Positions 1 to 64,000 of a stretch of DNA of 64,000 nt are shown piece after piece. Within the stretch, counting starts at the first letter, position 1; each line of letters opens with the position of its first letter. The stretch covers positions 5,518,001-5,582,000 of the forward strand of contig NC_003552.1 in assembly GCF_000007345.1 (NCBI RefSeq). The letters are read 5' to 3'. This stretch comes from Methanosarcina acetivorans C2A. Lineage in GTDB: Archaea; Halobacteriota; Methanosarcinia; Methanosarcinales; Methanosarcinaceae. The position numbers were made by a program, and so were the translations under genes. The notes beneath the pieces were generated by a model, which was not told where the DNA came from, searched no databases, and worked only from the letters and a program-made list of their open reading frames with translations.

Positions 1-94
1 CACATAACTTGACCAGGTTAGTTGAGGTAAAAATACGGAAGAAAATCTATGAAGTCTATGATGCTCAAACCAAACAGAGCAGGGCCAGGACCCC

Positions 95-1031
95 CTGTTT
101 TGTCTACTTATTATACTAACTCTGCTTTTAGGGGCTACAACATCTCCTGCCACCGCAAAGGTAACGGGCTGAGAAGTAAGGCCCGAGAACCCTAAAATAG
201 GGGATACCCTTGTAATCGCGGGATTAGCTCCCCTGAAGAAGAAGTGGAGATTTCGATTTCTTTTGAAAAGACCGTGCCTGTATACCTGAGAGAGTACAAT
301 TACGAGTTCGAAAACGTTGAAATTCTTAATTTTAATAATCTTTTTACTGTAAGAGCCGAAGGGGTAGAAAGCCTTAAAGTGAAAATGAAAATGGTTCTCT
401 CAAAGACTGAGAGTTCCTGGGCTGATGACGGGATAGCTATCGTGTCTTATTCCAGAGTTTCTCCGGGAACATATAAGGTAAGAGTGGAAAGGTAAGAGTG
501 GACGGCATAGCAGAAGAAGGGGCTTCAAGTGTTAACCTGAAAGTCACAACAGTTCAAAGGCTTAAAGCCGGAACGGATGGAAAGTTTAGCTACAGATATG
601 GTACAGGGTCAGTTCCTTCAGGAAAACTTGAAATCAAGATGGAAGATTCGAAAAGGGAAATTATCTTTAACACAAAAGGAAACTCCCCTGCTCTTCAGGC
701 CTCTCCGATTTCTTCCCAGGTCCAGGTATCCGAAGTGTCTGAGGACAGAAAAACTTCCGAACTGGCAGCACTTGAAGGTGAAGAATCCACAGATATGGAA
801 TTAACAGACAACGAAAATGAAGAAAAACGCAGTATTCAGCTGACTGCAAGTTCGTGGGATGAAGATACCACTAAGGCTGCAACTGGCGGAGAAGTACCTT
901 CAAAAGATTCAGCAAAAGAATCGGTAATTCAAGAATATGAAAATAAGGTCTTCAGTTTCTCCTATTTGCTTGCCGGAATCGCAGCAGGAGTTGGTATTCT
1001 ACTGATATTCAGGAGTAAAAGTAAGGATTGA
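95..1031 (+). pseudogene. Decayed secreted, membrane-anchored surface protein gene
   Basis: A once continuous gene can be read through three lesions. A signal-peptide-like segment (LIILTLLLGATTSPATA) runs into an in-frame TGA at 170-172, then continues as EVRPENPKIGDTLVIAGLA. About one base is missing near 228, after which SPEEEVEISISF leads into the open frame at 244. A perfect 14-bp tandem duplication (475-488 and 489-502) shifts the frame again. Removing one copy joins KVRV to DGIAEEG in frame. The C-terminus (about 955-1031) is one membrane helix followed by RSKSKD, so the protein was probably exported and anchored. No start codon was found. Family not recognised; archaeal surface-protein type is inferred. 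Confidence 0.7.
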
Positions 1032-1139
1032 TGCCCTCTTTATCCCCGTGTCCCGCAGAATATATAAGTGTGGCTCTCTTTACAGGAAGTCAAAAGTATT
1101 AAACTAACGGGATTTCAGGGTATTTCGGAGAAAAAGTAT

Positions 1140-1904
1140 ATGAGAAGGCACTCAAACCGTTACTGGGAAATTGATTGCCTGCGGGGTTTTGCCGTTATTT
1201 TAATGCTTGGATACCATTTTCTCTATGACCTCGATTTTTTTGGGCTTTCTGATGTTGATTTAAAGTCCGGCACTTTACTCTACATTGGGAGGGGGGCAGC
1301 TTTCCTTTTCATCCTGATATCCGGAACCGCACTTTCCATAAGCCGTTCAAGAGCTCTTGCCAGTGAAGCCTTAGGAAAGTCTGAGGAAAATTTTTCAAAA
1401 TACCTGAAAAGAGGACTGAGACTTTTGTCAATGGGAATGATAATTACAGGGATAACCTGGATTTTTTTCCCGGGACAGTATATTCTCTTCGGAATCCTGC
1501 ACTTTTTCGGAGTCTCGGCCATGCTTGCATACCCTTTCCTGAAATACGGAAAAGAAAACCTGCTCTTCAGCCTGTTTTTTGTATTTATAGGGTTCTACCT
1601 TAAAGAGAGAACCTTCAAATTTTCTACCCTGCTCTGGATTGGCTTCAGGCCCGAAGGCTTCACGACCCTTGATTATTTTCCCCTGTTTCCCTGGTTTGGA
1701 GTGCTCCTCGCAGGAATTTTCCTTGGGAATTCCCTTTATAAAGGTGGGAATAGGCAATTTGAAGTCCCCGAAGCCGACAAATTTTTGCTTCCGAAACCCC
1801 TTTCCCGAATAGGGGAACATTCCCTGTTCATATATTTTATCCACCAGCCTCTTTTCCTTGGGTTTTTGCTTCTGACAGGGCTCCTTGACCCGGGGATGCT
1901 GTGA
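1140..1904 (+). CDS. DUF1624 / heparan-alpha-glucosaminide acetyltransferase-like membrane protein
   Basis: A polytopic membrane protein of 254 residues. It opens with RYWEIDCLRGFAVILMLGYH, the signature of the DUF1624 / HGSNAT catalytic-domain family, with a conserved Arg-Gly and a His at the end of the first helix. Members are thought to move acyl groups across membranes, but the substrate cannot be told here. About seven hydrophobic helices follow, ending in a hydrophobic stretch close to the C-terminus (FLGFLLLTGLL). The frame is open upstream to a GTG at 1068. I prefer the ATG at 1140, which has a purine-rich GGAGAA upstream and starts directly before the domain. Confidence 0.72.
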   Translation: MRRHSNRYWEIDCLRGFAVILMLGYHFLYDLDFFGLSDVDLKSGTLLYIGRGAAFLFILISGTALSISRSRALASEALGKSEENFSKYLKRGLRLLSMGMIITGITWIFFPGQYILFGILHFFGVSAMLAYPFLKYGKENLLFSLFFVFIGFYLKERTFKFSTLLWIGFRPEGFTTLDYFPLFPWFGVLLAGIFLGNSLYKGGNRQFEVPEADKFLLPKPLSRIGEHSLFIYFIHQPLFLGFLLLTGLLDPGML

Positions 1905-2004
1905 ATAATAGAAAGAACCAAACCTGCTGTTTTTATATATAATACAGGCACCTGATTTTGATTATTATCCGACGTTAAGGCTGCCGGGCTGTAACTACTA
2001 TCGG

Positions 2005-2165
2005 TAATATTATTTACATAATCGAAAATATTTTAATATCCAATATTATCCAGCCGTACTACTATTCATATAACCAAAAATATTTTAAATATCCAATATT
2101 ATCCACCATATCTAATATTATCTACGTGTATATTATTTACAGAGCTGAAATTCATATCAAATATT
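2005..2165. repeat. Degenerate AT-rich repeats (AATATTATC motif)
   Basis: The gap between 1905 and 2322 has no convincing gene. It holds a series of degenerate copies of AATATTATC/AATATTATTTAC. The clearest pair is AATATTTTAATATCCAATA and AATATTTTAAATATCCAATA, about 60 bp apart, both followed by TTATCCA. The function is unknown; such AT-rich direct repeats are common between Methanosarcina genes. Confidence 0.5.
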
Positions 2166-2322
2166 ATCTGTCGTTATTCATCCGTATTGCAATATTGAAA
2201 AACCGTACTTTGATATTGATCTTGCAATAACCCCTGAATAATTATCCGCACGAATTACCTTTATAAGGTTGAACTCTTGAGAATCAACCTCTAAGAGGTA
2301 AAAGTGCAAAACCAAAAAGAAA

Positions 2323-2676
2323 ATGGAGAAAAGAATGTACCTGGAAATTGCAATGCTTGCCTATTTCGTAGTCCTCTTCCTGACAATTCGGGATATCCGA
2401 ATTTTTAAAAGGACGGGCTATATTTCTTACAGGAAAGGTGCCCTTAAAGGGCTTGCAGCTTCTTCCCTGATCCTCATAGGGGCAATTAGCATTGAAGCAA
2501 AACCGGAAATTGGCCTGCTCATTGTTTTATTCGGGCTTACTGTAAATCGTAAAGGTGCAAGAGAGCCTGTTTTCACAAGTGCAGGGACACTTGACCGTTT
2601 CCTGGGAAAAACTGATTATGTAAAGAGCAACAGATTGAAAAGAAGTAACAAAAAGGCAGGATTAAACAAAAATTGA
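2323..2676 (+). CDS. Small membrane protein of unknown function
   Basis: A 117-residue protein that I do not recognise. It has a hydrophobic N-terminal helix (about 7-23, MLAYFVVLFLTI), a basic loop (RIFKRTGYISYRKGALKG), two more hydrophobic segments (about 45-75) and a strongly basic tail (KSNRLKRSNKKAGLNKN). Two to three membrane passes with positive loops are likely. The last 31 bases of the gene lie in the first copy of an exact 109-bp tandem duplication, so the C-terminal tail has a second, untranslated copy downstream. A TATA-like TTTATAAGG lies near 2260. Confidence 0.5.
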   Translation: MEKRMYLEIAMLAYFVVLFLTIRDIRIFKRTGYISYRKGALKGLAASSLILIGAISIEAKPEIGLLIVLFGLTVNRKGAREPVFTSAGTLDRFLGKTDYVKSNRLKRSNKKAGLNKN

Positions 2677-2863
2677 AGGGAGGAAAAGGATAAGTAGAAA
2701 TAAAAGGGAAAAAGGAAACAGGAAAAAGACTAAAAGGGAAAAACCAGGATCTGGTAACAAAAAGGCAGGATTAAACAAAAATTGAAGGGAGGAAAAGGAT
2801 AAGTAGAAATAAAAGGGAAAAAGGAAACAGGAAAAAGACTAAAAGGGAAAAACCAGGATCTGG
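2646..2863. repeat. Exact 109-bp tandem duplication
   Basis: Bases 2646-2754 and 2755-2863 appear identical. The unit begins TAACAAAAAGGCAGG and ends CCAGGATCTGG. The first copy includes the last codons and the stop of the upstream small membrane-protein gene; the second is non-coding. No drift was seen, which suggests a recent event or an assembly artefact. Confidence 0.92.
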
Positions 2864-3091
2864 GAGAGAAAGAATCAAAAGAGAAAGGCAAAAACAAATG
2901 GGAAAAGAAACGGGATGAAATACAAGAATGCTTTTCTTAAGAAGGCAAACTGACTAAATAACAAGGTTAGCCGGCTAAAAGTTTCTATAAAGTATCCTTC
3001 TACCAGAAAAGACAGAAGAAAGAAATACATACAGAAGGCAGAAGAAAAAAACATATACAGAAAAGGCAGGAGCATTCCCGAAAATACATTT
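2864..3091. other. Purine-rich spacer without a gene
   Basis: The plus strand is almost entirely A and G with short AGAAGGCAGAAG-type repeats. Open frames on the minus strand here encode only Phe/Leu-rich low-complexity sequence and are judged accidental. Confidence 0.5.
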
Positions 3092-3112
3092 TCACCCCAA
3101 AACTTATAAATC
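3092..3112 (+). promoter_or_regulatory. BRE/TATA promoter candidate for rps17e-dapAB
   Basis: CACCCCAAAACTTATAAATC fits an archaeal BRE plus TATA box. Transcription would start near 3135, giving an untranslated leader of about 200 bases before rps17e. Long leaders are known in Methanosarcina, but this start is inferred. Confidence 0.45.
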
Positions 3113-3300
3113 TCAAGTTACCTATTAGTCGACAAAATCAGTATAGTCAAATTTTTGTATCCAGTTTCCACTAAATCATCAATCGGAGATAGAAGAAAAC
3201 CCGTATTATGAAACTACTTCCTTTTCCGACTTCACGTTAACCGCATCACGTTAACCAGAATTCACAGGGAAACATGGTTAGATAAACCACAAAAACTTGA

Positions 3301-3534
<234 letters not shown>

Positions 3535-3604
3535 ACCAAGTATACTGAATCAGTTACTGAATAGATTAAGAACTTACTTCCGGGAACAGGCAGGGGATAT
3601 CTAT

Positions 3605-4480
3605 ATGTTTGAAGGAGCAATGCCTGCCCTGATCACTCCATTTACGAAAGACGACAGGATTGACAGGGAAGGCTTACGAAGGAATATAGCATTTGTGGAA
3701 GAGGGAGGGGTTTCAGGAATTGTGCCCTGTGGCACAACCGGAGAATCGGCAACCCTTTCCGCTTTGGAGCATGAAGAAGTTATCGACATTGCAGTGGAGT
3801 GCGCAAAGGTTCCTGTAGTTGCAGGAACAGGTTCAAACAACACAGGAGAAGCCCTCCAATTTACAAAACACGCCGCGGATGCGGGTGTCGACGGCGTACT
3901 TCTCATATCTCCCTATTACAATAAGCCTAATCCTGCAGGCTTGCTTGCACACTTCAAAAAGATTGCAGAAGCAGTGGATATCCCTATGATTCTCTACAAT
4001 GTCCCCTCCAGAACAGGGCAGGATATGCCTGTGGATGTTATCACCAAACTTGCAAAGGTAGAAAACATCGTGGGAATCAAAGAAGCCAGCGGGAGCGTCG
4101 GCAAAGTTTCTCAGATCCTGGAGCAGACTATAGATGACGATTTTGTGGTTCTTTCAGGAGAGGACGGGCTGACACTGCCGATTATTTCCGTGGGAGGTAG
4201 CGGAGTCATTTCAGTCGCTGCAAATATTGTGCCTGATAAAATGTCGGGAATGGTAAGTGCAGCCCTCAAGGGAGATTATGAGACTGCAAGAAAGATCCAT
4301 TTCGAGATAGCCCCTCTGATCCGCGCTCTTTTCCTTGAAACAAACCCGATCCCGGCCAAGAAAGCCGCAGAACTTATCGGACTTGCAAGCGGACACCTGA
4401 GGCTTCCCCTTGCCCCCATGAGCGATGCCAACCAGTTAAAGCTCGTAACTGAGCTCAAGAAACTGGGGGTAATGAAATGA
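3605..4480 (+). CDS. dapA: 4-hydroxy-tetrahydrodipicolinate synthase
   Basis: The protein has 291 residues, normal length for DapA. It condenses pyruvate with aspartate semialdehyde in the first committed step of lysine/diaminopimelate synthesis. Visible signatures are GTTGES (about 43-48), the tyrosine in YNVPSRTG (about 131-138) and the Schiff-base lysine in VGIKEASG (K159). It is a TIM-barrel aldolase-class enzyme of the cytosol. The stop codon overlaps the dapB start by four bases (ATGA), so the two are translationally coupled. The frame is intact. Confidence 0.97.
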   Translation: MFEGAMPALITPFTKDDRIDREGLRRNIAFVEEGGVSGIVPCGTTGESATLSALEHEEVIDIAVECAKVPVVAGTGSNNTGEALQFTKHAADAGVDGVLLISPYYNKPNPAGLLAHFKKIAEAVDIPMILYNVPSRTGQDMPVDVITKLAKVENIVGIKEASGSVGKVSQILEQTIDDDFVVLSGEDGLTLPIISVGGSGVISVAANIVPDKMSGMVSAALKGDYETARKIHFEIAPLIRALFLETNPIPAKKAAELIGLASGHLRLPLAPMSDANQLKLVTELKKLGVMK

Positions 4481-5268
4481 TTAATGCAGCAGTACTCGGA
4501 GCCTGCGGCAGAATGGGCTCCTTAATCATAGAAAACATTACCTGCTCCACCGACATGCAGCTCGTTGCTGCATTTGATATCGGGAGCATCGGAAAGGATG
4601 CAGGCGAATTTGCTCATGTCAGCAACCTGGGAATCCAGATTTCAGATGTCAAAGACCTTGAAACAGTCCTGAAAAAGACTCAGGCTGATGTCCTTATCGA
4701 CTTTACTGCAGCCGGGGCAACAATTGTAAACGCCCCCATTGCCGCAGGATGCGGAGTAAACCTTATAATAGGAACTACAGGCCTTACCCCCGAACAGCGT
4801 AAAGTAATTGATGAAACTATCCAGAAAAACAAGGTACGTGCAGTTATATCTCCGAACTACTCTGTAGGCGTTAATGTCTTTTTCAAGATAGTCAGAGAAG
4901 CTGCAAAGTATCTTTCGGACTATGACATCGAGATTATCGAAGCTCATCACAACCAGAAAAAAGACGCTCCGAGCGGGACTGCTCTTCGGGCAGCTGATGT
5001 GATCAGTGAAGCGCTGGGCGGTAAAGAATACGTATGCGGAAGGGAAGGGATCGCTCCCCGCGGGAAGGAAATCGGCATCCACGCCGTGCGCGGAGGGGAT
5101 ATCACCGGAGACCACACAGTACTCTTTGTAGGAAACTCCGAAAGAATCGAGATCCGGCATATGGCTCATTCCCGCCAGATCTTTGCCAAAGGCGCAGTCC
5201 GTGCAGCCGAATGGATCTGCAAGCAGGAACCTGGAATATATTCCATGGACGATGTACTCGGACTGTAA
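4477..5268 (+). CDS. dapB: 4-hydroxy-tetrahydrodipicolinate reductase
   Basis: A 263-residue enzyme that reduces the DapA product with NAD(P)H. The nucleotide-binding loop is GACGRMG (8-14). The family active-site signature EAHHNQKKDAPSGTA lies near residues 155-170 and carries the catalytic His-His and substrate-binding Lys. It starts within the dapA stop codon. A hairpin just after the stop probably ends the operon. No other dap genes are nearby. Confidence 0.97.
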   Translation: MINAAVLGACGRMGSLIIENITCSTDMQLVAAFDIGSIGKDAGEFAHVSNLGIQISDVKDLETVLKKTQADVLIDFTAAGATIVNAPIAAGCGVNLIIGTTGLTPEQRKVIDETIQKNKVRAVISPNYSVGVNVFFKIVREAAKYLSDYDIEIIEAHHNQKKDAPSGTALRAADVISEALGGKEYVCGREGIAPRGKEIGIHAVRGGDITGDHTVLFVGNSERIEIRHMAHSRQIFAKGAVRAAEWICKQEPGIYSMDDVLGL

Positions 5269-5292
5269 AGCTTAATTTGAAGAAACTAAAAA

Positions 5293-5323
5293 GGCCCGTG
5301 TCTGAGATCGCTCAGAACGGCCC
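5293..5323 (+). terminator. Terminator-like hairpin after dapB
   Basis: GGCCCGTGTCTGAG and CTCAGAACGGCC pair around the loop ATCG, with two small bulges. T-rich sequence (TTCTTCTTTTTC) follows about 25 bases later. It lies 25 bases after the dapB stop. Confidence 0.5.
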
Positions 5324-5440
5324 CTGTTTCAGGTCTTAGTGGCCGAAAGTTCTTCTTTTTCATCTTATTTTCTTGAGCTTTTTCAGACTTTTTGAAAAAT
5401 ATCAAGAATTCATCAGGAGACGATTTTTACATCAACAATA

Positions 5441-5457
5441 GCGAAAAGTATAAATTA
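5441..5457 (+). promoter_or_regulatory. BRE/TATA promoter for a putative small RNA
   Basis: GCGAAAAGTATAAATTA is a near-ideal archaeal BRE plus TATA box. Its centre lies about 26 bases before 5479, just upstream of the first stem of the folded region that follows. No plus-strand protein gene follows. Confidence 0.6.
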
Positions 5458-5477
5458 TAAAAGATAGGAAATAGGAT

Positions 5478-5665
5478 GGTGCTTGCTTGTAGAAGTCCAA
5501 CCCCTGAAGTCTGAAAAACACCATATCATCCCACAACACAGACATGGAAAACTGCCTGCAAGCAAGTATTCCGGTAAAGACCGTCCTTTTCGAAAGATGC
5601 AGGGCTCCGGAAAAACAGAAGTCAAAAGATCTCATGAACCAGACGGAGCCCTGCAAAACCTGAAA
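5478..5665 (+). ncRNA. Candidate structured small RNA with three hairpins
   Basis: Three stems follow one another. Stem 1 pairs CTTGCTTGTAG (5482-5492) with CTGCAAGCAAG (5556-5566). Stem 2 is CGGT-AAAG-ACCG (5572-5583). Stem 3 pairs TGCAGGGCTCCG (5598-5609) perfectly over 12 bp with CGGAGCCCTGCA (5644-5655). A strong promoter lies at the expected distance upstream. Open frames here show no protein-like sequence. It resembles none of the RNA families I know (not SRP, RNase P or tRNA). The 3' end is uncertain, as no clear U-run follows stem 3. Confidence 0.55.
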
Positions 5666-5712
5666 CATTTATTTCGCTGAAAACAACCTGAAAAAGATCT
5701 TAAAACCTCTCC

Positions 5713-6129
5713 TTAAACAGTTATCTCTCCTATGGAAAGGGGCTGACCTTCCGCATACTCAGAGTAGAGTTCTACCTCAACGGTATTCCAGGGCTGGATA
5801 TTTGTCTGGTAAGTTTCCGTAAACTCGTTGTCAAGAGTGAATTTGAACGTGTAATCCACAATCTCAAATCCTGGCACACGGAACCTGAAAGATTTGGCAT
5901 GGTAAACTTCCTCTCCTGCCGAAAGCTCGTATGTTTTGTCGAGTACGGAATTATTTTCCAGGTCATATATCTCTACCCGGAGTTCGTGAACTCCTGTATC
6001 GTGGTTTCGGACATGGAAAAGAGGAGTAGGAGGTCCTGCTATGAGATAGGGGATGACCACAAACAGCAACATGAATATCAATACTAGGAGAGAAACTCCA
6101 AGCATTAGCTTTCTTCTAAAACTTCTCAT
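5713..6129 (-). CDS. Membrane-anchored exported protein, unknown function
   Basis: A 138-residue protein with a basic N-terminus (MRSFRRK), one strong membrane helix (about 9-31, with VSLLVLIFMLLFVVIPYLIAG) and an outward beta-rich domain of about 105 residues. The repeated VHELRVEIYDLEN and TVEVELYSEY pattern suggests an immunoglobulin-like or beta-sandwich fold. It follows the 6151-6672 gene by 21 bases on the same strand and is probably co-transcribed with it. I do not recognise a named family. Confidence 0.6.
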   Translation of the reverse strand: MRSFRRKLMLGVSLLVLIFMLLFVVIPYLIAGPPTPLFHVRNHDTGVHELRVEIYDLENNSVLDKTYELSAGEEVYHAKSFRFRVPGFEIVDYTFKFTLDNEFTETYQTNIQPWNTVEVELYSEYAEGQPLSIGEITV

Positions 6130-6150
6130 AAGGATTTCACCCGATCCTGA

Positions 6151-6672
6151 TTACTGAATCTGAATTACTGAATCTGAATTACTCGCATTAATCAGCCTCA
6201 ACATTTCTTCCAGCTCTACGGTTTCACCTTTACTGACAGCTTTCCCGTCTTCGGTAAGGGAAAATTTACCCTGGAAACACCCACATACCACAAAGTGCTC
6301 CAGACCCAGATTTTTAGTAGCCTGATGCGTATCATCCACCAGGTAAAGCAGGACATCTTCCCCAGGTTCAAAAGAAGGTTCATCTTCCACATCCATTGTA
6401 AGGTTCCCGGCTGTACCACCCAGAACTCGAACAACAACCTCATTTGAAGAGAGAGGATTCTTTAGATATTCGTCCACTGAAATCACAACATCCCTGTAAA
6501 TAACCTCATTCGAATCCAGATCCTCCATGACATTTTTCGGCTGTCCCCCATCCGGGGTATTCCATCTTGCAGGCAGGATTTCTTTTACCGAGCCGATAAG
6601 GACCAGGTCGGAATTTTTAGCTAGCTCATCCGGGCTTAAGTATTCAACCAGATAGCTGATTCCAATGGTCAT
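6151..6672 (-). CDS. Conserved hypothetical surface-type protein lacking its N-terminus
   Basis: 173 residues, acidic, with no signal peptide. The pattern LSPDELAKNSDLVLIGSVKEIL, then VVISVDEYLKNP and GEDVLLYLVDD, looks like a small beta-barrel domain found in exported archaeal and bacterial proteins (inference). The frame stays open above the ATG (VEEFSASDAP before M) up to the stop codon of the preceding gene, with no start codon. The normal export signal may therefore have been lost. Its neighbours on both sides are exported proteins. Confidence 0.5.
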   Translation of the reverse strand: MTIGISYLVEYLSPDELAKNSDLVLIGSVKEILPARWNTPDGGQPKNVMEDLDSNEVIYRDVVISVDEYLKNPLSSNEVVVRVLGGTAGNLTMDVEDEPSFEPGEDVLLYLVDDTHQATKNLGLEHFVVCGCFQGKFSLTEDGKAVSKGETVELEEMLRLINASNSDSVIQIQ

Positions 6673-6702
6673 GGGGGCATCTGAAGCACTGAATTCTTCA
6701 AC

Positions 6703-7315
6703 TTATCCGTTCCCTGCAGGAAAACCGGGATCCGAAAAAGATGATTGGTTTTCAGGCTCCACGAAAATACTGACATTATTTGAACTAATCTGCCCTATCC
6801 AGTAGGGTTTTGTGATATCTTCCCCATCGGAAGTGTGGTACTCTGCAAAAAGAGTATATTTTCCCGGGGGAAGAGCCCAGCAACTTGTATCCTGATTTAT
6901 CTTCAGGGACTCTCCAGGCTGAAGCTCTATAAGAGCATCATCCATTAGTAACTCCCTTTGAAGCACCCCGCATATGTAAGGTACGTAAGAGCCGTTTGAA
7001 TCCACAAAAATAATGTCATAACTGATCTGTTCCATCAACGTCCACACATTTACGGGTGTACTACCGGCATTTTTCAGGACAAGTTCGATGTTAAAAATTT
7101 CCCCTTCAACCATCCGGGTTTTTCAGGGATTACCGTTAAATTCAGCTCCCCTTCCTGGGAAACAGGCTCTCTGTCCCCGATGCAGCCCGCTGCACATACA
7201 ATAAAGCATAAGATGACATAGAGAGCAAACCCATCGAATAGAAAGCTTGCTTTGCTTTTATCACGTTTACTGGATTTTCAGATTTTGAGAAAAATGCGCT
7301 TTTTCTTGCTTGCAT
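6703..7315 (-). pseudogene. Frameshifted lipoprotein gene
   Basis: The open part (6703-7113, 136 residues) is a beta-sandwich-like domain with VEGEIFNIELVLKNAGSTPV at its start, typical of extracellular archaeal proteins. Upstream, another frame reads a hydrophobic segment ending CFIVCAAGCIGDREP, a clear lipobox (AAGC), then ELNLTVIPEKP, which should run straight into VEGEIFN. A shift near 7113-7125 separates them. A second shift is needed to reach the only plausible start, the ATG at 7313-7315. It was probably a secreted lipoprotein like its neighbour and is now inactive. Confidence 0.65.
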
Positions 7316-7345
7316 TTAGACCTTCCTCCCTTTTGCATAGATCCA

Positions 7346-8404
7346 TTACCCATCCTCATCTGGGATATTGATACCTATTATGCTGCCTCCGATGAAATTG
7401 CCTTTAAGGGTATTGTTTTCGGAAACATTTTTCCAGATCCAAGCCTGCCTCTTATCAGAGTCATCAAAGCCCCAAGCCCCACTCAGCAGGCAATTGTTTA
7501 AGAAAAAGAGTTCGATTCCGTGCCTGCAGTTCATTCTTAGGGTATTGTTACAAAGAAGATTCCGATCCGAAAAGTTCAGGCCTATACCCAGACGGCTTTT
7601 CAGGACATCCCTGTCTCCCAATTCGGTCCCCTGGGTTCCTTGCAGCAGGATTCCGGAGTATACAACATCCCGGATTGTATTATTTTCCAATCTGTTGCTT
7701 TCGGCATTCTCAAGCCAGATGCCGTAGCTGCCATTAATCTCTACAGTATTATTCCTCAGGCAGCAGTTATCCGAATTTTCCAAAAAAATGGCATATGTGT
7801 TGTTCCTGAACAAATTATCTTCCAGTGTACATTCCTGAATCCCATCGAGAAAAATGCCGGCACTTTTTTTAGGATCTTTACTTCCGTTCGCCCCTTCCAC
7901 AGTAAACCCGCAGATTTCCACCCCCCTCTTCCTTGTCACATGGAACACAGGGGCCCCGGGATCAGCTGCCCTTATCACCGTATCCTCTGGATTTCCGGAC
8001 TCAGCCCGGAGCGTCACCTGGGAATCCACAACCAAATTTTCGGTATAAATCCCAGGGGCAACAAGAATAATTTCCCCGGCAAAAGCATTCCTCACGGCTT
8101 CCTCAATTGTCAGAAAGTTTCCACTCCCATTCCCGTCTACCCTTGAAGTAAAGGGAGGCCAGCCGAAACAAGCAAAAGCTTCAGCACTGACAATAACACT
8201 TTCTTCATCGGAATGAATCTCTCCGACGCACTCAGTCGTGCATCCACAGACTTCCTCTGCACTTACATCGGATTCCTCCACATTGAATTTTTCAAGAGGA
8301 TATACGGGTACTTCAGCTTCTCCCGTACAGCCCGCGGGGATTGAAGCAAAAAACAACATAAGAGATAGCAAAGCCCCTGCTTTCAGACTTTTGTTAATTT
8401 CCAT
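7346..8404 (-). CDS. Parallel beta-helix (NosD-like) lipoprotein
   Basis: 352 residues. The signal peptide ends in a lipobox (SIPAGC, Cys about 26), so it should be lipid-anchored outside the cell. The body has the right-handed beta-helix pattern: an entry motif (FLTIEEAVRNAFAGEIILVAPG, here GEIILVAPGIY) followed by repeats ending in NN[TR], for example DNLFRNNTYAIFLENSDNCC, RNNTVEINGSYGIWLENAE and ENNTIRDVVYSGILLQG. Such NosD-type domains are common in Methanosarcina surface proteins; the ligand is unknown. The upstream region shares two sequence elements with the winged-helix gene at 15072-15458. Confidence 0.8.
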   Translation of the reverse strand: MEINKSLKAGALLSLMLFFASIPAGCTGEAEVPVYPLEKFNVEESDVSAEEVCGCTTECVGEIHSDEESVIVSAEAFACFGWPPFTSRVDGNGSGNFLTIEEAVRNAFAGEIILVAPGIYTENLVVDSQVTLRAESGNPEDTVIRAADPGAPVFHVTRKRGVEICGFTVEGANGSKDPKKSAGIFLDGIQECTLEDNLFRNNTYAIFLENSDNCCLRNNTVEINGSYGIWLENAESNRLENNTIRDVVYSGILLQGTQGTELGDRDVLKSRLGIGLNFSDRNLLCNNTLRMNCRHGIELFFLNNCLLSGAWGFDDSDKRQAWIWKNVSENNTLKGNFIGGSIIGINIPDEDG

Positions 8405-8454
8405 TTTTTCCTCTTTAACTCGTCAGTTTTTTGAAGGTAAAAACTGATGTCCAT

Positions 8455-8555
8455 TAGCATATTTATAAAAAATTATGCGTCCGTGATTATTAAATCACTA
8501 ACCTACAATTTAATTTCTTAAAATATACATTTTCTGGCCAAATTATCTAACTATT
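8455..8555 (-). promoter_or_regulatory. Upstream region of the beta-helix gene with two shared elements
   Basis: Two plus-strand elements, TGGCCAAATTATCTAACTAT (8535-8554, followed by T) and ATTAGCATAT (8455-8464), recur in the same order and orientation at 15582-15602 and 15492-15501. A minus-strand TATA box (TTATAAAT) lies at 8461-8468. The elements lie about 50-150 bases before the start codon and could bind the paralogous winged-helix regulators nearby (inference). Confidence 0.5.
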
Positions 8556-8704
8556 GAGTTCAGTGTACGTTAGGATTACTCCACCATTATATAAAAAAAC
8601 GGATACCAGCTCCTGAATTTTCCTCTTTATCGGTATTATTTCAAGGCAAAAATAAATATCAAGATAATTCCCGTGCCTGAAAAACGAACTCGAAAAAGGC
8701 AGGT

Positions 8705-9112
8705 TTAATGAAAAGCCCAGACAGTGCAGGGACCCGGATCTCCCCCCATACACTCTCGAAACGGGTCGAAAAGCACGACTCTGCTGACGGAACCTCTCCC
8801 CGGAATAAGAATTATCATTTTTTCAACAGGTGAGTAGACCTTGATTTTCCTCCCTTTCCGGCTCCATTTTACCTCCGAGATTCTTATGAGGTCAGCTTCG
8901 AGAAGAGAATTAAGGTGATACTGGAGGGTGTTTAGCCGCAGGTTAAGCCTTGCCGAAAGTTCGCTCGCAGAGAGGCAATTTTCTCCAAGGGCTTCAAGTA
9001 TCCTTATCGAGGTTTCACTGAAAAGGAGTCGGGTAAGTTTTCTGGACTCCTCTGAAAAAGGGAGGAAAAGTACTTCCTCACATGTATGCACACGCATTCT
9101 TTCATCAACCAT
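8705..9112 (-). CDS. ArsR-type winged-helix transcription regulator
   Basis: 135 residues. The DNA-binding domain covers about 25-85: LTRLLFSETSIRILEALG, then CLSASELSARLNLRLNTLQY as recognition helix region, then SRKGRKIKVYSPVEK as the wing. A tail with RECMGGDPGPC may hold paired cysteines. It is a paralogue of the protein at 15072-15458, with nearly the same domain (SEVKW-S-GRKIK-Y-PVEK). Its start overlaps the end of the upstream membrane-bound regulator by eight bases, so the pair is coupled. Confidence 0.8.
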   Translation of the reverse strand: MVDERMRVHTCEEVLFLPFSEESRKLTRLLFSETSIRILEALGENCLSASELSARLNLRLNTLQYHLNSLLEADLIRISEVKWSRKGRKIKVYSPVEKMIILIPGRGSVSRVVLFDPFRECMGGDPGPCTVWAFH

Positions 9113-10610
9113 TTACAACTCCTTCCCTTTCATGCCAGGAATATAGATCCTCACCTTCATCTTCTGCAAGGGGTTCTTCCGAACAGGCAGTACCTCCTAC
9201 TGCGGAATTTTTCTCATTCAGACCAGCCTGATATTTTCCAGAGGGCTCCACAGCTTCATCCGAAGCCTCTAACACAGAGATTTCTTTTTTAGAATCTGCA
9301 GAAAAGACTTCATCACTTCCAGAAGACTCGTCCTCTTCGCAACTTGCTCGTCTCCTTTTTATCAGGAACAGGAGCCCGGCTGCTGATGAGAACAGGAGCA
9401 GCAGGAGCAGAACAATCAGGTGTTTTAGCATAAGCGGAACACTGTCGAAGACGATATTGAAGGCAGGGTCAAGATTGCTGTATTCCGATGCAAAAACCGC
9501 ATTTACGTTCAGTAGTACGAATACCGCAATCAAAATAAGAAGTATTGAAGCTGTAATTGTGGAATTAAGAACTCGCCTGAGCAGGAATTTTCTCCCGTAG
9601 GCCAGGATTCCTCCGAGCAGTAGCAGAACCAGAGAAATACTAAGGCCCGAAAGTACAGCATCCTTTACAAGCCTGACCCTTGCAAACGCCCTGGCCTCGT
9701 TCCAGGCTTCGATTTTCTGGGCAGAAAGTGGAAACCCCACAGTATTTTCAAAGTACATAGCATCGTACATTAATGAATCATAATTTCCCTGGAAATTTTG
9801 CTGATCAGGAAGCATCTCCTTTTCATAGAGATCATTTGCAAGACTAATCTCTTCAGAAGTCAGCTCCTTAAGCCCTATACTGGCTGCGGAATCAAGGGTT
9901 GAGTCAAATGCTGGGTGTGCAAGGGAAAATACGGCCGGGAGGAAGAGAAGGAGCCCCAATATCAAAAAAAAGTAGCAAAAAATTGGGTTTAAGGACTTCC
10001 AACCGGCTTTAAGGGCTGAAATTCCATGGGCTCGAATGGCTGAAAGCAAGCTGCCTATTTTTGACTTTATGCTACCGAACCCTACCTTCTCACCCTTCCC
10101 GGAAACCTGAATTCTGGAGCTTGCCTCCATAAGGTGTGTTTTAGCAAAACTGGAGATTTCACTCCCTTTATCAAATAACTTTAGAGTCCATGTTTTGAGG
10201 CTGCCCAGGACATACAGGGCTCCATGTTTTACGGCAGCCAGGAAACTGAAAATAAGCAAACCAAGTGAGTCCCAGAACTGCTTAAAGGCGCAGCCCAGCT
10301 GTGCCCCTTCTTCCTCACCAGAAAAATTATCCCAGGAGCTGCCCTTTTCTTTCTCTCCGTTTCCAAGTATGGGAAGTATCGCTTCCACGTCCTCTTTCCC
10401 CTTTTCGGAAAGCCCGTAACGTTTCAGTTCGTCCTGTTCCACAAGATAATCGAGTTTCTTAAGGTGAAAGCTAAGCTGACCTGTTTTACAGCCTGTGAGC
10501 TGCATGAGGTGCGTGAATGTGAGACTGTCATCATAGAGCTTTTTTACAATTGTCGCCCTGATGGGATTTGAAAGGATCTTTAATAACTGTTCTTCGGAAT
10601 CATTATCCAT
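9105..10610 (-). CDS. Membrane-bound winged-helix regulator
   Basis: 501 residues. The N-terminus (about 1-85) is a winged-helix domain: EEQLLKILSNPIRATIVKKL, a recognition region HLMQLTGCKTGQLSFHLKKL, and a wing ending in YGLSEKGKEDVEAI. After a linker come four hydrophobic segments (about 215-235, 318-335, 345-370 and 388-410) with an outside loop of about 80 residues between the first two. The tail is acidic and Ser-rich. A DNA-binding domain fixed to the membrane suggests signalling from the envelope. It is co-directional with the overlapping ArsR-type gene and lies between two beta-helix genes. Confidence 0.72.
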   Translation of the reverse strand: MDNDSEEQLLKILSNPIRATIVKKLYDDSLTFTHLMQLTGCKTGQLSFHLKKLDYLVEQDELKRYGLSEKGKEDVEAILPILGNGEKEKGSSWDNFSGEEEGAQLGCAFKQFWDSLGLLIFSFLAAVKHGALYVLGSLKTWTLKLFDKGSEISSFAKTHLMEASSRIQVSGKGEKVGFGSIKSKIGSLLSAIRAHGISALKAGWKSLNPIFCYFFLILGLLLFLPAVFSLAHPAFDSTLDSAASIGLKELTSEEISLANDLYEKEMLPDQQNFQGNYDSLMYDAMYFENTVGFPLSAQKIEAWNEARAFARVRLVKDAVLSGLSISLVLLLLGGILAYGRKFLLRRVLNSTITASILLILIAVFVLLNVNAVFASEYSNLDPAFNIVFDSVPLMLKHLIVLLLLLLFSSAAGLLFLIKRRRASCEEDESSGSDEVFSADSKKEISVLEASDEAVEPSGKYQAGLNEKNSAVGGTACSEEPLAEDEGEDLYSWHEREGVVNG

Positions 10611-10743
10611 ATTTTCACTATCCCTGCTTACTGAAATTTTTCACCACTATAAATGTACCAGTTTCTGAAGTCTGTGTCTCTGCCAGAATCTGAAGTCTGC
10701 AATTGTATCCCTCACTGAGATCCGGGTTTGGACCTCATTTTGA

Positions 10744-12627
10744 TTAAACAAATATCTGGTCAAGGACATCTTCAATCCAGGATTTATCCTGTATTTTCCT
10801 CAGACAGATCGTATTGTTGTAGATGCGGTTTTCGGTTGAGTCTTTACTCACAAGAAGCCCTTTTTCACATTCAAAGAGCTGATTGTCATGTACGGAATTT
10901 TCGTTGCTGGTATCTTCAAGGGAAATTCCATGAGTATTAGCCCACAATTCATTCCGGACAAGAGTGTTTCCGGAAGAGGTTTCCAGGCTTATCCCACACT
11001 GGAAATTATTATTGGCACTATTATTACCAAGTTGATTTTCCGCCGCCTTTAGCAGATAAAAGCCTGCCTGGATGTTGCAAGCCGCAATATTGGACTCAAT
11101 GGTGTTTCCCATGCTTTCCTCTATTCTGAACCCTGAGGAAAAATCCTCTGCACGGTTTTCAAAGAGCCGGTTTTCATCCGAACCTTTAAGGTAAATTCCA
11201 TTGTTTCCTCTTTCCATAATATTGGCCCTGAAAAGACTTCTGTTAGAATTTTCTATTACGAGAGCTTCATCGTTCGAGTCAAGGAGATTACTTTCCAGAA
11301 CGCAGTCCGTGCAGTTCCGGAGAAAAATCCCGTGCTCCATACCCGAGACTCTATTTTTTAAAAGTGTGCAGTTTCCGGCCCCTAGAAGGAGAAGACCCAC
11401 CTCAGGTCTCTCTCCCCAATCGGATTTGATCACAAAACCCTGAACAGTTACATTATCAGCATTTATTTCAAGAGCCGGAAAATCAGGCTTAGCCGGAATA
11501 ATTATTACATTATCAAAAGGCCTTGTCTGGAAAATTACGAATTCTCCGGCATCGTCACCCGGCACAGAATTTCCGTATTCAATAACCTCATCATCAACTT
11601 CGTATTGCCCGAAATCTGTATCCTTTAAATCCACCTTCCTTAAACCTGTATCCTTTAAATCCACCTCCCTTAAACCTGTATCCTTTAAATCCACCTCTCT
11701 TATTATTTCGTATTGCCCGAAATCTGTATCCTTTAAATCCACCTCCCTTATTGCTTCGTATTGCCCGAAATCCGTATCCTTTAAATCCACCTCCCTTATT
11801 CTCTGAAAAAGGTCCCGGTATGCCGTACTTACTCCCTGAATCCTATCCAAGGTTCTATTTTCGTCCTCCGTCAGGTACAATTTGACCGAAGGGGCAAAGC
11901 TTCTGTTTTCAATTATGTTTTCTGAGATATTAGTAGAAACGTTTTCAGCCATGTTTTCAAGCCCTGCTCTTTCAGTAATATTTCCCTCGTGATCGTCATC
12001 AAGCTCTCTTTCGGATGAAATAAGATAAGCGTAAACAACCCGATCCCTTCTGACAAAACCGATCGGATATTTTCTTCGGATTTCCCGAACCGATTCTTCG
12101 AGTAAGAGCTTTTCTGATTCTGAAAAAGGTCCATTTTTGATTTCTTCGAGCAGGTCTATCTGCCCGGAAGCATCAAGAATCAACAGCAGATAATCAGAAC
12201 TTGCTTTTTTGATTGAGGGAGAGATATACATTAAGGTTTCATACATGGGGTCAAGGCCAAATTCTTCTGTGATTTTATCGGCTTCTACCACTATTTTACC
12301 GAACTCAGAACTATCAGAATCATCACTCTTCTGGAGGGAGGAGGAAGCATCCCTGTCTTCTGCAATTAATGTTAGATATTTGTCCACAACCACATTTTCA
12401 TTGTATTCTCCTGCATATACGAAAACCGTATCTCCCTCTTCTGCCATGGCCACAGCGGCCTGGATGCTGCGGGAATCGCCCCAGCCCCGCGCATCCACAG
12501 TAACTGTTTTAGCAGAGGTAGAGCCTGTGAATACGAGCAGCAAGAAGCAGAAGGCCAGCACGCAACAGACAAAAATGAGGGGTTTGACCTTCCATCCGTT
12601 TCGTATGCATTCTAAAGTCCTTTTCAT
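10744..12627 (-). CDS. Exported parallel beta-helix protein with internal repeats
   Basis: 627 residues. The signal anchor (about 16-38) ends TGSTSAKTVTVD. Next comes the start of a pectin-lyase-like helix (SIQAAVAMAEEGDTVFVYAG), a charged insert of about 290 residues, and then 10 or more beta-helix turns with NRLFENRAEDFSSGF-type repeats. The insert contains a tandem REVDLKDT repeat coded at 11600-11804. The protein is probably outside the cell, and its ligand is unknown. Three copies of a 17-bp repeat lie just before the start codon. It ends 134 bases before the membrane-bound regulator and may share its transcript. Confidence 0.75.
   Translation of the reverse strand: MKRTLECIRNGWKVKPLIFVCCVLAFCFLLLVFTGSTSAKTVTVDARGWGDSRSIQAAVAMAEEGDTVFVYAGEYNENVVVDKYLTLIAEDRDASSSLQKSDDSDSSEFGKIVVEADKITEEFGLDPMYETLMYISPSIKKASSDYLLLILDASGQIDLLEEIKNGPFSESEKLLLEESVREIRRKYPIGFVRRDRVVYAYLISSERELDDDHEGNITERAGLENMAENVSTNISENIIENRSFAPSVKLYLTEDENRTLDRIQGVSTAYRDLFQRIREVDLKDTDFGQYEAIREVDLKDTDFGQYEIIREVDLKDTGLREVDLKDTGLRKVDLKDTDFGQYEVDDEVIEYGNSVPGDDAGEFVIFQTRPFDNVIIIPAKPDFPALEINADNVTVQGFVIKSDWGERPEVGLLLLGAGNCTLLKNRVSGMEHGIFLRNCTDCVLESNLLDSNDEALVIENSNRSLFRANIMERGNNGIYLKGSDENRLFENRAEDFSSGFRIEESMGNTIESNIAACNIQAGFYLLKAAENQLGNNSANNNFQCGISLETSSGNTLVRNELWANTHGISLEDTSNENSVHDNQLFECEKGLLVSKDSTENRIYNNTICLRKIQDKSWIEDVLDQIFV
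11600..11804 (-). repeat. In-frame 48/30-bp repeats coding REVDLKDT units
   Basis: Five tandem copies code (I/L)R(E/K)VDLKDT. Three carry the added DFGQYE and are 48 bp long; two lack most of it and are 30 bp. All lengths are multiples of three, so the frame is kept. The copies are nearly identical at the DNA level, which points to recent expansion. Confidence 0.88.
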
Positions 12628-12648
12628 GACGGTTCATCTCTCAAGCAG

Positions 12649-12699
12649 TTTTTTCATGCTGATTCTTTTTTCATGCTGATTCTTTTTTCATGCTGATTC
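12649..12699. repeat. Three tandem 17-bp repeats
   Basis: TTTTTTCATGCTGATTC occurs three times without a gap, 21 bases before the start of the beta-helix gene on the minus strand. On that strand it reads GAATCAGCATGAAAAAA and lies in the leader, where it could affect translation or be harmless slippage. Confidence 0.85.
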
Positions 12700-13118
12700 A
12701 TCTATCTTCAGACTTTGAGATAGAAGGAGACTGAGGGAGCCAACCTATCGGGCAGTTTCCTCTTTGCTTGGTATCGATAAATAGATTTTTGACAAAAATT
12801 CCGAAAAAAAGACTTGCGTTTATTGGAAATCGTTTTCCAATTTTAGCTGGAAACACTTGCTTGTATACTTTTTTCAAAATAAGCAAAGAAATTCACAGTT
12901 TTTATGAAGTTAAGGAGTTTGTCTATGTAACAATTCCGAGTTACCCTTTCGGGAGTAGAACTTATAAATAATATGTATTACGCACGTCTGGATGTTTACT
13001 TTGCAAACATCCTTCCTATGAACGGGGCTCGAACATGAATTAGACATAAATTAAACATGAATTAAATATGTAAATTAAGTATATGAATTGAATAAGACCT
13101 GATTTAGCGACATGGTTA
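12700..13118. other. Intergenic region, no gene seen
   Basis: AT-rich, with no credible coding frame on either strand. It contains an inverted repeat, TTGGAAA-TCGT-TTTCCAA, at 12823-12840. TATA-like sequences (TTATAAATAATATG) occur near 12962. It probably holds the promoter of the minus-strand beta-helix gene. Confidence 0.4.
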
Positions 13119-13639
13119 TCACTGTCTTGCAAATACAATTCCGGAACTCAGGTTTTCAACTCTGTCCGCAACAACGATATCTCCCTGTATTCCGAGCTTT
13201 TTTCCCCTGTACCATTTACCCCTAATGCTAAGTTTGTCGTCTTTTGAAACAATACAGAGTCCATGATATAGAACCAATGTTGTTCCACTCTCATATGCTA
13301 TGGAAAATGTACTCTCGTACTTAGAAAACAAACCTCCAAACGCAACCATAATTAAAGGCACACCGATAAAGAAAAATGGCCTTTCATAAACTCTGGAATC
13401 TCCAAGGCATGTAGATTCAACGCCAAAAGATTCGGATTTCTCATTTTCCCTGTAATAGGATGAGCTCAAAGGATCTGCGATAATCGGAAAAAAAGTAGCA
13501 TGCCTGCAATCAGAATAATCATTCCCGCAGCTATAATGCCCCATAAGAGCTGGCCCATGAAATAGGAATAAAAAAGTACTGACGGCACAATAAGTATTAC
13601 AACTATCAAGATAACGGTAGAGTTTGATCCTTTAGTCAC
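13119..13639 (-). pseudogene. Frameshifted two-helix membrane protein gene
   Basis: From a GTG at 13637-13639 the frame codes two membrane helices (TVILIVVILIVPSVLFYSYF and LLWGIIAAGMIILIAGMLLF) and stops soon after. The next part (about 13119-13490) is open in another frame: SSSYYRENEKSE, a third hydrophobic stretch (PFFFIGVPLIMVAFGGLF) and a beta-rich C-terminus (LVLYHGLCIVSKDDKLSIRG). The switch falls on a run of seven A (plus strand, about 13490-13496). One base gained or lost there explains the break. The IS481-type element lies 45 bases upstream of the start, close to its promoter. Confidence 0.65.
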
Positions 13640-13683
13640 TAGTCAACCTCTTTATACTCATGTTTTTACTTTTATTTCATTTG

Positions 13684-14712
13684 TGTTTTATCCCGAAATT
13701 ATTTCGCGCTAAATATGTCGGTTGTAATCCCTTATCTTTTGTGAAACTTAATGGAAAAAAGATACGTTGGATCATTGCTCAAAAATCGAAAGGTGAATCT
13801 ACCTCGACGATAGCTGAGATCCAGGGGATCTCAGCCCGTCGAGTTCAGCAGATCTACAAAGAATACGTTGAAACTGGTCAGCTTCCTCAAGTTGGCATTA
13901 ATCTTGGAAGACCAAAGAACCCCTTATCCTCCTCTGATCAGGAATTGATTGACCAAACTTACTCTGATTATAAGTTTGGAGCCTGTTACCTTGAGATTCT
14001 CATCGAAGGCAAATATAATCGTAAGATATCTCATAACAGAATCCATAACTACCTACTTAGCATGGACCTTGCCAAGGAAAACCGAAAAAAGAAACAGAGA
14101 AGAAAATGGTGTAGATACGAACGCGAACACAGCATGTCTGCTGCACACATCGATTGGCATGAGAATCCCCTGTTAGGACTTCAAGTCTGTGCCATTCTTG
14201 ATGATTCATCAAGAATGATAATTGCAGGTGGAGAGTACGTTCATTGCAACACGGAGAACACCATTAAAGTGATTGATGAACTTGTCAAAGAGTACTGGGA
14301 CATATACCCTTTAAGAGAGCTCATTATGGATCATGGAAGTGAATTCGGGGCTCACAGGATTAATAAGGATGGTTCATGGGATAGTGACTTTAAAAGATGC
14401 ATTGAAGAACTTGGAATCAAACCAATACTTGCAAGGGTAAGACATCCTCAGACAAACGGAAAAATAGAGAAATGGTTCGATACATATCAAAGGTTTAGAG
14501 GAGAGTTTGAATCATTTGAAGAATTCGTACAGTGGTATAACAAGAGGCCACATGGAGCTTTGAAACTTGAACAGTTAGAATCGCCACAGGAAGCATTCTG
14601 GAATAGATTACCAGTTGAGGCAAAGTTCAGAATAGGAGTGAGATTGTTTGGGTGGTGAAAACATGGACAAGAGGAAAAAAGTTTCAAAGCGAAATTATTT
14701 CAGGACAAAACA
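13684..14712 (+). mobile_element. Intact IS481-family-like insertion sequence
   Basis: A 1029-bp element. The left end is TGTTTTATCCCGAAATTATT (13684 on) and the right end, read inward, is TGTTTTGTCCTGAAATAATT; 20 of 24 terminal bases match. It is flanked by identical 15-bp direct repeats CTTTTATTTCATTTG (13669-13683 and 14713-14727), read as a target-site duplication. One complete transposase gene fills it. Perfect target repeats suggest a fairly recent insertion. Confidence 0.9.
13741..14658 (+). CDS. IS481-family-like transposase
   Basis: About 305 residues from the GTG at 13741. The N-terminal half has helix-turn-helix domains (STSTIAEIQGISARRVQQIY). The C-terminal half is an integrase-core DDE domain: D in AHIDWHENPL, D in LIMDHGSEFG and E in PQTNGKIEKW, followed by YNKRPHGAL. 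The frame is open back to an ATG at 13660, but that codon lies outside the left inverted repeat and so cannot be native. The gene is intact. Confidence 0.88.
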   Translation: MKLNGKKIRWIIAQKSKGESTSTIAEIQGISARRVQQIYKEYVETGQLPQVGINLGRPKNPLSSSDQELIDQTYSDYKFGACYLEILIEGKYNRKISHNRIHNYLLSMDLAKENRKKKQRRKWCRYEREHSMSAAHIDWHENPLLGLQVCAILDDSSRMIIAGGEYVHCNTENTIKVIDELVKEYWDIYPLRELIMDHGSEFGAHRINKDGSWDSDFKRCIEELGIKPILARVRHPQTNGKIEKWFDTYQRFRGEFESFEEFVQWYNKRPHGALKLEQLESPQEAFWNRLPVEAKFRIGVRLFGW

Positions 14713-14727
14713 CTTTTATTTCATTTG

Positions 14728-15071
14728 CTAATAATATAAAAGGAAGTTAATCTCAAAAACTCAGATTTTATCAAAACAACATATTTTGAACAAATTGAGA
14801 CCCACCACATCCAGTCACTTCTGCAGTCTGAGAAAATAGTGTCAGTTTTTACCTAAATTTGACAGAAGCACACATTTTATAATGTTGAAATGGGCTTCAT
14901 GCTTCTGTTTTCTTAATACAATTCAAAGTTTTGTCTTGCATCTTATGATTTTTGGACATTTTTTAATTTACTAAAATGTAGTGTGTCAATGCAACATGTT
15001 TTGTGTAAGAAAATACTGTATTAATTAGCAGAATCTGTCAAATTAGGGTTTTCAACAAATTCTAAAAAATA
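14728..15071. other. Intergenic region, no gene seen
   Basis: AT-rich DNA between the insertion sequence and the end of the winged-helix gene. It contains a short imperfect inverted repeat (TGTCAGTTTTTACCTAAATT then TGACA) near 14839-14864. No reading frame or mobile-element end was recognised. Confidence 0.4.
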
Positions 15072-15458
15072 TTAGTCTCCGTCGATGCAGAAGTTTCCTT
15101 GCGTATTTTTTAAGAATATGCCAAGGATTTCTTCCTTACAGCTATTCCTGCAGCCCGGCACAAGAACTATTATTTTTTCAACCGGCTCGTAAATCTTTAT
15201 TTTTCTTCCCCTCTGGCTCCATTTAACCTCTGAAACTCTTATCATACCTGCATCTAAAAGGGAATCAAGATTGTATTTGAGAGTGCTTAAGCCCAAACTG
15301 AGTTTTTCCGCAAGCTCACCTGCTGACATATCCTTAGTTTCCAGAAGCTTCAGGATTTTTAGAGAATTTGTATTAGAAAGAGTCTGTACCAGTTTTCGAG
15401 AATCTTCCGAAAGAAATAGAATTTCCAAATTTTTATCTGAACAATCCTCTTCTAGCAT
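15072..15458 (-). CDS. ArsR-type winged-helix transcription regulator (paralogue)
   Basis: 128 residues, a paralogue of the regulator at 8705-9112. The DNA-binding region runs from SRKLVQTLSNTNSLKILKLL through MSAGELAEKLSLGLSTLKYN to a wing with SEVKWSQRGRKIKIYEPVEK. The tail has cysteines (GCRNSCKEE, NFCIDGD). It is divergent from the helix-turn-helix gene at 15711 that heads the GWCP array, and the 252-bp gap between them carries both promoters. Control of the array by this protein is possible but unproven. Confidence 0.8.
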   Translation of the reverse strand: MLEEDCSDKNLEILFLSEDSRKLVQTLSNTNSLKILKLLETKDMSAGELAEKLSLGLSTLKYNLDSLLDAGMIRVSEVKWSQRGRKIKIYEPVEKIIVLVPGCRNSCKEEILGIFLKNTQGNFCIDGD

Positions 15459-15491
15459 AGATACTCAACTCATCCTCAGCTTCCAACTTAT

Positions 15492-15602
15492 ATTAGCATA
15501 TGAACTAATTGGAAATTATATACTATTCAATAAATATTCATATTTGTAAACAAATTCTAACCTTGTTCCATATATTCTTTATGGCCAGATCATCTAACTA
15601 TT
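15492..15602 (-). promoter_or_regulatory. Shared upstream elements before the winged-helix gene
   Basis: TGGCCAGATCATCTAACTAT (15582-15601, then T) and ATTAGCATAT (15492-15501) repeat the two elements found at 8535 and 8455, with a similar gap (80 versus 70 bases). Between them lies a minus-strand TATA candidate (TAGTATATAATTTCC read on that strand, near 15512-15526). They suggest common control of this gene and the beta-helix lipoprotein gene. Confidence 0.5.
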
Positions 15603-15671
15603 CCAAACAAAAATCCAAGATTTCCCATCAGACAAAGATTTTCAGCAGAGCAACTCAAAAAAATTAAGGAG

Positions 15672-15690
15672 ATCGAAAACTATATATAGT
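15672..15690 (+). promoter_or_regulatory. BRE/TATA promoter of the GWCP array
   Basis: ATCGAAAACTATATATAGT is a strong archaeal BRE plus TATA box. Its centre is about 25 bases before the ATG at 15711, so the transcript would begin at or next to the start codon. That would make it leaderless, in keeping with the absence of a Shine-Dalgarno. Confidence 0.65.
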
Positions 15691-15710
15691 CAACATTCAC
15701 ATGTTTACTT

Positions 15711-16166
15711 ATGTTCCTTCCGGCAGGTGAAAAACAGTTTGAATTCTGGGTTCTACGCCGAAACGGACTCCCGAACATCAATATTGCAAAGCATTTCGGG
15801 GTCTCCAGGCAGGCAGTCTCGCGAGCCCTCCTCAGTATGGATAAACGTATAGAAGAGACTCTGCTTGAGATGGCCGGGGCAAACAGGATAGAAGTGGAGA
15901 AACTAGACTCAAAGAAAGGAATCCTCTTTGGAAGATCAATTCCTTTCAAAGCCAACGCAATAATCTTTGTCTCGGCAAAACACGGGATGCAGGTCTGGTA
16001 CGAACATGAAGGAGAATGTGGGTCCTGCGAGAGGTATAGGGAATGTATCGAACTCCTCTGGGACTTTGCAGAAGAAATGCAGCTTAAACTTCAGAGTACG
16101 GACGACCCCACAAAGATTGCAGATGAATTGTTTGGGAAATTGAAAGAACTGGTGGAACAGGCCTGA
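15711..16166 (+). CDS. Helix-turn-helix regulator heading the GWCP array
   Basis: 151 residues. The N-terminal helix-turn-helix is QFEFWVLRRNGLPNINIAKH followed by FGVSRQAVSRALLSMDKRI, which looks like a sigma-70 region 4 or Tfx-type fold. The middle is an alpha/beta segment (FKANAIIFVSAKHGMQVWYE). A cysteine motif, CGSCERYREC, could bind metal or a redox cluster. The family was not identified with certainty. It ends 34 bases before the first of 13 paralogous membrane-protein genes on the same strand, so it is probably their regulator. Confidence 0.7.
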   Translation: MFLPAGEKQFEFWVLRRNGLPNINIAKHFGVSRQAVSRALLSMDKRIEETLLEMAGANRIEVEKLDSKKGILFGRSIPFKANAIIFVSAKHGMQVWYEHEGECGSCERYRECIELLWDFAEEMQLKLQSTDDPTKIADELFGKLKELVEQA

Positions 16167-16200
16167 CTTAAGACAGGTGAAATTGAAGGAAGGGTAAACG

Positions 16201-16809
16201 ATGGATGTATTCATAAAAAGTATCAGGAAACTGATGGGATGGTGTCCTAATGCTAAAGCACTTGAAACCAGGCATTCCATCTGCCCTGAATATCTGGAAG
16301 CTGATAACCAATCCAGGGGAAAAGATGCCGGAAATAATCCCATTTTACCATCTGGCTGGTGGAACAAACGTCATAATAGATCATTGATAGCTTCCTCCGT
16401 GTTTACTATCTTTTCCTTATATTGGATTACATTCCAGGGAGAATCTCTCAAAAATGAAGCTTTTATACTGGGGTTAATAATCGGAATTATTTTAAATCCG
16501 CTTCTTTGCATCTGGAACTGGCGTTTCCTGGATAAAATAAAAAACTCAAACAAAAAAGTCCGGACAAAAAATAAATTGATGACTATAGCTGGAATACTGG
16601 GCCTTACAACACTGCTTATAGAATCTTCATCACGTGGAGGGGAATTCGTTTTAACGTTCAGTTTGACTTGTGCTTCCGGTTTTTGTTTGACAGCTTTCCT
16701 GTATTACCTTACGGATACATACTGGGAAAAGAAAAACAAAAAAATTGTGCTTCTGGAAGGGTATTACGCACCAGAGATCTACGTTATAAATAAGGATGCG
16801 GAACGATGA
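16201..16809 (+). CDS. GWCP-motif (DUF1673-like) membrane protein 1
   Basis: 202 residues; function unknown. It has a cytoplasmic N-terminus with KLMGWCPNAK (about 10-19), a polar region, four membrane helices (about 62-80, 86-105, 126-142 and 150-170) and a short tail that begins TYWEKKNKKIV. From memory the family is DUF1673, known mainly from Methanosarcina. The sequence GGAAGGGTAAACG before the ATG is a fair ribosome site. The stop overlaps the next start (ATGA). Its first 60 residues are nearly the same as in the next gene, with a second cysteine in SICPEYLEADNQ. Confidence 0.72.
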   Translation: MDVFIKSIRKLMGWCPNAKALETRHSICPEYLEADNQSRGKDAGNNPILPSGWWNKRHNRSLIASSVFTIFSLYWITFQGESLKNEAFILGLIIGIILNPLLCIWNWRFLDKIKNSNKKVRTKNKLMTIAGILGLTTLLIESSSRGGEFVLTFSLTCASGFCLTAFLYYLTDTYWEKKNKKIVLLEGYYAPEIYVINKDAER

Positions 16810-17525
16810 CCATGACCCTGGAATATATCAAAAAACTGATGGGATGGTGTCCTAATGCTAAAGCATTTGAAACTAGGCGTTCCGTCTGCCCTGAATATCT
16901 GGAAGCTGATAACCAATCCAGGGGAAAAGATGCCGGGAATTCTCCGGTTCCATCTCCCGGCTGGTGGAACAAACGTCATAACAGGTCATTAATAGATTCC
17001 TCCGTGTTTACTCTCTTTTCCATATATTTGATCGGATTCCAGGGAGTTAGCCCCGTGGATGAACGTTTCATGTCCGGGGTAATTTTAGGAATTATTTTTA
17101 ACCTGAGCCTCTGTATCCGGACCTGGAGTTATCTGGATGACATAAAGAACTCAAGCAGACAAAGAAAAATTATAACTGTATCGTCAAAAGAGAAAATAAT
17201 AAAGTTAATAAATATAATAATAGCATTGGTAATACTGTATCTCTTATTTTCACAATTTAATTGGGGATTCGTTTTGTTTTTAATCTCTGCTTTTTGTTTG
17301 ATAGCTTTGTTGTACTACTTTAAGTTTGATTTCTCTCCCATGGTGTTTCTTTTTTACTTAGGTTCACCCAACACGGTATTTTCATCTGGCATAGCCGGCA
17401 TTTGTTTGACAGCTTTTCTGTATTACCTTACGGATGTATACTGGGAAAAGAGGAATGGAAAAATAGTGCTTGTATATGACCGTAAAATGTCAGAGATCTG
17501 TATCGTAAATGCGGAAGCGGAGTAA
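16806..17525 (+). CDS. GWCP-motif (DUF1673-like) membrane protein 2
   Basis: 239 residues, about 35 longer than most members. The N-terminal 60 residues nearly repeat gene 1. The extra length comes from a second version of the last membrane helix: ISAFCLIALLYYFKFDF is followed 30 residues later by GICLTAFLYYLTDVYWEKRN, which looks like an internal duplication. This could change the number of membrane passes from four to five. Five bases separate its stop from the next start. Confidence 0.7.
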   Translation: MTMTLEYIKKLMGWCPNAKAFETRRSVCPEYLEADNQSRGKDAGNSPVPSPGWWNKRHNRSLIDSSVFTLFSIYLIGFQGVSPVDERFMSGVILGIIFNLSLCIRTWSYLDDIKNSSRQRKIITVSSKEKIIKLINIIIALVILYLLFSQFNWGFVLFLISAFCLIALLYYFKFDFSPMVFLFYLGSPNTVFSSGIAGICLTAFLYYLTDVYWEKRNGKIVLVYDRKMSEICIVNAEAE

Positions 17526-17530
17526 CGACC

Positions 17531-18145
17531 ATGACCCTGAAATATATCAAAAAAATCATGGGATGGTGCCCTAATGCAAAAAAACTTGAAACCGGACCCC
17601 GAATTAGCTCTTCTAATTTTGAAGCATATGGTCGATCGAGAGAAGAAAAATCAAGAAGTCCGGAGGTTTCAGGCCCGCATTCCAGGCTTTATACCCAACT
17701 CCTTCTGCTACCAATGTTCTTTGCTCCTGTTTATATAAACCTATTTCAAAAAGGTATAAACACAGAAGCTTTCCTTCTTGGCCTTTTACTTTCTTTACCG
17801 ATCTATTTGCTCGGTTGGAAAAAGCAGATGCATCAATACGACGCTGCAAAAGAAAAAACTGTTATTTCCCCTTCCTTCAGAAAAACATTCTTCTGTGTTT
17901 TCTTACTCCCATTTTTAGGTTTAACTTTGCTCATAGCTTTCTTGCCTTATATCTCGTCTCATGCAGCTTATCTTTTTAACGACCAGATACTGTACTCTTT
18001 CTTTTCAGGAACTATGATTCTGATGTGGGGCTTCTATTTCCAGCTAATTTACTGGGAGAGGAAAAACCATGTAAAAATGTATGTGAAGAGAGAGAAGGGA
18101 CAGCACAAACTGTATGTCCTTGGAGAAAAGGGGGGAGAACCATAA
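17531..18145 (+). CDS. GWCP-motif (DUF1673-like) membrane protein 3
   Basis: 204 residues with KIMGWCPNAKKLETG at the start, then helices around 55-74, 82-97, 120-140 and 155-175. The family motif WKKQMHQYDAA follows helix 2, and LIYWERKNHVKMYVKREKG forms the tail. It is close to gene 5 (18748-19377) in both protein and DNA, including the entire 3' end, so one is a recent copy of the other or they have undergone gene conversion. The last codons overlap gene 4 at CCATAA. Confidence 0.72.
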   Translation: MTLKYIKKIMGWCPNAKKLETGPRISSSNFEAYGRSREEKSRSPEVSGPHSRLYTQLLLLPMFFAPVYINLFQKGINTEAFLLGLLLSLPIYLLGWKKQMHQYDAAKEKTVISPSFRKTFFCVFLLPFLGLTLLIAFLPYISSHAAYLFNDQILYSFFSGTMILMWGFYFQLIYWERKNHVKMYVKREKGQHKLYVLGEKGGEP

Positions 18146-18747
18146 GCCGGGAATCCAGATACATAAAAAAACTGATGGGATGGTGCCCGAATGCCAGAGC
18201 ACATGAAACCAGGAAGTACGTTGATCTTGAGCGTTTTGACTTAGATACACCAGCTGGAGCAGGAGGAGAAGGCGGAGATATGAAAAATCCGGGACGGCTA
18301 CGGAAAGCAAGTACTCGAATTCTTCTATATGGCATTTTTTTTACATCCGTGTGTTTTCTGGTACTTAATCAAACAGGCATAAACCCGATCTTTTTACTTG
18401 CCGGATTTTTCACTGCCCTCGTTCATGTCGCATTTTACTGGAAAATTCAAATGGAAAAATACGATGCCCTGGTAAAGCAATCAATTATTGAACATTTGGA
18501 CAAGAAAAAAAGTATTATACTGACGATCCCGTATGCGCTTTATTTTGTGCTATTTTTCCTTAGTATCATTGTTGGTCGCGAACATTCCCCGCAAGCAATG
18601 ATTTCATTTGGTACGGGTTTAATGGTTGGAATTTGGCTTGGCTATTTCCAAATAATATATTGGGAGAAAATTAATCACGTAACGATTTACTTCGACAAAG
18701 GTTATGGAATGGGGAAAAAGTCGTATATCGTGAGGGAGGGAGAATAA
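18142..18747 (+). CDS. GWCP-motif (DUF1673-like) membrane protein 4, unusual start
   Basis: About 201 residues. The homologous gene 6 starts with GTG overlapping the stop of the gene before it. Here the same position reads ATA, overlapping TAA. No ATG, GTG or TTG occurs in frame outside gene 3 until the ATG at 18175 (in LMGWCP), which would remove the conserved lysines. It may use ATA, initiate late, or be silenced. The rest is intact: four helices, WKIQMEKYDAL after helix 2 and IIYWEKINHVTIYFDKGYG near the end. It is closest to genes 7-9. Confidence 0.6.
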   Translation: MSRESRYIKKLMGWCPNARAHETRKYVDLERFDLDTPAGAGGEGGDMKNPGRLRKASTRILLYGIFFTSVCFLVLNQTGINPIFLLAGFFTALVHVAFYWKIQMEKYDALVKQSIIEHLDKKKSIILTIPYALYFVLFFLSIIVGREHSPQAMISFGTGLMVGIWLGYFQIIYWEKINHVTIYFDKGYGMGKKSYIVREGE

Positions 18748-19377
18748 ATGCCCGTTAAGATCCTTGTTTGTGACCAGATCAAGAAGTTTATGGGATGGTG
18801 CCCTAATGCAAAAAAACTTGAAACCGGACCCCGAATCAGCTCTGCTGATTTTGAAGCATATGGTCGATCGGGAGAAGAAAAAGCAAGAAGTCCGGAGGTT
18901 CTGGGCTCCCATTCCAGGCTTTATACCCAACTCCTCCTGCTACCAATGTTCTTTACTCCTATTTATATAAACATATTTCAAAAAGGTATAAACTTAGAGG
19001 CTTTCCTTCTAGGTCTTTCACTTTCTTTACTTACCTATTTGCTCGGCTGGAAAAAGCAGATGCATCAATACGACGCCGCGAAAGAAAAACCTGTTATTTC
19101 TCCTTTTTTCAGAAAAATATTCTTCTACGTTTTCTTATTCCCATTTTTAAGTTTGGGTTTACTCATAGCTTTCTTACCTTATATCTCGTCTCATGCAGCT
19201 TATCTTTTTAACGATCAGGTACTGTATTCTTTCTTTTCAGGAACTATGATTCTGATGTGGGGCTTCTATTTCCAGCTAATTTACTGGGAGAGGAAAAACC
19301 ATGTAAAAATGTATATGAAAAGAGAGAAGGGACAGCACAAACTGTATGTCCTTGGAGAAAAGGGGGGAGAAATGTGA
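18748..19377 (+). CDS. GWCP-motif (DUF1673-like) membrane protein 5
   Basis: 209 residues; starts at the base after the gene 4 stop (TAAATG). It begins MPVKILVCDQIKKFMGWCPN, a leader shared with gene 8, but from KKLETGPRISS onward it is almost a copy of gene 3. The join suggests recombination between subtypes just before the GWCP motif. Helices and the WERKNHVKMYMKREKG tail are as in gene 3. Confidence 0.72.
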   Translation: MPVKILVCDQIKKFMGWCPNAKKLETGPRISSADFEAYGRSGEEKARSPEVLGSHSRLYTQLLLLPMFFTPIYINIFQKGINLEAFLLGLSLSLLTYLLGWKKQMHQYDAAKEKPVISPFFRKIFFYVFLFPFLSLGLLIAFLPYISSHAAYLFNDQVLYSFFSGTMILMWGFYFQLIYWERKNHVKMYMKREKGQHKLYVLGEKGGEM

Positions 19378-20006
19378 ACCTGGAACCCAGATCCATAAAA
19401 AAGCTGATGGGATGGTGCCCAAATGTAAAAACTGCTGAAGTGGGATCCCGGATTAGCCCTGCCAATTTTGAAGCATATGCTCAATCCGGAGGAGAAAAAG
19501 CCAGGAATCAGGGGGTTCCGAACCGATTTTCCAGGCTCTTCTCCAGGTTTGACGTTAGAATTCTTCTGCCAACACTATTCTTTACTTTTTACCTCATAAA
19601 TTTGCTATCCCAAAAGGGTATAAACTTAGAGGCTTTCCTTCTAGGCCTTTCACTTTCTTTACTTACCTATTTGCTCGGCTGGAAAAAGCAGATGAATAAG
19701 TACGATACCCTGGCAAAAAAACCTGCTGTTGCTCCTTCCTTTAAAAAAACATTCATCTGGGTTCTCTCAGTCATAATTTTGGGCTTAATTTTGTTCATGG
19801 TTTTACTGTCTCATCTATCTCATATGCTCCATTTTCTTAACGCTCAGTCAATGTATTCTTTTATTGCAGGAGCTTGGATACTGATGTGGGGAAGTTATTT
19901 TCAGCTAATTTACTGGGAAAAGAAAAAACAAATGAAAATTTATATAAAAAGTGAAAAGGGGTTCCAAAAAATGTATGCCTCTGAAGAAAAGGAGGAGAAA
20001 CTGTGA
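19374..20006 (+). CDS. GWCP-motif (DUF1673-like) membrane protein 6
   Basis: 210 residues from a GTG that overlaps the stop of gene 5 (GTGA). The frame is open upstream, but that part only re-reads gene 5. It has KLMGWCPNVKTAEVGSRISP, then four helices. The stretch GINLEAFLLGLSLSLLTYLL with WKKQM is identical to gene 5, while the N-terminus and the tail differ, so it is a mosaic. The tail is IKSEKGFQKMYASEEKEEK. Confidence 0.72.
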   Translation: MNLEPRSIKKLMGWCPNVKTAEVGSRISPANFEAYAQSGGEKARNQGVPNRFSRLFSRFDVRILLPTLFFTFYLINLLSQKGINLEAFLLGLSLSLLTYLLGWKKQMNKYDTLAKKPAVAPSFKKTFIWVLSVIILGLILFMVLLSHLSHMLHFLNAQSMYSFIAGAWILMWGSYFQLIYWEKKKQMKIYIKSEKGFQKMYASEEKEEKL

Positions 20007-20614
20007 ACCTGAATACCGAATACATTAAAAAATTGATAGGTTGGTGCCCGAATGTCAGAGCATCTGAAGCCAGACGAAATGTTAGCTTTGAGAATTTTAA
20101 TTCTGATATTCATGAAAGAGCAGGGAAAGAAAATAGAGATCCGAAAAATTTGGGATGGTTCCGGAAAGCAAGTACGCGACCCCTTCTCATTTATACTTTT
20201 TTTACTCTCATTTATCTCATGGTATTTCATCAAATAGGCATAAGCCCGATCTTTTTACTTGCCGGATCTTTCAGTTCTCTATTTCTCAGCATATTTTTCT
20301 GGAAGAAACAAATGCAAAAATATGACGAATTGATAAAAAAACCAGTTACTGAGTGTTCAAATAAAAGAAAAATGAGTCTATTCGCGACCATATTTGCAGT
20401 TTATTTTGTAATGTCTTACATAATGTCTTACCTTGATGCTAATGCTGGGGAACTTGCCGTTCAAGCAATGATTTCATTCATTGGAGGTTTCTTGGTCAGT
20501 ATGTGGCTTGAATATCTTCAGATACTTTACTGGGAGAGGAAGAACCGTAAAGTGATTTATATTGACAAAGGCTACGGATGGAAGAAATCCTACATAATTC
20601 TGGAGAGAGAATAA
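20003..20614 (+). CDS. GWCP-motif (DUF1673-like) membrane protein 7
   Basis: 203 residues; its GTG start overlaps the gene 6 stop. It opens with KKLIGWCPNVRASEARRNVS, followed by a charged segment (HERAGKENRDPKNLGWFRKA) shared with genes 4, 8 and 9. Four helices follow, with WKKQMQKYDELIKKP after helix 2 and LYWERKNRKVIYIDKGYGWK near the end. Gene 8 starts at the next base (TAAATG). Confidence 0.72.
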   Translation: MNLNTEYIKKLIGWCPNVRASEARRNVSFENFNSDIHERAGKENRDPKNLGWFRKASTRPLLIYTFFTLIYLMVFHQIGISPIFLLAGSFSSLFLSIFFWKKQMQKYDELIKKPVTECSNKRKMSLFATIFAVYFVMSYIMSYLDANAGELAVQAMISFIGGFLVSMWLEYLQILYWERKNRKVIYIDKGYGWKKSYIILERE

Positions 20615-21238
20615 ATGCCCGCTAAGATCTTTGTTTTTGACCAGATCAAGAAGTTGATGGGTTGGTGTCCGAATGCCAGAGCACATGAAGCCAGACAGCA
20701 TTCTAACCTTGAAAATTTTGCTTCTGAGCTCCCAGATAGAGCAAGTGGAGAAAATGAAGGTCTGAAAAATCCCGGATGGCTCCGGAAAACAAATACTTAT
20801 ACTCTCCTGATTAACACTTTTCTTTCACTTGCATATTTTCTGGTAATCAATCAGTTGGGTATAAATCTAACTCTGAGTGCAAATCTAATCCTTTTACTTT
20901 CCGGATTTTTCATTGCCCTATTTTTCGTTATATTTGACTGGAAGAAACAAATGCAGAGATATGACGCTCTCGTAAAACATCCGGTAATCGACTATTCAGA
21001 TAAAAAATTGTATTACATACTTGCAGCTGTACTTTTCATTTTGATATATAATTATTATATCGAAAAACAGGGACTTGATCTGCAAGCGGTGTTTTCATTT
21101 GTGGGAGGTCTCGTGGTCGGAATATGGCCTTTCTATTTCCAGCTAATATATTGGGAGAAAAAGAACCACAAAACGATTTATTTCGACAAAAGCTATGGGA
21201 CATGGAAGAACTCATACATTATTCGGGAGAGAAAATAA
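20615..21238 (+). CDS. GWCP-motif (DUF1673-like) membrane protein 8
   Basis: 207 residues, starting directly after the gene 7 stop. It has KKLMGWCPNARAHEARQHSN, four predicted helices, a short insert in the loop between helices 1 and 2 (INLTLSANLILLL), WKKQMQRYDALVKHPVI, and IYWEKKNHKTIYFDKSYG before the end SYIIRERK. The first codons match those of gene 5, and its 3' end nearly matches gene 9. Confidence 0.72.
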   Translation: MPAKIFVFDQIKKLMGWCPNARAHEARQHSNLENFASELPDRASGENEGLKNPGWLRKTNTYTLLINTFLSLAYFLVINQLGINLTLSANLILLLSGFFIALFFVIFDWKKQMQRYDALVKHPVIDYSDKKLYYILAAVLFILIYNYYIEKQGLDLQAVFSFVGGLVVGIWPFYFQLIYWEKKNHKTIYFDKSYGTWKNSYIIRERK

Positions 21239-21865
21239 ATGCCTGCCAAAAATGTTGCTTTTGAAAATATCAAGAAGCTGATAGGCTGGTGTCCGAATGC
21301 CAGATCACATGAAACTCAACATTCCCTTCATCCCGAATATTTTGATGCGAATATCCCGACCAGAGGTGGAGATACCGGAAACTCGGAAAATTTAAGCTGG
21401 TTCCGGAAATCGAGTAGCAAAATTCTCTTAGTTGATTCTTTTCTTACACTTACATATCTTCTGGTAATGACCCAATTGGGCGTAAACATAGTGACTTTAC
21501 TCGCCGGATTTTTCCTCTCCTTAACTTTTTTCATTTTTAGCTGGAAGAAGCAGATGCAAAGGTACGATACTCTCGCACAAAAACTCGTTCTTGATGATTC
21601 CAACAAGAAAATTCTGTATAAAAGACTTTTTCGAATAATAACTCTGATTTTCTATGCCACACTTTTTTATTGGATTTTTGCAGGAGATCTGGAAAGAAAT
21701 TTTCTCATGAAAGGAACCCTTTCTTTCTTTGCAGGCGGACTCGCCTTCATGTGGCTTGGCTATCTTCAGATACTATATTGGGAGAAAAAGAATCACAAAA
21801 CGATCTATTTCGATAAAGGGTATGGAAAGTGGAAAAATTCGTATATCATTCGGGAGAGAAAATAA
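21239..21865 (+). CDS. GWCP-motif (DUF1673-like) membrane protein 9
   Basis: 208 residues, starting directly after the gene 8 stop. It has KKLIGWCPNARSHETQHSLH, a segment DANIPTRGGDTGNSENLSWF, four helices, WKKQMQRYDTLAQKL and LYWEKKNHKTIYFDKGYG with the terminal SYIIRERK. It is the last member of the classic four-helix type; the genes after it keep the GWCP motif but change the rest. Confidence 0.72.
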   Translation: MPAKNVAFENIKKLIGWCPNARSHETQHSLHPEYFDANIPTRGGDTGNSENLSWFRKSSSKILLVDSFLTLTYLLVMTQLGVNIVTLLAGFFLSLTFFIFSWKKQMQRYDTLAQKLVLDDSNKKILYKRLFRIITLIFYATLFYWIFAGDLERNFLMKGTLSFFAGGLAFMWLGYLQILYWEKKNHKTIYFDKGYGKWKNSYIIRERK

Positions 21866-22600
21866 ATGCCTGCCAAAGCTGCTTCATTTGAGCATATAAA
21901 AAAACTGATGGGATGGTGCCCAGTTTGCGGAAAAATGGCATCGGGAAGAAGACAATTCTGTTCCTTTGCAAATACGACCCCAGTTTCCGAAAAAATAGGA
22001 AATCTCCTCGAGTTCCGAACTTCAAATGTACTTTTTCCTGCAAACACAACTCTGTTCCTGATATATTTCATGATAAGTTTCAGGCTGCTCCTTTCCCTTA
22101 AGTATCCGGAGGAAATTCTCTTCTTCCTGACAGGTATCTTTTTGTTTAACATTTCTTTTTACTTCCTAATTCTCAAAACCTTCGACACAGCAGTTCTTGT
22201 AAATAAATTAGGGGTACATCTGCAGGCTTTCAGACTGAAGAAATTTGAAATTCCTTACGAAGAAATTGAAAGCATAATATTACACAGGCTTGAAAAACGT
22301 TCAAAGAAAGCATCTATTCTCCTGGGAATTGGGGGCATTGCTATTTGCGGGTTCGTGGCCTACATAGCTGTAGGAAAAGGAGACTGGAATGTACCCATAC
22401 TACTGATCTCCCTTCTCCCCCTCCTACTTTTTGCAGAGCGGAAACAAAGAACTCAGTTCCGGGACCTGAATACGCAGCTGTACATCAAGACCAGACACAA
22501 AAAGTGGTATGAATGGACTCCTTACTATTCCTTAGTCACGGATGAAGCCTCGGCTGAAGAGCTGAAATCGTCCATAGAAAGGCACTGCGAGGGTATATGA
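21866..22600 (+). CDS. GWCP N-terminus on a different membrane domain (protein 10)
   Basis: 244 residues. The N-terminus is KKLMGWCPVCGKMASGRRQF with CxxC and a third cysteine nearby, possibly a metal site. After helix 1-2 (about 55-110) comes a soluble section, LGVHLQAFRLKKFEIPYEEI followed by ESIILHRLEKRS, resembling a bacterial PH-like domain (inference). Two more helices follow (about 152-190), then a tail DLNTQLYIKTRHKKWYEW and DEASAEELKSSIERHC. Two partial copies of this tail lie downstream, showing that the gene was once repeated. Confidence 0.65.
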   Translation: MPAKAASFEHIKKLMGWCPVCGKMASGRRQFCSFANTTPVSEKIGNLLEFRTSNVLFPANTTLFLIYFMISFRLLLSLKYPEEILFFLTGIFLFNISFYFLILKTFDTAVLVNKLGVHLQAFRLKKFEIPYEEIESIILHRLEKRSKKASILLGIGGIAICGFVAYIAVGKGDWNVPILLISLLPLLLFAERKQRTQFRDLNTQLYIKTRHKKWYEWTPYYSLVTDEASAEELKSSIERHCEGI

Positions 22601-22601
22601 A

Positions 22602-23339
22602 ATGGCTTTTATTGAATCTATCCGAAAAATGATGGGCTGGTGCCCGATGAAAAATTCCCTCGGGAAGGGGTGGCAGGAAGGCAACTACCCGTTCTTTAAA
22701 ATGGAAAATGGAAGTATTCAATTGGACCCCTCTCCTGTAGACCTGAGGAGAAACAAAATCCTTAAGGTGCGATATAGTCTCTTTGACAGGTGGACTGTAA
22801 TAATTGCTATTTTCACATTGATAATCTCCCTGCTTCTATGGATATATATTCCTGAAGACTCCTTTTTGATCATATTTTCAGGTCTTATTATGTTCCTTAT
22901 ACCTCTCATATTATTTCTTAACAGACCCAATATTGCTGAAGTAACATCCGGAAAAATCATAATCAAGAAACCTATGCGTAAACCACTTGTGATCGAAAAA
23001 GAAGACGTCATGCAAATATCGGTAACAAGGACAGAAAATCATTACCTGCGCTGGCTGGTCCGCTCAATTTACGTTGTTTTTATACCACTTTACTTTGTAA
23101 AAGAGATAATGCCAACTTTGCAGGAAATGGAGAGGTCATTTCCGGAATACATTGATCTCAGCCTATTTCTGTTGAATCTTACAGTATTAGTAATGTTCCT
23201 TGTGATGTTTTATAACTTCGAACTCATGGCGCCCTATCAGCGGATTCTTAAAGTTACTACACGTTCAAACCTGGAACTAAGTTTCTTTACCGATGATCCT
23301 GAAAAACTCACAGGAATTCTCAAAAAAGAAGAGGAGTAA
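22602..23339 (+). CDS. GWCP-motif membrane protein 11 (second type)
   Basis: 245 residues, starting one base after the stop of gene 10. The motif is RKMMGWCPMKNSLGKGWQEG, then a beta-like stretch (FFKMENGSIQLDPSP), two close helices (about 60-105), a PH-like segment (VTSGKIIIKKPMRKPLVIEK then EDVMQISVTRTENH), and two more helices (about 148-165 and 190-212). The tail is YQRILKVTTRSNLELSFFTD and so on. Genes 12 and 13 are paralogues. The function is unknown. Confidence 0.65.
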   Translation: MAFIESIRKMMGWCPMKNSLGKGWQEGNYPFFKMENGSIQLDPSPVDLRRNKILKVRYSLFDRWTVIIAIFTLIISLLLWIYIPEDSFLIIFSGLIMFLIPLILFLNRPNIAEVTSGKIIIKKPMRKPLVIEKEDVMQISVTRTENHYLRWLVRSIYVVFIPLYFVKEIMPTLQEMERSFPEYIDLSLFLLNLTVLVMFLVMFYNFELMAPYQRILKVTTRSNLELSFFTDDPEKLTGILKKEEE

Positions 23340-23344
23340 GAGAT

Positions 23345-23494
23345 AAAGGAAAAAACCTACATCGGAATCTGAATACGCAGCTGATATTGAAACCAGCCCC
23401 TGTTGTTGAGGGACCCTTATCATTCCATAATCACAGAGAAACCTTAGCTGAAGAGACCAAATCGCTTATCGCAAGGCAATATGAGGGTATATGA
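23345..23494 (+). pseudogene. Remnant of a gene 10-type C-terminus
   Basis: Reading around the breaks gives NLNTQLILKPAP, then LAEETKSLIARQYEGI and a stop, matching the end of gene 10 (DLNTQLYIKT, AEELKSSIERHCEGI). Everything before it is missing. It shows that genes 10 and 11 were duplicated as a pair and the first copy then lost. Confidence 0.65.
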
Positions 23495-23495
23495 A

Positions 23496-24242
23496 ATGGC
23501 TTTTATCGAATCTATCCGAAAAATGATGGGCTGGTGCCCGATGAAAAATTCCCTTGGGAAAAGAAAGCAGGAAAACAACTACCCTGATTTTAAATTCGAA
23601 AATGGGATTGTTGAGTTGGGTTCGTCTCCCGCAGACCTTCAGGGAAATAGAATTTTTAAGGTGCATGTAAACCTTTTTCCAGAATGGTGGGCTGTAATAA
23701 TCATTCTCTTTGCATTAATAATCTCCTTACTTCTATGGACATATAGTCCCGAAAGCTCTTTTTTAATTATCCTTTCAGAGATTATTCTGTATTTACCCCT
23801 CATAGTGCTATTACTTTTCCATCATCCCAGTACTGTTACGGTAATGCCTGAAAAAATCATAGTCAAAAGGCTTATACGTAAGCCAGTTGTGATTGAAAAG
23901 AAGGATATCATACAAATATCGGTGACAAGGAACGAAAACCGTTCCCTGCGCTGGCCAATGCGCTTAGTTTTTCTTGTTACCCTTCCTATTATACTGCTTC
24001 GCACCGTAGAAAGGATTGTAAGGGATTTGCAACTGGAAGCAGCAGCCTCAGCCTCCGCAAAACTCAGCTTATTTCTTTCACAGTCCTTGACAGTGACATA
24101 TCTTCTTGTGTTTTTTTATTACTTTGAGATACGAGCGCCTTATCAGCAGATTCTTAAAATGACCACATACTCAAACCTGAAACTTTGGATATATACCGAA
24201 AAACCGGAAGAGCTTACAAAGCTTCTAAACTTTGGAATCTGA
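23496..24242 (+). CDS. GWCP-motif membrane protein 12 (second type)
   Basis: 248 residues from the ATG at 23496, chosen because MAFIESIRKMMGWCPMKNSL matches gene 11 exactly; the frame also opens at 23481. The layout is as in gene 11, with two helix pairs around a PH-like segment (VMPEKIIVKRLIRKPVVIEK then KDIIQISVTRNENR). The last residues KLLNFGI come from fusion with a second remnant of the gene 10 tail, which supplies the stop, so the native end has been replaced. Confidence 0.65.
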   Translation: MAFIESIRKMMGWCPMKNSLGKRKQENNYPDFKFENGIVELGSSPADLQGNRIFKVHVNLFPEWWAVIIILFALIISLLLWTYSPESSFLIILSEIILYLPLIVLLLFHHPSTVTVMPEKIIVKRLIRKPVVIEKKDIIQISVTRNENRSLRWPMRLVFLVTLPIILLRTVERIVRDLQLEAAASASAKLSLFLSQSLTVTYLLVFFYYFEIRAPYQQILKMTTYSNLKLWIYTEKPEELTKLLNFGI

Positions 24243-24331
24243 ATACGAAACTATACATCAAAACCAAAAAAGTAATCACGGACGAAGCCTCAGCTGCAGA
24301 GCTTAAATCATCTATTGAAAGGCATTTGTGA
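24232..24331 (+). pseudogene. Second remnant of a gene 10-type C-terminus
   Basis: The stretch after and across the gene 12 stop reads NLNTKLYIKTKK, then VITDEASAAELKSSIERHL and a stop. It is an internally deleted copy of the end of gene 10 (DLNTQLYIKT, TDEASAEELKSSIERHC). Confidence 0.7.
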
Positions 24332-24342
24332 AGGCGCATGAA

Positions 24343-25094
24343 ATGATTTTTGTGAAATACTTCAGAAAATTGATGGGCTGGTGCCCGAATGCAAAAAATC
24401 CCTCCAAAAAGGGTGGCAGGAAGGCAACTACCCGTTCTTTAAAATGGAAAATGGAAGTATTCAATTGAACCCCTCTCCCATGGACACGCCCGAAAGTAGA
24501 ATTCCTAAGGTGCAGGTTAGCCTCTTTGACTTCTGGGCTCTAATAATTACTGTTTTCGTATCAATAATCTCTTTTATAACCTCTTTGCTTGTATGGGCCT
24601 ATATTCCTGAAGATTCTTTTTTAATTATATTTTCAGGCTTTGTTATTTTCCTTATACCTCTCATATTCTTTCTTAATCGCCTCAATACCGTCGAAGTAAT
24701 GTCCGGAAAAATCACAATCAAGAGACCTCTACGTAAGCCAGTTGTTGTCGAAAAAGAGGATATCAGGCAAATTTCGGTAACAAGGAACGAAAATCATTCC
24801 CTGCGCTGGTTGATCCGCTTATTTTATGTTATTTTTTTACCATTCTACCTTGGGGAGGGGATAATTAAAGCTTTACGGAATTTGGAAAGATCATTTCCAG
24901 ACTATATTGTACTCAGTCTATTTCTGGTGCGTCTTGCGGGAGTAGCATTTTTCCTTGTGCTATATTACAATGTCGAAATCTTAGCGCCTTATCAGCAGAC
25001 CCTTAAAATTACTACGAATTCAAACCTGAATCTTCAATTCTTCACCGAAGAACCGGAAAAGCTTGTCACTATTCTCAAAAACGAGACTAAATAA
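24343..25094 (+). pseudogene. GWCP-motif membrane protein 13, frameshifted
   Basis: The start at 24343 reads MIFVKYFRKLMGWCPNAKNP, then leaves frame. From about 24408 the matching sequence GWQEGNYPFFKMENGSIQL continues one frame over to a normal end at 25094. Compared with gene 11, one base is missing in the A5G3 run at 24406-24413. The remaining 220 residues keep two helix pairs and the PH-like segment (MSGKITIKRPLRKPVVVEKE). It could be inactive, or expressed only by slippage on the run. Confidence 0.65.
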
Positions 25095-25177
25095 AAAGGA
25101 AGAGGAAAAAAGAGGTGTCCTGAAATTGTGACTTCCCAAAGTTAGAAACACATAAGAAAATGTAGAAAACAAATTCA

Positions 25178-25651
25178 TCATTTTAGACTTTTAATCAGCT
25201 CCTGAAAGCGCTTTTCGTCCACTATCTTCTGGGTATTGAGCATCCGCTTAAACTCGTCAACACTTTTTTCCCCACCTTTCCCCTCAAGTTTATCTTTCAG
25301 TTCTATTGCCGCTCGCAAAAGTCCGACCGCCTCTTCATAAAGGGCTTCTGCCTCAGTCTGTGTGAGTTCTTCGGTTTCAAGCAGTTCTTCGTCTGCTTTT
25401 GCTCTTTCCTTCAATTTTGGGATAAGAGCCCTGATTTCGGCAGCTTCATCAGGTCCTGGTAATTCCTCTTCTCCAAGAGCCCTGACAATATCCCGGAGCC
25501 TGTACTCCTCTCCATCGATTTCCACACATTCGGGAATTTTCTTCCCGGCCCAGGCAAACTCACTCCTGAGGCTCCAGAGGAGTTTGTTCCGCTCCTGATA
25601 ACTGATATATTCGGCATCTGTCCCGTTTGTCCTGTTTTCATCTTTCAGCAT
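25178..25651 (-). CDS. DUF5788-like protein
   Basis: 157 residues, acidic, mostly helical. YISYQERNKLLWSLRSEFAW followed by AGKKIPECVEIDGEEYRLRD resembles a domain seen in halophilic and methanogenic archaea (DUF5788, from memory). The C-terminal half is a coiled-coil-like helix pair (LTQTEAEALYEEAVGLLRAA). It is a paralogue of the protein at 27287-27766. The two bracket pyrBI on the same strand; the function is unknown. Confidence 0.62.
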   Translation of the reverse strand: MLKDENRTNGTDAEYISYQERNKLLWSLRSEFAWAGKKIPECVEIDGEEYRLRDIVRALGEEELPGPDEAAEIRALIPKLKERAKADEELLETEELTQTEAEALYEEAVGLLRAAIELKDKLEGKGGEKSVDEFKRMLNTQKIVDEKRFQELIKSLK

Positions 25652-25787
25652 AAACTATTTCCTCAAATCCAGATCTACTTTTATGATTTATCCTCCAGAT
25701 CTCATATTCTTTTTCATTCCGACCCCGAAAAAAACAAATTCGGAAGCTGTACTTATTTCCACGAAAAACCTGAAGGAAAAAAAACCT

Positions 25788-26258
25788 TTACAGCAAATTT
25801 TCCGCAATCTCTTCGGAGATTACGTGCTCGCAGTACAGGCAGTGGAGGGAAACTCCTTCTTCTTCGGTCCGAAGGACTGAAAATTTGGATTTTATGGGTT
25901 CGCTGCTGTTGGAGATGCAGTTTGAATTCATACAGCGGACAACGCCTTCCACATAAGATGGGAGCACGACTTTATTTTTCTGAACCACTTCAAAATCCCT
26001 TATGATATTAATTGTGGCTTTGGGAGAGATAAGGGCTATTCGGTTAAGTTCCTCAACACTGAGTTCCTTGCCCTCGATCTTAACGACATCTTTTTTGCCT
26101 CTCGCTCCGGGAGCGTTCATAACAAAGCTGACAGTTGCCCGAAAAGCACTTGAAATTCTCAGGATACGCAGGACATTCAGAGCCTGTCCGGCCGTTATGT
26201 GGTCAATTACAGTCCCATTCTCAATTGCCTGGATTTTCAGGTCCCTTTTTTCTTTCAC
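25788..26258 (-). CDS. pyrI: Aspartate carbamoyltransferase regulatory subunit
   Basis: 156 residues, normal for PyrI. The allosteric nucleotide-binding domain (DLKIQAIENGTVIDHI, VLRILRI) is followed by a zinc domain with CMNSNC and CLYC ligands. It joins PyrB in the enzyme that makes carbamoyl aspartate for pyrimidine synthesis. Its start overlaps the pyrB stop by four bases, as is usual for this operon. Confidence 0.96.
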   Translation of the reverse strand: MKEKRDLKIQAIENGTVIDHITAGQALNVLRILRISSAFRATVSFVMNAPGARGKKDVVKIEGKELSVEELNRIALISPKATINIIRDFEVVQKNKVVLPSYVEGVVRCMNSNCISNSSEPIKSKFSVLRTEEEGVSLHCLYCEHVISEEIAENLL

Positions 26259-27181
26259 TCAATCACCCCCATTGCCAGAGCAAGCAGGGCCATTCTTATC
26301 GGGACTCCGTAGAAAGCCTGCTCGAAATAACATGCGTGAGGAGTTGCATCCACTTCGGGAGCAATCTCATTTACTCTAGGAAGAGGATGAAGGACCTTAA
26401 GTTCAGGGTCTGCGGCTTTCAAAAGATCGCCTGTAACCTTCAGCCTGTTTTTAACCTTTTCATATTCTTCCGGATCCGGAAAACGTTCCCTCTGAACTCT
26501 TGTCATGTACAGGACTTCGACGTCTCCTATTATCTCCTCAAGAGAATCGGTTTCTTTTACACGGATCTTTTGCTTCTTAAGATCCCGGACAATTTCAGGG
26601 GGCATCCGGAGTTCCGGAGGCGAAACAAAAGTCATTTCTGCTCCGTAAAGGGACAGGGCATGGCAAAGGGAATGGACTGTTCTCCCATATTTAAGATCTC
26701 CTGCCATGGCGATTCTCAGGTCTTCAAGATGGCTTTCCCTGCGGATTGTGTAGAGGTCAAGAAAAGTCTGGGTAGGGTGATGGACAGAGCCGTCTCCCCC
26801 GTTGATCACAGGGACGCTTGCAAATTCCGCAGCCATGCGTGCCGATCCATCAAGGGGGTGGCGTAGCACAATAAGGTCAGCATATTTACTGATTACCCTG
26901 ATAGTATCGGCAAGGTTTTCTCCTTTCATGACAGAACTTGCCTCAACCGAGCCCAGGTTCAGCGCCTGTCCCCCAAGTCTCTGGGTAGCAGCCTCAAAAG
27001 ACAGCCTTGTTCTTGTGCTTGGTTCAAAAAAAAGAAGAGAAACGATTTTTCCATCCAGCAGCCTGGACCTTTCCTCACCCCTGGCTACAGGTTCAAGTTT
27101 TTCTGCGGTGTCCAGAACATGGTCAATTTCTTCCCGCGAAAAATCTTTCATTGAGATGACGTGCCGGTTCTTGAATAACAT
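26255..27181 (-). CDS. pyrB: Aspartate carbamoyltransferase catalytic subunit
   Basis: 308 residues from the ATG at 27181 (MLFKNRHVISMKDFSREEID). The frame is open to 27244, but that extension has no family counterpart. Carbamoyl-phosphate binding motifs are PSTRTRLSFE, HPLDGSARMA, HPTQTFLDLY and LHPLPRVNEI. It transfers the carbamoyl group to aspartate in the first pyrimidine-specific step. It is translationally coupled to pyrI. Confidence 0.96.
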   Translation of the reverse strand: MLFKNRHVISMKDFSREEIDHVLDTAEKLEPVARGEERSRLLDGKIVSLLFFEPSTRTRLSFEAATQRLGGQALNLGSVEASSVMKGENLADTIRVISKYADLIVLRHPLDGSARMAAEFASVPVINGGDGSVHHPTQTFLDLYTIRRESHLEDLRIAMAGDLKYGRTVHSLCHALSLYGAEMTFVSPPELRMPPEIVRDLKKQKIRVKETDSLEEIIGDVEVLYMTRVQRERFPDPEEYEKVKNRLKVTGDLLKAADPELKVLHPLPRVNEIAPEVDATPHACYFEQAFYGVPIRMALLALAMGVIE

Positions 27182-27286
27182 CCGTTTTTCATAAATGATT
27201 CCCAGAGATATAATCTTTGCTCCGAAAGTTTTCCAAGTTAACACTTCAGCAGTTATAGCCCTTATCTACCCTTGTTCATTTCCTTT

Positions 27287-27766
27287 TTACTTAGATACAT
27301 TCTTTATGAATTCAAGCCAGAGCTTGGCATCCCTAACCCTCTGGCCGACAAATTGCTCCTGAAAGCGTTTTGAACTTTCTTTAAGAGCCCCGCTTTCGAT
27401 TTCTTTAAGATCCGTTATTGCACGGAGCAGACCTGCAGTCTCATGGTAGAGGGATTCTGCCTGCTCGTGTGTAAGAGGTTTCTCTTCAAGCTCCTTTTCG
27501 TCCTCTTGCTCTTTTGCCGAAATAATATTGATGCATTTATCTATTCTGGATTTTTCGGTCTCGGTAAGGGTATCTTTCTGGATTAACTCCCAGACATAGT
27601 CATGAAGCTGGTATTTTTCTCCCTCGAACTCCACATAATCCGGGATATGCTGTCCCACCCAGAAGAGACGGCAATGTAGAGCACCCAGTAGCTCTCTGCG
27701 TTCCGCATCAGTAATATATTTTTGAGAAAAATTTTCTTCCTCGTTTGTTTTAAGGCTTTTTTCCAT
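27287..27766 (-). CDS. DUF5788-like protein (paralogue)
   Basis: 159 residues, aligning along its whole length with the 25178-25651 protein: ITDAERRELLGALHCRLFWV, GQHIPDYVEFEGEKYQLHDY, and the C-terminal LTHEQAESLYHETAGLLRAI. It is very acidic in the middle (EKEQEDEKELEE-type run). It lies 105 bases upstream of pyrB on the same strand, so a shared transcript is possible. No function is known to me. Confidence 0.62.
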   Translation of the reverse strand: MEKSLKTNEEENFSQKYITDAERRELLGALHCRLFWVGQHIPDYVEFEGEKYQLHDYVWELIQKDTLTETEKSRIDKCINIISAKEQEDEKELEEKPLTHEQAESLYHETAGLLRAITDLKEIESGALKESSKRFQEQFVGQRVRDAKLWLEFIKNVSK

Positions 27767-27950
27767 AATTTGTCCCCGACAATTAAATTATCTCTTCCGA
27801 TAAAAAATATTTGTAACAAATTTTTAGTGGAGAGCTCTGGCTGCGGAGATAAAATTATGTAAACAAAAACATTCAAAGAAACATAGTTCAGAATAAAAAG
27901 TAATATAGATAATGAAGAACTCACATACTGAAAATGGGCAGTAAGAATAT

Positions 27951-27982
27951 ACAGGGGTAACAGGTTACAGGGGTAACAGGTG
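27951..27982. repeat. Two tandem 16-bp repeats upstream of the hexulose-phosphate synthase fusion
   Basis: ACAGGGGTAACAGGTT is followed at once by ACAGGGGTAACAGGTG. The pair lies about 180 bases before the coding region of the downstream fusion gene and could be a regulator site; nothing more can be said from one case. Confidence 0.7.
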
Positions 27983-28083
27983 AATCAAAAAAGGTAATAA
28001 AAGTCATACTGATAATTTAAGAATGTAGTGAAAATTAAAAACATATAATAAAATTTGAAAAAAATAAAACCAGGAGGAAACCG

Positions 28084-28125
28084 ATGCAAAAACCCAATTT
28101 TTCATATTTCTCGGTTTCCCGATAG
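28084..28125 (+). CDS. Possible 13-codon leader peptide
   Basis: AGGAGGAAACCG precedes an ATG that opens a 13-codon frame ([13 protein letters not shown]) ending in TAG at 28123-28125. The stop overlaps a perfect Shine-Dalgarno GAGGTGAT for the gene that follows. It could be a leader peptide coupled to the fusion gene, or the true start of that gene cut off by a frameshift. Confidence 0.35.
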
Positions 28126-28132
28126 AGGTGAT

Positions 28133-29416
28133 ATTATCGTTCCCATAATTCAAGTTGCACTTGATCTTCTGGAACTTGACCGTGCAGTTGAGATTGCAAA
28201 GGAAGCAGTCGCAGGAGGTGCGGACTGGATCGAGATAGGGACTCCCCTGATCAAAAGTGAGGGCATGGACTCAATCCGTACTATGAGGAAAGCTTTTCCG
28301 GACAGGACAATTCTTGCCGACATGAAAACCGTAGATACCGGAGCCATGGAAGTTGAGATGGCTGCAAAAGCCGGTGCGGATGTAGCTATCATCCTAGGAA
28401 GTGCGGACGATTCTACAATTCTCGACGCGCTCCGTTCAGCCCACAAATATGGAGTCAGGGTGATGGCAGACCTTATATCAGCCCCGGAACCCATAAAAAG
28501 GGCAGTGGATCTTGAAGCTCTGGGCGTGGACTATATAAACGTTCATGTAGGCATCGACCAGCAGATGGTTGGAAAAGACCCGATATCCATTTTAATGGAA
28601 ATTTCAGAAAAAGTAAGTGTACAGCTTGCAGTAGCCGGGGGGCTTGACGCTGAAGGTGCAGCCAAAGCAGTCAAAGCCGGGGCCAGGATTGTGATAGTTG
28701 GAGGTAACATAACCCGCTCTGACAATGTAACCGAAGCTGCGAAAAAAATAAGGCAAAGTGTGGACTCTCCCGAGTCTGTAGATATCCGGGACAGGGGAAC
28801 CGTAGACCAGGAAATAAGGGAGATCTTTAAGGAAGTCTCTACCTCGAATATCTCGGATGCGATGCACAGAAAAGGCGCAATGAAAGGTATTCACCCTCTT
28901 GTAAGAGGAAAAATGGTGGGAACTGCAGTTACGGTCCAGTGTTTTGCTGGAGACTGGGCAAAAACGGTTGAAGCCATTGATATCGCAAAAGAAGGAGATG
29001 TAATAGTAATTTATAATGAAAGTAAGGATATTGCCTGCTGGGGAGGGCTTGCAACCCTGAGCAGCCTGAATAAGGGAATCGCAGGTGTGGTAATAGAAGG
29101 GGCTGTAAGGGACATTGACGAGGTCGAAACGCTCGGGCTCCCAATTTATACAAGCAATACAGTCCCCAATGCCGGGGACCCGAAAGGTTTCGGAGAAATC
29201 AATGCCGAAATCACCTGTGGAAGCCAGGCTGTAAAAGCAGGAGACTATATAATCGGCGACGAAAGCGGAGTTGTAGTTGTCCCGAAAGAACAGGCCTACG
29301 AACTTGCAAGAAGGGCAAAAGAAGTCAATAAAACCGAAAAGAGAATCTTCGATGAAATCCGGAGGGGGGGAACCCTTTCAGAAATCATGGAGCTCAAAAA
29401 ATGGGAAAAGCTTTGA
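28133..29416 (+). CDS. 3-hexulose-6-phosphate synthase fused to an RraA-like domain
   Basis: About 427 residues. Residues 1-210 form a hexulose-phosphate synthase barrel ([57 protein letters not shown]). Residues 225-425 match the RraA/aldolase family ([43 protein letters not shown]...DESGVVVVP). In methanogens the first domain works in reverse to make ribulose phosphate and formaldehyde (established for the family). The frame has no ATG or GTG near its start. A perfect Shine-Dalgarno (28125-28132) abuts ATT-ATC-GTT-CCC-ATA, while a TTG far upstream (28055) lacks one. Confidence 0.82.
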
Positions 29417-29515
29417 AAAATCCATCTCAGAAAAGCCCCTATATGCCGGAAAAGCCTCTGAAAGCCGGAAAAGCGAGAGGAAAAGCCTGGAATAAAAATT
29501 GAACTAAAAATACAG

Positions 29516-29625
29516 AAAATGGAAGAAAATGTAGAAACTGAAAAAAAATCAGAAAGCAGAAAAAATGTAGAAACTGAAAAAATCAGAAAGCAGAAAAAAT
29601 GTAGAAAATAGAAGAAAATACAGAA
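29516..29625. repeat. Purine-rich tandem repeats (AATGTAGAAACTGAAAAA)
   Basis: About three imperfect copies of a 34-36 bp unit containing AATGTAGAAACTG and AATCAGAAAGCAGAAAA lie between the fusion gene and the peptidase gene. They are low complexity, and no reading frame in them is credible. Confidence 0.65.
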
Positions 29626-29696
29626 AATAATAAAAACCAGTAAGAAAAAAGATTGTAATCGGAGAAACAGAAAAGCAAAAGAGCAGAAAATTACAC

Positions 29697-30491
29697 ATGA
29701 TCGAAGTTTTGAAGTTGGCAGCCTGTCTGCCTTTTCTCCTTTACTCTTCTTACCTGGATCTGGAAACCCGCAGGGTTCCAAATCGTATATGGAAGCTTAT
29801 GCTTTTTTCCCTCTCAGGTTTCTTAATATATGAAATTGTGGAGGGGGGAATTTTATTTATGCTCCAGTTAGTTTTTTCTTTTTTTTCCAGTTTTTTTCTG
29901 GCCTATTTGCTTTTCAGGCTAAGGGTTTTCGGAGGCGCAGATGCAAAGGCCCTGATAGTAATCGGAACTCTTGTCCCTGTTTACCCTGTCCTGGATTTCT
30001 ACGGCTACACTTTTCCTCTGCTCGGATTTCCCCCAGTAGGGCTCTTTTCACTTACGGTTCTTGAAAATTCCGTTCTTCTTACAGCCATCATTCCTTTGGG
30101 GATTTTCTGTTATAACATTCTTCATTTTACTCCTGATATGCTCAAAAAGCCGTTTTATATGCTTTTTGCATACAGGATAAACATTAGGGATATGCGAAGA
30201 CTTCTGGAGAAAGGAAGGCATATCCGGCTAACTGAACGTTTTGAGCTGAATAACGGGAAATTAAATCCTTTTTTTGCAGGCAGAGGAATTAATGTAAACC
30301 AGAATATGATCTCCAGACTTGAAGCACACGAAGAGCACGGGCTCCTTGACGGCACTGTCTGGGTAACTCCAGGACTTCCATTCATGATCCCTATAACAGC
30401 AAGTTTCGTTCTGGCAGTGATATTGGGAGATCTCATTTACTATTTCTTAACGGAAGTTCTTACCTGGTTTTATTTTCTGATAGGTAAATAA
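29697..30491 (+). CDS. Prepilin/preflagellin peptidase-like A24 protein
   Basis: 264 residues, polytopic. The two catalytic aspartates of family A24 are visible: LYSSYLDLETRRVPN (about residue 22) and the GxGD variant FGGADAK (about residue 83). Four to five helices occur in the first 150 residues. Then follow a soluble insert (about 155-225, RDMRRLLEKGRHIRLTERFE) and a final helix pair. A24 enzymes cut signal peptides of type IV pilin-like proteins at the membrane. No pilin gene is visible nearby. Confidence 0.82.
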   Translation: MIEVLKLAACLPFLLYSSYLDLETRRVPNRIWKLMLFSLSGFLIYEIVEGGILFMLQLVFSFFSSFFLAYLLFRLRVFGGADAKALIVIGTLVPVYPVLDFYGYTFPLLGFPPVGLFSLTVLENSVLLTAIIPLGIFCYNILHFTPDMLKKPFYMLFAYRINIRDMRRLLEKGRHIRLTERFELNNGKLNPFFAGRGINVNQNMISRLEAHEEHGLLDGTVWVTPGLPFMIPITASFVLAVILGDLIYYFLTEVLTWFYFLIGK

Positions 30492-30614
30492 TCACAGAAT
30501 TATAATAACTTATTAAAAATCTATTGAAAACTAAGAAGGTTTTGAAACTTTTTTATATAGAAAAATGCATAACAATATTAATAAATTAATATTAAGAATT
30601 CAAAATGCTTCTAC

Positions 30615-31132
30615 AATGGGGGTGAAGCCATTTCGGATTCAGAATTCTTAAGTGAATTCAGAAATGAGACCTCAGGCAAAGCCTTGCGCAGGCCCATAAA
30701 TAAATTCACATGCGACGAAAAAGCCGTAAATCGAATTGTAGCGTCGCCCTCTCGATGATGTGCACGGGACTCCTCGCTCTCATGGAGGAACCATGCTCCC
30801 TGGAGGAAGTACGGAAAGAGTTCTGAAATCAGGGACTTTTACGCAACTGGACATCCAGATAATCGATTCGAAGAACCTTAAAATAGAACATGAAGGAGAA
30901 GACCCAGTTAATTTAGGGGGAAGGACCTGGGGTTTATCTCCAGTATAACGGTATCGAGTATGAAATAAGCCCAGACCCGTCTGTTGTCCTGGAAGTAGCA
31001 AACCAGATGAAACTTCCCCCGCCAGAAGAAGTTGAACTAAAAGAGGGATATTCGACTGTTATAATCGTAATAAATGAAAGGAAACACAAAATAATTTACC
31101 GAAAAGAACTTCTTTCGGGCCCTTCAGGCTGA
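30615..31132 (+). pseudogene. Decayed gene with several frameshifts
   Basis: Successive frames give ISDSEFLSEFRNETSGKALR, then RPINKFTCDEKAVNRIVASP, then MMCTGLLALMEEPCSLEEVR, then FTQLDIQIIDSKNLKIEHEG, and finally VYLQYNGIEYEISPDPSVVL and VELKEGYSTVIIVINERKHK before a TGA at 31130-31132. At least three shifts separate them, and no start codon was found. All pieces look protein-coding, so an inactivated gene of about 160 codons is likely. The family was not recognised. Confidence 0.55.
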
Positions 31133-31320
31133 AAAAAGCATTCCAGAGAGGATAAAATCTTTTGAGAATAAAAAGCCTTTATAAGTTTCATTTCCTCTAA
31201 TGGCAGTTTCTGCTCATCAAAAGTGTCTTTAGACTGGGGCAGGGGTCATAGTTTTCCTATTATCCGGAAATTTCCTCCCCGAAATATTCGAGGGTGCCTG
31301 TAGCCTGTATTTCTGACAAA
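31126..31320 (-). pseudogene. Remnant of recQ with an internal deletion
   Basis: Two blocks match the full recQ at 33963-36692. Bases 31126-31212 match the 3' end (CTGAAAAAAGCATT, CTTTATAAGTTTCATTTCCT). Bases 31213-31320 match the region coding the zinc-binding cysteines (CAAAAGTGTCTTTAGACTG; translated PCPSLKDTFDE versus TCLRPKDTFDG). About 1.3 kb between them is missing. It sits directly after the 3' end of the cation-chloride cotransporter gene. Confidence 0.75.
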
Positions 31321-31374
31321 AAAAACCGAAGAATGGCAAAAGAATCCTTGAAAAAGAATACTCGAAAGCCTTTT

Positions 31375-33651
31375 TCAGGCAAGGGCGTTTTCCTCCCCGG
31401 AATCCAAGGCAAAAATGCATGAAGAACCAGCTTTTTCCATCAGGTGTCTGGCCAGGTCCAGATCCGGATTTGGGTCGAGGCTGAAGATGTGCAGGGATGC
31501 GAAAGGGAGTTTCGAGCTTTTTATAGGATTTTCACGTAATACCTGCATCTTTACGTTTGGGATCCGGGCCAGTTCAGCCAGGGACTGCAGGAAATTTTCG
31601 GCGGCCTGGGCCTGGATAGCAGTGGGAGCAAAGGTCATAAAGCTAAGGGAAGCTTTCCAGTTGCTCTTGAGCTTATATGCTATAAGCAGGGCGAGGTCCA
31701 TATTTCCGAGCTCCATGCTGATATCCCAATCAAGACCCCTATTCTCAATCCAGAGATTAATTAAATTTTGTCTTCCGAGCCCAGCTTGAGGATGCTTTGA
31801 GAAAAGAAGCACTCCCATCCTGTACATGGAAGCTTTCCTTATGATTTCCCGGATTTCCTCGTCTCTGTCCCTGTTTTCGGGGAGGCGTAAAAAGAGAATA
31901 CTGGGCCGGAAAAAAGAACCTGTAAGTGCTTCCATGCCTACGACCAGGTTTTCTTCGAATTCTGCAGTGTCAATAATGGTCCAGGAAGAAAAAACCCCTT
32001 CTTCCTGGAAGCCTTCACTTATTGAAGGCAGCTGAGAGAGAAGGTTTTCTTTATCTGTGTTGCCTGCCAGGCCTAGGAGTTTGACCGAACCTTTGGGGTA
32101 GGTGATATCTCTGAGGAAATCAAAAGTTCCCATGAGCTCCCGTGGATCTTCCACAGGTACCAGGAGATTAGCTTTCCAGGTCCGCTCGCTGGAAGAAGTA
32201 AGAGAGTTTGTTTTCTTTGCCGCCCACTCGGCAACTGTCACAAAAAGCCCGCTTCGAACATCCCCGAAAGGAGCTTTCAGGTGCTTGCGGAGGAGATAGT
32301 TGTGGATCAGAAGAACCACAACCACTGCCAGAAGGCTAAAACCCGGGTTAATGATGAACATTGCAAAAAGACTGCCTGCCGCTCCCAGAAAGGACACGGA
32401 GAGAGGGATTTTAAAAAGGGGCCTGAAACTCACCAGTTTCAGGTTCTGCTCGATAAAGACTACCACATTAATCATGGAATATGTGATCAGGAAAAACATG
32501 GTAATCAGAGGCGCTACAGAATTAAGGTTCCGAAGCATAATAGCTCCGAGTACAATCGTCCCTGTAAACAGAATGGCATTTCTGGGTTCTCCTCTGTCGG
32601 TTTTTTGGGAAAACCACTCGCTTTTCGGCAAAATCCCATGTTCTCCCAGGGCCTGCAGAATTCTCGGAGCTCCCACAATGGAGTTTAGGGCCGAAGAAAA
32701 AGTAGCCCCAAGCAATCCTGCAACCACAATGGGTCCGAAAGCCGCTTTTTCAAATATAATGGTATAGTTGCTTACCAGTTCCTCAGGAGTTGCAGAAAGG
32801 GCAAACCAGTAAGCCAGAGCCAGGTAGATGCAGAGGCTGATACCTATGACACTCAGGGTGCCTAGAGGAATGCTTTTCCGGGGGGTTTTGAGTTCTCCAG
32901 ACATGTTGGCTCCTGCCATGATCCCGGTTGCGGCAGGGAAGTAAACCGCAAAAACCTCCCAGAACCCTATCCCCACAAATCCGGTTTCAGGTGAGCCCGG
33001 AAAACTCCCCCATAACTGCACAGACCCCTGCATCGAATCCCCAAACCCGGTCCAGAAAACTGAAACCAACGAAGCCACAATCACGACAAGGATAAAGTAC
33101 TGGATCCGGAACGCGAGCCTGGCACTGATGTAGGCGATAACGAAGAGCAGGATAAAGGCTGCAAGGTCAATATAAAGGGCAGGATGTTCGGGAAAAAACC
33201 ATCTCCATCCAGCCCTGATCCCGAAAATGTACATGGAAACCGCCAGCGCCTGGGAAAGGTAGAGAGGGATCCCTATACTGCCCCCAACTTCAAGCCCAAG
33301 AGACTGGGAAATGATGGAAAAAGCTCCTCCGGCCCCTATGCGGATATTTGTGGTGATCGAGGAGAGAGAAAGCCCTGTACAGGTTGTGATGGCAAAAGAG
33401 AGAAGGATGATCAGCCAGGCCCCGAGCAGCCCCGCATTTCCCACGACCCAGCCTTCCCGCAGGTACATGATCACCCCGAGGATGGTAAGCAGGTTAGGAA
33501 CAAAGACACCCTCAAAGGTCCCGAACAAAACAGGTTTTGCTTTTTGTTCCTCTACCTGTTCCTGCAGGCTCTTTGTGTCTTCCCCGGCTTCGAGCGGTTC
33601 ACCTTCGCCTGCTTCGAAAGGTTCATTCTCCAAATTTTTTTGGCCCCCCAT
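31375..33651 (-). CDS. Cation-chloride cotransporter (SLC12/CCC family)
   Basis: 758 residues. After a polar N-terminus (about 40), the APC-fold transport domain begins: FGTFEGVFVPNLLTILGVIM, then YLREGWVVGNAG. Twelve helices run to about residue 470, including FPAATGIMAGANMSGELKTP in helix 6 and GATFSSALNSIVGAPRILQA in helix 8, both CCC-family hallmarks. The last 270 residues are a cytosolic domain. It probably moves K+ and/or Na+ with Cl- across the cell membrane. A Methanosarcina member of this family has been studied structurally, to my knowledge. The ion specificity cannot be read here. Confidence 0.9.
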   Translation of the reverse strand: MGGQKNLENEPFEAGEGEPLEAGEDTKSLQEQVEEQKAKPVLFGTFEGVFVPNLLTILGVIMYLREGWVVGNAGLLGAWLIILLSFAITTCTGLSLSSITTNIRIGAGGAFSIISQSLGLEVGGSIGIPLYLSQALAVSMYIFGIRAGWRWFFPEHPALYIDLAAFILLFVIAYISARLAFRIQYFILVVIVASLVSVFWTGFGDSMQGSVQLWGSFPGSPETGFVGIGFWEVFAVYFPAATGIMAGANMSGELKTPRKSIPLGTLSVIGISLCIYLALAYWFALSATPEELVSNYTIIFEKAAFGPIVVAGLLGATFSSALNSIVGAPRILQALGEHGILPKSEWFSQKTDRGEPRNAILFTGTIVLGAIMLRNLNSVAPLITMFFLITYSMINVVVFIEQNLKLVSFRPLFKIPLSVSFLGAAGSLFAMFIINPGFSLLAVVVVLLIHNYLLRKHLKAPFGDVRSGLFVTVAEWAAKKTNSLTSSSERTWKANLLVPVEDPRELMGTFDFLRDITYPKGSVKLLGLAGNTDKENLLSQLPSISEGFQEEGVFSSWTIIDTAEFEENLVVGMEALTGSFFRPSILFLRLPENRDRDEEIREIIRKASMYRMGVLLFSKHPQAGLGRQNLINLWIENRGLDWDISMELGNMDLALLIAYKLKSNWKASLSFMTFAPTAIQAQAAENFLQSLAELARIPNVKMQVLRENPIKSSKLPFASLHIFSLDPNPDLDLARHLMEKAGSSCIFALDSGEENALA

Positions 33652-33892
33652 CGGACTGATAAGCTCGATTGTGCTATTTTTCTACCCCGGGCTTCCCCAT
33701 AAAAGTATGGGCCGCTATTTAAAAAAACGATTCGGTACTGAAAAAGATTAAAAATCGTTACAGGAGAAAAATCCGGGAAAACCAATTCCGGGATATTTTA
33801 TCAGCGAAGACCACAAAAACAGCCATCGGGATAAATATTCAAAACTAACGACCCAGAAAATCCGAATTCAAAGAGTGGAATGAAAGTATCCT

Positions 33893-33910
33893 TACCCGCG
33901 AGAGCGGGTA
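33893..33910. other. Perfect 7-bp hairpin with a GAGA loop
   Basis: TACCCGC-GAGA-GCGGGTA lies between the 3' end of recQ and the start of the cotransporter gene, 53 bases after recQ on its strand. The GNRA loop gives a stable fold. No U-run follows on either strand, so it is not a classical terminator. Confidence 0.5.
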
Positions 33911-33962
33911 TCCCCGTCAACTACAAATCGAAATCATGAAAAATAAAGGAAAATCGACCCCT

Positions 33963-36692
33963 TCAGACTGAAAAAAGCATTTTTGAGAGGAGAAAAGCCC
34001 TTATAAGCTTCATTTCCTCTTCCCGGCAGTTATCTCCAAGCCTTGCCCTGAGCAGGGATTCAAATTCAATTTCCAATATTTCAGTTGCCTTTATTATTTG
34101 CTGCTGTCTTTCCGGCGACACAAGCCCTTCAATTTTTCGGACCTTCCCGGCAAGTATCAATTTTTCAAACTGTCTGTAAGCATTTTTTGTACTCAAACCT
34201 TCGATCTCTGCAATTTCACCGATATCGAGTCCCTGCAAATAGAGAGAATAAGTCTTTTCAAGCGAAGCCTTTTCAAACAGATCTATTTCAAGGGGATCGA
34301 TTTCAGAAGAATCCTTTTCAGAAGAATCAAGTTCAGAAGAATCAAGTTCAGAAGAATTAAGTTCAGTAGAACCTATTTCAGAAGAATCTACTTCCGACCA
34401 ATCCTGAATGCTCATATCCAGATACCTTACTCTCTTTGCAGGCAAGCTACGAGCTTCGGAAGATTTTTCGGGGAGGATGCCAGAGGATGGTATCCCTGAT
34501 GCGCTCCCGTTACCGACTTCTGAAGCAGGATTTGAAAAACCAAGCTCTTCGGCTTCAATTTTGAGTTCTGAAGATGCACTTTCTGAAGATGCACTTTCTG
34601 AAGATGCACTTTTGGGGGTTCGGCCCTTTGAGATATTTATCTGTTTTTCGGGCACCGACTCACTATCTCCGGAGTCTTCGGCGTTTTCGCCAGAAATTAA
34701 GCCGTAGTCCCTGCAGTAATCCCCTATTTCCTGGAGGAAATCATCCCCATATTTCCGGAGTTTATGGTCTCCCACCCCTGTGATAGAATGGAACTCTTCA
34801 GGAGTTTGCGGGAACTTTGAAGCCATCTCCTTCAGGCTAGTATCGGAAAAAATGATGTATGGTGGCAGGTTTCTCTTTAAAGCGATCTTTTTTCTCAGAG
34901 CTTTTAGCCTCTCAAAAAGAATAGGGTCATGCTCTGTTCCCGATTTGAGAAGCCCTCCAGACTTTGCTTTTTTAAGAATATCGGTAGCAGTTGAGTATTC
35001 AGTGGTAGAAGGCTGTATATTGTCTTCAGCTTTTGCTTTGACCTTACCTGCAGGGGCTGGAGGGATAAAAATTTCTTCGGCTTCGGGAATAAAACCCTCA
35101 GGACAGACAAGCTCAACACTCTCCGAACCATTCAAAATCTTCCTGCTCATAGAGTTAAGTTTCAGGACAGGGTACTGGGTCCCACTTACTTCAAGAAGCC
35201 CGGTGTTCAGCATTTCGGAAGCAAGCGACCTCCACTGCTCCTTTGTAAACTCCCTGCCGTTCCCATGAGATTTCAGCTTTTCATGGCGGTTTTTCCTGAC
35301 CTTTTTATTCTTTGAGCCTGTGAGCACATCAATAACATAGTTCGTTCCAAACCGCTGGTTCAATTCCTGAATACAGGTGATCAGTTTTCTGGCAGCTTCA
35401 GTCCCGTCAAAAGTGTCTTTAGGCCTGAGGCAGGTATCACAGTTCCCACATGAAGCTGAAAGCTCTTCTCCGAAATACTCCAGAAGTGCCTGGCGCCTGC
35501 ACTTATTTCCTTCGCAGTAAGCCACCATCTGCCTTAACTGCACAAGGGAGATGTCCTTTTCTTTCTCATTTGTTTTCTGTGCAATAAAGTACTCAATTTT
35601 AAAACGGTCTCCCCTGCTGAAAAAAAGGATGCATTCGCATGGGCTTCCGTCCCTGCCTCCCCGCCCTGTTTCCTGGTAATAGCTTTCAAGGTTACGGGGG
35701 AGATCATAGTGGATTACAAAACGGACATTGGACTTGTCGATCCCCATCCCGAAAGCGATCGTCGCCACTATTATGTCCACGTCATCTTTTATGAACATCT
35801 CCTGGTTTCGGGAGCGTTCGGAATCGGAAAGCCCGGCATGATAGGGAAGTGCCCTGAACCCTGCAAGGTTCAGCTTTTTTGTAAGGGTTTCCACGTTGTT
35901 CCGGCTCTGGCAATAAATGATCCCGGCTTCACCCCTGTGCCTGAGCAAGTAGTCGGTAATCTCGGAAAAAGTATCTTTCTTCGGTCTGACTTCATAGTAA
36001 AGGTTGCTCCGGTTAAAGCTGGCAACGTAAAGACCTTTTTCCGGGTCGAGATCAAGTCCGAGCTGAACTATGATATCTTTTCTGACCCTGCCGGTAGCCG
36101 TAGCCGTGAGTGCGATGACTGGCACATCAGGAAAACCTGTCTTCGGGTCTCTCAGGAGTTTCAATTTCCGATACTCAGGCCGGAAATCATGACCCCATTC
36201 AGAAATGCAGTGCGCTTCATCGATTGCAAAAAGGCTAATCTTGCCCTTTTTCAGGAAGGTAATGGTCCCGGGCATCATGAGCCTCTCGGGTGCGATATAG
36301 AGTATCTTCAACCTGTTTTCCAGAAAAGCTGATTTAACATCCCGGATTTCTCTGGCACTCTGGGTACTGTTCATGCAGGCTGCAGCAATCCCGTTTGCTT
36401 CAAGCCCGTCAACCTGGTCTTTCATAAGGGAGATAAGGGGAGAAACCACAACAGTGACCCCGTCCAGGAGAAGGGAAGGAAGCTGGTAGCAGATCGACTT
36501 ACCCCCTCCCGTAGGCATGAGCACAAAGACGTCTTTTCGGTCAAGGACATCCCTGATAATTTCCTCCTGCAGGGGGCGAAAAGCAGTGTATCCGAAGTAC
36601 TGACGGAGTACGGAGTGCATCCTGGCAGACCTCAATACCCTGGACTCAAGTTCATTTTTACTATCTCTCAATACTCCGTAATCAATGTCCAT
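33963..36692 (-). CDS. recQ: ATP-dependent DNA helicase RecQ
   Basis: 909 residues, longer than the usual 600-700. Walker A is MPTGGGKS (about 59-66), the DEAH box IDEAHCISEWGHDFRP (about 155-170), then LTATATGRVRKDI, and motif VI YYQETGRGGRDG. Zinc cysteines are in CEGNKCRRQALLEYFGE and CGNCDTC. An RQC-like winged helix and an HRDC domain (EFHSITGVGDHKLRKYGDDF) follow. The extra C-terminal 200 residues hold Ser-Glu repeats (SSESASSESASSE; SSELDSSELDSSEKDSSEID) and a final helix-turn-helix (GLDIGEIAEIEGLSTKNAYR). It unwinds DNA in repair and replication restart. Confidence 0.93.
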   Translation of the reverse strand: MDIDYGVLRDSKNELESRVLRSARMHSVLRQYFGYTAFRPLQEEIIRDVLDRKDVFVLMPTGGGKSICYQLPSLLLDGVTVVVSPLISLMKDQVDGLEANGIAAACMNSTQSAREIRDVKSAFLENRLKILYIAPERLMMPGTITFLKKGKISLFAIDEAHCISEWGHDFRPEYRKLKLLRDPKTGFPDVPVIALTATATGRVRKDIIVQLGLDLDPEKGLYVASFNRSNLYYEVRPKKDTFSEITDYLLRHRGEAGIIYCQSRNNVETLTKKLNLAGFRALPYHAGLSDSERSRNQEMFIKDDVDIIVATIAFGMGIDKSNVRFVIHYDLPRNLESYYQETGRGGRDGSPCECILFFSRGDRFKIEYFIAQKTNEKEKDISLVQLRQMVAYCEGNKCRRQALLEYFGEELSASCGNCDTCLRPKDTFDGTEAARKLITCIQELNQRFGTNYVIDVLTGSKNKKVRKNRHEKLKSHGNGREFTKEQWRSLASEMLNTGLLEVSGTQYPVLKLNSMSRKILNGSESVELVCPEGFIPEAEEIFIPPAPAGKVKAKAEDNIQPSTTEYSTATDILKKAKSGGLLKSGTEHDPILFERLKALRKKIALKRNLPPYIIFSDTSLKEMASKFPQTPEEFHSITGVGDHKLRKYGDDFLQEIGDYCRDYGLISGENAEDSGDSESVPEKQINISKGRTPKSASSESASSESASSELKIEAEELGFSNPASEVGNGSASGIPSSGILPEKSSEARSLPAKRVRYLDMSIQDWSEVDSSEIGSTELNSSELDSSELDSSEKDSSEIDPLEIDLFEKASLEKTYSLYLQGLDIGEIAEIEGLSTKNAYRQFEKLILAGKVRKIEGLVSPERQQQIIKATEILEIEFESLLRARLGDNCREEEMKLIRAFLLSKMLFSV

Positions 36693-37091
36693 TATCTCAT
36701 CCCTGAATTTACAGAACTCGTACCATGCCAGAATATAAATTTTCGGGGAGGTCTTTTAAACTCAAAGCATTCATCAAAGCAGATGTCAACGCATAAGTCA
36801 ACTATGGATGGTCCCACGTAAATCTATTCTCAACACTTACACAATAGCTATACTTATTTATGAATCCGCAGTGCTGTGATGTTTCGGACTCATCTTATTT
36901 AAGTTGCAGGTATGCAGGGTGAAAGTATTTCATTCGGGATCCGAAAAGTATTCATTACGTTCAAAAAAAGAAGAATTTTTTAAAAACGATGAAATAAAAA
37001 TATAGAGCTGTTTTTCCGGGATATTTAAGGGCGAAAACTCTCGAAAGAAATTTATGCGATGATCGCGTTTAACTTAATTGAGAAATCTATT
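36693..37091. other. Promoter-containing spacer, no gene seen
   Basis: AT-rich DNA upstream of recQ (minus strand). TATA-like TATACTTATTTATG occurs near 36848. No reading frame is convincing. Confidence 0.35.
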
Positions 37092-37268
37092 ATGTCAAGA
37101 GAATACCTGGTATTTAAAACCGGTGAACTTTGGAACTGTAGTCCTGAAGGCAACGGAAAGGACTGCAGGTCAGGCGACTCGTTCATCCCGAATGTTGCAG
37201 AGTTATTCCCTGGACATGAAGAGTGCTCTCATCCCCCATTCCCGTCCCCCGGGTACCATAGCACTTAA
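37092..37268 (+). CDS. Small hypothetical protein
   Basis: 58 codons: SREYLVFKTGELWNCSPEGN, then GKDCRSGDSFIPNVAELFPG and a Pro/His/Ser-rich end. It has balanced composition and cysteines, unlike random AT-rich translations nearby, but no family and no clear Shine-Dalgarno. The DNA contains a potential hairpin (AGTCCT with AGGACT, 37140-37163). It may be a genuine small gene, a fragment, or part of a longer non-coding RNA together with the next feature. Confidence 0.35.
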   Translation: MSREYLVFKTGELWNCSPEGNGKDCRSGDSFIPNVAELFPGHEECSHPPFPSPGYHST

Positions 37269-37378
37269 AGTACCCTGACAAGGGAATAAAAATTCACATA
37301 AACGTGACGATGATGGTGCCTTTTCTTCCTGAGATGATAGGACTTAAGAAGAAAAGGTGAGGCCGCCAAGGCGGAAAA

Positions 37379-37531
37379 GCAAATGCGGAAGTAAAGTACG
37401 GGGGGAATGAAGCGGCTACCAGACCTTTAAAATCAGGCATCCTCAGCGCCTGGGAATAACGCCTGATTAAGAGGTAAGAGAAGGAGGGGGAAGAAATATC
37501 GCCGCAATGTCAAGCTTTACTTCCCATTTGC
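37379..37531 (+). ncRNA. Candidate structured RNA with nested long-range stems
   Basis: The ends pair over 17 bp: GCAAATG-C-GGAAGTAAAG (37379-37396) with CTTTACTTCC-CATTTGC (37515-37531). Inside, GCGGC (37412-37416) pairs with GCCGC (37501-37505). Further in, ACCTTTAAAATCAGGC (37424-37439) pairs with GCCTGATTAAGAGGT (37461-37475). An unpaired purine tract (GAGAAGGAGGGGGAAGAA) is left exposed. A separate 10-bp hairpin (CCTTTTCTTC / GAAGAAAAGG, 37319-37357) precedes it. The strand is not certain, and a small inverted-repeat element is the alternative reading. Confidence 0.5.
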
Positions 37532-37811
37532 AAAATACTCTTTCTCAGCTACTGAATTTTAGATTAAACTGTCATTTTACATCAAGCCGTTTTTGTATTC
37601 ACTGGTGTATGTCCAGTCATATTTAGATTCACCGAATTTATATCCAGCACAGTTGATCCCCAGTCACTTTTAGCTCCATCCATTTTAGCGCAAAAAACTT
37701 TAGCTCAACCGGGACTGGATCAACCATCAAAAACGGGATAATCCCGCCAAATGGTACCTCTTAAGGCAAATGGATATCTTCTACAATATCTTCGACAGAT
37801 ACTGTTTATTC

Positions 37812-37877
37812 TTAACTTGCAATGACCATAAGTAGAATAAGCAGCAGTCCAAGCATCAGTACAAACATCAGAGCCAT
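37812..37877 (-). CDS. Possible very small membrane peptide
   Basis: 21 codons reading MALMFVLMLGLLLILLMVIA and a final Ser, a pure membrane helix. There is no clear Shine-Dalgarno, and no partner gene can be assigned. Small single-helix proteins are known in Methanosarcina, but this one rests on composition only. Confidence 0.25.
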   Translation of the reverse strand: MALMFVLMLGLLLILLMVIAS

Positions 37878-38084
37878 CCACAACTTTAACGCTTTTTCTG
37901 CATCCAAAGTTCCAAATCCCCTGTTTTAATTTGAGATGTACTGATATATAGGTGCAAGAACAAATATTAAGAAACATGATTATTTAGTATGTAGCTAGAT
38001 ACTATGTCTTCGATTTTTATATTAACCTGCCGTTTTTTTGGTATTATCTTTAAGTTTTCAGATTAAACTCGAACTTTGCTTACA

Positions 38085-38160
38085 ACCCACTATCACTTAT
38101 AAAAAAACAAAAACCACTGTCACATATAGAAAAGAACACAACCCACTATCACATAAAAAA
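38085..38160. repeat. Short degenerate repeats (ACAACCCACTATCACATA)
   Basis: Three imperfect copies of about 30 bp: ACAACCCACTATCACTTATA, AAAACCACTGTCACATATA and ACAACCCACTATCACATAAA, each followed by an A-rich spacer. Confidence 0.6.
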
Positions 38161-38572
38161 GAACAGATCTGACAAAGCCATTTGATAACATTTCTGAATA
38201 AGTAGAAGAAACTTTATACTGAATAATATACGGAGCGAATATACGAAGTGAAATCAAGCTTTTAAAACAAGAAACAAGAATGAATGCTTCAGAGGAAACT
38301 ATCCGGAAGACGCCTGAGAATCTCAAACAAGACCCCGGAAAAACAAATGCAGAATTTATTTTCATTTTTCAAAATTTCCAGTATCCCTTCGACCCTGAAA
38401 ATAAAACTGGCACTTACAGCATATCTTCCCCGGAAAAGTCTCCTTTAACTGTTGAAAGCAAAAGCCCTCCAGTTAAATTGAAACCAATACCTGTGTTCCG
38501 ATCCTATGTTCTGATCCTGTGTTCTGATGTTTTTTTGCTTAATTTTACTTTTTTGTTTTAGACAGAGCCTCA

Positions 38573-38713
38573 CTACTTCAAATCTATAAGTTCTTTTTCC
38601 TGTACCAGCAATTCCAGAATATCAGCCATTTTCTTCTGCGATTCTGCCATGCTTTGAAGGGATTTTGCAATACTCTCAAGCTTATCAATCATCTCATAGT
38701 CTTCATTAGCCAT
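38573..38713 (-). CDS. Small coiled-coil protein
   Basis: 46 residues from the ATG at 38713, after GGTGATAGGA, a good Shine-Dalgarno. It has a regular heptad pattern (MIDKLESIAKSLQSMAESQK, then MADILELLVQEKELIDLK), so it probably oligomerises. The frame is open upstream to 38926 (117 residues), but that part is basic and unlike the rest. No known family. Confidence 0.45.
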   Translation of the reverse strand: MANEDYEMIDKLESIAKSLQSMAESQKKMADILELLVQEKELIDLK

Positions 38714-39060
38714 TCCTATCACCAATTCCTCATTTCTTCGTGATAGCAATGTTTTTGGAAAAGCTTCGTATATAAGAGTAATTTTTTGTTTTTTGAACGA
38801 GGTTAGAAGGAAATCCTCAGAGCTTAAAATCTCGCACCTAACTCTCAGAAAAATTTTTCTAAAGATTATTTTTGCCCGATTTTCCTCTCGAATCCTTTTA
38901 TTCCATTCTGGAACCCGCATTTCCATAAGCCCATGAAAAACAAAAGTTTACGCTATCTAGAGATCTTATCCTCTAGTAAGTTACTGGCCAGTAAGATAAA
39001 AATTATCGGAATTAAAGATGAAGGAAATCAAAGAATGCTCTAACAAATAAAAGGATTCTC
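38714..39060. other. Spacer with an upstream extension of the coiled-coil frame
   Basis: The minus-strand frame of the coiled-coil gene stays open to 38926 here (RIREENRAKIIFRKIFLRVR). Whether this part is translated is unclear. No other feature was found before the transposable element at 39061. Confidence 0.3.
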
Positions 39061-39250
39061 CATTGGTCATCGGTTAAGGAATTTTCTTGCCTGAAAGCTA
39101 TCGATTTTGCACCAAAAGGCTGCCTTAAATTTTGGCCTTATTACATGAAATCGATACCCAGTTCCAGTCCATAACACATTAAAAGTATTGGCAACTGTTG
39201 TGAGAATGGAGGCAATTTATCACGATTCCTCACTTAACCGAAGACGCATG
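39061..39250. mobile_element. 190-bp MITE with 10-bp target repeats
   Basis: The ends are CATTGGTCATCGGTTAAG and, inverted, CATGCGTCTTCGGTTAAG (14 of 18 identical). Identical 10-bp repeats AAGGATTCTC flank it (39051-39060 and 39251-39260). A second copy of exactly the same length lies at 59582-59771, about 90% identical by eye. It has no transposase gene, so it must be moved by an element elsewhere. It sits just upstream of the guaA subunit B promoter. Confidence 0.85.
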
Positions 39251-39265
39251 AAGGATTCTCTAACT

Positions 39266-39280
39266 ATACCTTTAAATATC
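39266..39280 (+). promoter_or_regulatory. TATA box candidate for the GMP synthetase gene
   Basis: ATACCTTTAAATATC lies about 125 bases before the start codon and six bases after the MITE target repeat. Transcription would begin near 39302. Confidence 0.45.
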
Positions 39281-39402
39281 AAAAACCCCATGCACTGACT
39301 CATATATCACAATAAAATACAATCAAATCTTAATTATTTTCATACAATTCACCGGTCACTATCATTTCTTCAAAGGAAAGATTCACTCGAAGGAGCGCTT
39401 CA

Positions 39403-40320
39403 ATGGTAAAACCCGAAAAGTTCATTCCAAAGGCAATTGAGAAAATCAGCCAGGAGATAAAAGAGGGGAAGGCAATTATTGCACTTTCCGGAGGTGTGGA
39501 CAGTTCTGTTTGTGCGGAGCTGGCTTACAGGGCAATAGGAGACAGGCTGCAGCCCATCTATATAGATACCGGGCTTATGAGGAAAGGGGAAACCGAGAGG
39601 ATAAAGCACATTTTCTCGCATATGAACCTGCACGTCGTGTATGCGAAGGACAGGTTCCTTGAAGCCCTTGCCGGAGTTACGGACCCTGAAGAGAAAAGGA
39701 AGGCTGTTGGTGAGACCTTCATCCGCGTTTTTGAAGACGAAGCAAAGAGGATTGCAGCCGATTATCTGATCCAGGGTACTATATATCCTGATAGGATCGA
39801 GTCCGAAGGTGGGATCAAGTCCCACCACAACGTAGGAGGGCTTCCAAGCGTCATGGACTTCGAGAAGATCGTTGAGCCTATTGAAGACCTTTACAAAGAT
39901 GAGGTAAGAGAAGTCGCCTGGGCCCTTCAGCTGCCTGAAGAGATCTGCGAAAGGATGCCTTTCCCTGGTCCGGGACTTGCTGTACGGATTCTCGGAGAAG
40001 TTACGGAAGAAAAGCTTGAGGTGGTGCGGGAAGCTAACTTCATAGTCGAAGAGGAACTTCTGGAGAGGTTCTGCCCCTGGCAGACCTTTGCTGCCGTGCT
40101 CGGCAAAGGGACAGGAGTTAAGGGCGATATCCGGGCTTATGGCTGGATCGTGGCCGTAAGGGCTGTGGGGTCGAGAGACGGAATGACCGCAGAAGCCCTC
40201 GAACTTCCGTGGGAAGTCCTCAAGCATCTCGAAGCCAGGATCACTTCCGAAATTCCGAAGGTTGCCAGGGTGGTGTACGACATCACACCAAAACCTCCTG
40301 CGACTATCGAGTTTGAATAA
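39403..40320 (+). CDS. guaAB: GMP synthase (glutamine-hydrolysing) subunit B
   Basis: 305 residues. In archaea the two halves of GuaA are separate; this is the ATP pyrophosphatase and dimerisation half. The P-loop is SGGVDSS (29-35). Other signatures are [35 protein letters not shown] and [10 protein letters not shown], with the end KPPATIEFE. It aminates XMP to GMP with ammonia from the GuaA subunit A, whose gene is not in the window. A strong terminator follows, so it is probably transcribed alone. Confidence 0.97.
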
Positions 40321-40327
40321 ATAAAAT

Positions 40328-40372
40328 AATTCCCGAAAGCTTGTAAATACGGGGTTTTCGGGAATTTTTTTT
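40328..40372 (+). terminator. Strong terminator after the GMP synthetase gene
   Basis: AATTCCCGAAA pairs with TTTCGGGAATT over 10-11 bp, followed by a run of eight T. Confidence 0.85.
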
Positions 40373-40507
40373 GCTTTTTGACTCCGCTTAAAAATTATAC
40401 TGATAGTCTATGATATTAACAAAAAATTTGTAGAAATTATTTGCATCAAATTAAGGATTTCTACAGAGCCTGACTGAGAAGGGATTATATTAAATGAGGC
40501 GTTAGGG

Positions 40508-41338
40508 ATGAGAATCATAGATGGAACTGAAGAAATTCTTGAAAAAATATTAGATAAAAAAGATAGGATTATTTATAATTTGTTCTATCTGATTCGTGAA
40601 GGAGATAGTGCTTTTTTTGCTACGGATGATAGTACATATATAATTGGGCAGGGCAACGAAAGTGCCCCTTTGTGGATGTGGTTAAAGCAAATACCAGACG
40701 AAAATGTAGAAAATGAAATATGCGATATTATTAAAAGCAGATTAGTACTGAATCAATACCTGCAATTGAATGCGTATGACAAATATGCCAGGAAAATCCT
40801 GGACAGGGTTTCTAAGAAAACGGGACTTGGGTATTGTGTCAGTGTCCCAATGATTGCATATGCCTGCAATCAGGCAATAAGCAGATATAAAATAAGCGGA
40901 CAAATCGTTACGCCCAAAGAGGAACACAAGGAAATAATGGCCAGATTTATAACTGAGTTTATAACTGAAATAACATATGATACAGAAAAAACGGCCATTA
41001 ATGAAAGTAAGGCAAACGGTTTTGCCAATGCAATGGTAAATTCCAATAATTTATTTTTGTGGGAAGATGACGGTAAGATTGTTTCAATGGCTAGGATTGC
41101 TCACAAAACAGGAGAATACGCAAGAATAAATACCGTATTTACAGAACGTGAACAAAGAGGAAAAGGATATGCTGGTATGCTTGTAGGTAAGATGAGTGAA
41201 AAACTCTTAGAGGAAAATAGAATTCCTATGTTGTATGCAGATGCAAGAAATCCTGCTTCAAATGCAGCATATCAAAAAATAGGATTTGTAAAGTATGGTG
41301 AAGTAACAGAGTATGTATTTAGTGAAAATAGATGTTAA
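40508..41338 (+). CDS. GNAT-family acetyltransferase, probably acquired
   Basis: 276 residues. The C-terminal half is a GNAT domain: MARIAHKTGEYARINTVFTE, the acetyl-CoA loop REQRGKGYAGMLV, and ARNPASNAAYQKIGFVKYGE. The N-terminal half is a less conserved extension typical of bacterial, Firmicutes-like members. The coding DNA is visibly more AT-rich, with AAA, ATA and GAA favoured over the codons of its neighbours, which suggests transfer. The substrate is unknown. TTAGGG lies just before the ATG as a weak ribosome site. Confidence 0.8.
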   Translation: MRIIDGTEEILEKILDKKDRIIYNLFYLIREGDSAFFATDDSTYIIGQGNESAPLWMWLKQIPDENVENEICDIIKSRLVLNQYLQLNAYDKYARKILDRVSKKTGLGYCVSVPMIAYACNQAISRYKISGQIVTPKEEHKEIMARFITEFITEITYDTEKTAINESKANGFANAMVNSNNLFLWEDDGKIVSMARIAHKTGEYARINTVFTEREQRGKGYAGMLVGKMSEKLLEENRIPMLYADARNPASNAAYQKIGFVKYGEVTEYVFSENRC

Positions 41339-41545
41339 CTTGCATAACCTTGGTTTCACATTATGAGCATCTGGAGTTATGTGTCAAGCGAGGTTTCTGG
41401 CTTCATAGTGGGCACAATATCTTAGGCAGTAAAAATGAAACCATGACAAAATCTACAATACGTATAAAATATCCTACGAAAAATCACGGTTATAACCTGT
41501 GAGATACTACTAGAAGCAAATTTGAGAATAGCGAGTTCCAAGCCC

Positions 41546-42586
41546 ATGTCCCTGAATAAAGCAGTACTGGAGATCCGACAACGGATAAAAGTAAAGCCCT
41601 CACCTACGAATGAACCCGCGGCAAGCTGGACCGGAACGGATCTTGTGAACGGGGTCCAGACTAAAACCCTCACTGTAATCTTCAAAAGCGCAGGCTGCCG
41701 CTGGGGAAAAGCCGGTGGCTGTACGATGTGCGGTTACGTCTATGACTGCGCAAGCGAGCCCCCTTCCCTCGAGGATTACATGGCACAGCTTGAAAAAGCG
41801 ATGAGGAAAGCTGAAAAGTTTCCTGAGTTCATGGTCAAGATCTTTACCTCAGGCAGTTTCCTGGATGAACAGGAAGTCCTTCCAGAAGCCAGGGATGCAA
41901 TCCTCAAAAACCTTACAGAAGATCCGAGGGTCACCAAAGTGCTTGTCGAGACCCGCCCTAATTATGTAACGGAAGAGAACGTACAGGCTTGCCTCAGCAT
42001 CCTGAAAAATAAACCTTTCGAACTCGCATTCGGGCTCGAGACCAGCTCGGATAAGATCCGAAGAGATTCCATTAACAAGGGTTTCACCTTCCAGGACTTT
42101 GTCCACGCAGCAGAAACTGCAAAAAAATACGGGGTAACCGTAAAAGTCTACCTTATGCTCAAGCCTCTCTTCCTCTCCGAAAGGCAGGCAATGGAAGATA
42201 TCATACGTTCCATAGACGATGCGGCTCCTTATGCTGACACCATATCCATCAACCTCTGCAACGTCCAGAAGGGTACCCTTGTAGAAGCCCTCTGGGAAAA
42301 AGGCCAGTACCGCCCGCCCTGGCTCTGGAGCATAATTGAAATCCTCCGGCAGGCAAAAGCCGCCCACCCTGAGCTCCCCCTGATGTCCGATCCTGTCGGG
42401 GCGGGCTCAAAACGCGGCCCCCACAACTGTAAAATCTGCAGCTCGGAAGTTGCCGATTCCCTCAGGACTTTTTCACTCACCCAGAACCCTGCAGACCTCA
42501 GTACAGCAGATTGCGAATGTAAAGAACTCTGGAAAAAAGTCCTGGAGATCGAAGATTTCACATATGGAACACCCATTTTAGACTGA
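41546..42586 (+). CDS. Archaeosine synthesis radical SAM protein RaSEA
   Basis: 346 residues from the ATG at 41546; the frame also opens at a TTG at 41522. The iron-sulfur motif is CRWGKAGGCTMC (CX7CX2C), typical of this radical SAM group. SFLDEQEVLPEARDAIL and GLETSSDKIRRDSINKGFTF follow, and late cysteines (HNCKIC, CEC) may bind metal. With ArcS it converts a lysine-modified preQ0 base to archaeosine in tRNA (known for the family). It ends 36 bases from the convergent GNAT gene. Confidence 0.85.
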   Translation: MSLNKAVLEIRQRIKVKPSPTNEPAASWTGTDLVNGVQTKTLTVIFKSAGCRWGKAGGCTMCGYVYDCASEPPSLEDYMAQLEKAMRKAEKFPEFMVKIFTSGSFLDEQEVLPEARDAILKNLTEDPRVTKVLVETRPNYVTEENVQACLSILKNKPFELAFGLETSSDKIRRDSINKGFTFQDFVHAAETAKKYGVTVKVYLMLKPLFLSERQAMEDIIRSIDDAAPYADTISINLCNVQKGTLVEALWEKGQYRPPWLWSIIEILRQAKAAHPELPLMSDPVGAGSKRGPHNCKICSSEVADSLRTFSLTQNPADLSTADCECKELWKKVLEIEDFTYGTPILD

Positions 42587-42622
42587 AACAGCGGAAAAAT
42601 TTCGCTTGAAAAAAGTTCGTTT

Positions 42623-43129
42623 TTATTTAAACTGAGCGGGAATCCTGTACCTGGCCATCATGAGGAGGTCAGCATACTTCCCGTCCTTAATTATCGAATA
42701 TTTCTTTTTTCCTTCAAGCTCAAACCCGAATGAGTTATACAGGTGAATTGCTCTTTCATTGTCAGAGGTGACGTCGAGCTCAACCCTTACAAGCATGAGC
42801 CAGTTATCTGCAAGGTCCAGGATGTTTTCCAGCAGCTTTTTTCCAATGCCCTGACCCTGAAATTCAGTCCTTACCATCATGCCAAGGCAGGCAGTATGCC
42901 TCTGCCTTGCACTTTTGAAGGGATGGACTCCCGCCATTCCTACGACCTTTCCATCAAGTTCGGCTACCAGTACATGGTCATCGATTCCCAGACTCTTCAG
43001 GAATCCTTCGGTAAAAGCAATGGTTTCGGTTGCCAGGGCAAGTGTATTCGCCCTGACATCTTCCTGCCTTCTCATTTCATTAATGTCCTCAGAGTCACTC
43101 AACCTGACAGGCCTGATAAGCAAATCCAT
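42623..43129 (-). CDS. GNAT-family N-acetyltransferase
   Basis: 168 residues, a single GNAT domain. The acetyl-CoA loop is RTEFQGQGIGKKLLENIL (about 90-105) and the end is ERAIHLYNSFGFELEGKKKY. The length and the RPVRLSDSEDINEMRRQ opening resemble small-molecule or protein acetyltransferases (RimI/phosphinothricin type); the substrate is not known. GAGGAGATAACTACC before the ATG is a good Shine-Dalgarno. argB lies upstream on the same strand, with a 59-bp gap. Confidence 0.85.
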   Translation of the reverse strand: MDLLIRPVRLSDSEDINEMRRQEDVRANTLALATETIAFTEGFLKSLGIDDHVLVAELDGKVVGMAGVHPFKSARQRHTACLGMMVRTEFQGQGIGKKLLENILDLADNWLMLVRVELDVTSDNERAIHLYNSFGFELEGKKKYSIIKDGKYADLLMMARYRIPAQFK

Positions 43130-43188
43130 GGTAGTTATCTCCTCAGAGTCTTTCTTTTCCAGTAATTAAAAACCAGCAGGAACCTGTT

Positions 43189-44088
43189 TCACACCGGCGG
43201 GTGGTCCGGCCCATAGAGCATAGTTCCTACTCCGCCGTCTGTGAAAAGCTCAAGAAGCATGGAGTGGGAAACACTCCCATTTATGACATGAGCTCTCTCA
43301 ACTCCGCTTTTAACCGCAACAGCGGCGCCTTTGATTTTGGGGATCATGCCCCCGCTGATAATTCCTTCTTCAATAAGGGAATCGATTTGATCCAGATTTA
43401 CGCGGGAGATACGGCTGCTCGGGTCTTTAATATTTCTCAGCAGACCGGAAACATCGGTCATAAGGATCAATTTTTTAGCTTTCAGAGCCGCTGCAATATC
43501 TCCTGCAACCGTATCAGCATTAATGTTCAGGGCATTGCCTTTTGCGTCCACGGCGATTGGAGAGATTACAGGGATATAGCTTTTTTCAAGCATAATATGA
43601 AGAATTTCCGGGTTTATGACCTCACTTTCCCCTACCCAGCCTATATCCACTTCAGTTTCCACTCCATCGACTAATACACGCTTTACAGCCTGCTTGTGGC
43701 CAAGGATCATTCGCCCGTCATAGCCTGTGAACCCGACACCCTTGCCGCCGAAGATCCCGATAAGGGATACAATCTTGGTGTTTATGTTCCCTACCAGAAC
43801 CATCCTGGCAATTTCCATAGTTTCATCGTCCGTAATACGGAGTCCCTGGAAAAATTCGGCCTTTTTGCCCATACGTTCCATTTTTTCAGTTATTTCAGGG
43901 CCTCCACCGTGTACAATAACGGGTTTGATCCCCACATAACGCAGGAGAACGATATCCTTTATGATGTCCTCCATGATCTGGGTGCTGACCATTGCATTCC
44001 CACCCACCTTGATAACCATGATTGAGTCATAGAATTCCTGCATATAAGGCAGAGCTTCAATAAGCACATTCTCTCTTTTGAGTTCCAT
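43189..44088 (-). CDS. argB: Acetylglutamate kinase
   Basis: 299 residues. Amino-acid kinase motifs are IMVIKVGGNAM (N-terminal), VIVHGGGPEITE, and the acetylglutamate site PVISPIAVDAKGNALNINAD, then TDVSGLL and GGMIPKIKGA. It phosphorylates N-acetylglutamate, the second step of arginine synthesis. No Shine-Dalgarno is obvious before the ATG. No other arg gene is in the window. Confidence 0.96.
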   Translation of the reverse strand: MELKRENVLIEALPYMQEFYDSIMVIKVGGNAMVSTQIMEDIIKDIVLLRYVGIKPVIVHGGGPEITEKMERMGKKAEFFQGLRITDDETMEIARMVLVGNINTKIVSLIGIFGGKGVGFTGYDGRMILGHKQAVKRVLVDGVETEVDIGWVGESEVINPEILHIMLEKSYIPVISPIAVDAKGNALNINADTVAGDIAAALKAKKLILMTDVSGLLRNIKDPSSRISRVNLDQIDSLIEEGIISGGMIPKIKGAAVAVKSGVERAHVINGSVSHSMLLELFTDGGVGTMLYGPDHPPV

Positions 44089-44427
44089 GATCTAGGAATC
44101 AGAAAATCTCTTTTTAAACTTATCGTTGAACATTAAAGTCCAGGCTCGGAGGAATTCTGTAAAAAACAAATTGATACAAAACACATCAAAATATATTAAA
44201 ATTTTGAATATATCGAGCTTTGGAGATCATAGGAGTTATAGAAGTGAGATATAGAAATTATAGAAATGAGCCATGAAAATTATGGAAATTGTAGAAACAA
44301 AAATAAAAATTACAGAAATAAACAAGCCCGGATAGTATAAAATCAAGATCTGTCCAGGCTAATTCCACATCTGGATATCAAAAAGAAAATAAAGAACCCC
44401 GATTTACAGGGCATATGAGTAATAGGT
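44089..44427. other. AT-rich spacer, no gene seen
   Basis: Short A-rich repeats (TATAGAAATTATAGAAATGA) occur between argB and the MC1 gene. Nothing codes convincingly on either strand. Confidence 0.4.
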
Positions 44428-44712
44428 TTACTCAATTTTTTCAATTCTTTCTTTCTTGACAAAGGGCTTGCTGATTTTCTCAGGCATCCAGTCAGGCCTA
44501 TTTTTGGGGGCTGCGACAAGTTCCTTCCATGCCTTGAAAACGTGCACCTTCTTTGTCCCGCGTTCTCTGAGGCGGATGACATCCGGTTTGGATTTGGTAC
44601 CGGAACCCCGGTTTGCAGCTTTCAGAGCAGCCTGCCGAGGCTGTTTTCCAGTGAAAACTCCATGTTCATTGCCTTCTTCGTCTCGTAAAACAAAATTTCT
44701 TGTGTTGGACAT
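44428..44712 (-). CDS. Chromosomal protein MC1
   Basis: 94 residues from the ATG at 44712, after GAGGTGACC, an excellent Shine-Dalgarno. It opens SNTRNFVLRDEEGNEHGVFT, then GKQPRQAALKAANRGSGTK, and ends PEKISKPFVKKERIEKIE, matching the classic Methanosarcina MC1. This monomeric basic protein bends and coats DNA. The frame is open 11 codons further up, but the known N-terminus begins here. Confidence 0.97.
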   Translation of the reverse strand: MSNTRNFVLRDEEGNEHGVFTGKQPRQAALKAANRGSGTKSKPDVIRLRERGTKKVHVFKAWKELVAAPKNRPDWMPEKISKPFVKKERIEKIE

Positions 44713-45123
44713 AAAGGTCACCTCGCAAATTGTATTGCTAGACACTGATTAAATTTTAAAGTATATAAAATCTTTCTTCAGGATGTCGTCTTTAGTTAGT
44801 GGTTTATGAAAAAATACACTTGATTTATACAGGGTATATAAGCTAAATTTTTATATATTGTTGGAAACACGGGAAATATTTAAATATTTATTCGTTGTTA
44901 AAAATTCACTCCAAAATATGCTTCAGGAAAGGGTTTTTAGAAACTCTTAAAAAATATATTTTATTGTACTTTTGGAAAAGACCCTGGAAAGCACAAACTT
45001 TACATGCTATTACTTCTTATGGTCACTATATTTTTCCAAATGCATATAATAAAAATATGTATTTGTTAGGTATTGATTCTACAAATCAAGCACACACTCA
45101 TCTTTTCACGGATCTGGTTAAAT
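44713..45123. other. Divergent promoter region
   Basis: It separates MC1 (minus) from mptA (plus). Several TATA-like stretches (GTATATAAGC near 44837, TTTTTATATATTG near 44850) fit promoters for both genes. No coding sequence was recognised. Confidence 0.4.
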
Positions 45124-46080
45124 ATGGAACACTGTACTTTCAACCTCCCTGATGTCCAGGCCAGCAAACCAAGCATAGCTATCAACCTCACCCGTGTTGG
45201 GGTAACAAACATGAAAAAGCTGGTTGAAATCAAACGAAAGGACAAGCGCCCGATAGTGCTGATTTCAACTTTTGATGTCTTTGTTGACCTGCCTTCAGAC
45301 CGCAAGGGAGCAAACCTCTCGAGGAACTTCGAAGCTGTAGACGAGGTGCTGGAGAAGGTGCTCAGTACACCGGTATACGAAATCGAACAACTATGCAGCG
45401 ATATCGCACACAATCTGCTCGGTCGTCACGAATACGCGAATCAGGCTGAAGTAAGAATGAAAAGCGAATATATGATAAGGCGCGCCTCTCCTTCAACGGG
45501 GATCAAGTGTCAGGAAGTCGTTAATATCTTTGCCGAAGCTTCAGCTGTAAGAGGTGTCGGCGACAAAGACTACTTTGATGTAAAAAAGCTCATAGGGGCC
45601 GAAGTAGTTGGAATGACCGCCTGCCCCTGCGCTCAGGAAATAATGAGAGATAAGGCTGCAAACGAGCTTGCCGAACTTGGGGTTGACAGGGATACAATCA
45701 TAAGATTCCTGGAAAAAGTTCCAATGGCGACCCACAACCAGCGCGGAAGAGGTATTATCTCGATCAAGGTAGCACACGATTTTGACGTTTCCCTTGAGAG
45801 TATAATCAGGATCATCGAGCGCTCCATGAGTTCAAGCGTCTATGAAGTCCTGAAACGTTCGGACGAAAAAGTTGTCGTGGAAACCGCACACATGAACCCG
45901 AAGTTTGTGGAAGATTGCGTAAGGGCAATGGCAGACAATATTGTAAAAGAGTTTCCGAACCTTCCCGATAATGCTGTGATCACTATCAAACAGATTAACG
46001 AAGAGAGCATACACAGGCACAACGCTTTTGCCGAAAGGGTTGCCCTCATGGGAGAACTCAGGAGCGAAATCAACCAGTAA
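45124..46080 (+). CDS. mptA: GTP cyclohydrolase MptA
   Basis: 318 residues from the ATG at 45124 ([20 protein letters not shown]); the frame also opens at 45073, but only this start gives the family N-terminus. COG1469 signatures are [44 protein letters not shown] and ATHNQRGRG, holding the iron-binding Cys and His. It opens GTP to the cyclic phosphate precursor of methanopterin. A hairpin with a T-run follows. Confidence 0.95.
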
Positions 46081-46147
46081 AAAGGTTAACCAGCAAAAGA
46101 AGGTAGCATTTGCTGAGCGATCAACAAACCTTTAAATTCTTTTTTTA
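46081..46147 (+). terminator. Terminator after mptA
   Basis: AAAGGTT (46081-46087) pairs with AACCTTT (46127-46133), with a small inner hairpin AGCA-TT-TGCT. TTCTTTTTTTATTTTT follows. Confidence 0.6.
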
Positions 46148-46325
46148 TTTTTCAAACTCAGGAACCTCTATTAAGTTTTTTCGGGCTTTACCGGAGGTTT
46201 TTGAGTTGAGACCACACAAGCTTTATTAAAGGGCCTGAATAACCTATTAGCAGTTATCTGTATGTAAAGAAACGGACTTGCAGGGCCTAAATGCCAGCGT
46301 CCTGGAAGCCCCTCGAGGTGAAAGT

Positions 46326-46652
46326 ATGGCTGATGCTGAGGAAATCACAGCAGTAGGGCGCAACAAAAAACCCATCCTAGTGGGAAATGCTGTCAAATAC
46401 GTAAATAGCGATACGGTGAGCAGGGTCAGCGAGATCAAAAAGGACGAAGAAGGAAATGTTTGGGTCCTGCTCGAAAGTACCGACCTCTGGTACAGAGAAG
46501 AAACACTGGAATATACGGACCTCAAACCCGCAGAAAAGAGAGAACAGAGGGAGTTTACTGCCAAAGAACTGGAAGAAAGGTTCAGGAAAGAAAGGGAAAC
46601 GATGCAGACCTATGATCTTGGAAAAGCCGGAGGAGGAGGAGCAGGAGGATAA
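46326..46652 (+). CDS. DUF2098-like small protein
   Basis: 108 residues from the ATG at 46326, preceded by GAGGTGAAAGT, a strong Shine-Dalgarno. The frame is open to 46278, but that part lies before this ribosome site. The core KPILVGNAVKYVNSDTVSRV and WVLLESTDLWYREETLEY looks like a small SH3-like beta-barrel known in methanogens (DUF2098 from memory). The end is charged, then Gly-rich (GKAGGGGAGG). It is convergent with the marker 14 gene; the function is unknown. Confidence 0.7.
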   Translation: MADAEEITAVGRNKKPILVGNAVKYVNSDTVSRVSEIKKDEEGNVWVLLESTDLWYREETLEYTDLKPAEKREQREFTAKELEERFRKERETMQTYDLGKAGGGGAGG

Positions 46653-46729
46653 TTCTTCCTGTCAATTTTCCTGCCTGAATTTCATTCCTCAACCCCAATC
46701 TTTTTTAATTGCACTGCACAACCGCCAGT

Positions 46730-48163
46730 TCACTTTTCCTGCATTTTCATCCGCTGTGCAAGAATACATTTTCCGCCGTGTCTGCCGCCAAGAGGTTGTT
46801 GCGGTATTCCCAGGGAATTCATGCAGCGCGCCATGACCGCCGCACCTCTGGCAAGCCCGTCATCCACAAAGACTACTCTCTCATCGATTTTGGGGGCAAG
46901 GTTCATATTCTCAAGGCAGCTCAGGATTAATTTAGGCTTGTTCCCGGTAATCCCTGCCCTTCCTGTAATTCCAATAGTTGTATCTTCAAAAATGAGCCCT
47001 TCTTTCTTTGCAACCTCTATAAGCCTGCATACCACTCTGGCCATTACCTCGTCGATGACAGCATAAACAATAGGCAACCCATGACTTTTACAGATCTCCA
47101 GACCTATTGCGCTCAGTTTTCCCATGTTTGAGCCATTTTCCCCCACATCACAGCCTATAAGGGTTACCCCTATCTCTTCGGCGGCATCAGGCCTTACAGG
47201 GACGCTACCGTACCTTTTTCTATCCGCAGGGACTTTTTCAATGATTATGAGTTCATGAATGCGCTTTTCATACTCTTCGATGGCTTTAGCCTTCAGCTTC
47301 AAAGTAAGGAAAGAAGGAGGTTTCTGTTTCTCAAAAACTTCCAGAGCCGTGCCTACCCTGGCATCAACAATTTTCGAACCCCGAATAATGGCATCAGGAA
47401 TTGCACCCGCATAACCGCAGAAGTTTCCGATTGTTTTTGCATAAGGCAGGTCAGGGCTTGTAATCCTGCCGTCAAGGGTTGTCCCGAAGTCGATTGAGAT
47501 GCAGGGGTTCCTGAAATCGACATCCGTCAGTTTAGCCGCTTCCTTGATCCCTGCTGTCGCAAGCTCTCCTTCCATTTCGTTTGCAACAATTTCAACACCT
47601 GTGGAGCCGATCGGAGGCACAACACCTGCTACAGCCCCGTCAAAGATGACTTTTTCCAGTTTACTGTATTTCTGGAGTTTTTTAGAGATATTCGATATAG
47701 ACATTGGAGGAGTCATATTCTTTGGAGGGACCCCTGCCAGTAGGCAGCCGTCTGCCAGGGCTTTGATAAATTCGCCCACCTCCTCAGGGGAATCAAAGCC
47801 TGCAACGACACCTGTTGAACGCACCACAAAGTTAAGGTCTGTCTTTATATCCAGGCTGGCTTTTTCCAGAGATTCGGTCAGGGTGCCCTTCACCAGTTCC
47901 GCAACGGATTCGCGCGTAAGCTCCACTCCCGTAAGCGTTCTTCCGAATATGACTTCTCCAGATTTGGGAGGACGGACGTCCCTTGTCATTCGTACGATTT
48001 TATTTATGATATGAGTCCTGCCAGTATCCATGTTGGTAGCCGTAAGGATACACTTAGTAGTGGTGTTTCCGACTTCTACGGAAGCCACAATAAAGAACGG
48101 TTTTGATTTGAGGTCGATCAAACGAACCTGAGGAGATTCTGCAATTCTGGGTTTAAGAGCCAT
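46730..48163 (-). CDS. Methanogenesis marker 14 protein
   Basis: 477 residues with an actin-like (ASKHA) ATPase layout: phosphate-1 EVGNTTTKCILTATNMDTGR, phosphate-2 CISIDFGTTLDGRITSP and an adenosine-type FVDDGLARGAAVMARCM. It matches the marker 14 family found in nearly all methanogens, which suggests a role in methyl-coenzyme M reductase-linked processes; the actual activity is unknown. AGGAAGGTAC precedes the ATG. An array of 22-bp repeats lies about 80 bases upstream. Confidence 0.9.
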   Translation of the reverse strand: MALKPRIAESPQVRLIDLKSKPFFIVASVEVGNTTTKCILTATNMDTGRTHIINKIVRMTRDVRPPKSGEVIFGRTLTGVELTRESVAELVKGTLTESLEKASLDIKTDLNFVVRSTGVVAGFDSPEEVGEFIKALADGCLLAGVPPKNMTPPMSISNISKKLQKYSKLEKVIFDGAVAGVVPPIGSTGVEIVANEMEGELATAGIKEAAKLTDVDFRNPCISIDFGTTLDGRITSPDLPYAKTIGNFCGYAGAIPDAIIRGSKIVDARVGTALEVFEKQKPPSFLTLKLKAKAIEEYEKRIHELIIIEKVPADRKRYGSVPVRPDAAEEIGVTLIGCDVGENGSNMGKLSAIGLEICKSHGLPIVYAVIDEVMARVVCRLIEVAKKEGLIFEDTTIGITGRAGITGNKPKLILSCLENMNLAPKIDERVVFVDDGLARGAAVMARCMNSLGIPQQPLGGRHGGKCILAQRMKMQEK

Positions 48164-48239
48164 TTTTTGTACCTTCCTGAGGGTCTGTGACTAAATGCAA
48201 TTTGGAAATAATTATTTTCCAAGCTTGATTTGAAAAGAC

Positions 48240-48470
48240 AATTTAAGCTTATTTGAAGGTTATTCAAGGTTATTTGAAAGAGATTCAAGGTTATTTGAAA
48301 GAGATTCGAGCCTATTCGAAGGTTAATTCAAGCTTATTTATAGGCTAATTCGAGCCTATTCAAAGGTTAATTCAAGCTTATTTATAGGCTAATTCGAGCC
48401 TATTCAAAGGTTAATTCAAGCTTATTTATAGGTTAATTCGGGCCTATTCGAAGGTTAATTCAGGCTTATT
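48240..48470. repeat. Tandem repeats of a 22-bp half unit (44-bp period)
   Basis: From 48307 a 44-bp unit repeats 3.7 times (48307, 48351, 48395, 48439). Each unit is two related 22-mers, GGTTAATTCAAGCTTATTTA plus TA and GGCTAATTCGAGCCTATTCA plus AA. Before it, AGAGATTCAAGGTTATTTGA-type copies extend the array to about 48240. There are no unique spacers. It lies between the divergent marker 14 and YHS-FrhB genes. Confidence 0.9.
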
Positions 48471-48727
48471 AACCCCTTAAAAAGATCTAACAAGACCATA
48501 ATTTGTCTGAAGTTTGAAGAAGGTATTAACCAGAGCCTATAATAACCTTTGCAAAAAAGGTTAAAGTCGTCAACTAGCTTCGGTTTCAATTCTGTTTTTA
48601 CATTATATTCACACTCTATTCTTACAAGGTTACGTGAATCGGGAGATTCCGGATTCTACATGCCATAAGATAAAATTGCAACACATAATTATAAAGAGCA
48701 GAAATTATAAAGGGTATGATTATAAAA

Positions 48728-48740
48728 ATGTATATATACT
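48728..48740 (+). promoter_or_regulatory. TATA box of the YHS-FrhB gene
   Basis: AATGTATATATAC is followed by a likely start near 48760. The ribosome site TTGGAGGCC lies six bases before the ATG at 48780. Confidence 0.55.
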
Positions 48741-48779
48741 TGTTACATTTTTCGCGTAAACCTGAATTGGAGGCCATTA

Positions 48780-49943
48780 ATGCCATTGGATCCCATCTGC
48801 AAGAAAATAATACCTGAAAACAGTGAATACATTTCGGACTACGGGGGAAAAACCTATTATTTCTGCAGTCCCGAATGCAAGCAGAAATTCGATGTACTGG
48901 AAAAGAGCGTCATCCGGCTCAAGCGAAATCTGAGTGAAAAGGAAAAGATTTCCTTCGGAAAACTGAAGAAAGACATCATAAAACCGGGAATCTGCACCCT
49001 CTGTGGAGCCTGCGCATCGAGCTGCGAATACATAACCATTGAAAACGGGGCCCCAAAACTGGTCGGCCCCTGCAAAGCCTGCGGGGTCTGCTACTACCAG
49101 TGCCCAAGGACAATCACCACCGAAGAAGGACTGATCGGAAGCTTTCGATATGCCTACGCCGCAAAATCTGCTATTCCCGAAATGAAAGGTCAGGACGGGG
49201 GAGTTGTGACCTCTCTCCTCCTGTATGCCCTGGATGAAGGCCTGATCGACTGCGCCGTGGTCACAACCCGCTCAAAGGAAGAGCCCTGGAAACCCATACC
49301 AAAAGTAGCAAAAACCAGGGAGGAGATTCTTGAAAGCGGAGGAAGCATCTACTCCCACTCAATGACCCTTGAAGCCCTGATGAGCGCAATCAAGCAGGGA
49401 ATGCATAGCATCGCCTTTGTAGGAACCAGCTGCAACATCGACGCCGTCACAAAGATGCAGAAAAGTTCTTACGGTTTACTGCACCTCTTCATGCGGGCAA
49501 AAATTCTGAAACTGGGCCTCTTCTGCATGGACACTTTCACCTACGAGGGCATCAAAGCGGTACTTGAAAGCTACGGGATCGCACTCGAAAATGTAGAGGC
49601 AATGAAAATCCGGAAAGGAAAGTTCGAAATTACGCTAAAAGACGGAAAAGAACATGTCCTGGAACTCAGTGACTTCGATGAATACCGCAGTTCATCCTGC
49701 CAGTTCTGCACAGACCTTGCCTCTGAAAACGCAGACATCTCCTTCGGCGGCGTGGGCAGCCCCGAAGGCTGGACAACAGTCCTCGCCCGCTCAGCTATAG
49801 GGCACGAGATCTTCAATGAAGCCGTAGACAACGGCTACATCGAAGCCCGGAACCTCACCGATGAAGAACTCGAAAAGGTCCTTAATCTGGCAAAAATGAA
49901 GAAAGTTCAGATGTACGCCCTACACATGAGGCAGAAAGTGTAA
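48780..49943 (+). CDS. YHS-ferredoxin-FrhB fusion (F420-dependent oxidoreductase-like)
   Basis: 387 residues. Residues 1-45 form a YHS/TRASH-type metal domain (DPICKKIIPE, YYFCSPECKQKF). Residues 70-110 hold two [4Fe-4S] motifs, CTLCGACASSC and CKACGVCYYQCP. Residues 125-380 are an FrhB-type F420/flavin domain (GQDGGVVTSLLLYALDEGLI, VGTSCNIDA, CQFCTDLASENADISFGGVG). The FrhB family passes electrons between reduced F420 and iron-sulfur clusters; the partner enzyme here is unknown. It stands alone with its own promoter. The metal-sensing domain fused in front is unusual. Confidence 0.85.
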   Translation: MPLDPICKKIIPENSEYISDYGGKTYYFCSPECKQKFDVLEKSVIRLKRNLSEKEKISFGKLKKDIIKPGICTLCGACASSCEYITIENGAPKLVGPCKACGVCYYQCPRTITTEEGLIGSFRYAYAAKSAIPEMKGQDGGVVTSLLLYALDEGLIDCAVVTTRSKEEPWKPIPKVAKTREEILESGGSIYSHSMTLEALMSAIKQGMHSIAFVGTSCNIDAVTKMQKSSYGLLHLFMRAKILKLGLFCMDTFTYEGIKAVLESYGIALENVEAMKIRKGKFEITLKDGKEHVLELSDFDEYRSSSCQFCTDLASENADISFGGVGSPEGWTTVLARSAIGHEIFNEAVDNGYIEARNLTDEELEKVLNLAKMKKVQMYALHMRQKV

Positions 49944-50123
49944 GAAAAGGGGAACAAAAGCTATTTTTTTAATAGAGCAAAAACATAGAAAGAATAACTC
50001 CTTCACTTTTTAATCCTCTTGAAACGGGGATCTCTATATGGGACTCTCAAAAACTACTCCTAACAGGAAAAGATCCCGGCTAGAGCCCTTCCAGATAGAA
50101 ACCTGATACACTTCAACAGATCC

Positions 50124-50780
50124 CTAGAGAAAAGACACCTGTTTATGGTTCTGATCTCCTTTTTTGAATACAATATCGGGGACGATTGCAGCGGTCAAAC
50201 AGTAATAACACGGACAACGCTGCTTTGCGATCTCATTAAATCTTTTGATTTCTTCCATGCTCATTCCGGAGTCGATTACGATTTCAAATTTAATACATTC
50301 GTATATAGGAATTGCAGGCTCCTGGAAAATTCCAAAGCTTGCACTTAAATCCATGTCGGCTCTGACCTTTATCTTTAATTGATTGAGAACTATACCTTCC
50401 ATTGCAGTCCATTTAGCAAGAGAAGCTGCAAAACAGGACGCTATTCCGTACAGGCCATACTGAACAGGATTAGGGGCAGTTCCGCTACCTCCGAGAGCTA
50501 TGGGTTCATCCGATTGAATCAGGAACTCTCCTCCTTTTTCAGTTTTTATCTTTGTGGAAAATTGAGGCCCGGTTTTGCCTATTTCCCAGTTCCCTTCAAA
50601 CTCAATCACTTTTTTAGTTTTTGAAGGATCATTTCTTGCCTTTTGAAGAGTCTCACTAAATTGATCCACTGCTACTCTATTTATTATCAATTTTTCATCT
50701 CGTTTCCGATCCACTGCTACTTTATTTAATATCACTTTATCATCTCGTTTCCGGTCCACTGCTACCTTATTTAATATCAC
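50124..50780 (-). CDS. OsmC-family protein with a repeated N-terminus
   Basis: 218 residues from a GTG. The OsmC/Ohr fold covers about 60-215, with redox cysteines in GIASCFAASLAKWTA and QRCPCYYCLTA. Such proteins reduce peroxides or act on related thiols. The first 45 residues are three copies of (V/L)I(L/I)N(K/R)VAVD(R/Q), encoded by 45-bp tandem repeats. Each copy has its own possible start (GTG, GTG, TTG), and the third leads into the normal N-terminus (DQFSETLQKARND), so shorter forms may be made. Confidence 0.85.
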   Translation of the reverse strand: MILNKVAVDRKRDDKVILNKVAVDRKRDEKLIINRVAVDQFSETLQKARNDPSKTKKVIEFEGNWEIGKTGPQFSTKIKTEKGGEFLIQSDEPIALGGSGTAPNPVQYGLYGIASCFAASLAKWTAMEGIVLNQLKIKVRADMDLSASFGIFQEPAIPIYECIKFEIVIDSGMSMEEIKRFNEIAKQRCPCYYCLTAAIVPDIVFKKGDQNHKQVSFL

Positions 50781-50801
50781 TTTTTCACCTCGCTCCCGAA
50801 T
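50667..50801 (-). repeat. Three tandem 45-bp repeats over the OsmC start
   Basis: Units begin CACTGCTAC(C/T) on the plus strand at 50667, 50712 and 50757. The first two end CATCTCGTTTCCG(A/G)TC; the third diverges at its end (CACCTCGCTCCCG). Each contains a potential start codon and an SD-like tract, and the frame is kept. Confidence 0.88.
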
Positions 50802-51183
50802 TTTTGGAATCTTTGGGATTTCAGGGTAATTCCATGAGATTTTCTAAAACCGATCTACGTATACGGAAGAATCAATAAATTTACAGATATGAATTTGCGG
50901 AATATTTTCGCAGGATATTTCCAGGAGTATTTCTAGCCAGTATGGAAATAATCAGCATTGAGTGTAGCAGAAGAATAAGTAAGGAGTAACAGTAGCTGAA
51001 CGATTGTCAGTATTTCAACTTTGTCTGAAAAAAGAAAACATTTGGCCAGATTATATTAAAAAATACTTCCCCACATATCCCCCGAGATGAGAATAGGAAG
51101 AATATATTTATTTCATAAACTGTTTCTAGTATGCATAATTAACGGCATTCTATTTCGGATTATTCTATTTTTGAGGAATTTTA
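50802..51183. other. Promoter region of gatCAB
   Basis: Non-coding. AATATATTTATTTC near 51099 is a TATA candidate for gatC. TGGCCAGATTAT at 51043 recalls the shared element at 15582, but the match is short. Confidence 0.35.
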
Positions 51184-51465
51184 ATGATCACAAAAGAGGA
51201 TGTAGAACACATCGGCTGGCTTGCCCGCATTGATATCAATGAGCAGGAAACAGTCGAGTATATGGAAAAACTTAACTCAGTACTGGAGTACTTCGGACAG
51301 CTCGACGAGTTGCCGACCGAAGATGTTGCTCCCACATACCATGTTGCTGAGATCCATAACGTATTCAGGGAAGATGTGGTGGAAGAATGCCTTTCGCAGG
51401 AAACCGTTCTTGCAAACACAGAACACAAACAGGATGGGACTTTCAGGGTCCCGAAGATCGGCTGA
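51184..51465 (+). CDS. gatC: Asp-tRNA(Asn)/Glu-tRNA(Gln) amidotransferase subunit C
   Basis: 93 residues. ITKEDVEHIGWLARIDINEQ, then YMEKLNSVLEYFGQLDELPT and DVAPTYHV are the GatC signature. It is a small belt-like protein that holds GatA to GatB. GAGGAATTTTA precedes the ATG. It is the first gene of gatCAB, with gatA 12 bases downstream. Confidence 0.95.
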   Translation: MITKEDVEHIGWLARIDINEQETVEYMEKLNSVLEYFGQLDELPTEDVAPTYHVAEIHNVFREDVVEECLSQETVLANTEHKQDGTFRVPKIG

Positions 51466-51477
51466 GGAGATGTTTTG

Positions 51478-52905
51478 ATGGCAAAATGGATGAGTGTTGC
51501 ACAGGTTAAAGATAAGATCAAAGAAAGCTCAGCCGAAGAAGTAACAGCCGGATACCTCGAAGTTATCGAAAAGAGCAAAATCAACGGATATATAACGGTT
51601 TCCGATAAAGCCCTCGAACAGGCAAAAAAGATCGATGTTGAAGGGCATGAAGGCCCCCTTGCAGGTGTGCCAATCGCAATAAAGGATAACATTTCCGTAG
51701 TAGGGCTTCCAAACAGCTGCGGCTCGAAAATCCTTGAAGGCTACGTCCCCCCATTCAATGCTCACGTAATCGAAAAACTTCTTGATGCCGGAGCCGTAAT
51801 CCTTGGAAAAACCAACCTGGACGAGTTTGCAATGGGATCGTCAACGGAAACCAGCTATTATGGGCCGACCGCAAACCCCTGGGACCTTGAAAGGGTACCT
51901 GGCGGCTCTTCCGGAGGCAGCGCAGCAGTTGTTGCAGCAGGAGAAGCTCCTTTTGCTCTTGGTTCTGATACAGGCGGATCCGTACGCTGTCCTGCAGCTT
52001 TCTGCGGGGTTGTAGGGCTTAAACCGACCTATGGGGCAGTTTCAAGGTACGGGGTTGTGGCTTACGCAAATTCCCTTGAACAGGTCGGACCCCTTGCAAA
52101 CAACGTGGAAGACATTGCAATCCTGATGGATGTTATAGCCGGTTACGACCGGAGAGATTCCACTTCCATTGACAGTAAAACCGAATACCAGAAGGCTCTT
52201 GTTGACGATGTAAAAGGTCTGAAAATAGGGGTTCCTAAAGAGTTTTTCGGAGAAGGGATTCACCCGGGCGTGGAAAAAGCCGTATGGAACGCAATCCACA
52301 AATTTGAGAGCCTCGGAGCAACCAGGCAGGAAGTTTCGATGCCCAACATAAATTACGCTCTTGCTTCATACTATATCATTGCAATGAGTGAAGCTTCCTC
52401 AAACCTTGCCCGCTTTGACGGAACACGTTACGGATTCAGAGCAAATGGGGAAAACTGGCACGCAATGGTCTCAAAGACTAGGGCCGAAGGTTTCGGAACC
52501 GAAGTAAAGAGAAGAATTCTCCTCGGGACCTATGCCCTTTCTGCAGGCTACCATGACAAATACTACCTCAAGGCCCTGAAGGTCAGGACCCTTGTCAAGC
52601 AGGACTTTGATAAGGCTCTCTCAACAGTAGACCTGCTCATGGCGCCGACTATGCCGAATCCTGCTTTCAGGATAGGGGAGAAGATTGAAGACCCGCTTAC
52701 CCTCTACCTCTCGGACGTAAACACCTGCCCGATCAACCTTGCAGGTGTGCCTTCAGTTTCCGTACCTTGCGGCTTTACTGATGGACTCCCGGTGGGACTC
52801 CAGATAATGGGCAAACCCTTTGATGAGCCGACTGTCCTTAGGGCTGCCTATACTTTTGAGAAGAATACCGATTACCACACAAAGAGACCTCCGGAGGTGG
52901 CGTAA
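51478..52905 (+). CDS. gatA: Asp-tRNA(Asn)/Glu-tRNA(Gln) amidotransferase subunit A
   Basis: 475 residues from the ATG at 51478 (a TTG one codon earlier is also in frame); GAGGAGATG precedes it. The amidase-signature triad is visible: Lys in PIAIKDNISV, and the serines in PGGSSGGSAAVVAAGEAPFA and GSDTGGSVRCPAAF. It releases ammonia from glutamine or asparagine for the GatB reaction. It is directly joined to gatB (TAAATG). Confidence 0.97.
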   Translation: MAKWMSVAQVKDKIKESSAEEVTAGYLEVIEKSKINGYITVSDKALEQAKKIDVEGHEGPLAGVPIAIKDNISVVGLPNSCGSKILEGYVPPFNAHVIEKLLDAGAVILGKTNLDEFAMGSSTETSYYGPTANPWDLERVPGGSSGGSAAVVAAGEAPFALGSDTGGSVRCPAAFCGVVGLKPTYGAVSRYGVVAYANSLEQVGPLANNVEDIAILMDVIAGYDRRDSTSIDSKTEYQKALVDDVKGLKIGVPKEFFGEGIHPGVEKAVWNAIHKFESLGATRQEVSMPNINYALASYYIIAMSEASSNLARFDGTRYGFRANGENWHAMVSKTRAEGFGTEVKRRILLGTYALSAGYHDKYYLKALKVRTLVKQDFDKALSTVDLLMAPTMPNPAFRIGEKIEDPLTLYLSDVNTCPINLAGVPSVSVPCGFTDGLPVGLQIMGKPFDEPTVLRAAYTFEKNTDYHTKRPPEVA

Positions 52906-54393
52906 ATGGTCTACGAAAACCCTGACGGGATAAGGATCGGGCTTGAAATCCACGTCCAGCTCAACAAGCTCAAGACCAAAATGTTCTGCGGCTGCTCTAC
53001 CGATTACCACAATGCAGCCCCAAACACCCACACCTGTCCGATCTGCCTCGGCCTGCCCGGAACACTTCCGGTCCTGAACAAAAAAGTCGTGGAAGCAGCA
53101 ATAAAGGTGGGGCTTGCCCTTGAAGGTGAGATTGCGGAAGAGACCCAGTTCCACAGGAAGAACTACTTCTACCCTGACCTCCCGAAAGGTTTCCAGGTCA
53201 CCCAGTACGACTATCCGATTGTCAGCAAGGGGAAGGTTGTAATCGAAGGCGAGGACGGGGAGCATGTGGTCGGGATTACAAGAGCCCATATGGAAGAAGA
53301 CCCTGGGAAGCTTGTGCACATAGGAAGTATCGGAAAATCCAAAGGGGTCCTTATAGACTACAACAGGTCGGGCATGCCCTTAATTGAAACCGTTACCGAG
53401 CCGGATATGAGAAGCCCCAAGGAGGCCAGAAGGTTCCTTGACAAGTTCAGAAACATCCTCGAATACCTGGACGTCTTTGATGGAAACCTTGAAGGGGCTA
53501 TGCGCGTCGATGCTAACGTCTCGGTTCACTGGGGAACCAGGGTTGAAGTCAAGAATATCTCTTCCCACAAAGGAGTGGAAAGGGCTCTCCTCTACGAGAT
53601 CATGCGCCAGAAGAACGTGATCCGCCGCGGAGGAACAATCGTGCAGGAAACCCGCCATTTCGATGAGGGCAGGGGTGTAACGCTTTCAATGAGGACAAAG
53701 GAAGAGGCAGAAGACTACCGCTACTTCCGTGAGCCTGACCTTATGCCTATGCGTATCACTGACTGGATTCCTGCAATCAAAGAAACCCTTCCCGAACTTC
53801 CGGACGCCAAACGTACCCGCTTCATAGAGCAGTACGGCATCACGGATATGCACGCAAGAGCCCTTACATCCAAGATAATGCTTGCCGACTTCTACGAAGG
53901 AGTCTGTGCAAAAGGTGTTGACCCGAAGATTGCCGCCACCTGGACAGCCGATGTCTTCCTCGGGGAGCTGAACTACCGCGACCTTGCGATCTCTTCCTAC
54001 GGCGGCAAGACCATTGGGTTTATCCACGCAAAAGATCCTGAAGTAGAAAACTCCTTCAAAGGCTCGGATATGGTAGAACTGGTCACCCTTTTTGCCGAAG
54101 GCAAGATAAGTGACAGGGCTGCAGTTGAAGTCATCCGTACCATTCTGGACGGCACGGAGGAAAAGACCCCCTCCCAGATCATCGAAGAAAAAGGCCTCTT
54201 CAAAGCCGAAGACGACCTGGTTACAAAAGCTGTTGCCGAAACAATTGCCGAAAACGCAGCTGCAGTGCAGGACTACCTGGGAGGAACAGAAAAGTCTCTG
54301 AACTTCCTGGTCGGACAGGTCATGAAAAAGACAAAAGGCACGGCAGATGCAAAGACTGCACGCGAACTGATTCTCAAAGAACTTAAAGGGTAA
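52906..54393 (+). CDS. gatB: Asp-tRNA(Asn)/Glu-tRNA(Gln) amidotransferase subunit B
   Basis: 495 residues. GLEIHVQLNKLKTKMFCGCS, CPICLGLPGTLPVLNK, FHRKNYFYPDLPKGFQVTQY and DYNRSGMPLIETVTEPD are the kinase/transferase core. The C-terminal helical and YqeY-like parts end MKKTKGTADAKTARELILK. It activates and amidates the mischarged tRNA. In archaea GatCAB mainly makes Asn-tRNA, as Gln-tRNA is made by GatDE (established). A terminator overlaps its stop. Confidence 0.97.
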   Translation: MVYENPDGIRIGLEIHVQLNKLKTKMFCGCSTDYHNAAPNTHTCPICLGLPGTLPVLNKKVVEAAIKVGLALEGEIAEETQFHRKNYFYPDLPKGFQVTQYDYPIVSKGKVVIEGEDGEHVVGITRAHMEEDPGKLVHIGSIGKSKGVLIDYNRSGMPLIETVTEPDMRSPKEARRFLDKFRNILEYLDVFDGNLEGAMRVDANVSVHWGTRVEVKNISSHKGVERALLYEIMRQKNVIRRGGTIVQETRHFDEGRGVTLSMRTKEEAEDYRYFREPDLMPMRITDWIPAIKETLPELPDAKRTRFIEQYGITDMHARALTSKIMLADFYEGVCAKGVDPKIAATWTADVFLGELNYRDLAISSYGGKTIGFIHAKDPEVENSFKGSDMVELVTLFAEGKISDRAAVEVIRTILDGTEEKTPSQIIEEKGLFKAEDDLVTKAVAETIAENAAAVQDYLGGTEKSLNFLVGQVMKKTKGTADAKTARELILKELKG

Positions 54394-54426
54394 CCCGGAA
54401 GGGTTTACCTTTTCTAATTTTTTTCT
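54389..54426 (+). terminator. Terminator of gatCAB
   Basis: GGTAACCC pairs with GGGTTTACC around GGAA, with one bulge. TTTTCTAATTTTTTTCT follows. Confidence 0.75.
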
Positions 54427-54480
54427 ACTTTTAGCTCGATTTTTTTAACTTGATTTTTGGATTTTACCATCCTCTGATTT

Positions 54481-55281
54481 TTAATATAGATCAGGCCTGC
54501 GGTCTTCGAGAATAGAGCCTGTTTGCCTGAGTTCTTTTGCTTTTACCAGATCTATTTCTCCTAGAAGAACACACTCTTCGGTTCCAGCTTCTGCCAGGAC
54601 ACGGCCCCAGCCGTCGACAATAAAAGAGCCGCCTGGATAGATAGAATACCTGTCTTTTCCTACCCTGTTGCAGGCGATATGCGGCAGTTGATTTTCAATT
54701 GCCCGTGAAAAGGACATAATGCGCCACGGATATATGTAAAAGTCCGGTATATCGGCAGCTGAGACCAGCAGATCCGCTCCCTCAAGGACCAGTTTTCGGG
54801 CAACTTCCGGATACCTGAGTTCATTGCAAACTATGAGCCCTATGGAAAGTCCGTATTTTTGAAGTTTGATAGGAGATATGCTGTCACCGGAAGCAAAATA
54901 TTCCTTTTCAGGGCCGTACAGCTGGACTTTTCGGCGGATTCCGGCTAACTTTCCGGACTCTATGCAAAAACCGAGGTTATACTGGGAAGGAACCTTCTTT
55001 TCTGAACCTGGCGCGTCTCCTTCCCTTATTTCGATCATTGAACCTGCAAGAATACATCCGTGTTCTCTGGAAAAAGCGCGGAGAGTTTCTAGAGTGGGGC
55101 CGGAAGTGGTTTCAGCCACATCCCCTATGCGGTCATAACAAAAGCCTGTTGAGAAAACTTCCGGAAAGACGAGCAGCTCGGCTTCTCTTGAAACTGCTTC
55201 TTCTGCCAGGGAGAGGGCACGCTCAAGATTTTCCTGTTTCGAACAAAGTGAGATATTCATCTGGATACAAGCTGCTTTCAT
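54481..55281 (-). CDS. Carbon-nitrogen hydrolase (nitrilase superfamily)
   Basis: 266 residues from the ATG at 55281, chosen because GGAGACGATT precedes it and MKAACIQMNI is the usual opening; a GTG four codons earlier is in frame. The Glu-Lys-Cys triad is seen in LLVFPEVFSTGF, RRKVQLYGPEKEYF and GLIVCNELRYPEVARKL. Members hydrolyse amides such as carbamoyl-putrescine, omega-amides or nitriles; the substrate is not clear here. It is convergent with gatCAB. Confidence 0.88.
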   Translation of the reverse strand: MKAACIQMNISLCSKQENLERALSLAEEAVSREAELLVFPEVFSTGFCYDRIGDVAETTSGPTLETLRAFSREHGCILAGSMIEIREGDAPGSEKKVPSQYNLGFCIESGKLAGIRRKVQLYGPEKEYFASGDSISPIKLQKYGLSIGLIVCNELRYPEVARKLVLEGADLLVSAADIPDFYIYPWRIMSFSRAIENQLPHIACNRVGKDRYSIYPGGSFIVDGWGRVLAEAGTEECVLLGEIDLVKAKELRQTGSILEDRRPDLY

Positions 55282-55661
55282 AATCGTCTCCACAATTCAT
55301 AAAGCACATCATAAATAATTATTTGGATACTTTATGAGATAATTCTATTTTCCGATTTTAGATTAAGTTTTTGCGCTCCAGTATTTACCTCCAGAATTTG
55401 CCCTTCAGTTTACCTCATTATTTGTATTCCAGTATTTACCTCATTATTTGTACTCAGATATAGCAGTGAAGGTTCAGAGTCTGAATAACTGCTACAGGCA
55501 GCACTTTGATTATGTATGGCTCATGGATCCGTACAGAACAACAAAAAATCATGAAAACTTTCGTAGGCAAAATATAAGGCATGTGAATCTCAAAATAAGC
55601 TTGAAGAAAAAAGCTGTCTGCAAGAGAAGGACCTTAGCCATTACTGGATTATTGACTGACT
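55282..55661. other. Spacer with short repeats, no gene seen
   Basis: Small repeats of CCAGTATTTACCTC and ACCTCATTATTTGTA occur near 55379-55455. A plus-strand frame (55448-55699) overlaps the methyltransferase start and looks accidental. Confidence 0.4.
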
Positions 55662-56213
55662 ATGAAGGAGGAAAACATCACGGAAGAACCAGATTCTGAT
55701 TTTCGATTCCACGCAACGACCCTTATCTTCAAGTTCCGAGACTTCTTATTCCCCCGCAGGAAAATCCTGGAAGAAGCCGGAATAAAGCCCGGTTTTAAAA
55801 TTCTTGATTACGGCTGCGGGTCAGGTTCCTATATCCGTGATGCCTCCGAAATGGTGGGCCCTTCAGGAAAAGTCTATGCTCTGGATATCAACCCGGTTGC
55901 TGTTGAGATGGTCCGGCATCTGGCTTCGATAAAACAGCTGAGAAACATAGAAACCATCCTTTCCGATTACGATACAGGTCTGCCCAGCGGAAGCCTAGAC
56001 ACAGTCCTCTTCTATGATACCTATCATACCCTGAATAAACCGGAACTTGTTATGAAGGAGTTGCACAGGGTCCTGAAACCAGAAGGAACCCTTTCTTTTA
56101 GCGACCATCAAATGAAAGAAGAAGAAATCATGGAAAGTATAACCCGGAAGAGGTTATTCAAGCTGAAAAAGAGAGGAAAAAGGACATATTCCTTTAAAAA
56201 GGACGGAAATTAA
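55662..56213 (+). CDS. Class I SAM-dependent methyltransferase
   Basis: 183 residues. Motif I is ILDYGCGSGSYIRDASEMVG (about 48-62), motif II VYALDINPVAVEMVRHLA, and post-motif LDTVLFYDTYHTLNKPELVM then LHRVLKPEGTLSFSDHQM, as in small UbiE-like methyltransferases. The lysine-rich end is KKRGKRTYSFKKDGN. The substrate cannot be predicted. No partner gene on the same strand is close. Confidence 0.88.
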   Translation: MKEENITEEPDSDFRFHATTLIFKFRDFLFPRRKILEEAGIKPGFKILDYGCGSGSYIRDASEMVGPSGKVYALDINPVAVEMVRHLASIKQLRNIETILSDYDTGLPSGSLDTVLFYDTYHTLNKPELVMKELHRVLKPEGTLSFSDHQMKEEEIMESITRKRLFKLKKRGKRTYSFKKDGN

Positions 56214-56598
56214 TTCAGGTACAGGCGTGAACCTGAGATCTATGACCCAAAAACAAAAGGATAAAACAAAAGAATAAAACAAAAAATATACAAAAAATAA
56301 ACAAAAAAAAGAGAGAAATGAAAGAATTAGAACGCAGGAAAACACAGAGATTAAGGGTCAGGAGATTATTTTCTGTAAACTTTCACTTTTAACGTGATTA
56401 GACTTCCATACCTTCTTTTGAGCATAAGAAGGAGCTGGTGTAAATCACTGTAATATTTACATTTAGGAGGTTGGTTTGTTGGATTTTTGGAGGTTAGCTG
56501 AATAAAATAGCTAGATATTTTGTAGTATGGTTATAGAGTGTTTTAATGAATTCCCTGACCTCTTTACAATGCGCTTTTTCCCGGTTTACTTTTCGAGT
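56214..56598. other. Low-complexity spacer
   Basis: An A-rich tract (AAAACAAAAGAATAAAACAA) follows the methyltransferase stop, then a stretch with TAGGAGGTTGG near 56463 that precedes no credible gene. Confidence 0.35.
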
Positions 56599-56733
56599 TC
56601 ATGCTCTTGTTGCCGGAACGACCCCAAGGCTTTCCATGATTTTCATTTCTGCCGGGGTGACAAACGTACCATTGCCGAACAAAAACCCACGCAAAATGGG
56701 TTTTGGAGCTTCTACCTCTACTTTTTCTTTCAT
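56599..56733 (-). CDS. Small protein of 44 residues
   Basis: KEKVEVEAPKPILRGFLFGN, then GTFVTPAEMKIMESLGVVPA and TRA. AGGAGATCCAGAAT before the ATG is a good Shine-Dalgarno, and codon use is normal, so it is likely a real small gene. Charged N-terminus, amphipathic C-terminal helix, no signal or membrane segment. I do not recognise it. A longer plus-strand frame over the same DNA (56527-57057) lacks protein-like features. Confidence 0.5.
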   Translation of the reverse strand: MKEKVEVEAPKPILRGFLFGNGTFVTPAEMKIMESLGVVPATRA

Positions 56734-57144
56734 ATTCTGGATCTCCTTTTCTTGTATTGGGGGTTCCTGCCCATCGCAGGATGCCCGGAATCCTATTACC
56801 GTGTTTTGATATATAAAGATTTCTCAGGTGGAGGACGGATAGCCAGATCTGACAAAAAATCCATAAAAAATGGACTGAAACTTTCCGGATTCAGAAAGAA
56901 GAAAATAAAATTCCGAATTGAGGCAGAAATCAGAAGGTTTCGTTTCATTGAGAGCTCGTACTCGCCCTGGAAAAAAGACACAGAACCTTCAAAACTCACC
57001 AAAAAAATCATTCAAAAGACATATTCAAAAAGGCAGTGTAGCGAAAATTCTGTATAATTAAAAATATCAAGAAATTGCTTGGTAGCTTCTTCCACATCGG
57101 AAGATCAATTTTTTTCCATATCACTCGAATATTTGAAGTAAAAT
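56734..57144. other. Spacer up to the IS21-type element
   Basis: The minus-strand frame of the small gene is open a little further here without a start codon. Otherwise AT-rich with no recognised feature; the target site of the insertion sequence is at 57141-57144. Confidence 0.35.
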
Positions 57145-57240
57145 TGTCAAGGGCGGTTAACTTTTTTCCATTTTGGGCGGTTTAGAATTTGCCAACCTTT
57201 TAATATAAATTTTACTCAATTTTTCATAAACTTTTAGAAA

Positions 57241-58014
57241 TTACTGGCATATATTTCCTGTTTTTATTCCCTGTTTCTTCCTTTCTTTCAGCCTGTAACT
57301 TTCCCCTTTGATGTTAATCGTAGTTGAATGGTGGAGAATCCTATCAAGTACAGCAGCCGCTATTACATGGTCCTTGAATATCTCTCCCCATTCTCCATAT
57401 GATTTATTTGATGTCAAGATCGTTGAACTCTTTTCATACCGTCTTGAGATCAGCTGAAATAGGCAGTGAGCTCCTTCTTCGTCAAATGGGAGATACCCTA
57501 TTTCGTCAATTATCAGCACTTTATATTTCATCAAGTCCCTTAGTTTCTTTTCAAGCATTCCTTCTCGATTTGCTATTTTCAACTTCTCGATAAGGTTTCC
57601 TGTATTGGTAAAGTAAACCGAAATCCCTGCTTTTGCTACTTCAATCCCAAGAGCGATTGCAAGATGAGACTTTCCAACTCCGGGAGGACCAAGGAAAACG
57701 ACATTCTCTGAATTATGAACAAATCTCAAGGTTGCAAGGTCTTCGATTGCTTTTTTATCAATGGATTTCTGAAATTCAAAATCGAATTCCTCAAGAGTCT
57801 TTTTAACGGGAAAAACTGCACTTTTCATCCTTCTCTCAATTGCAACAGCTTCTCTGTGTTTCTTTTCCTGTTCAAACAAGTAATCAAGGACTTCCATTGT
57901 TGTCTTGTTGTCCCTTGCAGCAATTTCAAGGTAGTTATCCAGAAGCTCTTCGATAGAATTAAGTTTCAGGTATTGCAGGTTATTGTGAAGTCTCTCATAG
58001 GTGAAGTTGTTCAT
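57241..58014 (-). CDS. istB: IS21-family helper ATPase IstB
   Basis: 257 residues, a DnaC-like AAA+ ATPase. Walker A is GPPGVGKS (about 109-116), Walker B VLIIDEIGYLPFDEEG, and sensor STILTSNKSYGEWG, with the family sequence ERRMKSAVFPVKKTLEEFDF at the N-terminal side. It assists the IstA transposase in target choice. The ATG overlaps the original istA stop (ATGA). Intact. Confidence 0.93.
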   Translation of the reverse strand: MNNFTYERLHNNLQYLKLNSIEELLDNYLEIAARDNKTTMEVLDYLFEQEKKHREAVAIERRMKSAVFPVKKTLEEFDFEFQKSIDKKAIEDLATLRFVHNSENVVFLGPPGVGKSHLAIALGIEVAKAGISVYFTNTGNLIEKLKIANREGMLEKKLRDLMKYKVLIIDEIGYLPFDEEGAHCLFQLISRRYEKSSTILTSNKSYGEWGEIFKDHVIAAAVLDRILHHSTTINIKGESYRLKERKKQGIKTGNICQ

Positions 58015-59254
58015 TCAAAACCACCTTCACTAAATATTTCATAGACATCAAGAGACCTTTTTTCAACTTCGGGATCTGAGAACTTCAACGGGATCTGTGA
58101 ATCTTTTTTGCATTTTGAGTTCTCTTTAAGAATCTCACTCAGGAGACCCTGGAAATGTTCCTTTTTCCTTGAAACTCTGCAGTTTCCAGGAAGGATTTCA
58201 TGTTCACAGACTTTCTCATAATCAACATAGACCTCGAATATTCCTTCAAGGATCTGAAGCTCTGCAGTTCTCCCTGCAAACCTGTAAGGAACAGAATACT
58301 TATTCCAAGGAACGAAATATAACAGTCTCTGGAGACCTTTCTGGTCTCCTTATGGACAACTTTGTAAGGAGGAACCTGATCCAGAGGGCTCAGTTTCTCC
58401 TCCTTAAAGCGTTCAAGAGGGATTTGATAGGTTGTTCCGTGGACAGTTGAATTTACCCTTTCCAACCAACTGTGAACTTGGGCGTTCAGGTCTTCGAGAG
58501 AGGTAAACCTTCTTCCAAGGAAGAAATCCCTCTTGACGAAACCGACTGTATTTTCAATTTTCCCTTTTGTCTGAGGCCTGTAAGGCCTGCATAACCTTGG
58601 AATAAAACCAAAGCATTTGAAGAAATCCTCAAACTGTGGGTTCCATTCGGAATCTGATGATTTTAAGGCTCTTTTGATAACAACCTGTTTCATGTTATCA
58701 TAGAGGATCTCCTGTGTAAATCCTCCAAAGTACTCAAAAGCGTTCAGATGACACTGAATAAGAGTGGGAGTGTCTATGCTCAGTGTAAATTCAACATATC
58801 TCATTCTGGAATATCCAAGAATCATGTTGAAACAAAAGAGTTTCTTTACCTTTCCATCAACCTCAACTGTTCCCATCTCTGCCCAGTCAACCTGAGCCTG
58901 TACACCTGGTTTTGTTTCATAGCGGAGTACAGCAGGGACTCCCTGTTTAGGTCGGACTTCTCTTACGAAGTCCTTGACTATGGTTTTTCCTCCATCAAAA
59001 CCCATTTCTTTGATTTCCCTATAAAGGCGAACAGCAGTATAAGGACCTTCTTTGAGTTTTTCTTGTATGTAAGGTTTGAAAGGATCAAGTTTACTCGGTT
59101 TTGGCGGACGTTTCTGAGGTTCTGGGGCAGTTTTCTTTTTAAGATATTTCCTCACAGTTTCCCTAGCATAACCTGTTCTTCTAGAGATCTCACTGATGCT
59201 GAAGCCTTGTGAATACAAATCTCGTATCAATAGCCATTCCTCCGTTTTCAGCAT
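58012..59254 (-). pseudogene. istA: IS21-family transposase IstA, frameshifted
   Basis: The N-terminal helix-turn-helix is SQGFSISEISRRTGYARETV. The DDE core has QVDWAEMG, ILYDNMK and TKGKIENTVGF. At 58303-58304 one T (A on the coding strand) is missing: SFLGISILFL should read SFLGNKYSVPYRFAGRTAEL. Restoring it opens the frame to ILPGNCRVSRKKEHFQG and EVEKRSLDVYEIFSEGGFE, ending exactly in the istB start overlap. As it stands the frame runs on to 58139 with 70 wrong residues. Confidence 0.88.
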
Positions 59255-59404
59255 TATCTACAATCCTCGAACTTTTCACAAGGATTGAGAATTGGAAGTT
59301 TTTAAACCGCCGTAATTGGAAGATTCTTAACCGCCCTTGACAAAATTTACAGAAAATTAGACATACTGACAATACTTATAACATGGACTGTTAAATTAAT
59401 TGAT

Positions 59405-59572
59405 ATGACTACACATTTTAAATTCATCATTATCTTAATGTTTCTTGTTTTTCTACTAGGATATTTCTTATCGATCAACAAATTAACGCTTATTCTACTT
59501 GGCGCATCATTCCTTTTATCAATAATAGCTGGAGTATTATCTGACAAACAGAGAAAAACAAGAATTAGGTGA
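59405..59572 (+). CDS. Small two-helix membrane protein
   Basis: 55 residues: FKFIIILMFLVFLLGYFLSI, then a short turn with NKL and TLILLGASFLLSIIAGVL, ending SDKQRKTRIR. Two membrane helices with a basic tail inside are expected. No clear Shine-Dalgarno. It lies between the IS21-type element (63 bases upstream) and a MITE (10 bases downstream), so it may be the remainder of a disturbed locus. Confidence 0.42.
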   Translation: MTTHFKFIIILMFLVFLLGYFLSINKLTLILLGASFLLSIIAGVLSDKQRKTRIR

Positions 59573-59581
59573 ATAGATTTT

Positions 59582-59771
59582 CATTGGTCATCAGTTAAGG
59601 AATTTTCTTGCCTGAAAGCTATTGATTTTTCACCAAAAGGCTGCCTTGAATTTTGGTCTTATTACATGAAATCAATACCCAGTTCCAGTCCACAACACAT
59701 CAAAATTATTGACAACTGTTGTGAGAATGGAGGCAATTTATCACGATTCCTAACTTAACCGAAGACGCATG
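59582..59771. mobile_element. Second copy of the 190-bp MITE
   Basis: Same length and orientation as 39061-39250, beginning CATTGGTCATCAGTTAAGG and ending CCGAAGACGCATG, with scattered substitutions. The flanking 10 bases (AATAGATTTT and AAAGTGATTC) do not match well, so this copy seems older or has recombined. Confidence 0.82.
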
Positions 59772-59840
59772 AAAGTGATTCAGAATATACCGAACTTTCG
59801 GTAAGCTATCTTATTTTCAAAAAACATTGAAAAAACATGA

Positions 59841-60019
59841 GGCTCTTCGCTGTTTAGAGTGGGTAACTTAAACCCATCTCCTAAATATCAAAAGAACATC
59901 TATAAAATTTAGATATATTTGCCGTTGAAAATCACATTCAAGCTCAATATTTCTCTTTTTGGCTTGGCTACTTTATAACTATGCAAATATTTCCAACCCA
60001 CGGGAAATAGCGAAGAGCC
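59841..60019. mobile_element. 179-bp element with ISL3-like ends
   Basis: The ends are GGCTCTTCGCTGTTTAGAGT and, inverted, GGCTCTTCGCTATTTCCCGT; the first 11 bases are identical and a later GTGGGT also matches. Perfect 8-bp target repeats AAACATGA flank it (59833-59840 and 60020-60027). GG-TCTT-G ends with 8-bp duplications are typical of the ISL3 family. No gene inside, so a non-autonomous derivative. Confidence 0.8.
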
Positions 60020-60054
60020 AAACATGAAATTCTTAAATAAAAGAAACAAAGCAA

Positions 60055-60084
60055 TGAAAGTACCTTTCAAATCAAGTACTTTCA
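60055..60084. terminator. Perfect 9-bp inverted repeat after the S-layer gene
   Basis: TGAAAGTAC and GTACTTTCA enclose 12 bases. On the minus strand it lies about 50 bases after the S-layer gene stop, so it may help end that transcript, though no U-run follows it. Confidence 0.35.
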
Positions 60085-60135
60085 TGCCAGGAAAAAAGGA
60101 GGAAATTAATCAGACTTTGAGGTTTCCCATCACTC

Positions 60136-61431
60136 TTAGATTTGACTCCTTTTAAAACAATAAACTATGCTGACCAGCGAGATGAAAGCCAGAAATCCTC
60201 CGAAACCGGAACTGGCTGCAGCTTCGCTGCTGGCAGATGCAGGTGTTTCTGCTTCAGTCGGGGCTTCAGATGAAGTCCCGTAGACCTCTCCACTATTTCC
60301 ACTGGAATTTTCGGTTATTGCTTTTGTCTGAGTGCTATTATCTTCCTGTACCTGAACATTGCTGGAAGCAGGGGATGAAGTATCGATTTCTGCAGTTCCG
60401 GTTGCAGTTTCGGTTGCAGTTGCAGGACTTTGGTCTGCGAGAATGACTGTTTTTGCCGGGTAGATCACGTATCCTCCATTGCTTCCTTTTCCTTCATCAG
60501 AGGTCTTGAAATACCACTCGTCTGTAATGTTAGTCTTGCTGTCAGCGTCGACATTAATTGTTATTGCGTCGGAATTTGACATTACTATCAGGTTTTCAAG
60601 GGCCTGGTCTACTTCGAAATTGCCAAATTCGTCCCCGGATTCGATTGAAAGAGGGTTGTCCTTATCTATTAACCAGGTGTACTTGAACACTGCAAAATCG
60701 GTATCCGCACTTGCAAAAACAGAATCCACAAAGGTAACGAAATAAATGTGAGAGGCATTGTCTCCGAATTCGGCATCTGCAGTAAATATCCTGTCATCTA
60801 TAGTGTTGTCCGTGGAGATTACCGCAGTATCCAGTTCCTTACCATTCTTGTAAAGCGAAAAATAGCATTTGTTGCCGTTAACATCAATCCCGTTCAGAGT
60901 AAGGCTGTACCCACCGGCAATATCCCAGGTCTCCCCTGCTTTGAGGGTTTTCTTGTCGCTGGCACCCTGCTGGTACAGCATCTTGGCAAGATGCGTTGCA
61001 TCATTGTCAATAGTACAGTAGGGTTTACCAAAGAGATGCATCATGTAAAAGAATGATAACTTTGTTACATTTTCTTCTTCGGAGAACACCTTATACTTCG
61101 AAGGGAACTGTTTGGTAGTATAAAAGAGTTCACCTTCATCGATTGTGCTGGCTGAAGGATTATCTTTACCCAGAGCAGGGCTGTTTCCTTTGTCCTCAAA
61201 ATAAAGGTGCTCTCCAACCCCACTAACGTAATTACTGTACTTATTTGCATTGAAGGCAAAAGCCGGGAAGGTTCTGAAATCCCACGAGATATTCTGGGAA
61301 TCCGTGCTCCCGGTATCAAGGGGAATGCCCCTGATTTCAACCGACGCAGCAGTACACGTTCCTGCCAACGCAAGGATTAACGTTAGCACAAAGATAGCCA
61401 GAGCTATTGCTTTAAATCTCTTTAAGTTCAT
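60136..61431 (-). CDS. S-layer-type surface protein
   Basis: 431 residues. A signal peptide (about 1-28) ends TCTAASVEIRG. The body (about 30-320) resembles one Methanosarcina S-layer duplication domain (VEIRGIPLDTG, WDFRTFPAFAFN, GNSPALGKDNPSASTIDEGE, LKAGETWDIAGGYSL). A Ser/Thr/Ala/Glu-rich linker (about 345-405), probably glycosylated, leads to a C-terminal helix (GFGGFLAFISLVSIVYCF) and basic KRSQ, an anchor like those processed by archaeosortases. It has one domain where the main S-layer protein has two, so it is probably a minor paralogue. Confidence 0.85.
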   Translation of the reverse strand: MNLKRFKAIALAIFVLTLILALAGTCTAASVEIRGIPLDTGSTDSQNISWDFRTFPAFAFNANKYSNYVSGVGEHLYFEDKGNSPALGKDNPSASTIDEGELFYTTKQFPSKYKVFSEEENVTKLSFFYMMHLFGKPYCTIDNDATHLAKMLYQQGASDKKTLKAGETWDIAGGYSLTLNGIDVNGNKCYFSLYKNGKELDTAVISTDNTIDDRIFTADAEFGDNASHIYFVTFVDSVFASADTDFAVFKYTWLIDKDNPLSIESGDEFGNFEVDQALENLIVMSNSDAITINVDADSKTNITDEWYFKTSDEGKGSNGGYVIYPAKTVILADQSPATATETATGTAEIDTSSPASSNVQVQEDNSTQTKAITENSSGNSGEVYGTSSEAPTEAETPASASSEAAASSGFGGFLAFISLVSIVYCFKRSQI

Positions 61432-61603
61432 AAAAATTCTCCACTAATTTTCCACTAATTTTTAATCTTTGTTTTTCTATGTTCAGATTTTTATCGTGAA
61501 AGTAAAATTAAGGCGATTGCACCTCTTTCTGTTATTCAAAAATTTGTCCACTGTATTGATTAATTCATAATGCCCTGATTTAGTTCGATGCAGGTTCAGT
61601 GTA

Positions 61604-62386
61604 TTATTTCCCCCGTAAGGGCAGACACACTTTTCTCTTCATATCTTCGATTTCCCGGACAGCTACCTTTACCCCATAGACCGAGGACATCATCTTGCCG
61701 GTTACAACCGTTTCAACCTCTCCCAGTGCAACCAGCCTGCCCCCTTCCAGAGCTGCGGCTCTGCTGCCCACCAGGAAAGCATGGTCAGGCATGTGGGTAT
61801 TCATCACAATGGACATCCCGAGGGAGGCAAGCCTCTGCACTGTTTCCAGTACAAGGACCTGGTTGCCGAAATCGAGGTGAGAAGTCGGCTCGTCCAGCAA
61901 AAGAAGAGAAGGCTGCTGGACAAGGGCCCGGGCAATCAGGACCATCTGGCTCTGTCCGCCGCTGAGACTGGCAACCGGCCTTTCCGCGAGGTCGGAAAGC
62001 CCCACCACTGCAAGCGATTCCCTTGCAAGCTCCATATCTTCAGCACGGGGAGATGCAAACATGGAAAGATGAGGAGCCCGGCCCATCACCACAAAATCCA
62101 GCACGGTAAAAGGAAAAACCACCTCGTTCTGCTGGGGCACATAACCTATATGCCGGGCAATTCCCTTTGCCCCGAGAGAAGTCGTATCCTCTCCCAGAAT
62201 GCGAACAGACCCGGTAGAAGGTTTGAGAATCCCTGCAATGCATTTGATCAGTGTGGATTTTCCCGCCCCGTTGGGACCCAGGATGCACATAACCTCACCT
62301 TTCTTTAAAGAGAAAGAAACGTTTTCAAAGACCAGCCCGTTTCCATAGGAAAAGGCAAGAGAGTTAACTTCCAGCATCAGTTCCAT
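61604..62386 (-). CDS. FecE/BtuD-type ABC transporter ATP-binding protein
   Basis: 260 residues. Walker A GPNGAGKST (about 37-45), signature SLSGGQSQMVLIARAL, Walker B LLLLDEPTSHLDFG, and the H-loop region MNTHMPDHAFL. It powers uptake through the FecCD-type permease whose stop it overlaps. The family serves iron chelates, cobalamin or similar ligands; the ligand here cannot be told. It is the last gene of the operon. Confidence 0.92.
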   Translation of the reverse strand: MELMLEVNSLAFSYGNGLVFENVSFSLKKGEVMCILGPNGAGKSTLIKCIAGILKPSTGSVRILGEDTTSLGAKGIARHIGYVPQQNEVVFPFTVLDFVVMGRAPHLSMFASPRAEDMELARESLAVVGLSDLAERPVASLSGGQSQMVLIARALVQQPSLLLLDEPTSHLDFGNQVLVLETVQRLASLGMSIVMNTHMPDHAFLVGSRAAALEGGRLVALGEVETVVTGKMMSSVYGVKVAVREIEDMKRKVCLPLRGK

Positions 62387-63396
62387 CCCATGCGCCCCCT
62401 TCGAATCAGATATGCAAATAAAGGAGCACCTACAAGGGAAGTGAGGATCCCCAGGGGAATCTCCGTTGCGGCAATGGTCCTTGACAGGTCATCTACAAGC
62501 AGCAGAAAAGAGGCACCGATAACCATGCTCATGGGCAGTAGACGGCTGTAGTTCGGACCGACTATCATCCTTGAGATATGAGGTACGACCAGCCCGACCC
62601 AGCCAATAACACCGCTGATGCTGACCGCTGCTGAAGTTAAAAGGGTTGCACAAACAATGATAACCAGGCGCATTTTTTCCACGTTCATCCCGAGAGCTTT
62701 AGCTTCCTCGTCTCCGAGGGACATGATATTGATCCTCCACCTGAGAAGGAACAACACCAGAGCCCCGACAAACATGGGCAACACTATGTAGAGCAGGTCC
62801 CCGTACCTGACAGTAGCAAGGCTTCCCATGAGCCAGAATACTATTGCGGGAAGTTCGTCATAAGGGTCTGCCACATACTTTACCAGGGAGGTAAGCGCCG
62901 TGAAAATAGAACTCACGATAATTCCGGAAAGCACAAAGACCAGAGTTCCTGTACCTTTGCTGGCTTTCCCCATACTTATGGCAAAAAACATGGCCAGGAG
63001 TCCGAAAGCAAAAGACATCAACTGTATAAGCAGGTAATTATCCCAGAGCAGTATTGCCAGGCATGCTCCGAAACCCGCACCTGCACCCACTCCCAGAATA
63101 TAGGGAGAGACAAGGGGATTCCTGAAGATCCCCTGAAAAGAAGCTCCGGCTGTGGAAAGTGCAGCCCCTACAAGCAAAGCTGCAAGTATCCTGGGCAGCC
63201 TTACATTGAACAGGACCGTGTGTTGAGTGGAAACCGAAGCAGGGGTGCCAAAAATGAGAGATGAAAAAGCTTTCATACTCTCGTCCACAACCGCCGAGAC
63301 AGGAGTCTGATATCTCCCCACGAAAAGGGAGCCTATTAATAAGACCAGGGGAAGAATGTACACCAGAGTGGTACGGGAATACCTGCATTCAGGCAT
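62377..63396 (-). CDS. FecCD-type ABC transporter permease
   Basis: 339 residues, about ten helices. Typical sequences are LFNVRLPRILAALLVGAALS, TAGASFQGIFRNPLVSPYIL, GVGAGAGFGACLAILL, SISGVIGWVGLVVPHISRMI and EIPLGILTSLVGAPLFAYLI. It forms the inner-membrane channel of the importer, working with the ATPase (10-base overlap downstream) and the binding protein (8-base overlap upstream). Confidence 0.93.
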   Translation of the reverse strand: MPECRYSRTTLVYILPLVLLIGSLFVGRYQTPVSAVVDESMKAFSSLIFGTPASVSTQHTVLFNVRLPRILAALLVGAALSTAGASFQGIFRNPLVSPYILGVGAGAGFGACLAILLWDNYLLIQLMSFAFGLLAMFFAISMGKASKGTGTLVFVLSGIIVSSIFTALTSLVKYVADPYDELPAIVFWLMGSLATVRYGDLLYIVLPMFVGALVLFLLRWRINIMSLGDEEAKALGMNVEKMRLVIIVCATLLTSAAVSISGVIGWVGLVVPHISRMIVGPNYSRLLPMSMVIGASFLLLVDDLSRTIAATEIPLGILTSLVGAPLFAYLIRRGRMGWN

Positions 63397-64000
63397 GAGT
63401 GCACCTCAAAACATGCCAGGTCCCGGAAGTAGGCCTGTGAAAAGACCTGTTAGGTGTGGCTTTCCCATATGGCATGCCGTAAAACTGCCTGTAGAACTCA
63501 TCTGCTTCTTTTTCCAGGTCGATTCCTGAGTTTCCTGGATACAGTTTGTCTGCAATATACATGAGCCCCAGGATCCAGCGGGGGTTTCCGAAATCCCAGG
63601 ATGGAGGGACTTCATAGACCCGCTGCTGTTTTACAGCATCCGTCTCTATGCCATACTGTCGGCAGAGGGTATAGAATTCATCGAGGGGGCGGGAAAGGAA
63701 ACCGGAGATGAAAATTGTGTCCGGGTTATTTTCATTGATAAAAGAAGGAGAAACATTTATACCCGGTTTGCCTTCCTTTTGAAGCTGCTTATTGATGCTC
63801 AAGCCCCCGGAAAATGCCACAAGGTTGTTTTCCATTCTCCCGGCGTTCAGGGCAAAAAGAGGAGAGCCCATGCAGTAATACACCTTATGACCACTGTTTT
63901 CTGCTGCAAGGGACTTAACAAGCTCCAGGCGTGTATGGATAAAGGAAATAAGCTCTTCTCCTTTTTCCGGCATATTTGCCCTTTCCGCAATTAGCCTGAC
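63389..64000 (-). CDS. ABC transporter substrate-binding protein (partial)
   Basis: Only the C-terminal 200 or so residues are in the window; the frame runs off the end. ENNPDTIFISGFLSRPLDEF, AVKQQRVYEVPPSWDFGNPR and LYPGNSGIDLEKEADEFYRQ fit the periplasmic-binding-protein fold that serves FecCD permeases. It captures the ligand outside the cell. The internal ATG at 63973 is not the start, since coding continues above it (VRLIAERANMPEK). Confidence 0.85.
   Translation of the reverse strand, partial: VRLIAERANMPEKGEELISFIHTRLELVKSLAAENSGHKVYYCMGSPLFALNAGRMENNLVAFSGGLSINKQLQKEGKPGINVSPSFINENNPDTIFISGFLSRPLDEFYTLCRQYGIETDAVKQQRVYEVPPSWDFGNPRWILGLMYIADKLYPGNSGIDLEKEADEFYRQFYGMPYGKATPNRSFHRPTSGTWHVLRCTHA

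Follow-up and report, generated by a model that had tools for sequence, protein, structure and literature searches.

What is encoded in the gap downstream of dapB in Methanosarcina acetivorans C2A? A preliminary description of this DNA had proposed a candidate new small RNA between dapB and a surface-protein gene: a BRE/TATA box about 26 bases ahead of a stretch folding into an 11-bp stem, a CGGT/ACCG hairpin and a 12-bp stem, in AT-rich surroundings, with no credible protein frame and no likeness to a known archaeal RNA family. The analysis here concerns this element, its setting in a 64,000-nucleotide stretch of DNA (the window), which spans positions 5518001-5582000 of contig C1, and related genomes. 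It bears on three questions: whether the element is an RNA gene; what controls it; and what its product might do.

Table 1. Features of the dapB-linked element and its neighbours, by window position
Feature	Position	Strand	Remarks
dapB	4477-5268		5' neighbour of the RNA element; TIGR00036
BRE-like element CGAAAAG	5442-5448	+	Read from sequence
TATA box TATAAAT	5449-5455	+	Columns invariant in 21 aligned genomes
AGGAAATAGG	5466-5475	+	Left arm of a palindromic operator (23 bp, predicted extent 5466-5488); kept in all Methanosarcina orthologues
Predicted transcript	5478-5680	+	From TATA distance, fold (z -4.25) and the T tract after hairpin 2 in relatives
Hairpin 1	5482-5566	+	Outer arms 5482-5492 (CTTGCTTGTAG) and 5556-5566 (CTGCAAGCAAG); inner helix GTCTG 5509-5513 with CAGAC 5539-5543
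Conserved apical motifs	5501-5517; 5525-5538	+	CCCCTGAAGTCTGAAAA; ATCATCCCACAACA; from alignments; proposed target- or protein-binding surface
CGGT/ACCG mini-hairpin	5572-5575; 5580-5583	+	In the fold of 5478-5680; probably incidental
Hairpin 2	5598-5655	+	Perfect 12-bp stem, arms 5598-5609 (TGCAGGGCTCCG) and 5644-5655 (CGGAGCCCTGCA); loop motif TCTCATGAACCA 5630-5641; clade-specific
T-rich tract TTTATTT	5668-5674	+	Likely termination region; TTTTTT in several relatives
ORF, 138 aa	5713-6129	-	Convergent with the RNA element; no protein family found

An intergenic unit with its own promoter

The element lies between dapB and a convergent ORF (Table 1). Of the two neighbours first proposed, dapB stands, whereas no family was found for the supposed surface-protein gene. 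Local G+C around the element is 0.28-0.48, as the AT-rich setting described earlier would have it. A mobile or repeated element is ruled out, as the sequence is present in a single copy in the M. acetivorans genome.

On the minus strand, three consecutive short ORFs (138, 173, and 136 aa) occupy positions 5713-7113. Two were tested, neither with a Pfam match, and the last two (173 and 136 aa) may represent one gene, broken near 6700. Elsewhere in the window, a 332-aa plus-strand ORF (13660-14658) resembles by eye an IS-type transposase with a DDE-like integrase core.

The element has its own conserved intergenic promoter (BRE/TATA, 5442-5455), placed as originally noted. A spacing of 26-27 nt from the TATA box centre predicts a start at about 5478-5480. 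Alignments of orthologues reveal conserved columns at the TATA box and at AGGAAATAGGAT around the expected start, and no conservation upstream of the TATA box. A scan for a bacterial-type promoter and terminator found none, as expected in an archaeon. At the other end, hairpin 2 is followed by a T tract in relatives. For copies of the M. acetivorans-like clade, the T-rich tract of Table 1 is the probable end of the unit, slightly beyond position 5665, where the preliminary description had placed its end.

Structure, conservation, and coding potential

The interval 5441-5665 folds with an energy of -63.6 kcal/mol, compared with -41.5 ± 4.1 in dinucleotide shuffles (z = -5.4); not one of the 200 shuffles folded as well. 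The opposite strand folds less well (z = -2.5, dinucleotide shuffles). The core is a hairpin about 105 nt long, with two conserved motifs in its apical loop, which read CCCTGAARTCT.AAA and ATCATCCCACAA across the alignments; TGCTTGCTTG and its partner strand are conserved as well. The outer arms of hairpin 1 form 10 of 11 possible pairs and the arms of hairpin 2 form 12 of 12; both long stems of the original description also withstand comparison between genomes. The mini-hairpin placed between them is present in the fold, and is not conserved in the alignment of relatives.

Do these stems vary as paired RNA should? Among aligned orthologues, 85.8% of the hairpin 1 cells pair. Its covariation score is 0.173, as against 0.136 ± 0.013 in shuffles, 1 of 500 reaching it; with the pairing slid, the score stays at or below 0.093. 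In addition, 11 cells are altered on both sides (2 of 500 shuffles). Most pairs scarcely vary, and pairs changed on both sides are no more numerous than in shuffles. The inner helix differs by clade: GUCUG/CAGAC here, CCUGC/GCAGG in L022, and CCUGG/CCAGG in L025. Hairpin 2, found in the M. acetivorans-like clade and a few others, is kept through both-sided changes in L024 (GCCCG/CGGGC) and L011 (GGAC/GTCC), the pairing having been read by eye. Compensatory changes thus lend both stems support that is real but modest.

A plain DNA search of 111 genomes of the family found the element in most Methanosarcina. A covariance model of the core (E below 1e-6) matches 20 of 30 Methanosarcina genomes and three of four from genus g5, with the proviso that a match is guaranteed for the sequences from which the model was built; 22 of these had first been found by plain DNA similarity or nhmmer. 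The model has no convincing match in the rest of the family, beyond Methanosarcina and g5. By tblastn, dapB is directly upstream of the element in most loci. In two relatives (L039 and L040), the same convergent gene directly follows dapB and the element is missing from the gap; these represent clean absences.

In one genome (G081; L014, 1575-2935), an insertion whose 414-aa ORF is TnpB-like by eye divides the element in two, so the RNA there is probably broken. Four genomes (G085, G089, G090, and G092; loci L338-L344) carry longer paralogous copies, in which the loop has an extra pairing, CCTATT/AATAGG. There are up to three or four of these per genome, none adjoining dapB. Two (in G085 and G090) are near P-II genes (PF00543), and others are near transposase-like ORFs.

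Close relatives differ by single-base indels within the core, and therefore share no reading frame. The only frame at the expected start is ATGGTGCTTGCTTGTAGAAGTCCAACCCCTGAAGTCTGA, of 12 codons, which is present in M. acetivorans-like copies and is not conserved; the start codon is lost in most orthologues. The earlier judgement that no protein frame is credible agrees with this, and the test then proposed, a comparison of related genomes, came out in favour of the RNA: 23 genomes have kept the element, its indels break reading frames, and compensatory changes lend modest support. The element is thus very probably a conserved non-coding RNA gene. What survives of the initial proposal is an RNA gene with its own promoter; its middle hairpin does not.

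A promoter resembling those of nitrogen operons

A search of relatives with the barkeri-like version revealed other promoters with a TATA box plus TAGGAAATAGG. These form a 23-bp imperfect palindrome, AGGAAATAGGWTNCYGTNTTCCT. In the M. acetivorans genome, 11 sites lie within three mismatches of the searched pattern, compared with one for a reversed control pattern. Eight sites have at most two mismatches: two before nifH of the vnf/anf cluster; one at a P-II/nitrogenase operon; two at ABC-transporter operons; and three with no obvious ORF directly downstream. Family matches support the nifH (TIGR01287) and binding-protein (PF01497) assignments at operator sites. In relatives, the same motif precedes nifH, P-II, ABC, S-layer, and dimethylamine corrinoid (MtbC) genes.

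The left arm alone tells a similar story. Exact copies of AGGAAATAGG occur at 39 sites in the M. acetivorans genome. A TATA box stands 15-20 nt upstream of eight of these, where chance would give 0.011 per site (P ~9e-9). The eight are seven full 23-bp palindromes and the RNA promoter. At the seven other sites the spacing from TATA to AGGAAATAGG is 16-17 nt, and five of them are at alternative-nitrogenase, P-II, or metal-type ABC operons.

The RNA promoter therefore shares the TATA box, spacing, and left arm of the nitrogenase/P-II operator set, but its right arm is degenerate. This arm overlaps the first RNA bases and has two or three mismatches to the searched pattern, with M. acetivorans the worst (three), so binding by the putative regulator is uncertain.

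Which regulator might this be? GGTA-N6-TACC is the NrpRI operator (PMC3177094). NrpR sites of Methanosarcina occupy the same position relative to TATA as the half operator of the element, which differs in having GGAA for GGTA and a degenerate right half (TGGT in M. acetivorans). The glnA promoter of one relative (G076) has GGTA-AAAGGA-TACC at the same place relative to TATA, and the barkeri-like RNA copies read GGAA-ATAGGA-TACT. From these two sequences, NrpR or a related nitrogen regulator would be the likeliest controller of the RNA gene. A metal (Mo) regulator is an alternative, considered because the operator is found at alternative nitrogenases and ABC operons. Overall, regulation of the nitrogen type is somewhat favoured. 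As for co-occurrence with alternative nitrogenase, all eight genomes with AnfG/VnfG carry the RNA, 12 others carry the RNA without them, a point against nitrogen control, and relatedness confounds the test.

Across Methanosarcina, an operator set (L148, L150, L151, L153, L154, and L189-L218) has AGGAAATAGGWTNCYGTNTTCCT at fixed TATA spacing. The genes behind it make up a putative regulon, with an operator that is either an extension of the published NrpR site or distinct from it. Full TATA-plus-23-bp operators without an obvious downstream ORF are found at L149 (C1:1468504, +), L152 (1935266, -), and L155 (2046259, -); additional small RNAs or short ORFs belonging to this regulon may be expressed from these promoters. 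L149 sits between ABC genes that by eye resemble those of metal and molybdate transporters. The operator also lies upstream of a protein of about 312 aa (MLTVETSGIKGITSFTTYD...) in relatives (L196:394-1329, also L136 and L146). A homologue is beside the vnf/anf genes of M. acetivorans (L346:11813-12757), and the protein has no Pfam or NCBIfam family match.

Candidate role and competing explanations

These features suggest a model in which the element is a trans-acting, nitrogen-regulated intergenic sRNA that works like M. mazei sRNA154 but is distinct from it; the case for the complete model is evenly poised. Under plentiful fixed nitrogen, the RNA gene would be repressed by the regulator of the nitrogenase/P-II/ABC operons, likeliest NrpR. 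Nitrogen limitation would relieve repression, yielding a transcript of about 200 nt that would run between positions ~5478 and ~5680, or a shorter one in genomes that lack hairpin 2. The apical loop would then pair in trans with target mRNAs and so change how stable they are or how well they are translated, in the manner of M. mazei sRNA154. Each step of this model, from transcription and its control to the mRNA targets, is a prediction. Given a real RNA, trans base-pairing has about an even chance.

sRNA154 regulates nitrogen fixation and is expressed only under nitrogen limitation. Its promoter has an NrpR-type operator (PMC3177094), and it stabilises some nitrogen mRNAs while masking the ribosome-binding site of another (PMC5867862; PMC11456600). 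It also contains a leaderless 20-aa ORF at nucleotides 4-66 (PMC11456600). Like sRNA154, the element is an intergenic stem-loop sRNA of Methanosarcina with a proposed trans action by loop pairing. Identity is rejected on three grounds: the locus (MM3337/MM3338 for sRNA154, dapB-linked in nearly all orthologues for the element); the operator (GGTA-N6-TACC as opposed to GGAA-N6-TAYT/TGGT); and the 20-aa ORF, which the element does not have.

Other M. mazei RNAs invite comparison. sRNA162/sRNA171 (about 190 nt) is likewise intergenic, with stem-loops and its own TATA/BRE. However, it lies between MM2441 (an ArsR gene) and MM2442, has three stem-loops and a variable single-stranded linker, and pairs with a neighbouring 5' UTR. 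Identity is rejected here too, as both locus and architecture differ, the neighbours of the element being dapB and the family-less convergent ORF. sRNA41 masks ribosome-binding sites in ACDS mRNAs; it too is an intergenic Methanosarcina sRNA, and the C-rich loop of the element could in principle act similarly. sRNA41 is reduced under nitrogen limitation (PMC5867862), the opposite of what the promoter of the element suggests. The element is probably not sRNA41 for this reason, a distinction drawn from description and not from sequence.

Is the RNA new? With respect to Rfam it is, in line with the initial remark that no known archaeal family matches: no Rfam 15 family scores above its gathering threshold in the window, the region has nothing beyond chance hits when E is relaxed to 10, and the best local hit is far below its own cut-off. 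A tRNA search found none, and no C box was seen by eye on the plus strand. The M. mazei catalogue is a separate matter. It lists 242 sRNA candidates (Jager et al. 2009), and 21% of the intergenic ones are conserved in M. acetivorans and M. barkeri (PMC5867862), so the chance that an orthologue is already among them, leaving the family-level description alone as new, is not far short of even; the lack of a matching family in Rfam 15 speaks against it. This concerns novelty only, and is compatible with the nitrogen-regulated sRNA model.

A more substantive rival accepts a real conserved sRNA, but regards the likeness of its promoter to nitrogen operons as coincidental or a relic. The RNA would act in other conditions, for example by masking ribosome-binding sites as sRNA41 does or by binding protein. 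The unconserved right operator arm is consistent with this, as is the fact that most RNA-bearing genomes have no alternative nitrogenase; moreover, the C-rich loop motif ATCATCCC could pair with G-rich ribosome-binding sites. Against it, an exact 10-mer stands at exact TATA spacing and is kept in orthologues (TATA alone has a chance of about 0.011 per site), paralogues are near P-II genes, and no conserved ribosome-binding-site match for the loop was found. On balance this rival is unlikely.

Target searches bear on any model that invokes pairing. The loop complement TTGTGGGATGAT, sought with at most one mismatch in five genomes with flanks and clustering, gave no conserved start-codon match, which counts against the nitrogen-regulated sRNA model. 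The second loop motif has about 50-70 matches per genome and so no discrimination. Ranking 155 leaders by duplex energy did not single out nitrogen genes; the output looked unreliable, and nothing rests on it.

An improbable reading is that the structure is spurious, or belongs to the DNA itself as a protein-binding palindrome, terminator, or relic, with no separate RNA. In its favour, arm TTGCTTGCAAGCAA of barkeri-like copies reads as a palindrome in the DNA, but the TATA box is conserved at the right distance, as are unpaired loop motifs; the modest compensatory changes and the single copy in M. acetivorans also argue for an RNA. Slightly less probable still is a small mRNA or dual-function RNA encoding a short peptide (as proposed for sRNA154): M. 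acetivorans has its 12-aa frame at the expected start, and 21% of unannotated translated sORFs in M. mazei are in former sRNAs (PMC11456600), but the ATG is missing in most orthologues (GGATACTGC, GGATATTGC) and the indels break every frame.

The nitrogen-regulated sRNA model thus concerns an archaeal intergenic sRNA, a known kind of molecule, with an interesting and testable link to nitrogen. In its broadest form, which is tentative and rather doubtful, methanogens would have, in addition to sRNA154, another family of regulatory RNA under nitrogen control, represented by the element and conserved in Methanosarcina and a further genus. Its regulon would be that of the vanadium- and iron-only nitrogenases, P-II, and metal uptake, whose mRNAs it would tune through the conserved apical loop, and the palindromic operator of this regulon would be distinct from the NrpR site or extend it.

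Roles are known for very few archaeal sRNAs; in the literature covered, only sRNA154 has been established as regulating nitrogen fixation positively. Should the regulatory link fail, what is left is still a structured RNA family that Rfam does not contain. A conserved RNA tied to the alternative-nitrogenase/P-II operator set is a candidate that can be tested directly, in an archaeon amenable to genetics, and could throw light on post-transcriptional coordination of nitrogenases in Methanosarcina.

Follow-up and report, generated by a model that had tools for sequence, protein, structure and literature searches.

Organization of the locus

The array described here lies on the + strand of a 64,000-nucleotide window of the Methanosarcina acetivorans C2A genome, to which all coordinates refer. 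It begins with the gene of a helix-turn-helix (HTH) regulator of 151 amino acids (15711..16166), followed within 16201-25094 by thirteen genes with a GWCP motif, all on the + strand as well. Most neighbours in the row abut, share 4 bp or are separated by at most 5 bp, in line with the sequence-only reading, except for three wider gaps between the HTH gene and gene 1 (34 bp), genes 11 and 12 (156 bp) and genes 12 and 13 (100 bp). The site of the array, between dapB and the pyrI-pyrB region, is fixed in Methanosarcina. Every DUF1673 copy of the 5,751,492-bp genome resides here, and the DNA pattern of the GWCP peptide, hereafter the tag, matches 13 times genome-wide (reversed control, 0).

Genes 1-9 encode the tag followed by a four-helix DUF1673 body: gene 1 (16201..16809, 227 bits), gene 2 (16806..17525, 236 bits, overlapping gene 1 by 4 bp), gene 3 (17531..18145, 228 bits), gene 4 (18142..18747), gene 5 (18748..19377, 246 bits), genes 6 (19374..20006) and 7 (20003..20614), both with GTG starts and 4-bp overlaps with the respective preceding gene, gene 8 (20615..21238, 249 bits) and gene 9 (21239..21865, 256 bits). 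Gene 4 carries ATA (ccATAAgcc) at the expected start codon and has no ATG, GTG or TTG there, while its nearest relative (L052) has GTG at this place. Gene 10 (21866..22600) comprises the tag helix, an unstructured linker and a predicted PH-fold domain split by two transmembrane hairpins. Gene 11 (22602..23339) combines the tag with a membrane body whose PH-like part is related to gene 10, and gene 12 (23496..24242) is of the same type. Membership in DUF1673 was defined by the Pfam gathering score of PF07895 (30.4 bits). The family name given in the sequence-only reading holds for genes 1-9 (167-269 bits), gene 11 (150), gene 12 (147) and the body of gene 13 (70), whereas gene 10 matches with its N-terminal part only and stays below the cut-off (23.5 bits).

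In the gap between genes 11 and 12 (23340..23495) lies a degenerate remnant of the gene 10 tail, left by tandem duplication. From a 227-nt repeat (22544-22770 and 23438-23664, 79% identity) it is evident that a unit consisting of the gene 10 tail and gene 11 was duplicated. In gene 13 the tag segment (24343..24463, MIFVKYFRKLMGWCPNAK..., ATG at 24343) is out of frame with the body ORF of gene 11 type (24381..25094), and the gene is likely a frameshifted copy. The statement that all genes keep the motif is not correct, given the out-of-frame tag of gene 13 and the missing standard start of gene 4.

The HTH regulator and its putative operator

The regulator combines an HTH resembling sigma region 4, NarL and Tfx with a long helix and four strands, and harbors an invariant His-Cys3 arrangement (H99-x3-C103-x2-C106-x5-C112). 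Fold comparison yields a best Z-score of 7.2 with many HTH families tied, Z ~6 for the sigma-region-4 type and Z 7.1 for the Tfx structure 8hno_B (2.5 Å over 61 residues). In sequence, residues 7-51 match the Tfx family TIGR00721 with 16 bits, where the curated cut-off is 60.25 bits. No sigma region 2 model occurs among the listed matches of the 151-residue protein, in which the single HTH is the only recognisable domain. A fold search with the C-terminal domain harboring the His-Cys3 site gave no match, a kind of null result that shows little.

A TATA box, TATATATA, is located at 15681..15688 (+ strand), and a box of this kind is conserved some 30 nt ahead of the HTH start codon, both among Methanosarcina and in most of the other loci shown. 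With the ATG at 15711, the leaderless start proposed earlier for the HTH gene is plausible. Between TATA box and start codon lies the inverted repeat GTCAACATTCACATGTTTAC (15689..15708), which ends 2 nt before the start codon, has the consensus GTCAAC-N8-GTTGAC and is the putative operator of the HTH protein. Its strict form precedes 121 of 144 HTH genes (shuffled sequences, 0), and in 140/143 loci the repeat keeps the same distance from the HTH start. The conserved putative operator overlaps the regulator's own promoter in nearly all 144 loci, and the locus is probably an autoregulated repressor module. The gaps between the HTH gene and gene 1, genes 11 and 12, and genes 12 and 13 showed nothing resembling a TATA box. 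The view of one unit behind one regulator is supported. A bacterial promoter scan remained at background level, and no Rfam element was matched in the window.

In three Methanosarcina genomes the same putative operator, together with a TATA box, also stands upstream of LolA/RseB-like lipoprotein genes that occupy a common site; one such promoter is at genome position 5324827. In Methanoperedens such genes adjoin tag loci. The Pfam matches of LolA-like proteins are broad, and lipoproteins of this kind are common in Methanosarcina.

A portable N-terminal tag on unrelated membrane bodies

Sequence comparison identifies the GWCP peptide as a portable tag at the N-terminus of unrelated membrane bodies, a feature newly recognised here. 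In 42 otherwise unrelated tagged proteins the residues G, W, C and P are the only invariant part, and in the predicted model of gene 10 the tag forms a short helix ahead of a disordered linker. Pairwise dN/dS (the pairs are not independent) amounts to 0.08 in the tag, compared with 0.34 in the body and 0.64 in the linker; the tag is under strong purifying selection and the body under moderate purifying selection, on average not under positive selection. The tag is also present where a single tagged gene follows the HTH gene (L058, L101-L104), and its main function therefore cannot consist in linking the members of an array. The neighbour that stays constant is the HTH regulator. The common N-terminus with a putative docking role, postulated before for differing bodies, is supported as far as the shared tag is concerned.

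In methanogens and their relatives the tagged bodies comprise DUF1673 four-helix, PH-fold, AglB-core, SdpI/DUF1648, Yip1 and flippase types. With the tag removed, four-helix and PH types exhibit no profile similarity, whereas within-type controls reach E-values of 1e-18 to 1e-54. The gene 10 model (pLDDT 79) superposes on PH, FERM-F3 and PTB domains with Z-scores of 10.6-12.0 over 82-106 residues, and all 50 rows listed belong to these folds, as defined by a seven-stranded barrel with a C-terminal helix. Together with the relatedness of the gene 11-13 type to gene 10, this bears out the suspected PH-like bodies of genes 10-13. By sequence, no bacterial PH family (bPH) is among the listed Pfam matches of gene 10, and 3 of 51 gene-11-type proteins match bPH_5 weakly (best E 0.0034, short of the curated bPH cut-off). 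In other genomes, the tagged proteins L081, L182, L203, L206 and L208 exceed the Pfam cut-offs for SdpI/YfhL or Yip1; none of the window proteins matches these families, and both types are absent from Methanosarcina arrays. The 601-residue tagged protein L131, considered as a full-length AglB, turned out to be a fusion of two tagged units.

Distribution of regulator and tag

Among 238 genomes of the class, the HTH gene is found in 81/82 with the tag pattern versus 16/156 without (Fisher 6e-46, kinship ignored), and most of these 16 carry tags missed by the pattern (e.g. L101-L104). Conversely, the pattern occurs in 1 of 141 genomes devoid of the HTH gene. Of 31 Methanosarcina genomes, 26 possess both and five neither. 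A clear tag gene begins within about 60 nt after 128 of 144 distinct HTH genes, most commonly with a 4-bp overlap; tagged genes away from any HTH gene exist as well (L189-L192), though the HTH gene is present in those genomes.

The proposed comparison of array sizes across strains reveals 1 to 12 tagged ORFs over 22 Methanosarcina loci; a single genome has as many as 16 matches to DUF1673. In Methanosarcina the set probably grew by tandem duplication. The earlier description as a diversifying system suits the rapid gain and loss of array members, but not the tag, on which purifying selection is strong. A mobile or viral origin was rejected: plasmid and phage records searched with one array protein gave no match, IMG/VR contained no relative of the HTH protein, and the locus is fixed.

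Co-divergence in a paralogous module

Twelve HTH paralogs form one clade (support 100/100) whose module adjoins or accompanies the standard module in some genomes. They share the recognition-helix changes S32T and A35G, their putative operator reads GTAAA[TC]-N8-ATTTAC in 12/12, and their tag is GLC[RP]K, while the tag tryptophan is invariant in 385 distinct tags outside this clade. Recognition helix, putative operator and tag of the paralog clade have diverged together, a pattern that could also be produced by whole-locus duplication and shared descent. The strongest association of an HTH position with the tag is R108E with a basic residue after CP (16/16 versus 1/113). It corresponds to one or two events (AU test for a single origin, p 0.40), and the independent-pairs test supports no pair of HTH and tag positions. 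Residue-level co-variation between R108 and the tag is retained as a lead.

Proposed mechanism and alternatives

Module, tag, co-occurrence, operator and paralog co-divergence are evident from the sequences themselves, while repeat binding by the HTH protein, repression, docking, sensing and an envelope role are inferred. We consider the chances about even that the locus serves envelope protection as an autoregulated module, with the membrane proteins docking via the tag on its regulator. The HTH protein would bind the repeat located between TATA box and start codon, thereby repressing its own leaderless transcript, membrane genes included. In each membrane protein a flexible linker in the cytoplasm would present the same amphipathic helix with the GWCP peptide, and the tag would dock on the C-terminal domain of the regulator near the His-Cys3 site. 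Stress sensed, or damage repaired, by the membrane bodies would alter the amount of regulator held at the membrane, which in turn would set how much of the unit is made. Any body could gain entry to one regulator by carrying the tag. The tagged partners may work in an anti-sigma-like manner, by directly binding the regulator; adjacency, co-occurrence and co-divergence bear on this indirectly. Arguments for the proposed reading include the SdpI/DUF1648, Yip1 and flippase bodies among the tagged proteins, the membership of the Bacillus counterparts of SdpI and Yip1 in the sigma-W regulon, and the putative operator upstream of LolA/RseB-like lipoprotein genes. The reading does not account for the ten or so near-identical partners in Methanosarcina.

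Alternatively, the HTH protein could regulate via DNA only, the tag serving sorting, assembly or membrane topology through some other cell component, and the association could reflect co-inheritance of the locus. There are many reasons for operons to unite a regulator with its targets, some tagged genes lie apart from the HTH gene, and the independent-pairs test lends no support to residue-level co-variation. Against this, tag and HTH paralog clade have diverged jointly, although the tag tryptophan is invariant in the 385 other distinct tags, and where a genome has lost either HTH or tag, its counterpart is nearly always missing as well. If the tag were a general sorting element, one would expect it on unlinked membrane proteins and in HTH-less genomes, of which a single one has the pattern. 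We regard this explanation as unlikely.

The array could also be a fast-changing immunity repertoire that shields the cell from toxins or membrane-active peptides released by competitors; the tag would then provide common regulation or localisation, and the regulator link would be secondary. The turnover of members and the presence of pseudogenes and partial copies would be in line with such a role, as would the SdpI/YfhL and Yip1 bodies, whose Bacillus relatives protect against the SDP toxin. These types are, however, missing from Methanosarcina arrays, the average selection on the bodies is purifying, the one array protein searched has no plasmid or phage counterpart, and 48 four-helix proteins gave no match to PADLOC defence models at E 0.01, which makes the proposal rather improbable. 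The hetero-oligomeric membrane complex joined via the tag, the main idea of the sequence-only reading, is the least probable of the three: thirteen members share one unit and the order of types (four-helix, gene 10 type, gene 11 type) is kept in most Methanosarcina arrays, but single-tag loci are common (those given above and several named loci), the tag-sharing bodies have unrelated folds, close species differ between 1 and 12 tagged ORFs, and nothing was found that speaks for such a complex.

Relation to known systems

Of the proteins described here, genes 1-9, 11 and 12 and the body of gene 13 belong to DUF1673 (PF07895; arCOG06827, supercluster SC.00027). Two papers of 2014-15 (PMC4158269, PMC4390880) described the family, its expansion in Methanosarcina and the MGWCP motif; they assigned no function and reported neither a regulator nor an operator nor a connection to other bodies. 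The tag extends to proteins without a DUF1673 body, and the Pfam model mixes four-helix and PH-like bodies that are unrelated once the tag is removed.

With ECF sigma factors, their membrane anti-sigma factors and RseB-type lipoprotein sensors, the module shares a conserved cytoplasmic DNA-binding protein beside membrane genes, putative autoregulation and RseB/LolA-like lipoproteins behind its putative operator; the HTH may by fold be of sigma-region-4 type, with many HTH families tied. It differs in having no sigma region 2 model among its listed matches, in its archaeal transcription, in a repressor-like operator over the start site and in a short, putative N-terminal docking peptide shared by many unrelated membrane bodies. 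Tfx regulators (EnfR, PDB 8hno/8hnp) have a similar N-terminal HTH fold with weak sequence likeness, but the HTH protein scores far below their 60-bit cut-off and its His-Cys3 domain has no match.

Extracytoplasmic signalling in archaea is poorly known, and to our knowledge sigma/anti-sigma pairs are absent there. It is possible, if somewhat less than evenly likely, that a previously undescribed kind of archaeal signalling is at work, in which one conserved metal-site HTH repressor reads the state of the envelope via any tag-bearing membrane protein; partners would be recruited by tag fusion to further bodies (transferase core, flippase, Yip1, SdpI, PH), and joint change of recognition helix, operator and tag would insulate duplicated modules. 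If the tag docks on the regulator, methanogens and their methane-oxidising relatives have a modular equivalent of sigma/anti-sigma systems with many exchangeable inputs, the operator defined here offers a way to chart the regulon of every such genome, and the family, called 'dark matter' in 2014, gains its first testable function. M. acetivorans is genetically tractable, and a paralog pair within one genome constitutes a natural specificity experiment.

YdbS and YdbT of Bacillus are bPH-type proteins. The sigma-W genes yfhLM, yknWXYZ and ydbST resemble the tagged proteins in their SdpI/YfhL and Yip1 bodies and, by fold, in the combination of a PH domain with transmembrane helices; they differ in the missing tag, in other regulation and in that no homology of YdbST to the window proteins was shown. 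YfhL (an SdpI paralog), YknW (Yip1) and YdbST are part of the sigma-W membrane-protection regulon (PMC8144471, PMC4887032). Bodies similar to AglB/STT3 belong to other lineages and are absent from the window array. There, the tagged proteins L076, L096 and L100-L108 carry a WWD-motif domain whose profile matches the C-terminal core of AglB/STT3 structures (3vgp, 1e-5), with one or five transmembrane helices as compared with thirteen and with most of the WWDYG positions changed.

Co-occurrence of the tag and the HTH gene

In 81 of the 82 genomes with the tag pattern, out of 238 genomes of the class, the N-terminal GWCP peptide (the tag) is accompanied by the helix-turn-helix (HTH) gene that heads the M. 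acetivorans array, and a reversed control pattern gave a single match across all 238 genomes together. The association (P = 6e-46, a value ignoring kinship) is also seen inside several genera, where HTH gene and tag appear and disappear jointly. A recognisable tag gene lies directly behind 128 of 144 distinct HTH genes, with a degenerate one behind several more, and the junction is usually a 4-bp overlap. Named records with this module belong to Methanosarcinaceae, Methanoperedenaceae, ANME groups, Methanomicrobiales (Methanoculleus, Methanoregula) and, in one record, to Archaeoglobales.

In genera other than Methanosarcina, the proteins encoded behind this HTH gene share the N-terminus but differ in body, namely AglB/STT3-core-like proteins with one or five helices (profile A1 matches 3vgp at 1e-5 and STT3A at 4e-4), Yip1 (4e-16), SdpI/DUF1648 (down to 1.5e-17) and DUF6159, and in two Methanosarcina genomes a tagged flippase (1e-20) stands behind a second HTH copy. 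BLAST at E 1e-4 sorts the bodies, after trimming of the tag, into at least 11 groups with more than one member. Tag-free profiles of the four-helix, PH-like and AglB-like bodies do not match each other (best 0.001, 34 columns), the exception among such profiles being the gene 10 and gene 11 types (2e-6); as a control, halves of a single body type match each other at 1e-18 to 1e-54. Gly, Trp, Cys and Pro are the sole invariant residues among the 42 most different tagged proteins.

The second HTH copy of the two flippase loci (L089, L090) is about 91% identical to that of the window, and the O-antigen-type flippase fused to the tag adjoins an ABC transporter-like gene. Two GWCP tags are found in single proteins at L131:3816-5621, L155:5160-6158 and L163:5085-6518, which are fusions of two tagged units with the internal tag retained. 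Orphan tagged AglB-core proteins (L191:4314-5576, minus strand, and L192:4895-6157) share the initial MFLPLN with the HTH protein, which would fit a deletion that fused the start of the HTH gene with the tag gene. In Methanoperedens, STT3/AglB-like 11-helix proteins of about 575 residues adjoin the HTH module (L076:10767-12494, L198:3243-4970, L200:1497-3227).

Regulator and putative operator

Among 57 aligned HTH proteins 35 columns are invariant, including H99, C103, C106 and C112, which, judging from the alignment, likely form a metal site. The model (pLDDT 89) comprises the HTH, a long helix, four strands, a Cys loop and two helices. Fold relatives are found only for the N-terminal domain (sigma region 4, NarL/LuxR and Tfx-type HTHs), with Z of 5-7 too weak for a family assignment, and the protein does not classify as TIGR00721 (Tfx).

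Directly after the TATA box and upstream of the HTH start lies an inverted repeat, GTCAAC-N8-GTTGAC, the strict form of which is present at 121 of 144 HTH loci and absent from shuffled copies. In 140 of the 143 loci where a repeat was found, 2 nt separate its end from the start codon. The putative operator at 15689-15708 is the sole match in the window at up to one mismatch; its position over the transcription start suggests repression. Two of the four perfect sites in M. acetivorans have a correctly spaced TATA box, the window locus and a site at genome position 5324827. The latter overlaps the remnant of a lost second HTH copy and precedes four tandem LolA/RseB-like DUF4367 lipoprotein genes (L215:6828-11813). 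The same site precedes LolA/RseB-like genes in two other Methanosarcina genomes (L254, L255), and LolA-like genes adjoin tag loci in Methanoperedens, which links the regulator with the cell envelope.

Divergence of a duplicated module

Twelve HTH paralogs form one fully supported clade, the genomes of which mostly hold the standard module too (e.g. L203, L216, L217, L219). In the region of the recognition helix these paralogs differ by S32T and A35G; their operator reads GTAAA[TC]-N8-ATTTAC in 12 of 12 cases, and all or nearly all of their tags have the form GLC[RP]K. That the operator changes along with the recognition helix is expected; the simultaneous change of the tag at its otherwise invariant Trp is what would be expected were the tag required to recognise its matching regulator. 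Alternatively, tag co-divergence may reflect shared descent of the duplicated locus, the tag interacting with another component that was duplicated as well.

HTH residue 108, adjoining the second Cys, is Glu in the paralog clade as well as in four Methanotrichaceae-like loci, in every case together with Lys or Arg after CP, and Arg in 110 of 113 other loci. As tree tests fit one or two origins of Glu108 alike and an independent-pairs test gave no support for the residue 108-tag association, this link serves only as a lead for mutagenesis.

Proposed mechanism

We consider it the most likely reading, at an even chance, that the tag docks membrane proteins on the HTH regulator, in a manner functionally analogous to anti-sigma factors, within a module that would protect or monitor the cell envelope. 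The envelope role is suggested by the kinds of bodies (SdpI/YfhL, Yip1, flippase, AglB core, PH with transmembrane hairpins), by the lipoprotein operon behind the same operator and by the use of YfhL, YknW and YdbST in the Bacillus sigma-W regulon (PMC8144471, PMC4887032). In the predicted structure of gene 10 the tag forms a short helix, and some 30 disordered residues separate this helix from the first PH strand, a shape that would be suited to docking. The shared docking site proposed in the sequence-only reading gains support, the partner more likely being the regulator than sister proteins.

The array in Methanosarcina

The family itself is already known: in excerpts, PMC4158269, the sole match of a literature search for the MGWCP motif, describes DUF1673 as a group of membrane proteins, marked by this motif, that has expanded in Methanosarcina, and PMC4390880 lists it among the largest superclusters of archaea that have no COG counterpart; these excerpts give no function, regulator or relatives with other bodies. 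No prior description of the portable tag, the constant HTH partner, the operator or the paralog co-divergence was found in a search largely confined to literature outside subscription.

DUF1673 matches, 1 to 16 each, occur in 26 of 31 Methanosarcina genomes, and the HTH gene is likewise missing from all five genomes free of them. Arrays in the fetched loci are headed by this HTH gene (89-97% identity to the window copy) and have DUF5788-pyrI-pyrB downstream. The members are far less alike and vary in number and type, in the order four-helix bodies, gene 10 type, gene 11 type. The dN/dS values, from pairs that share branches, are 0.05 for the HTH protein, 0.34 for the body, 0.64 for the linker behind the tag and 0.08 for the tag, the last being rough because the tag is short and its synonymous divergence (0.70 of sites) near saturation. 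Synonymous divergence is higher in tags than in bodies, and in most arrays the tag of the opening gene reads SIRKLMGWCP irrespective of the body, both hinting at recombination that exchanges tags and bodies.

In the window, TATA box, inverted repeat, HTH gene and 13 tagged genes span 15681-25094 (plus strand) and contain all 13 DUF1673 matches of the genome (5,751,492 bp, one contig). The 13-gene array behind an HTH gene, as originally read, proved sound with small corrections. Its common motif is [E/D]xI[R/K][K/R]LMGWCP; by Pfam scoring genes 1-9 are typical DUF1673 proteins, genes 11-13 match more weakly and gene 10 stays under the cut-off. Two details depart from the original reading: gene 4 lacks a standard start codon at the expected place, with ATA where relatives have ATG or GTG, and a frameshift has probably affected gene 13, a duplicate copy. 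From gene 10 to gene 13, duplicate blocks recurring about every 850-900 bp show tandem duplication that included the gene 10 tail.

Close upstream, an IS-type transposase gene (13660-14658, plus strand; HTH and rve integrase core, Pfam matches from sub-threshold to above cut-off) was not seen at the corresponding position of the other listed Methanosarcina loci. The divergent ArsR-type HTH gene (15072-15458, minus strand) varies across Methanosarcina loci, being present in some, reduced or missing in others. Two DUF5788-like genes (25178-25651 and 27287-27766, minus strand) flank pyrI-pyrB, a pair present in all Methanosarcina loci fetched.
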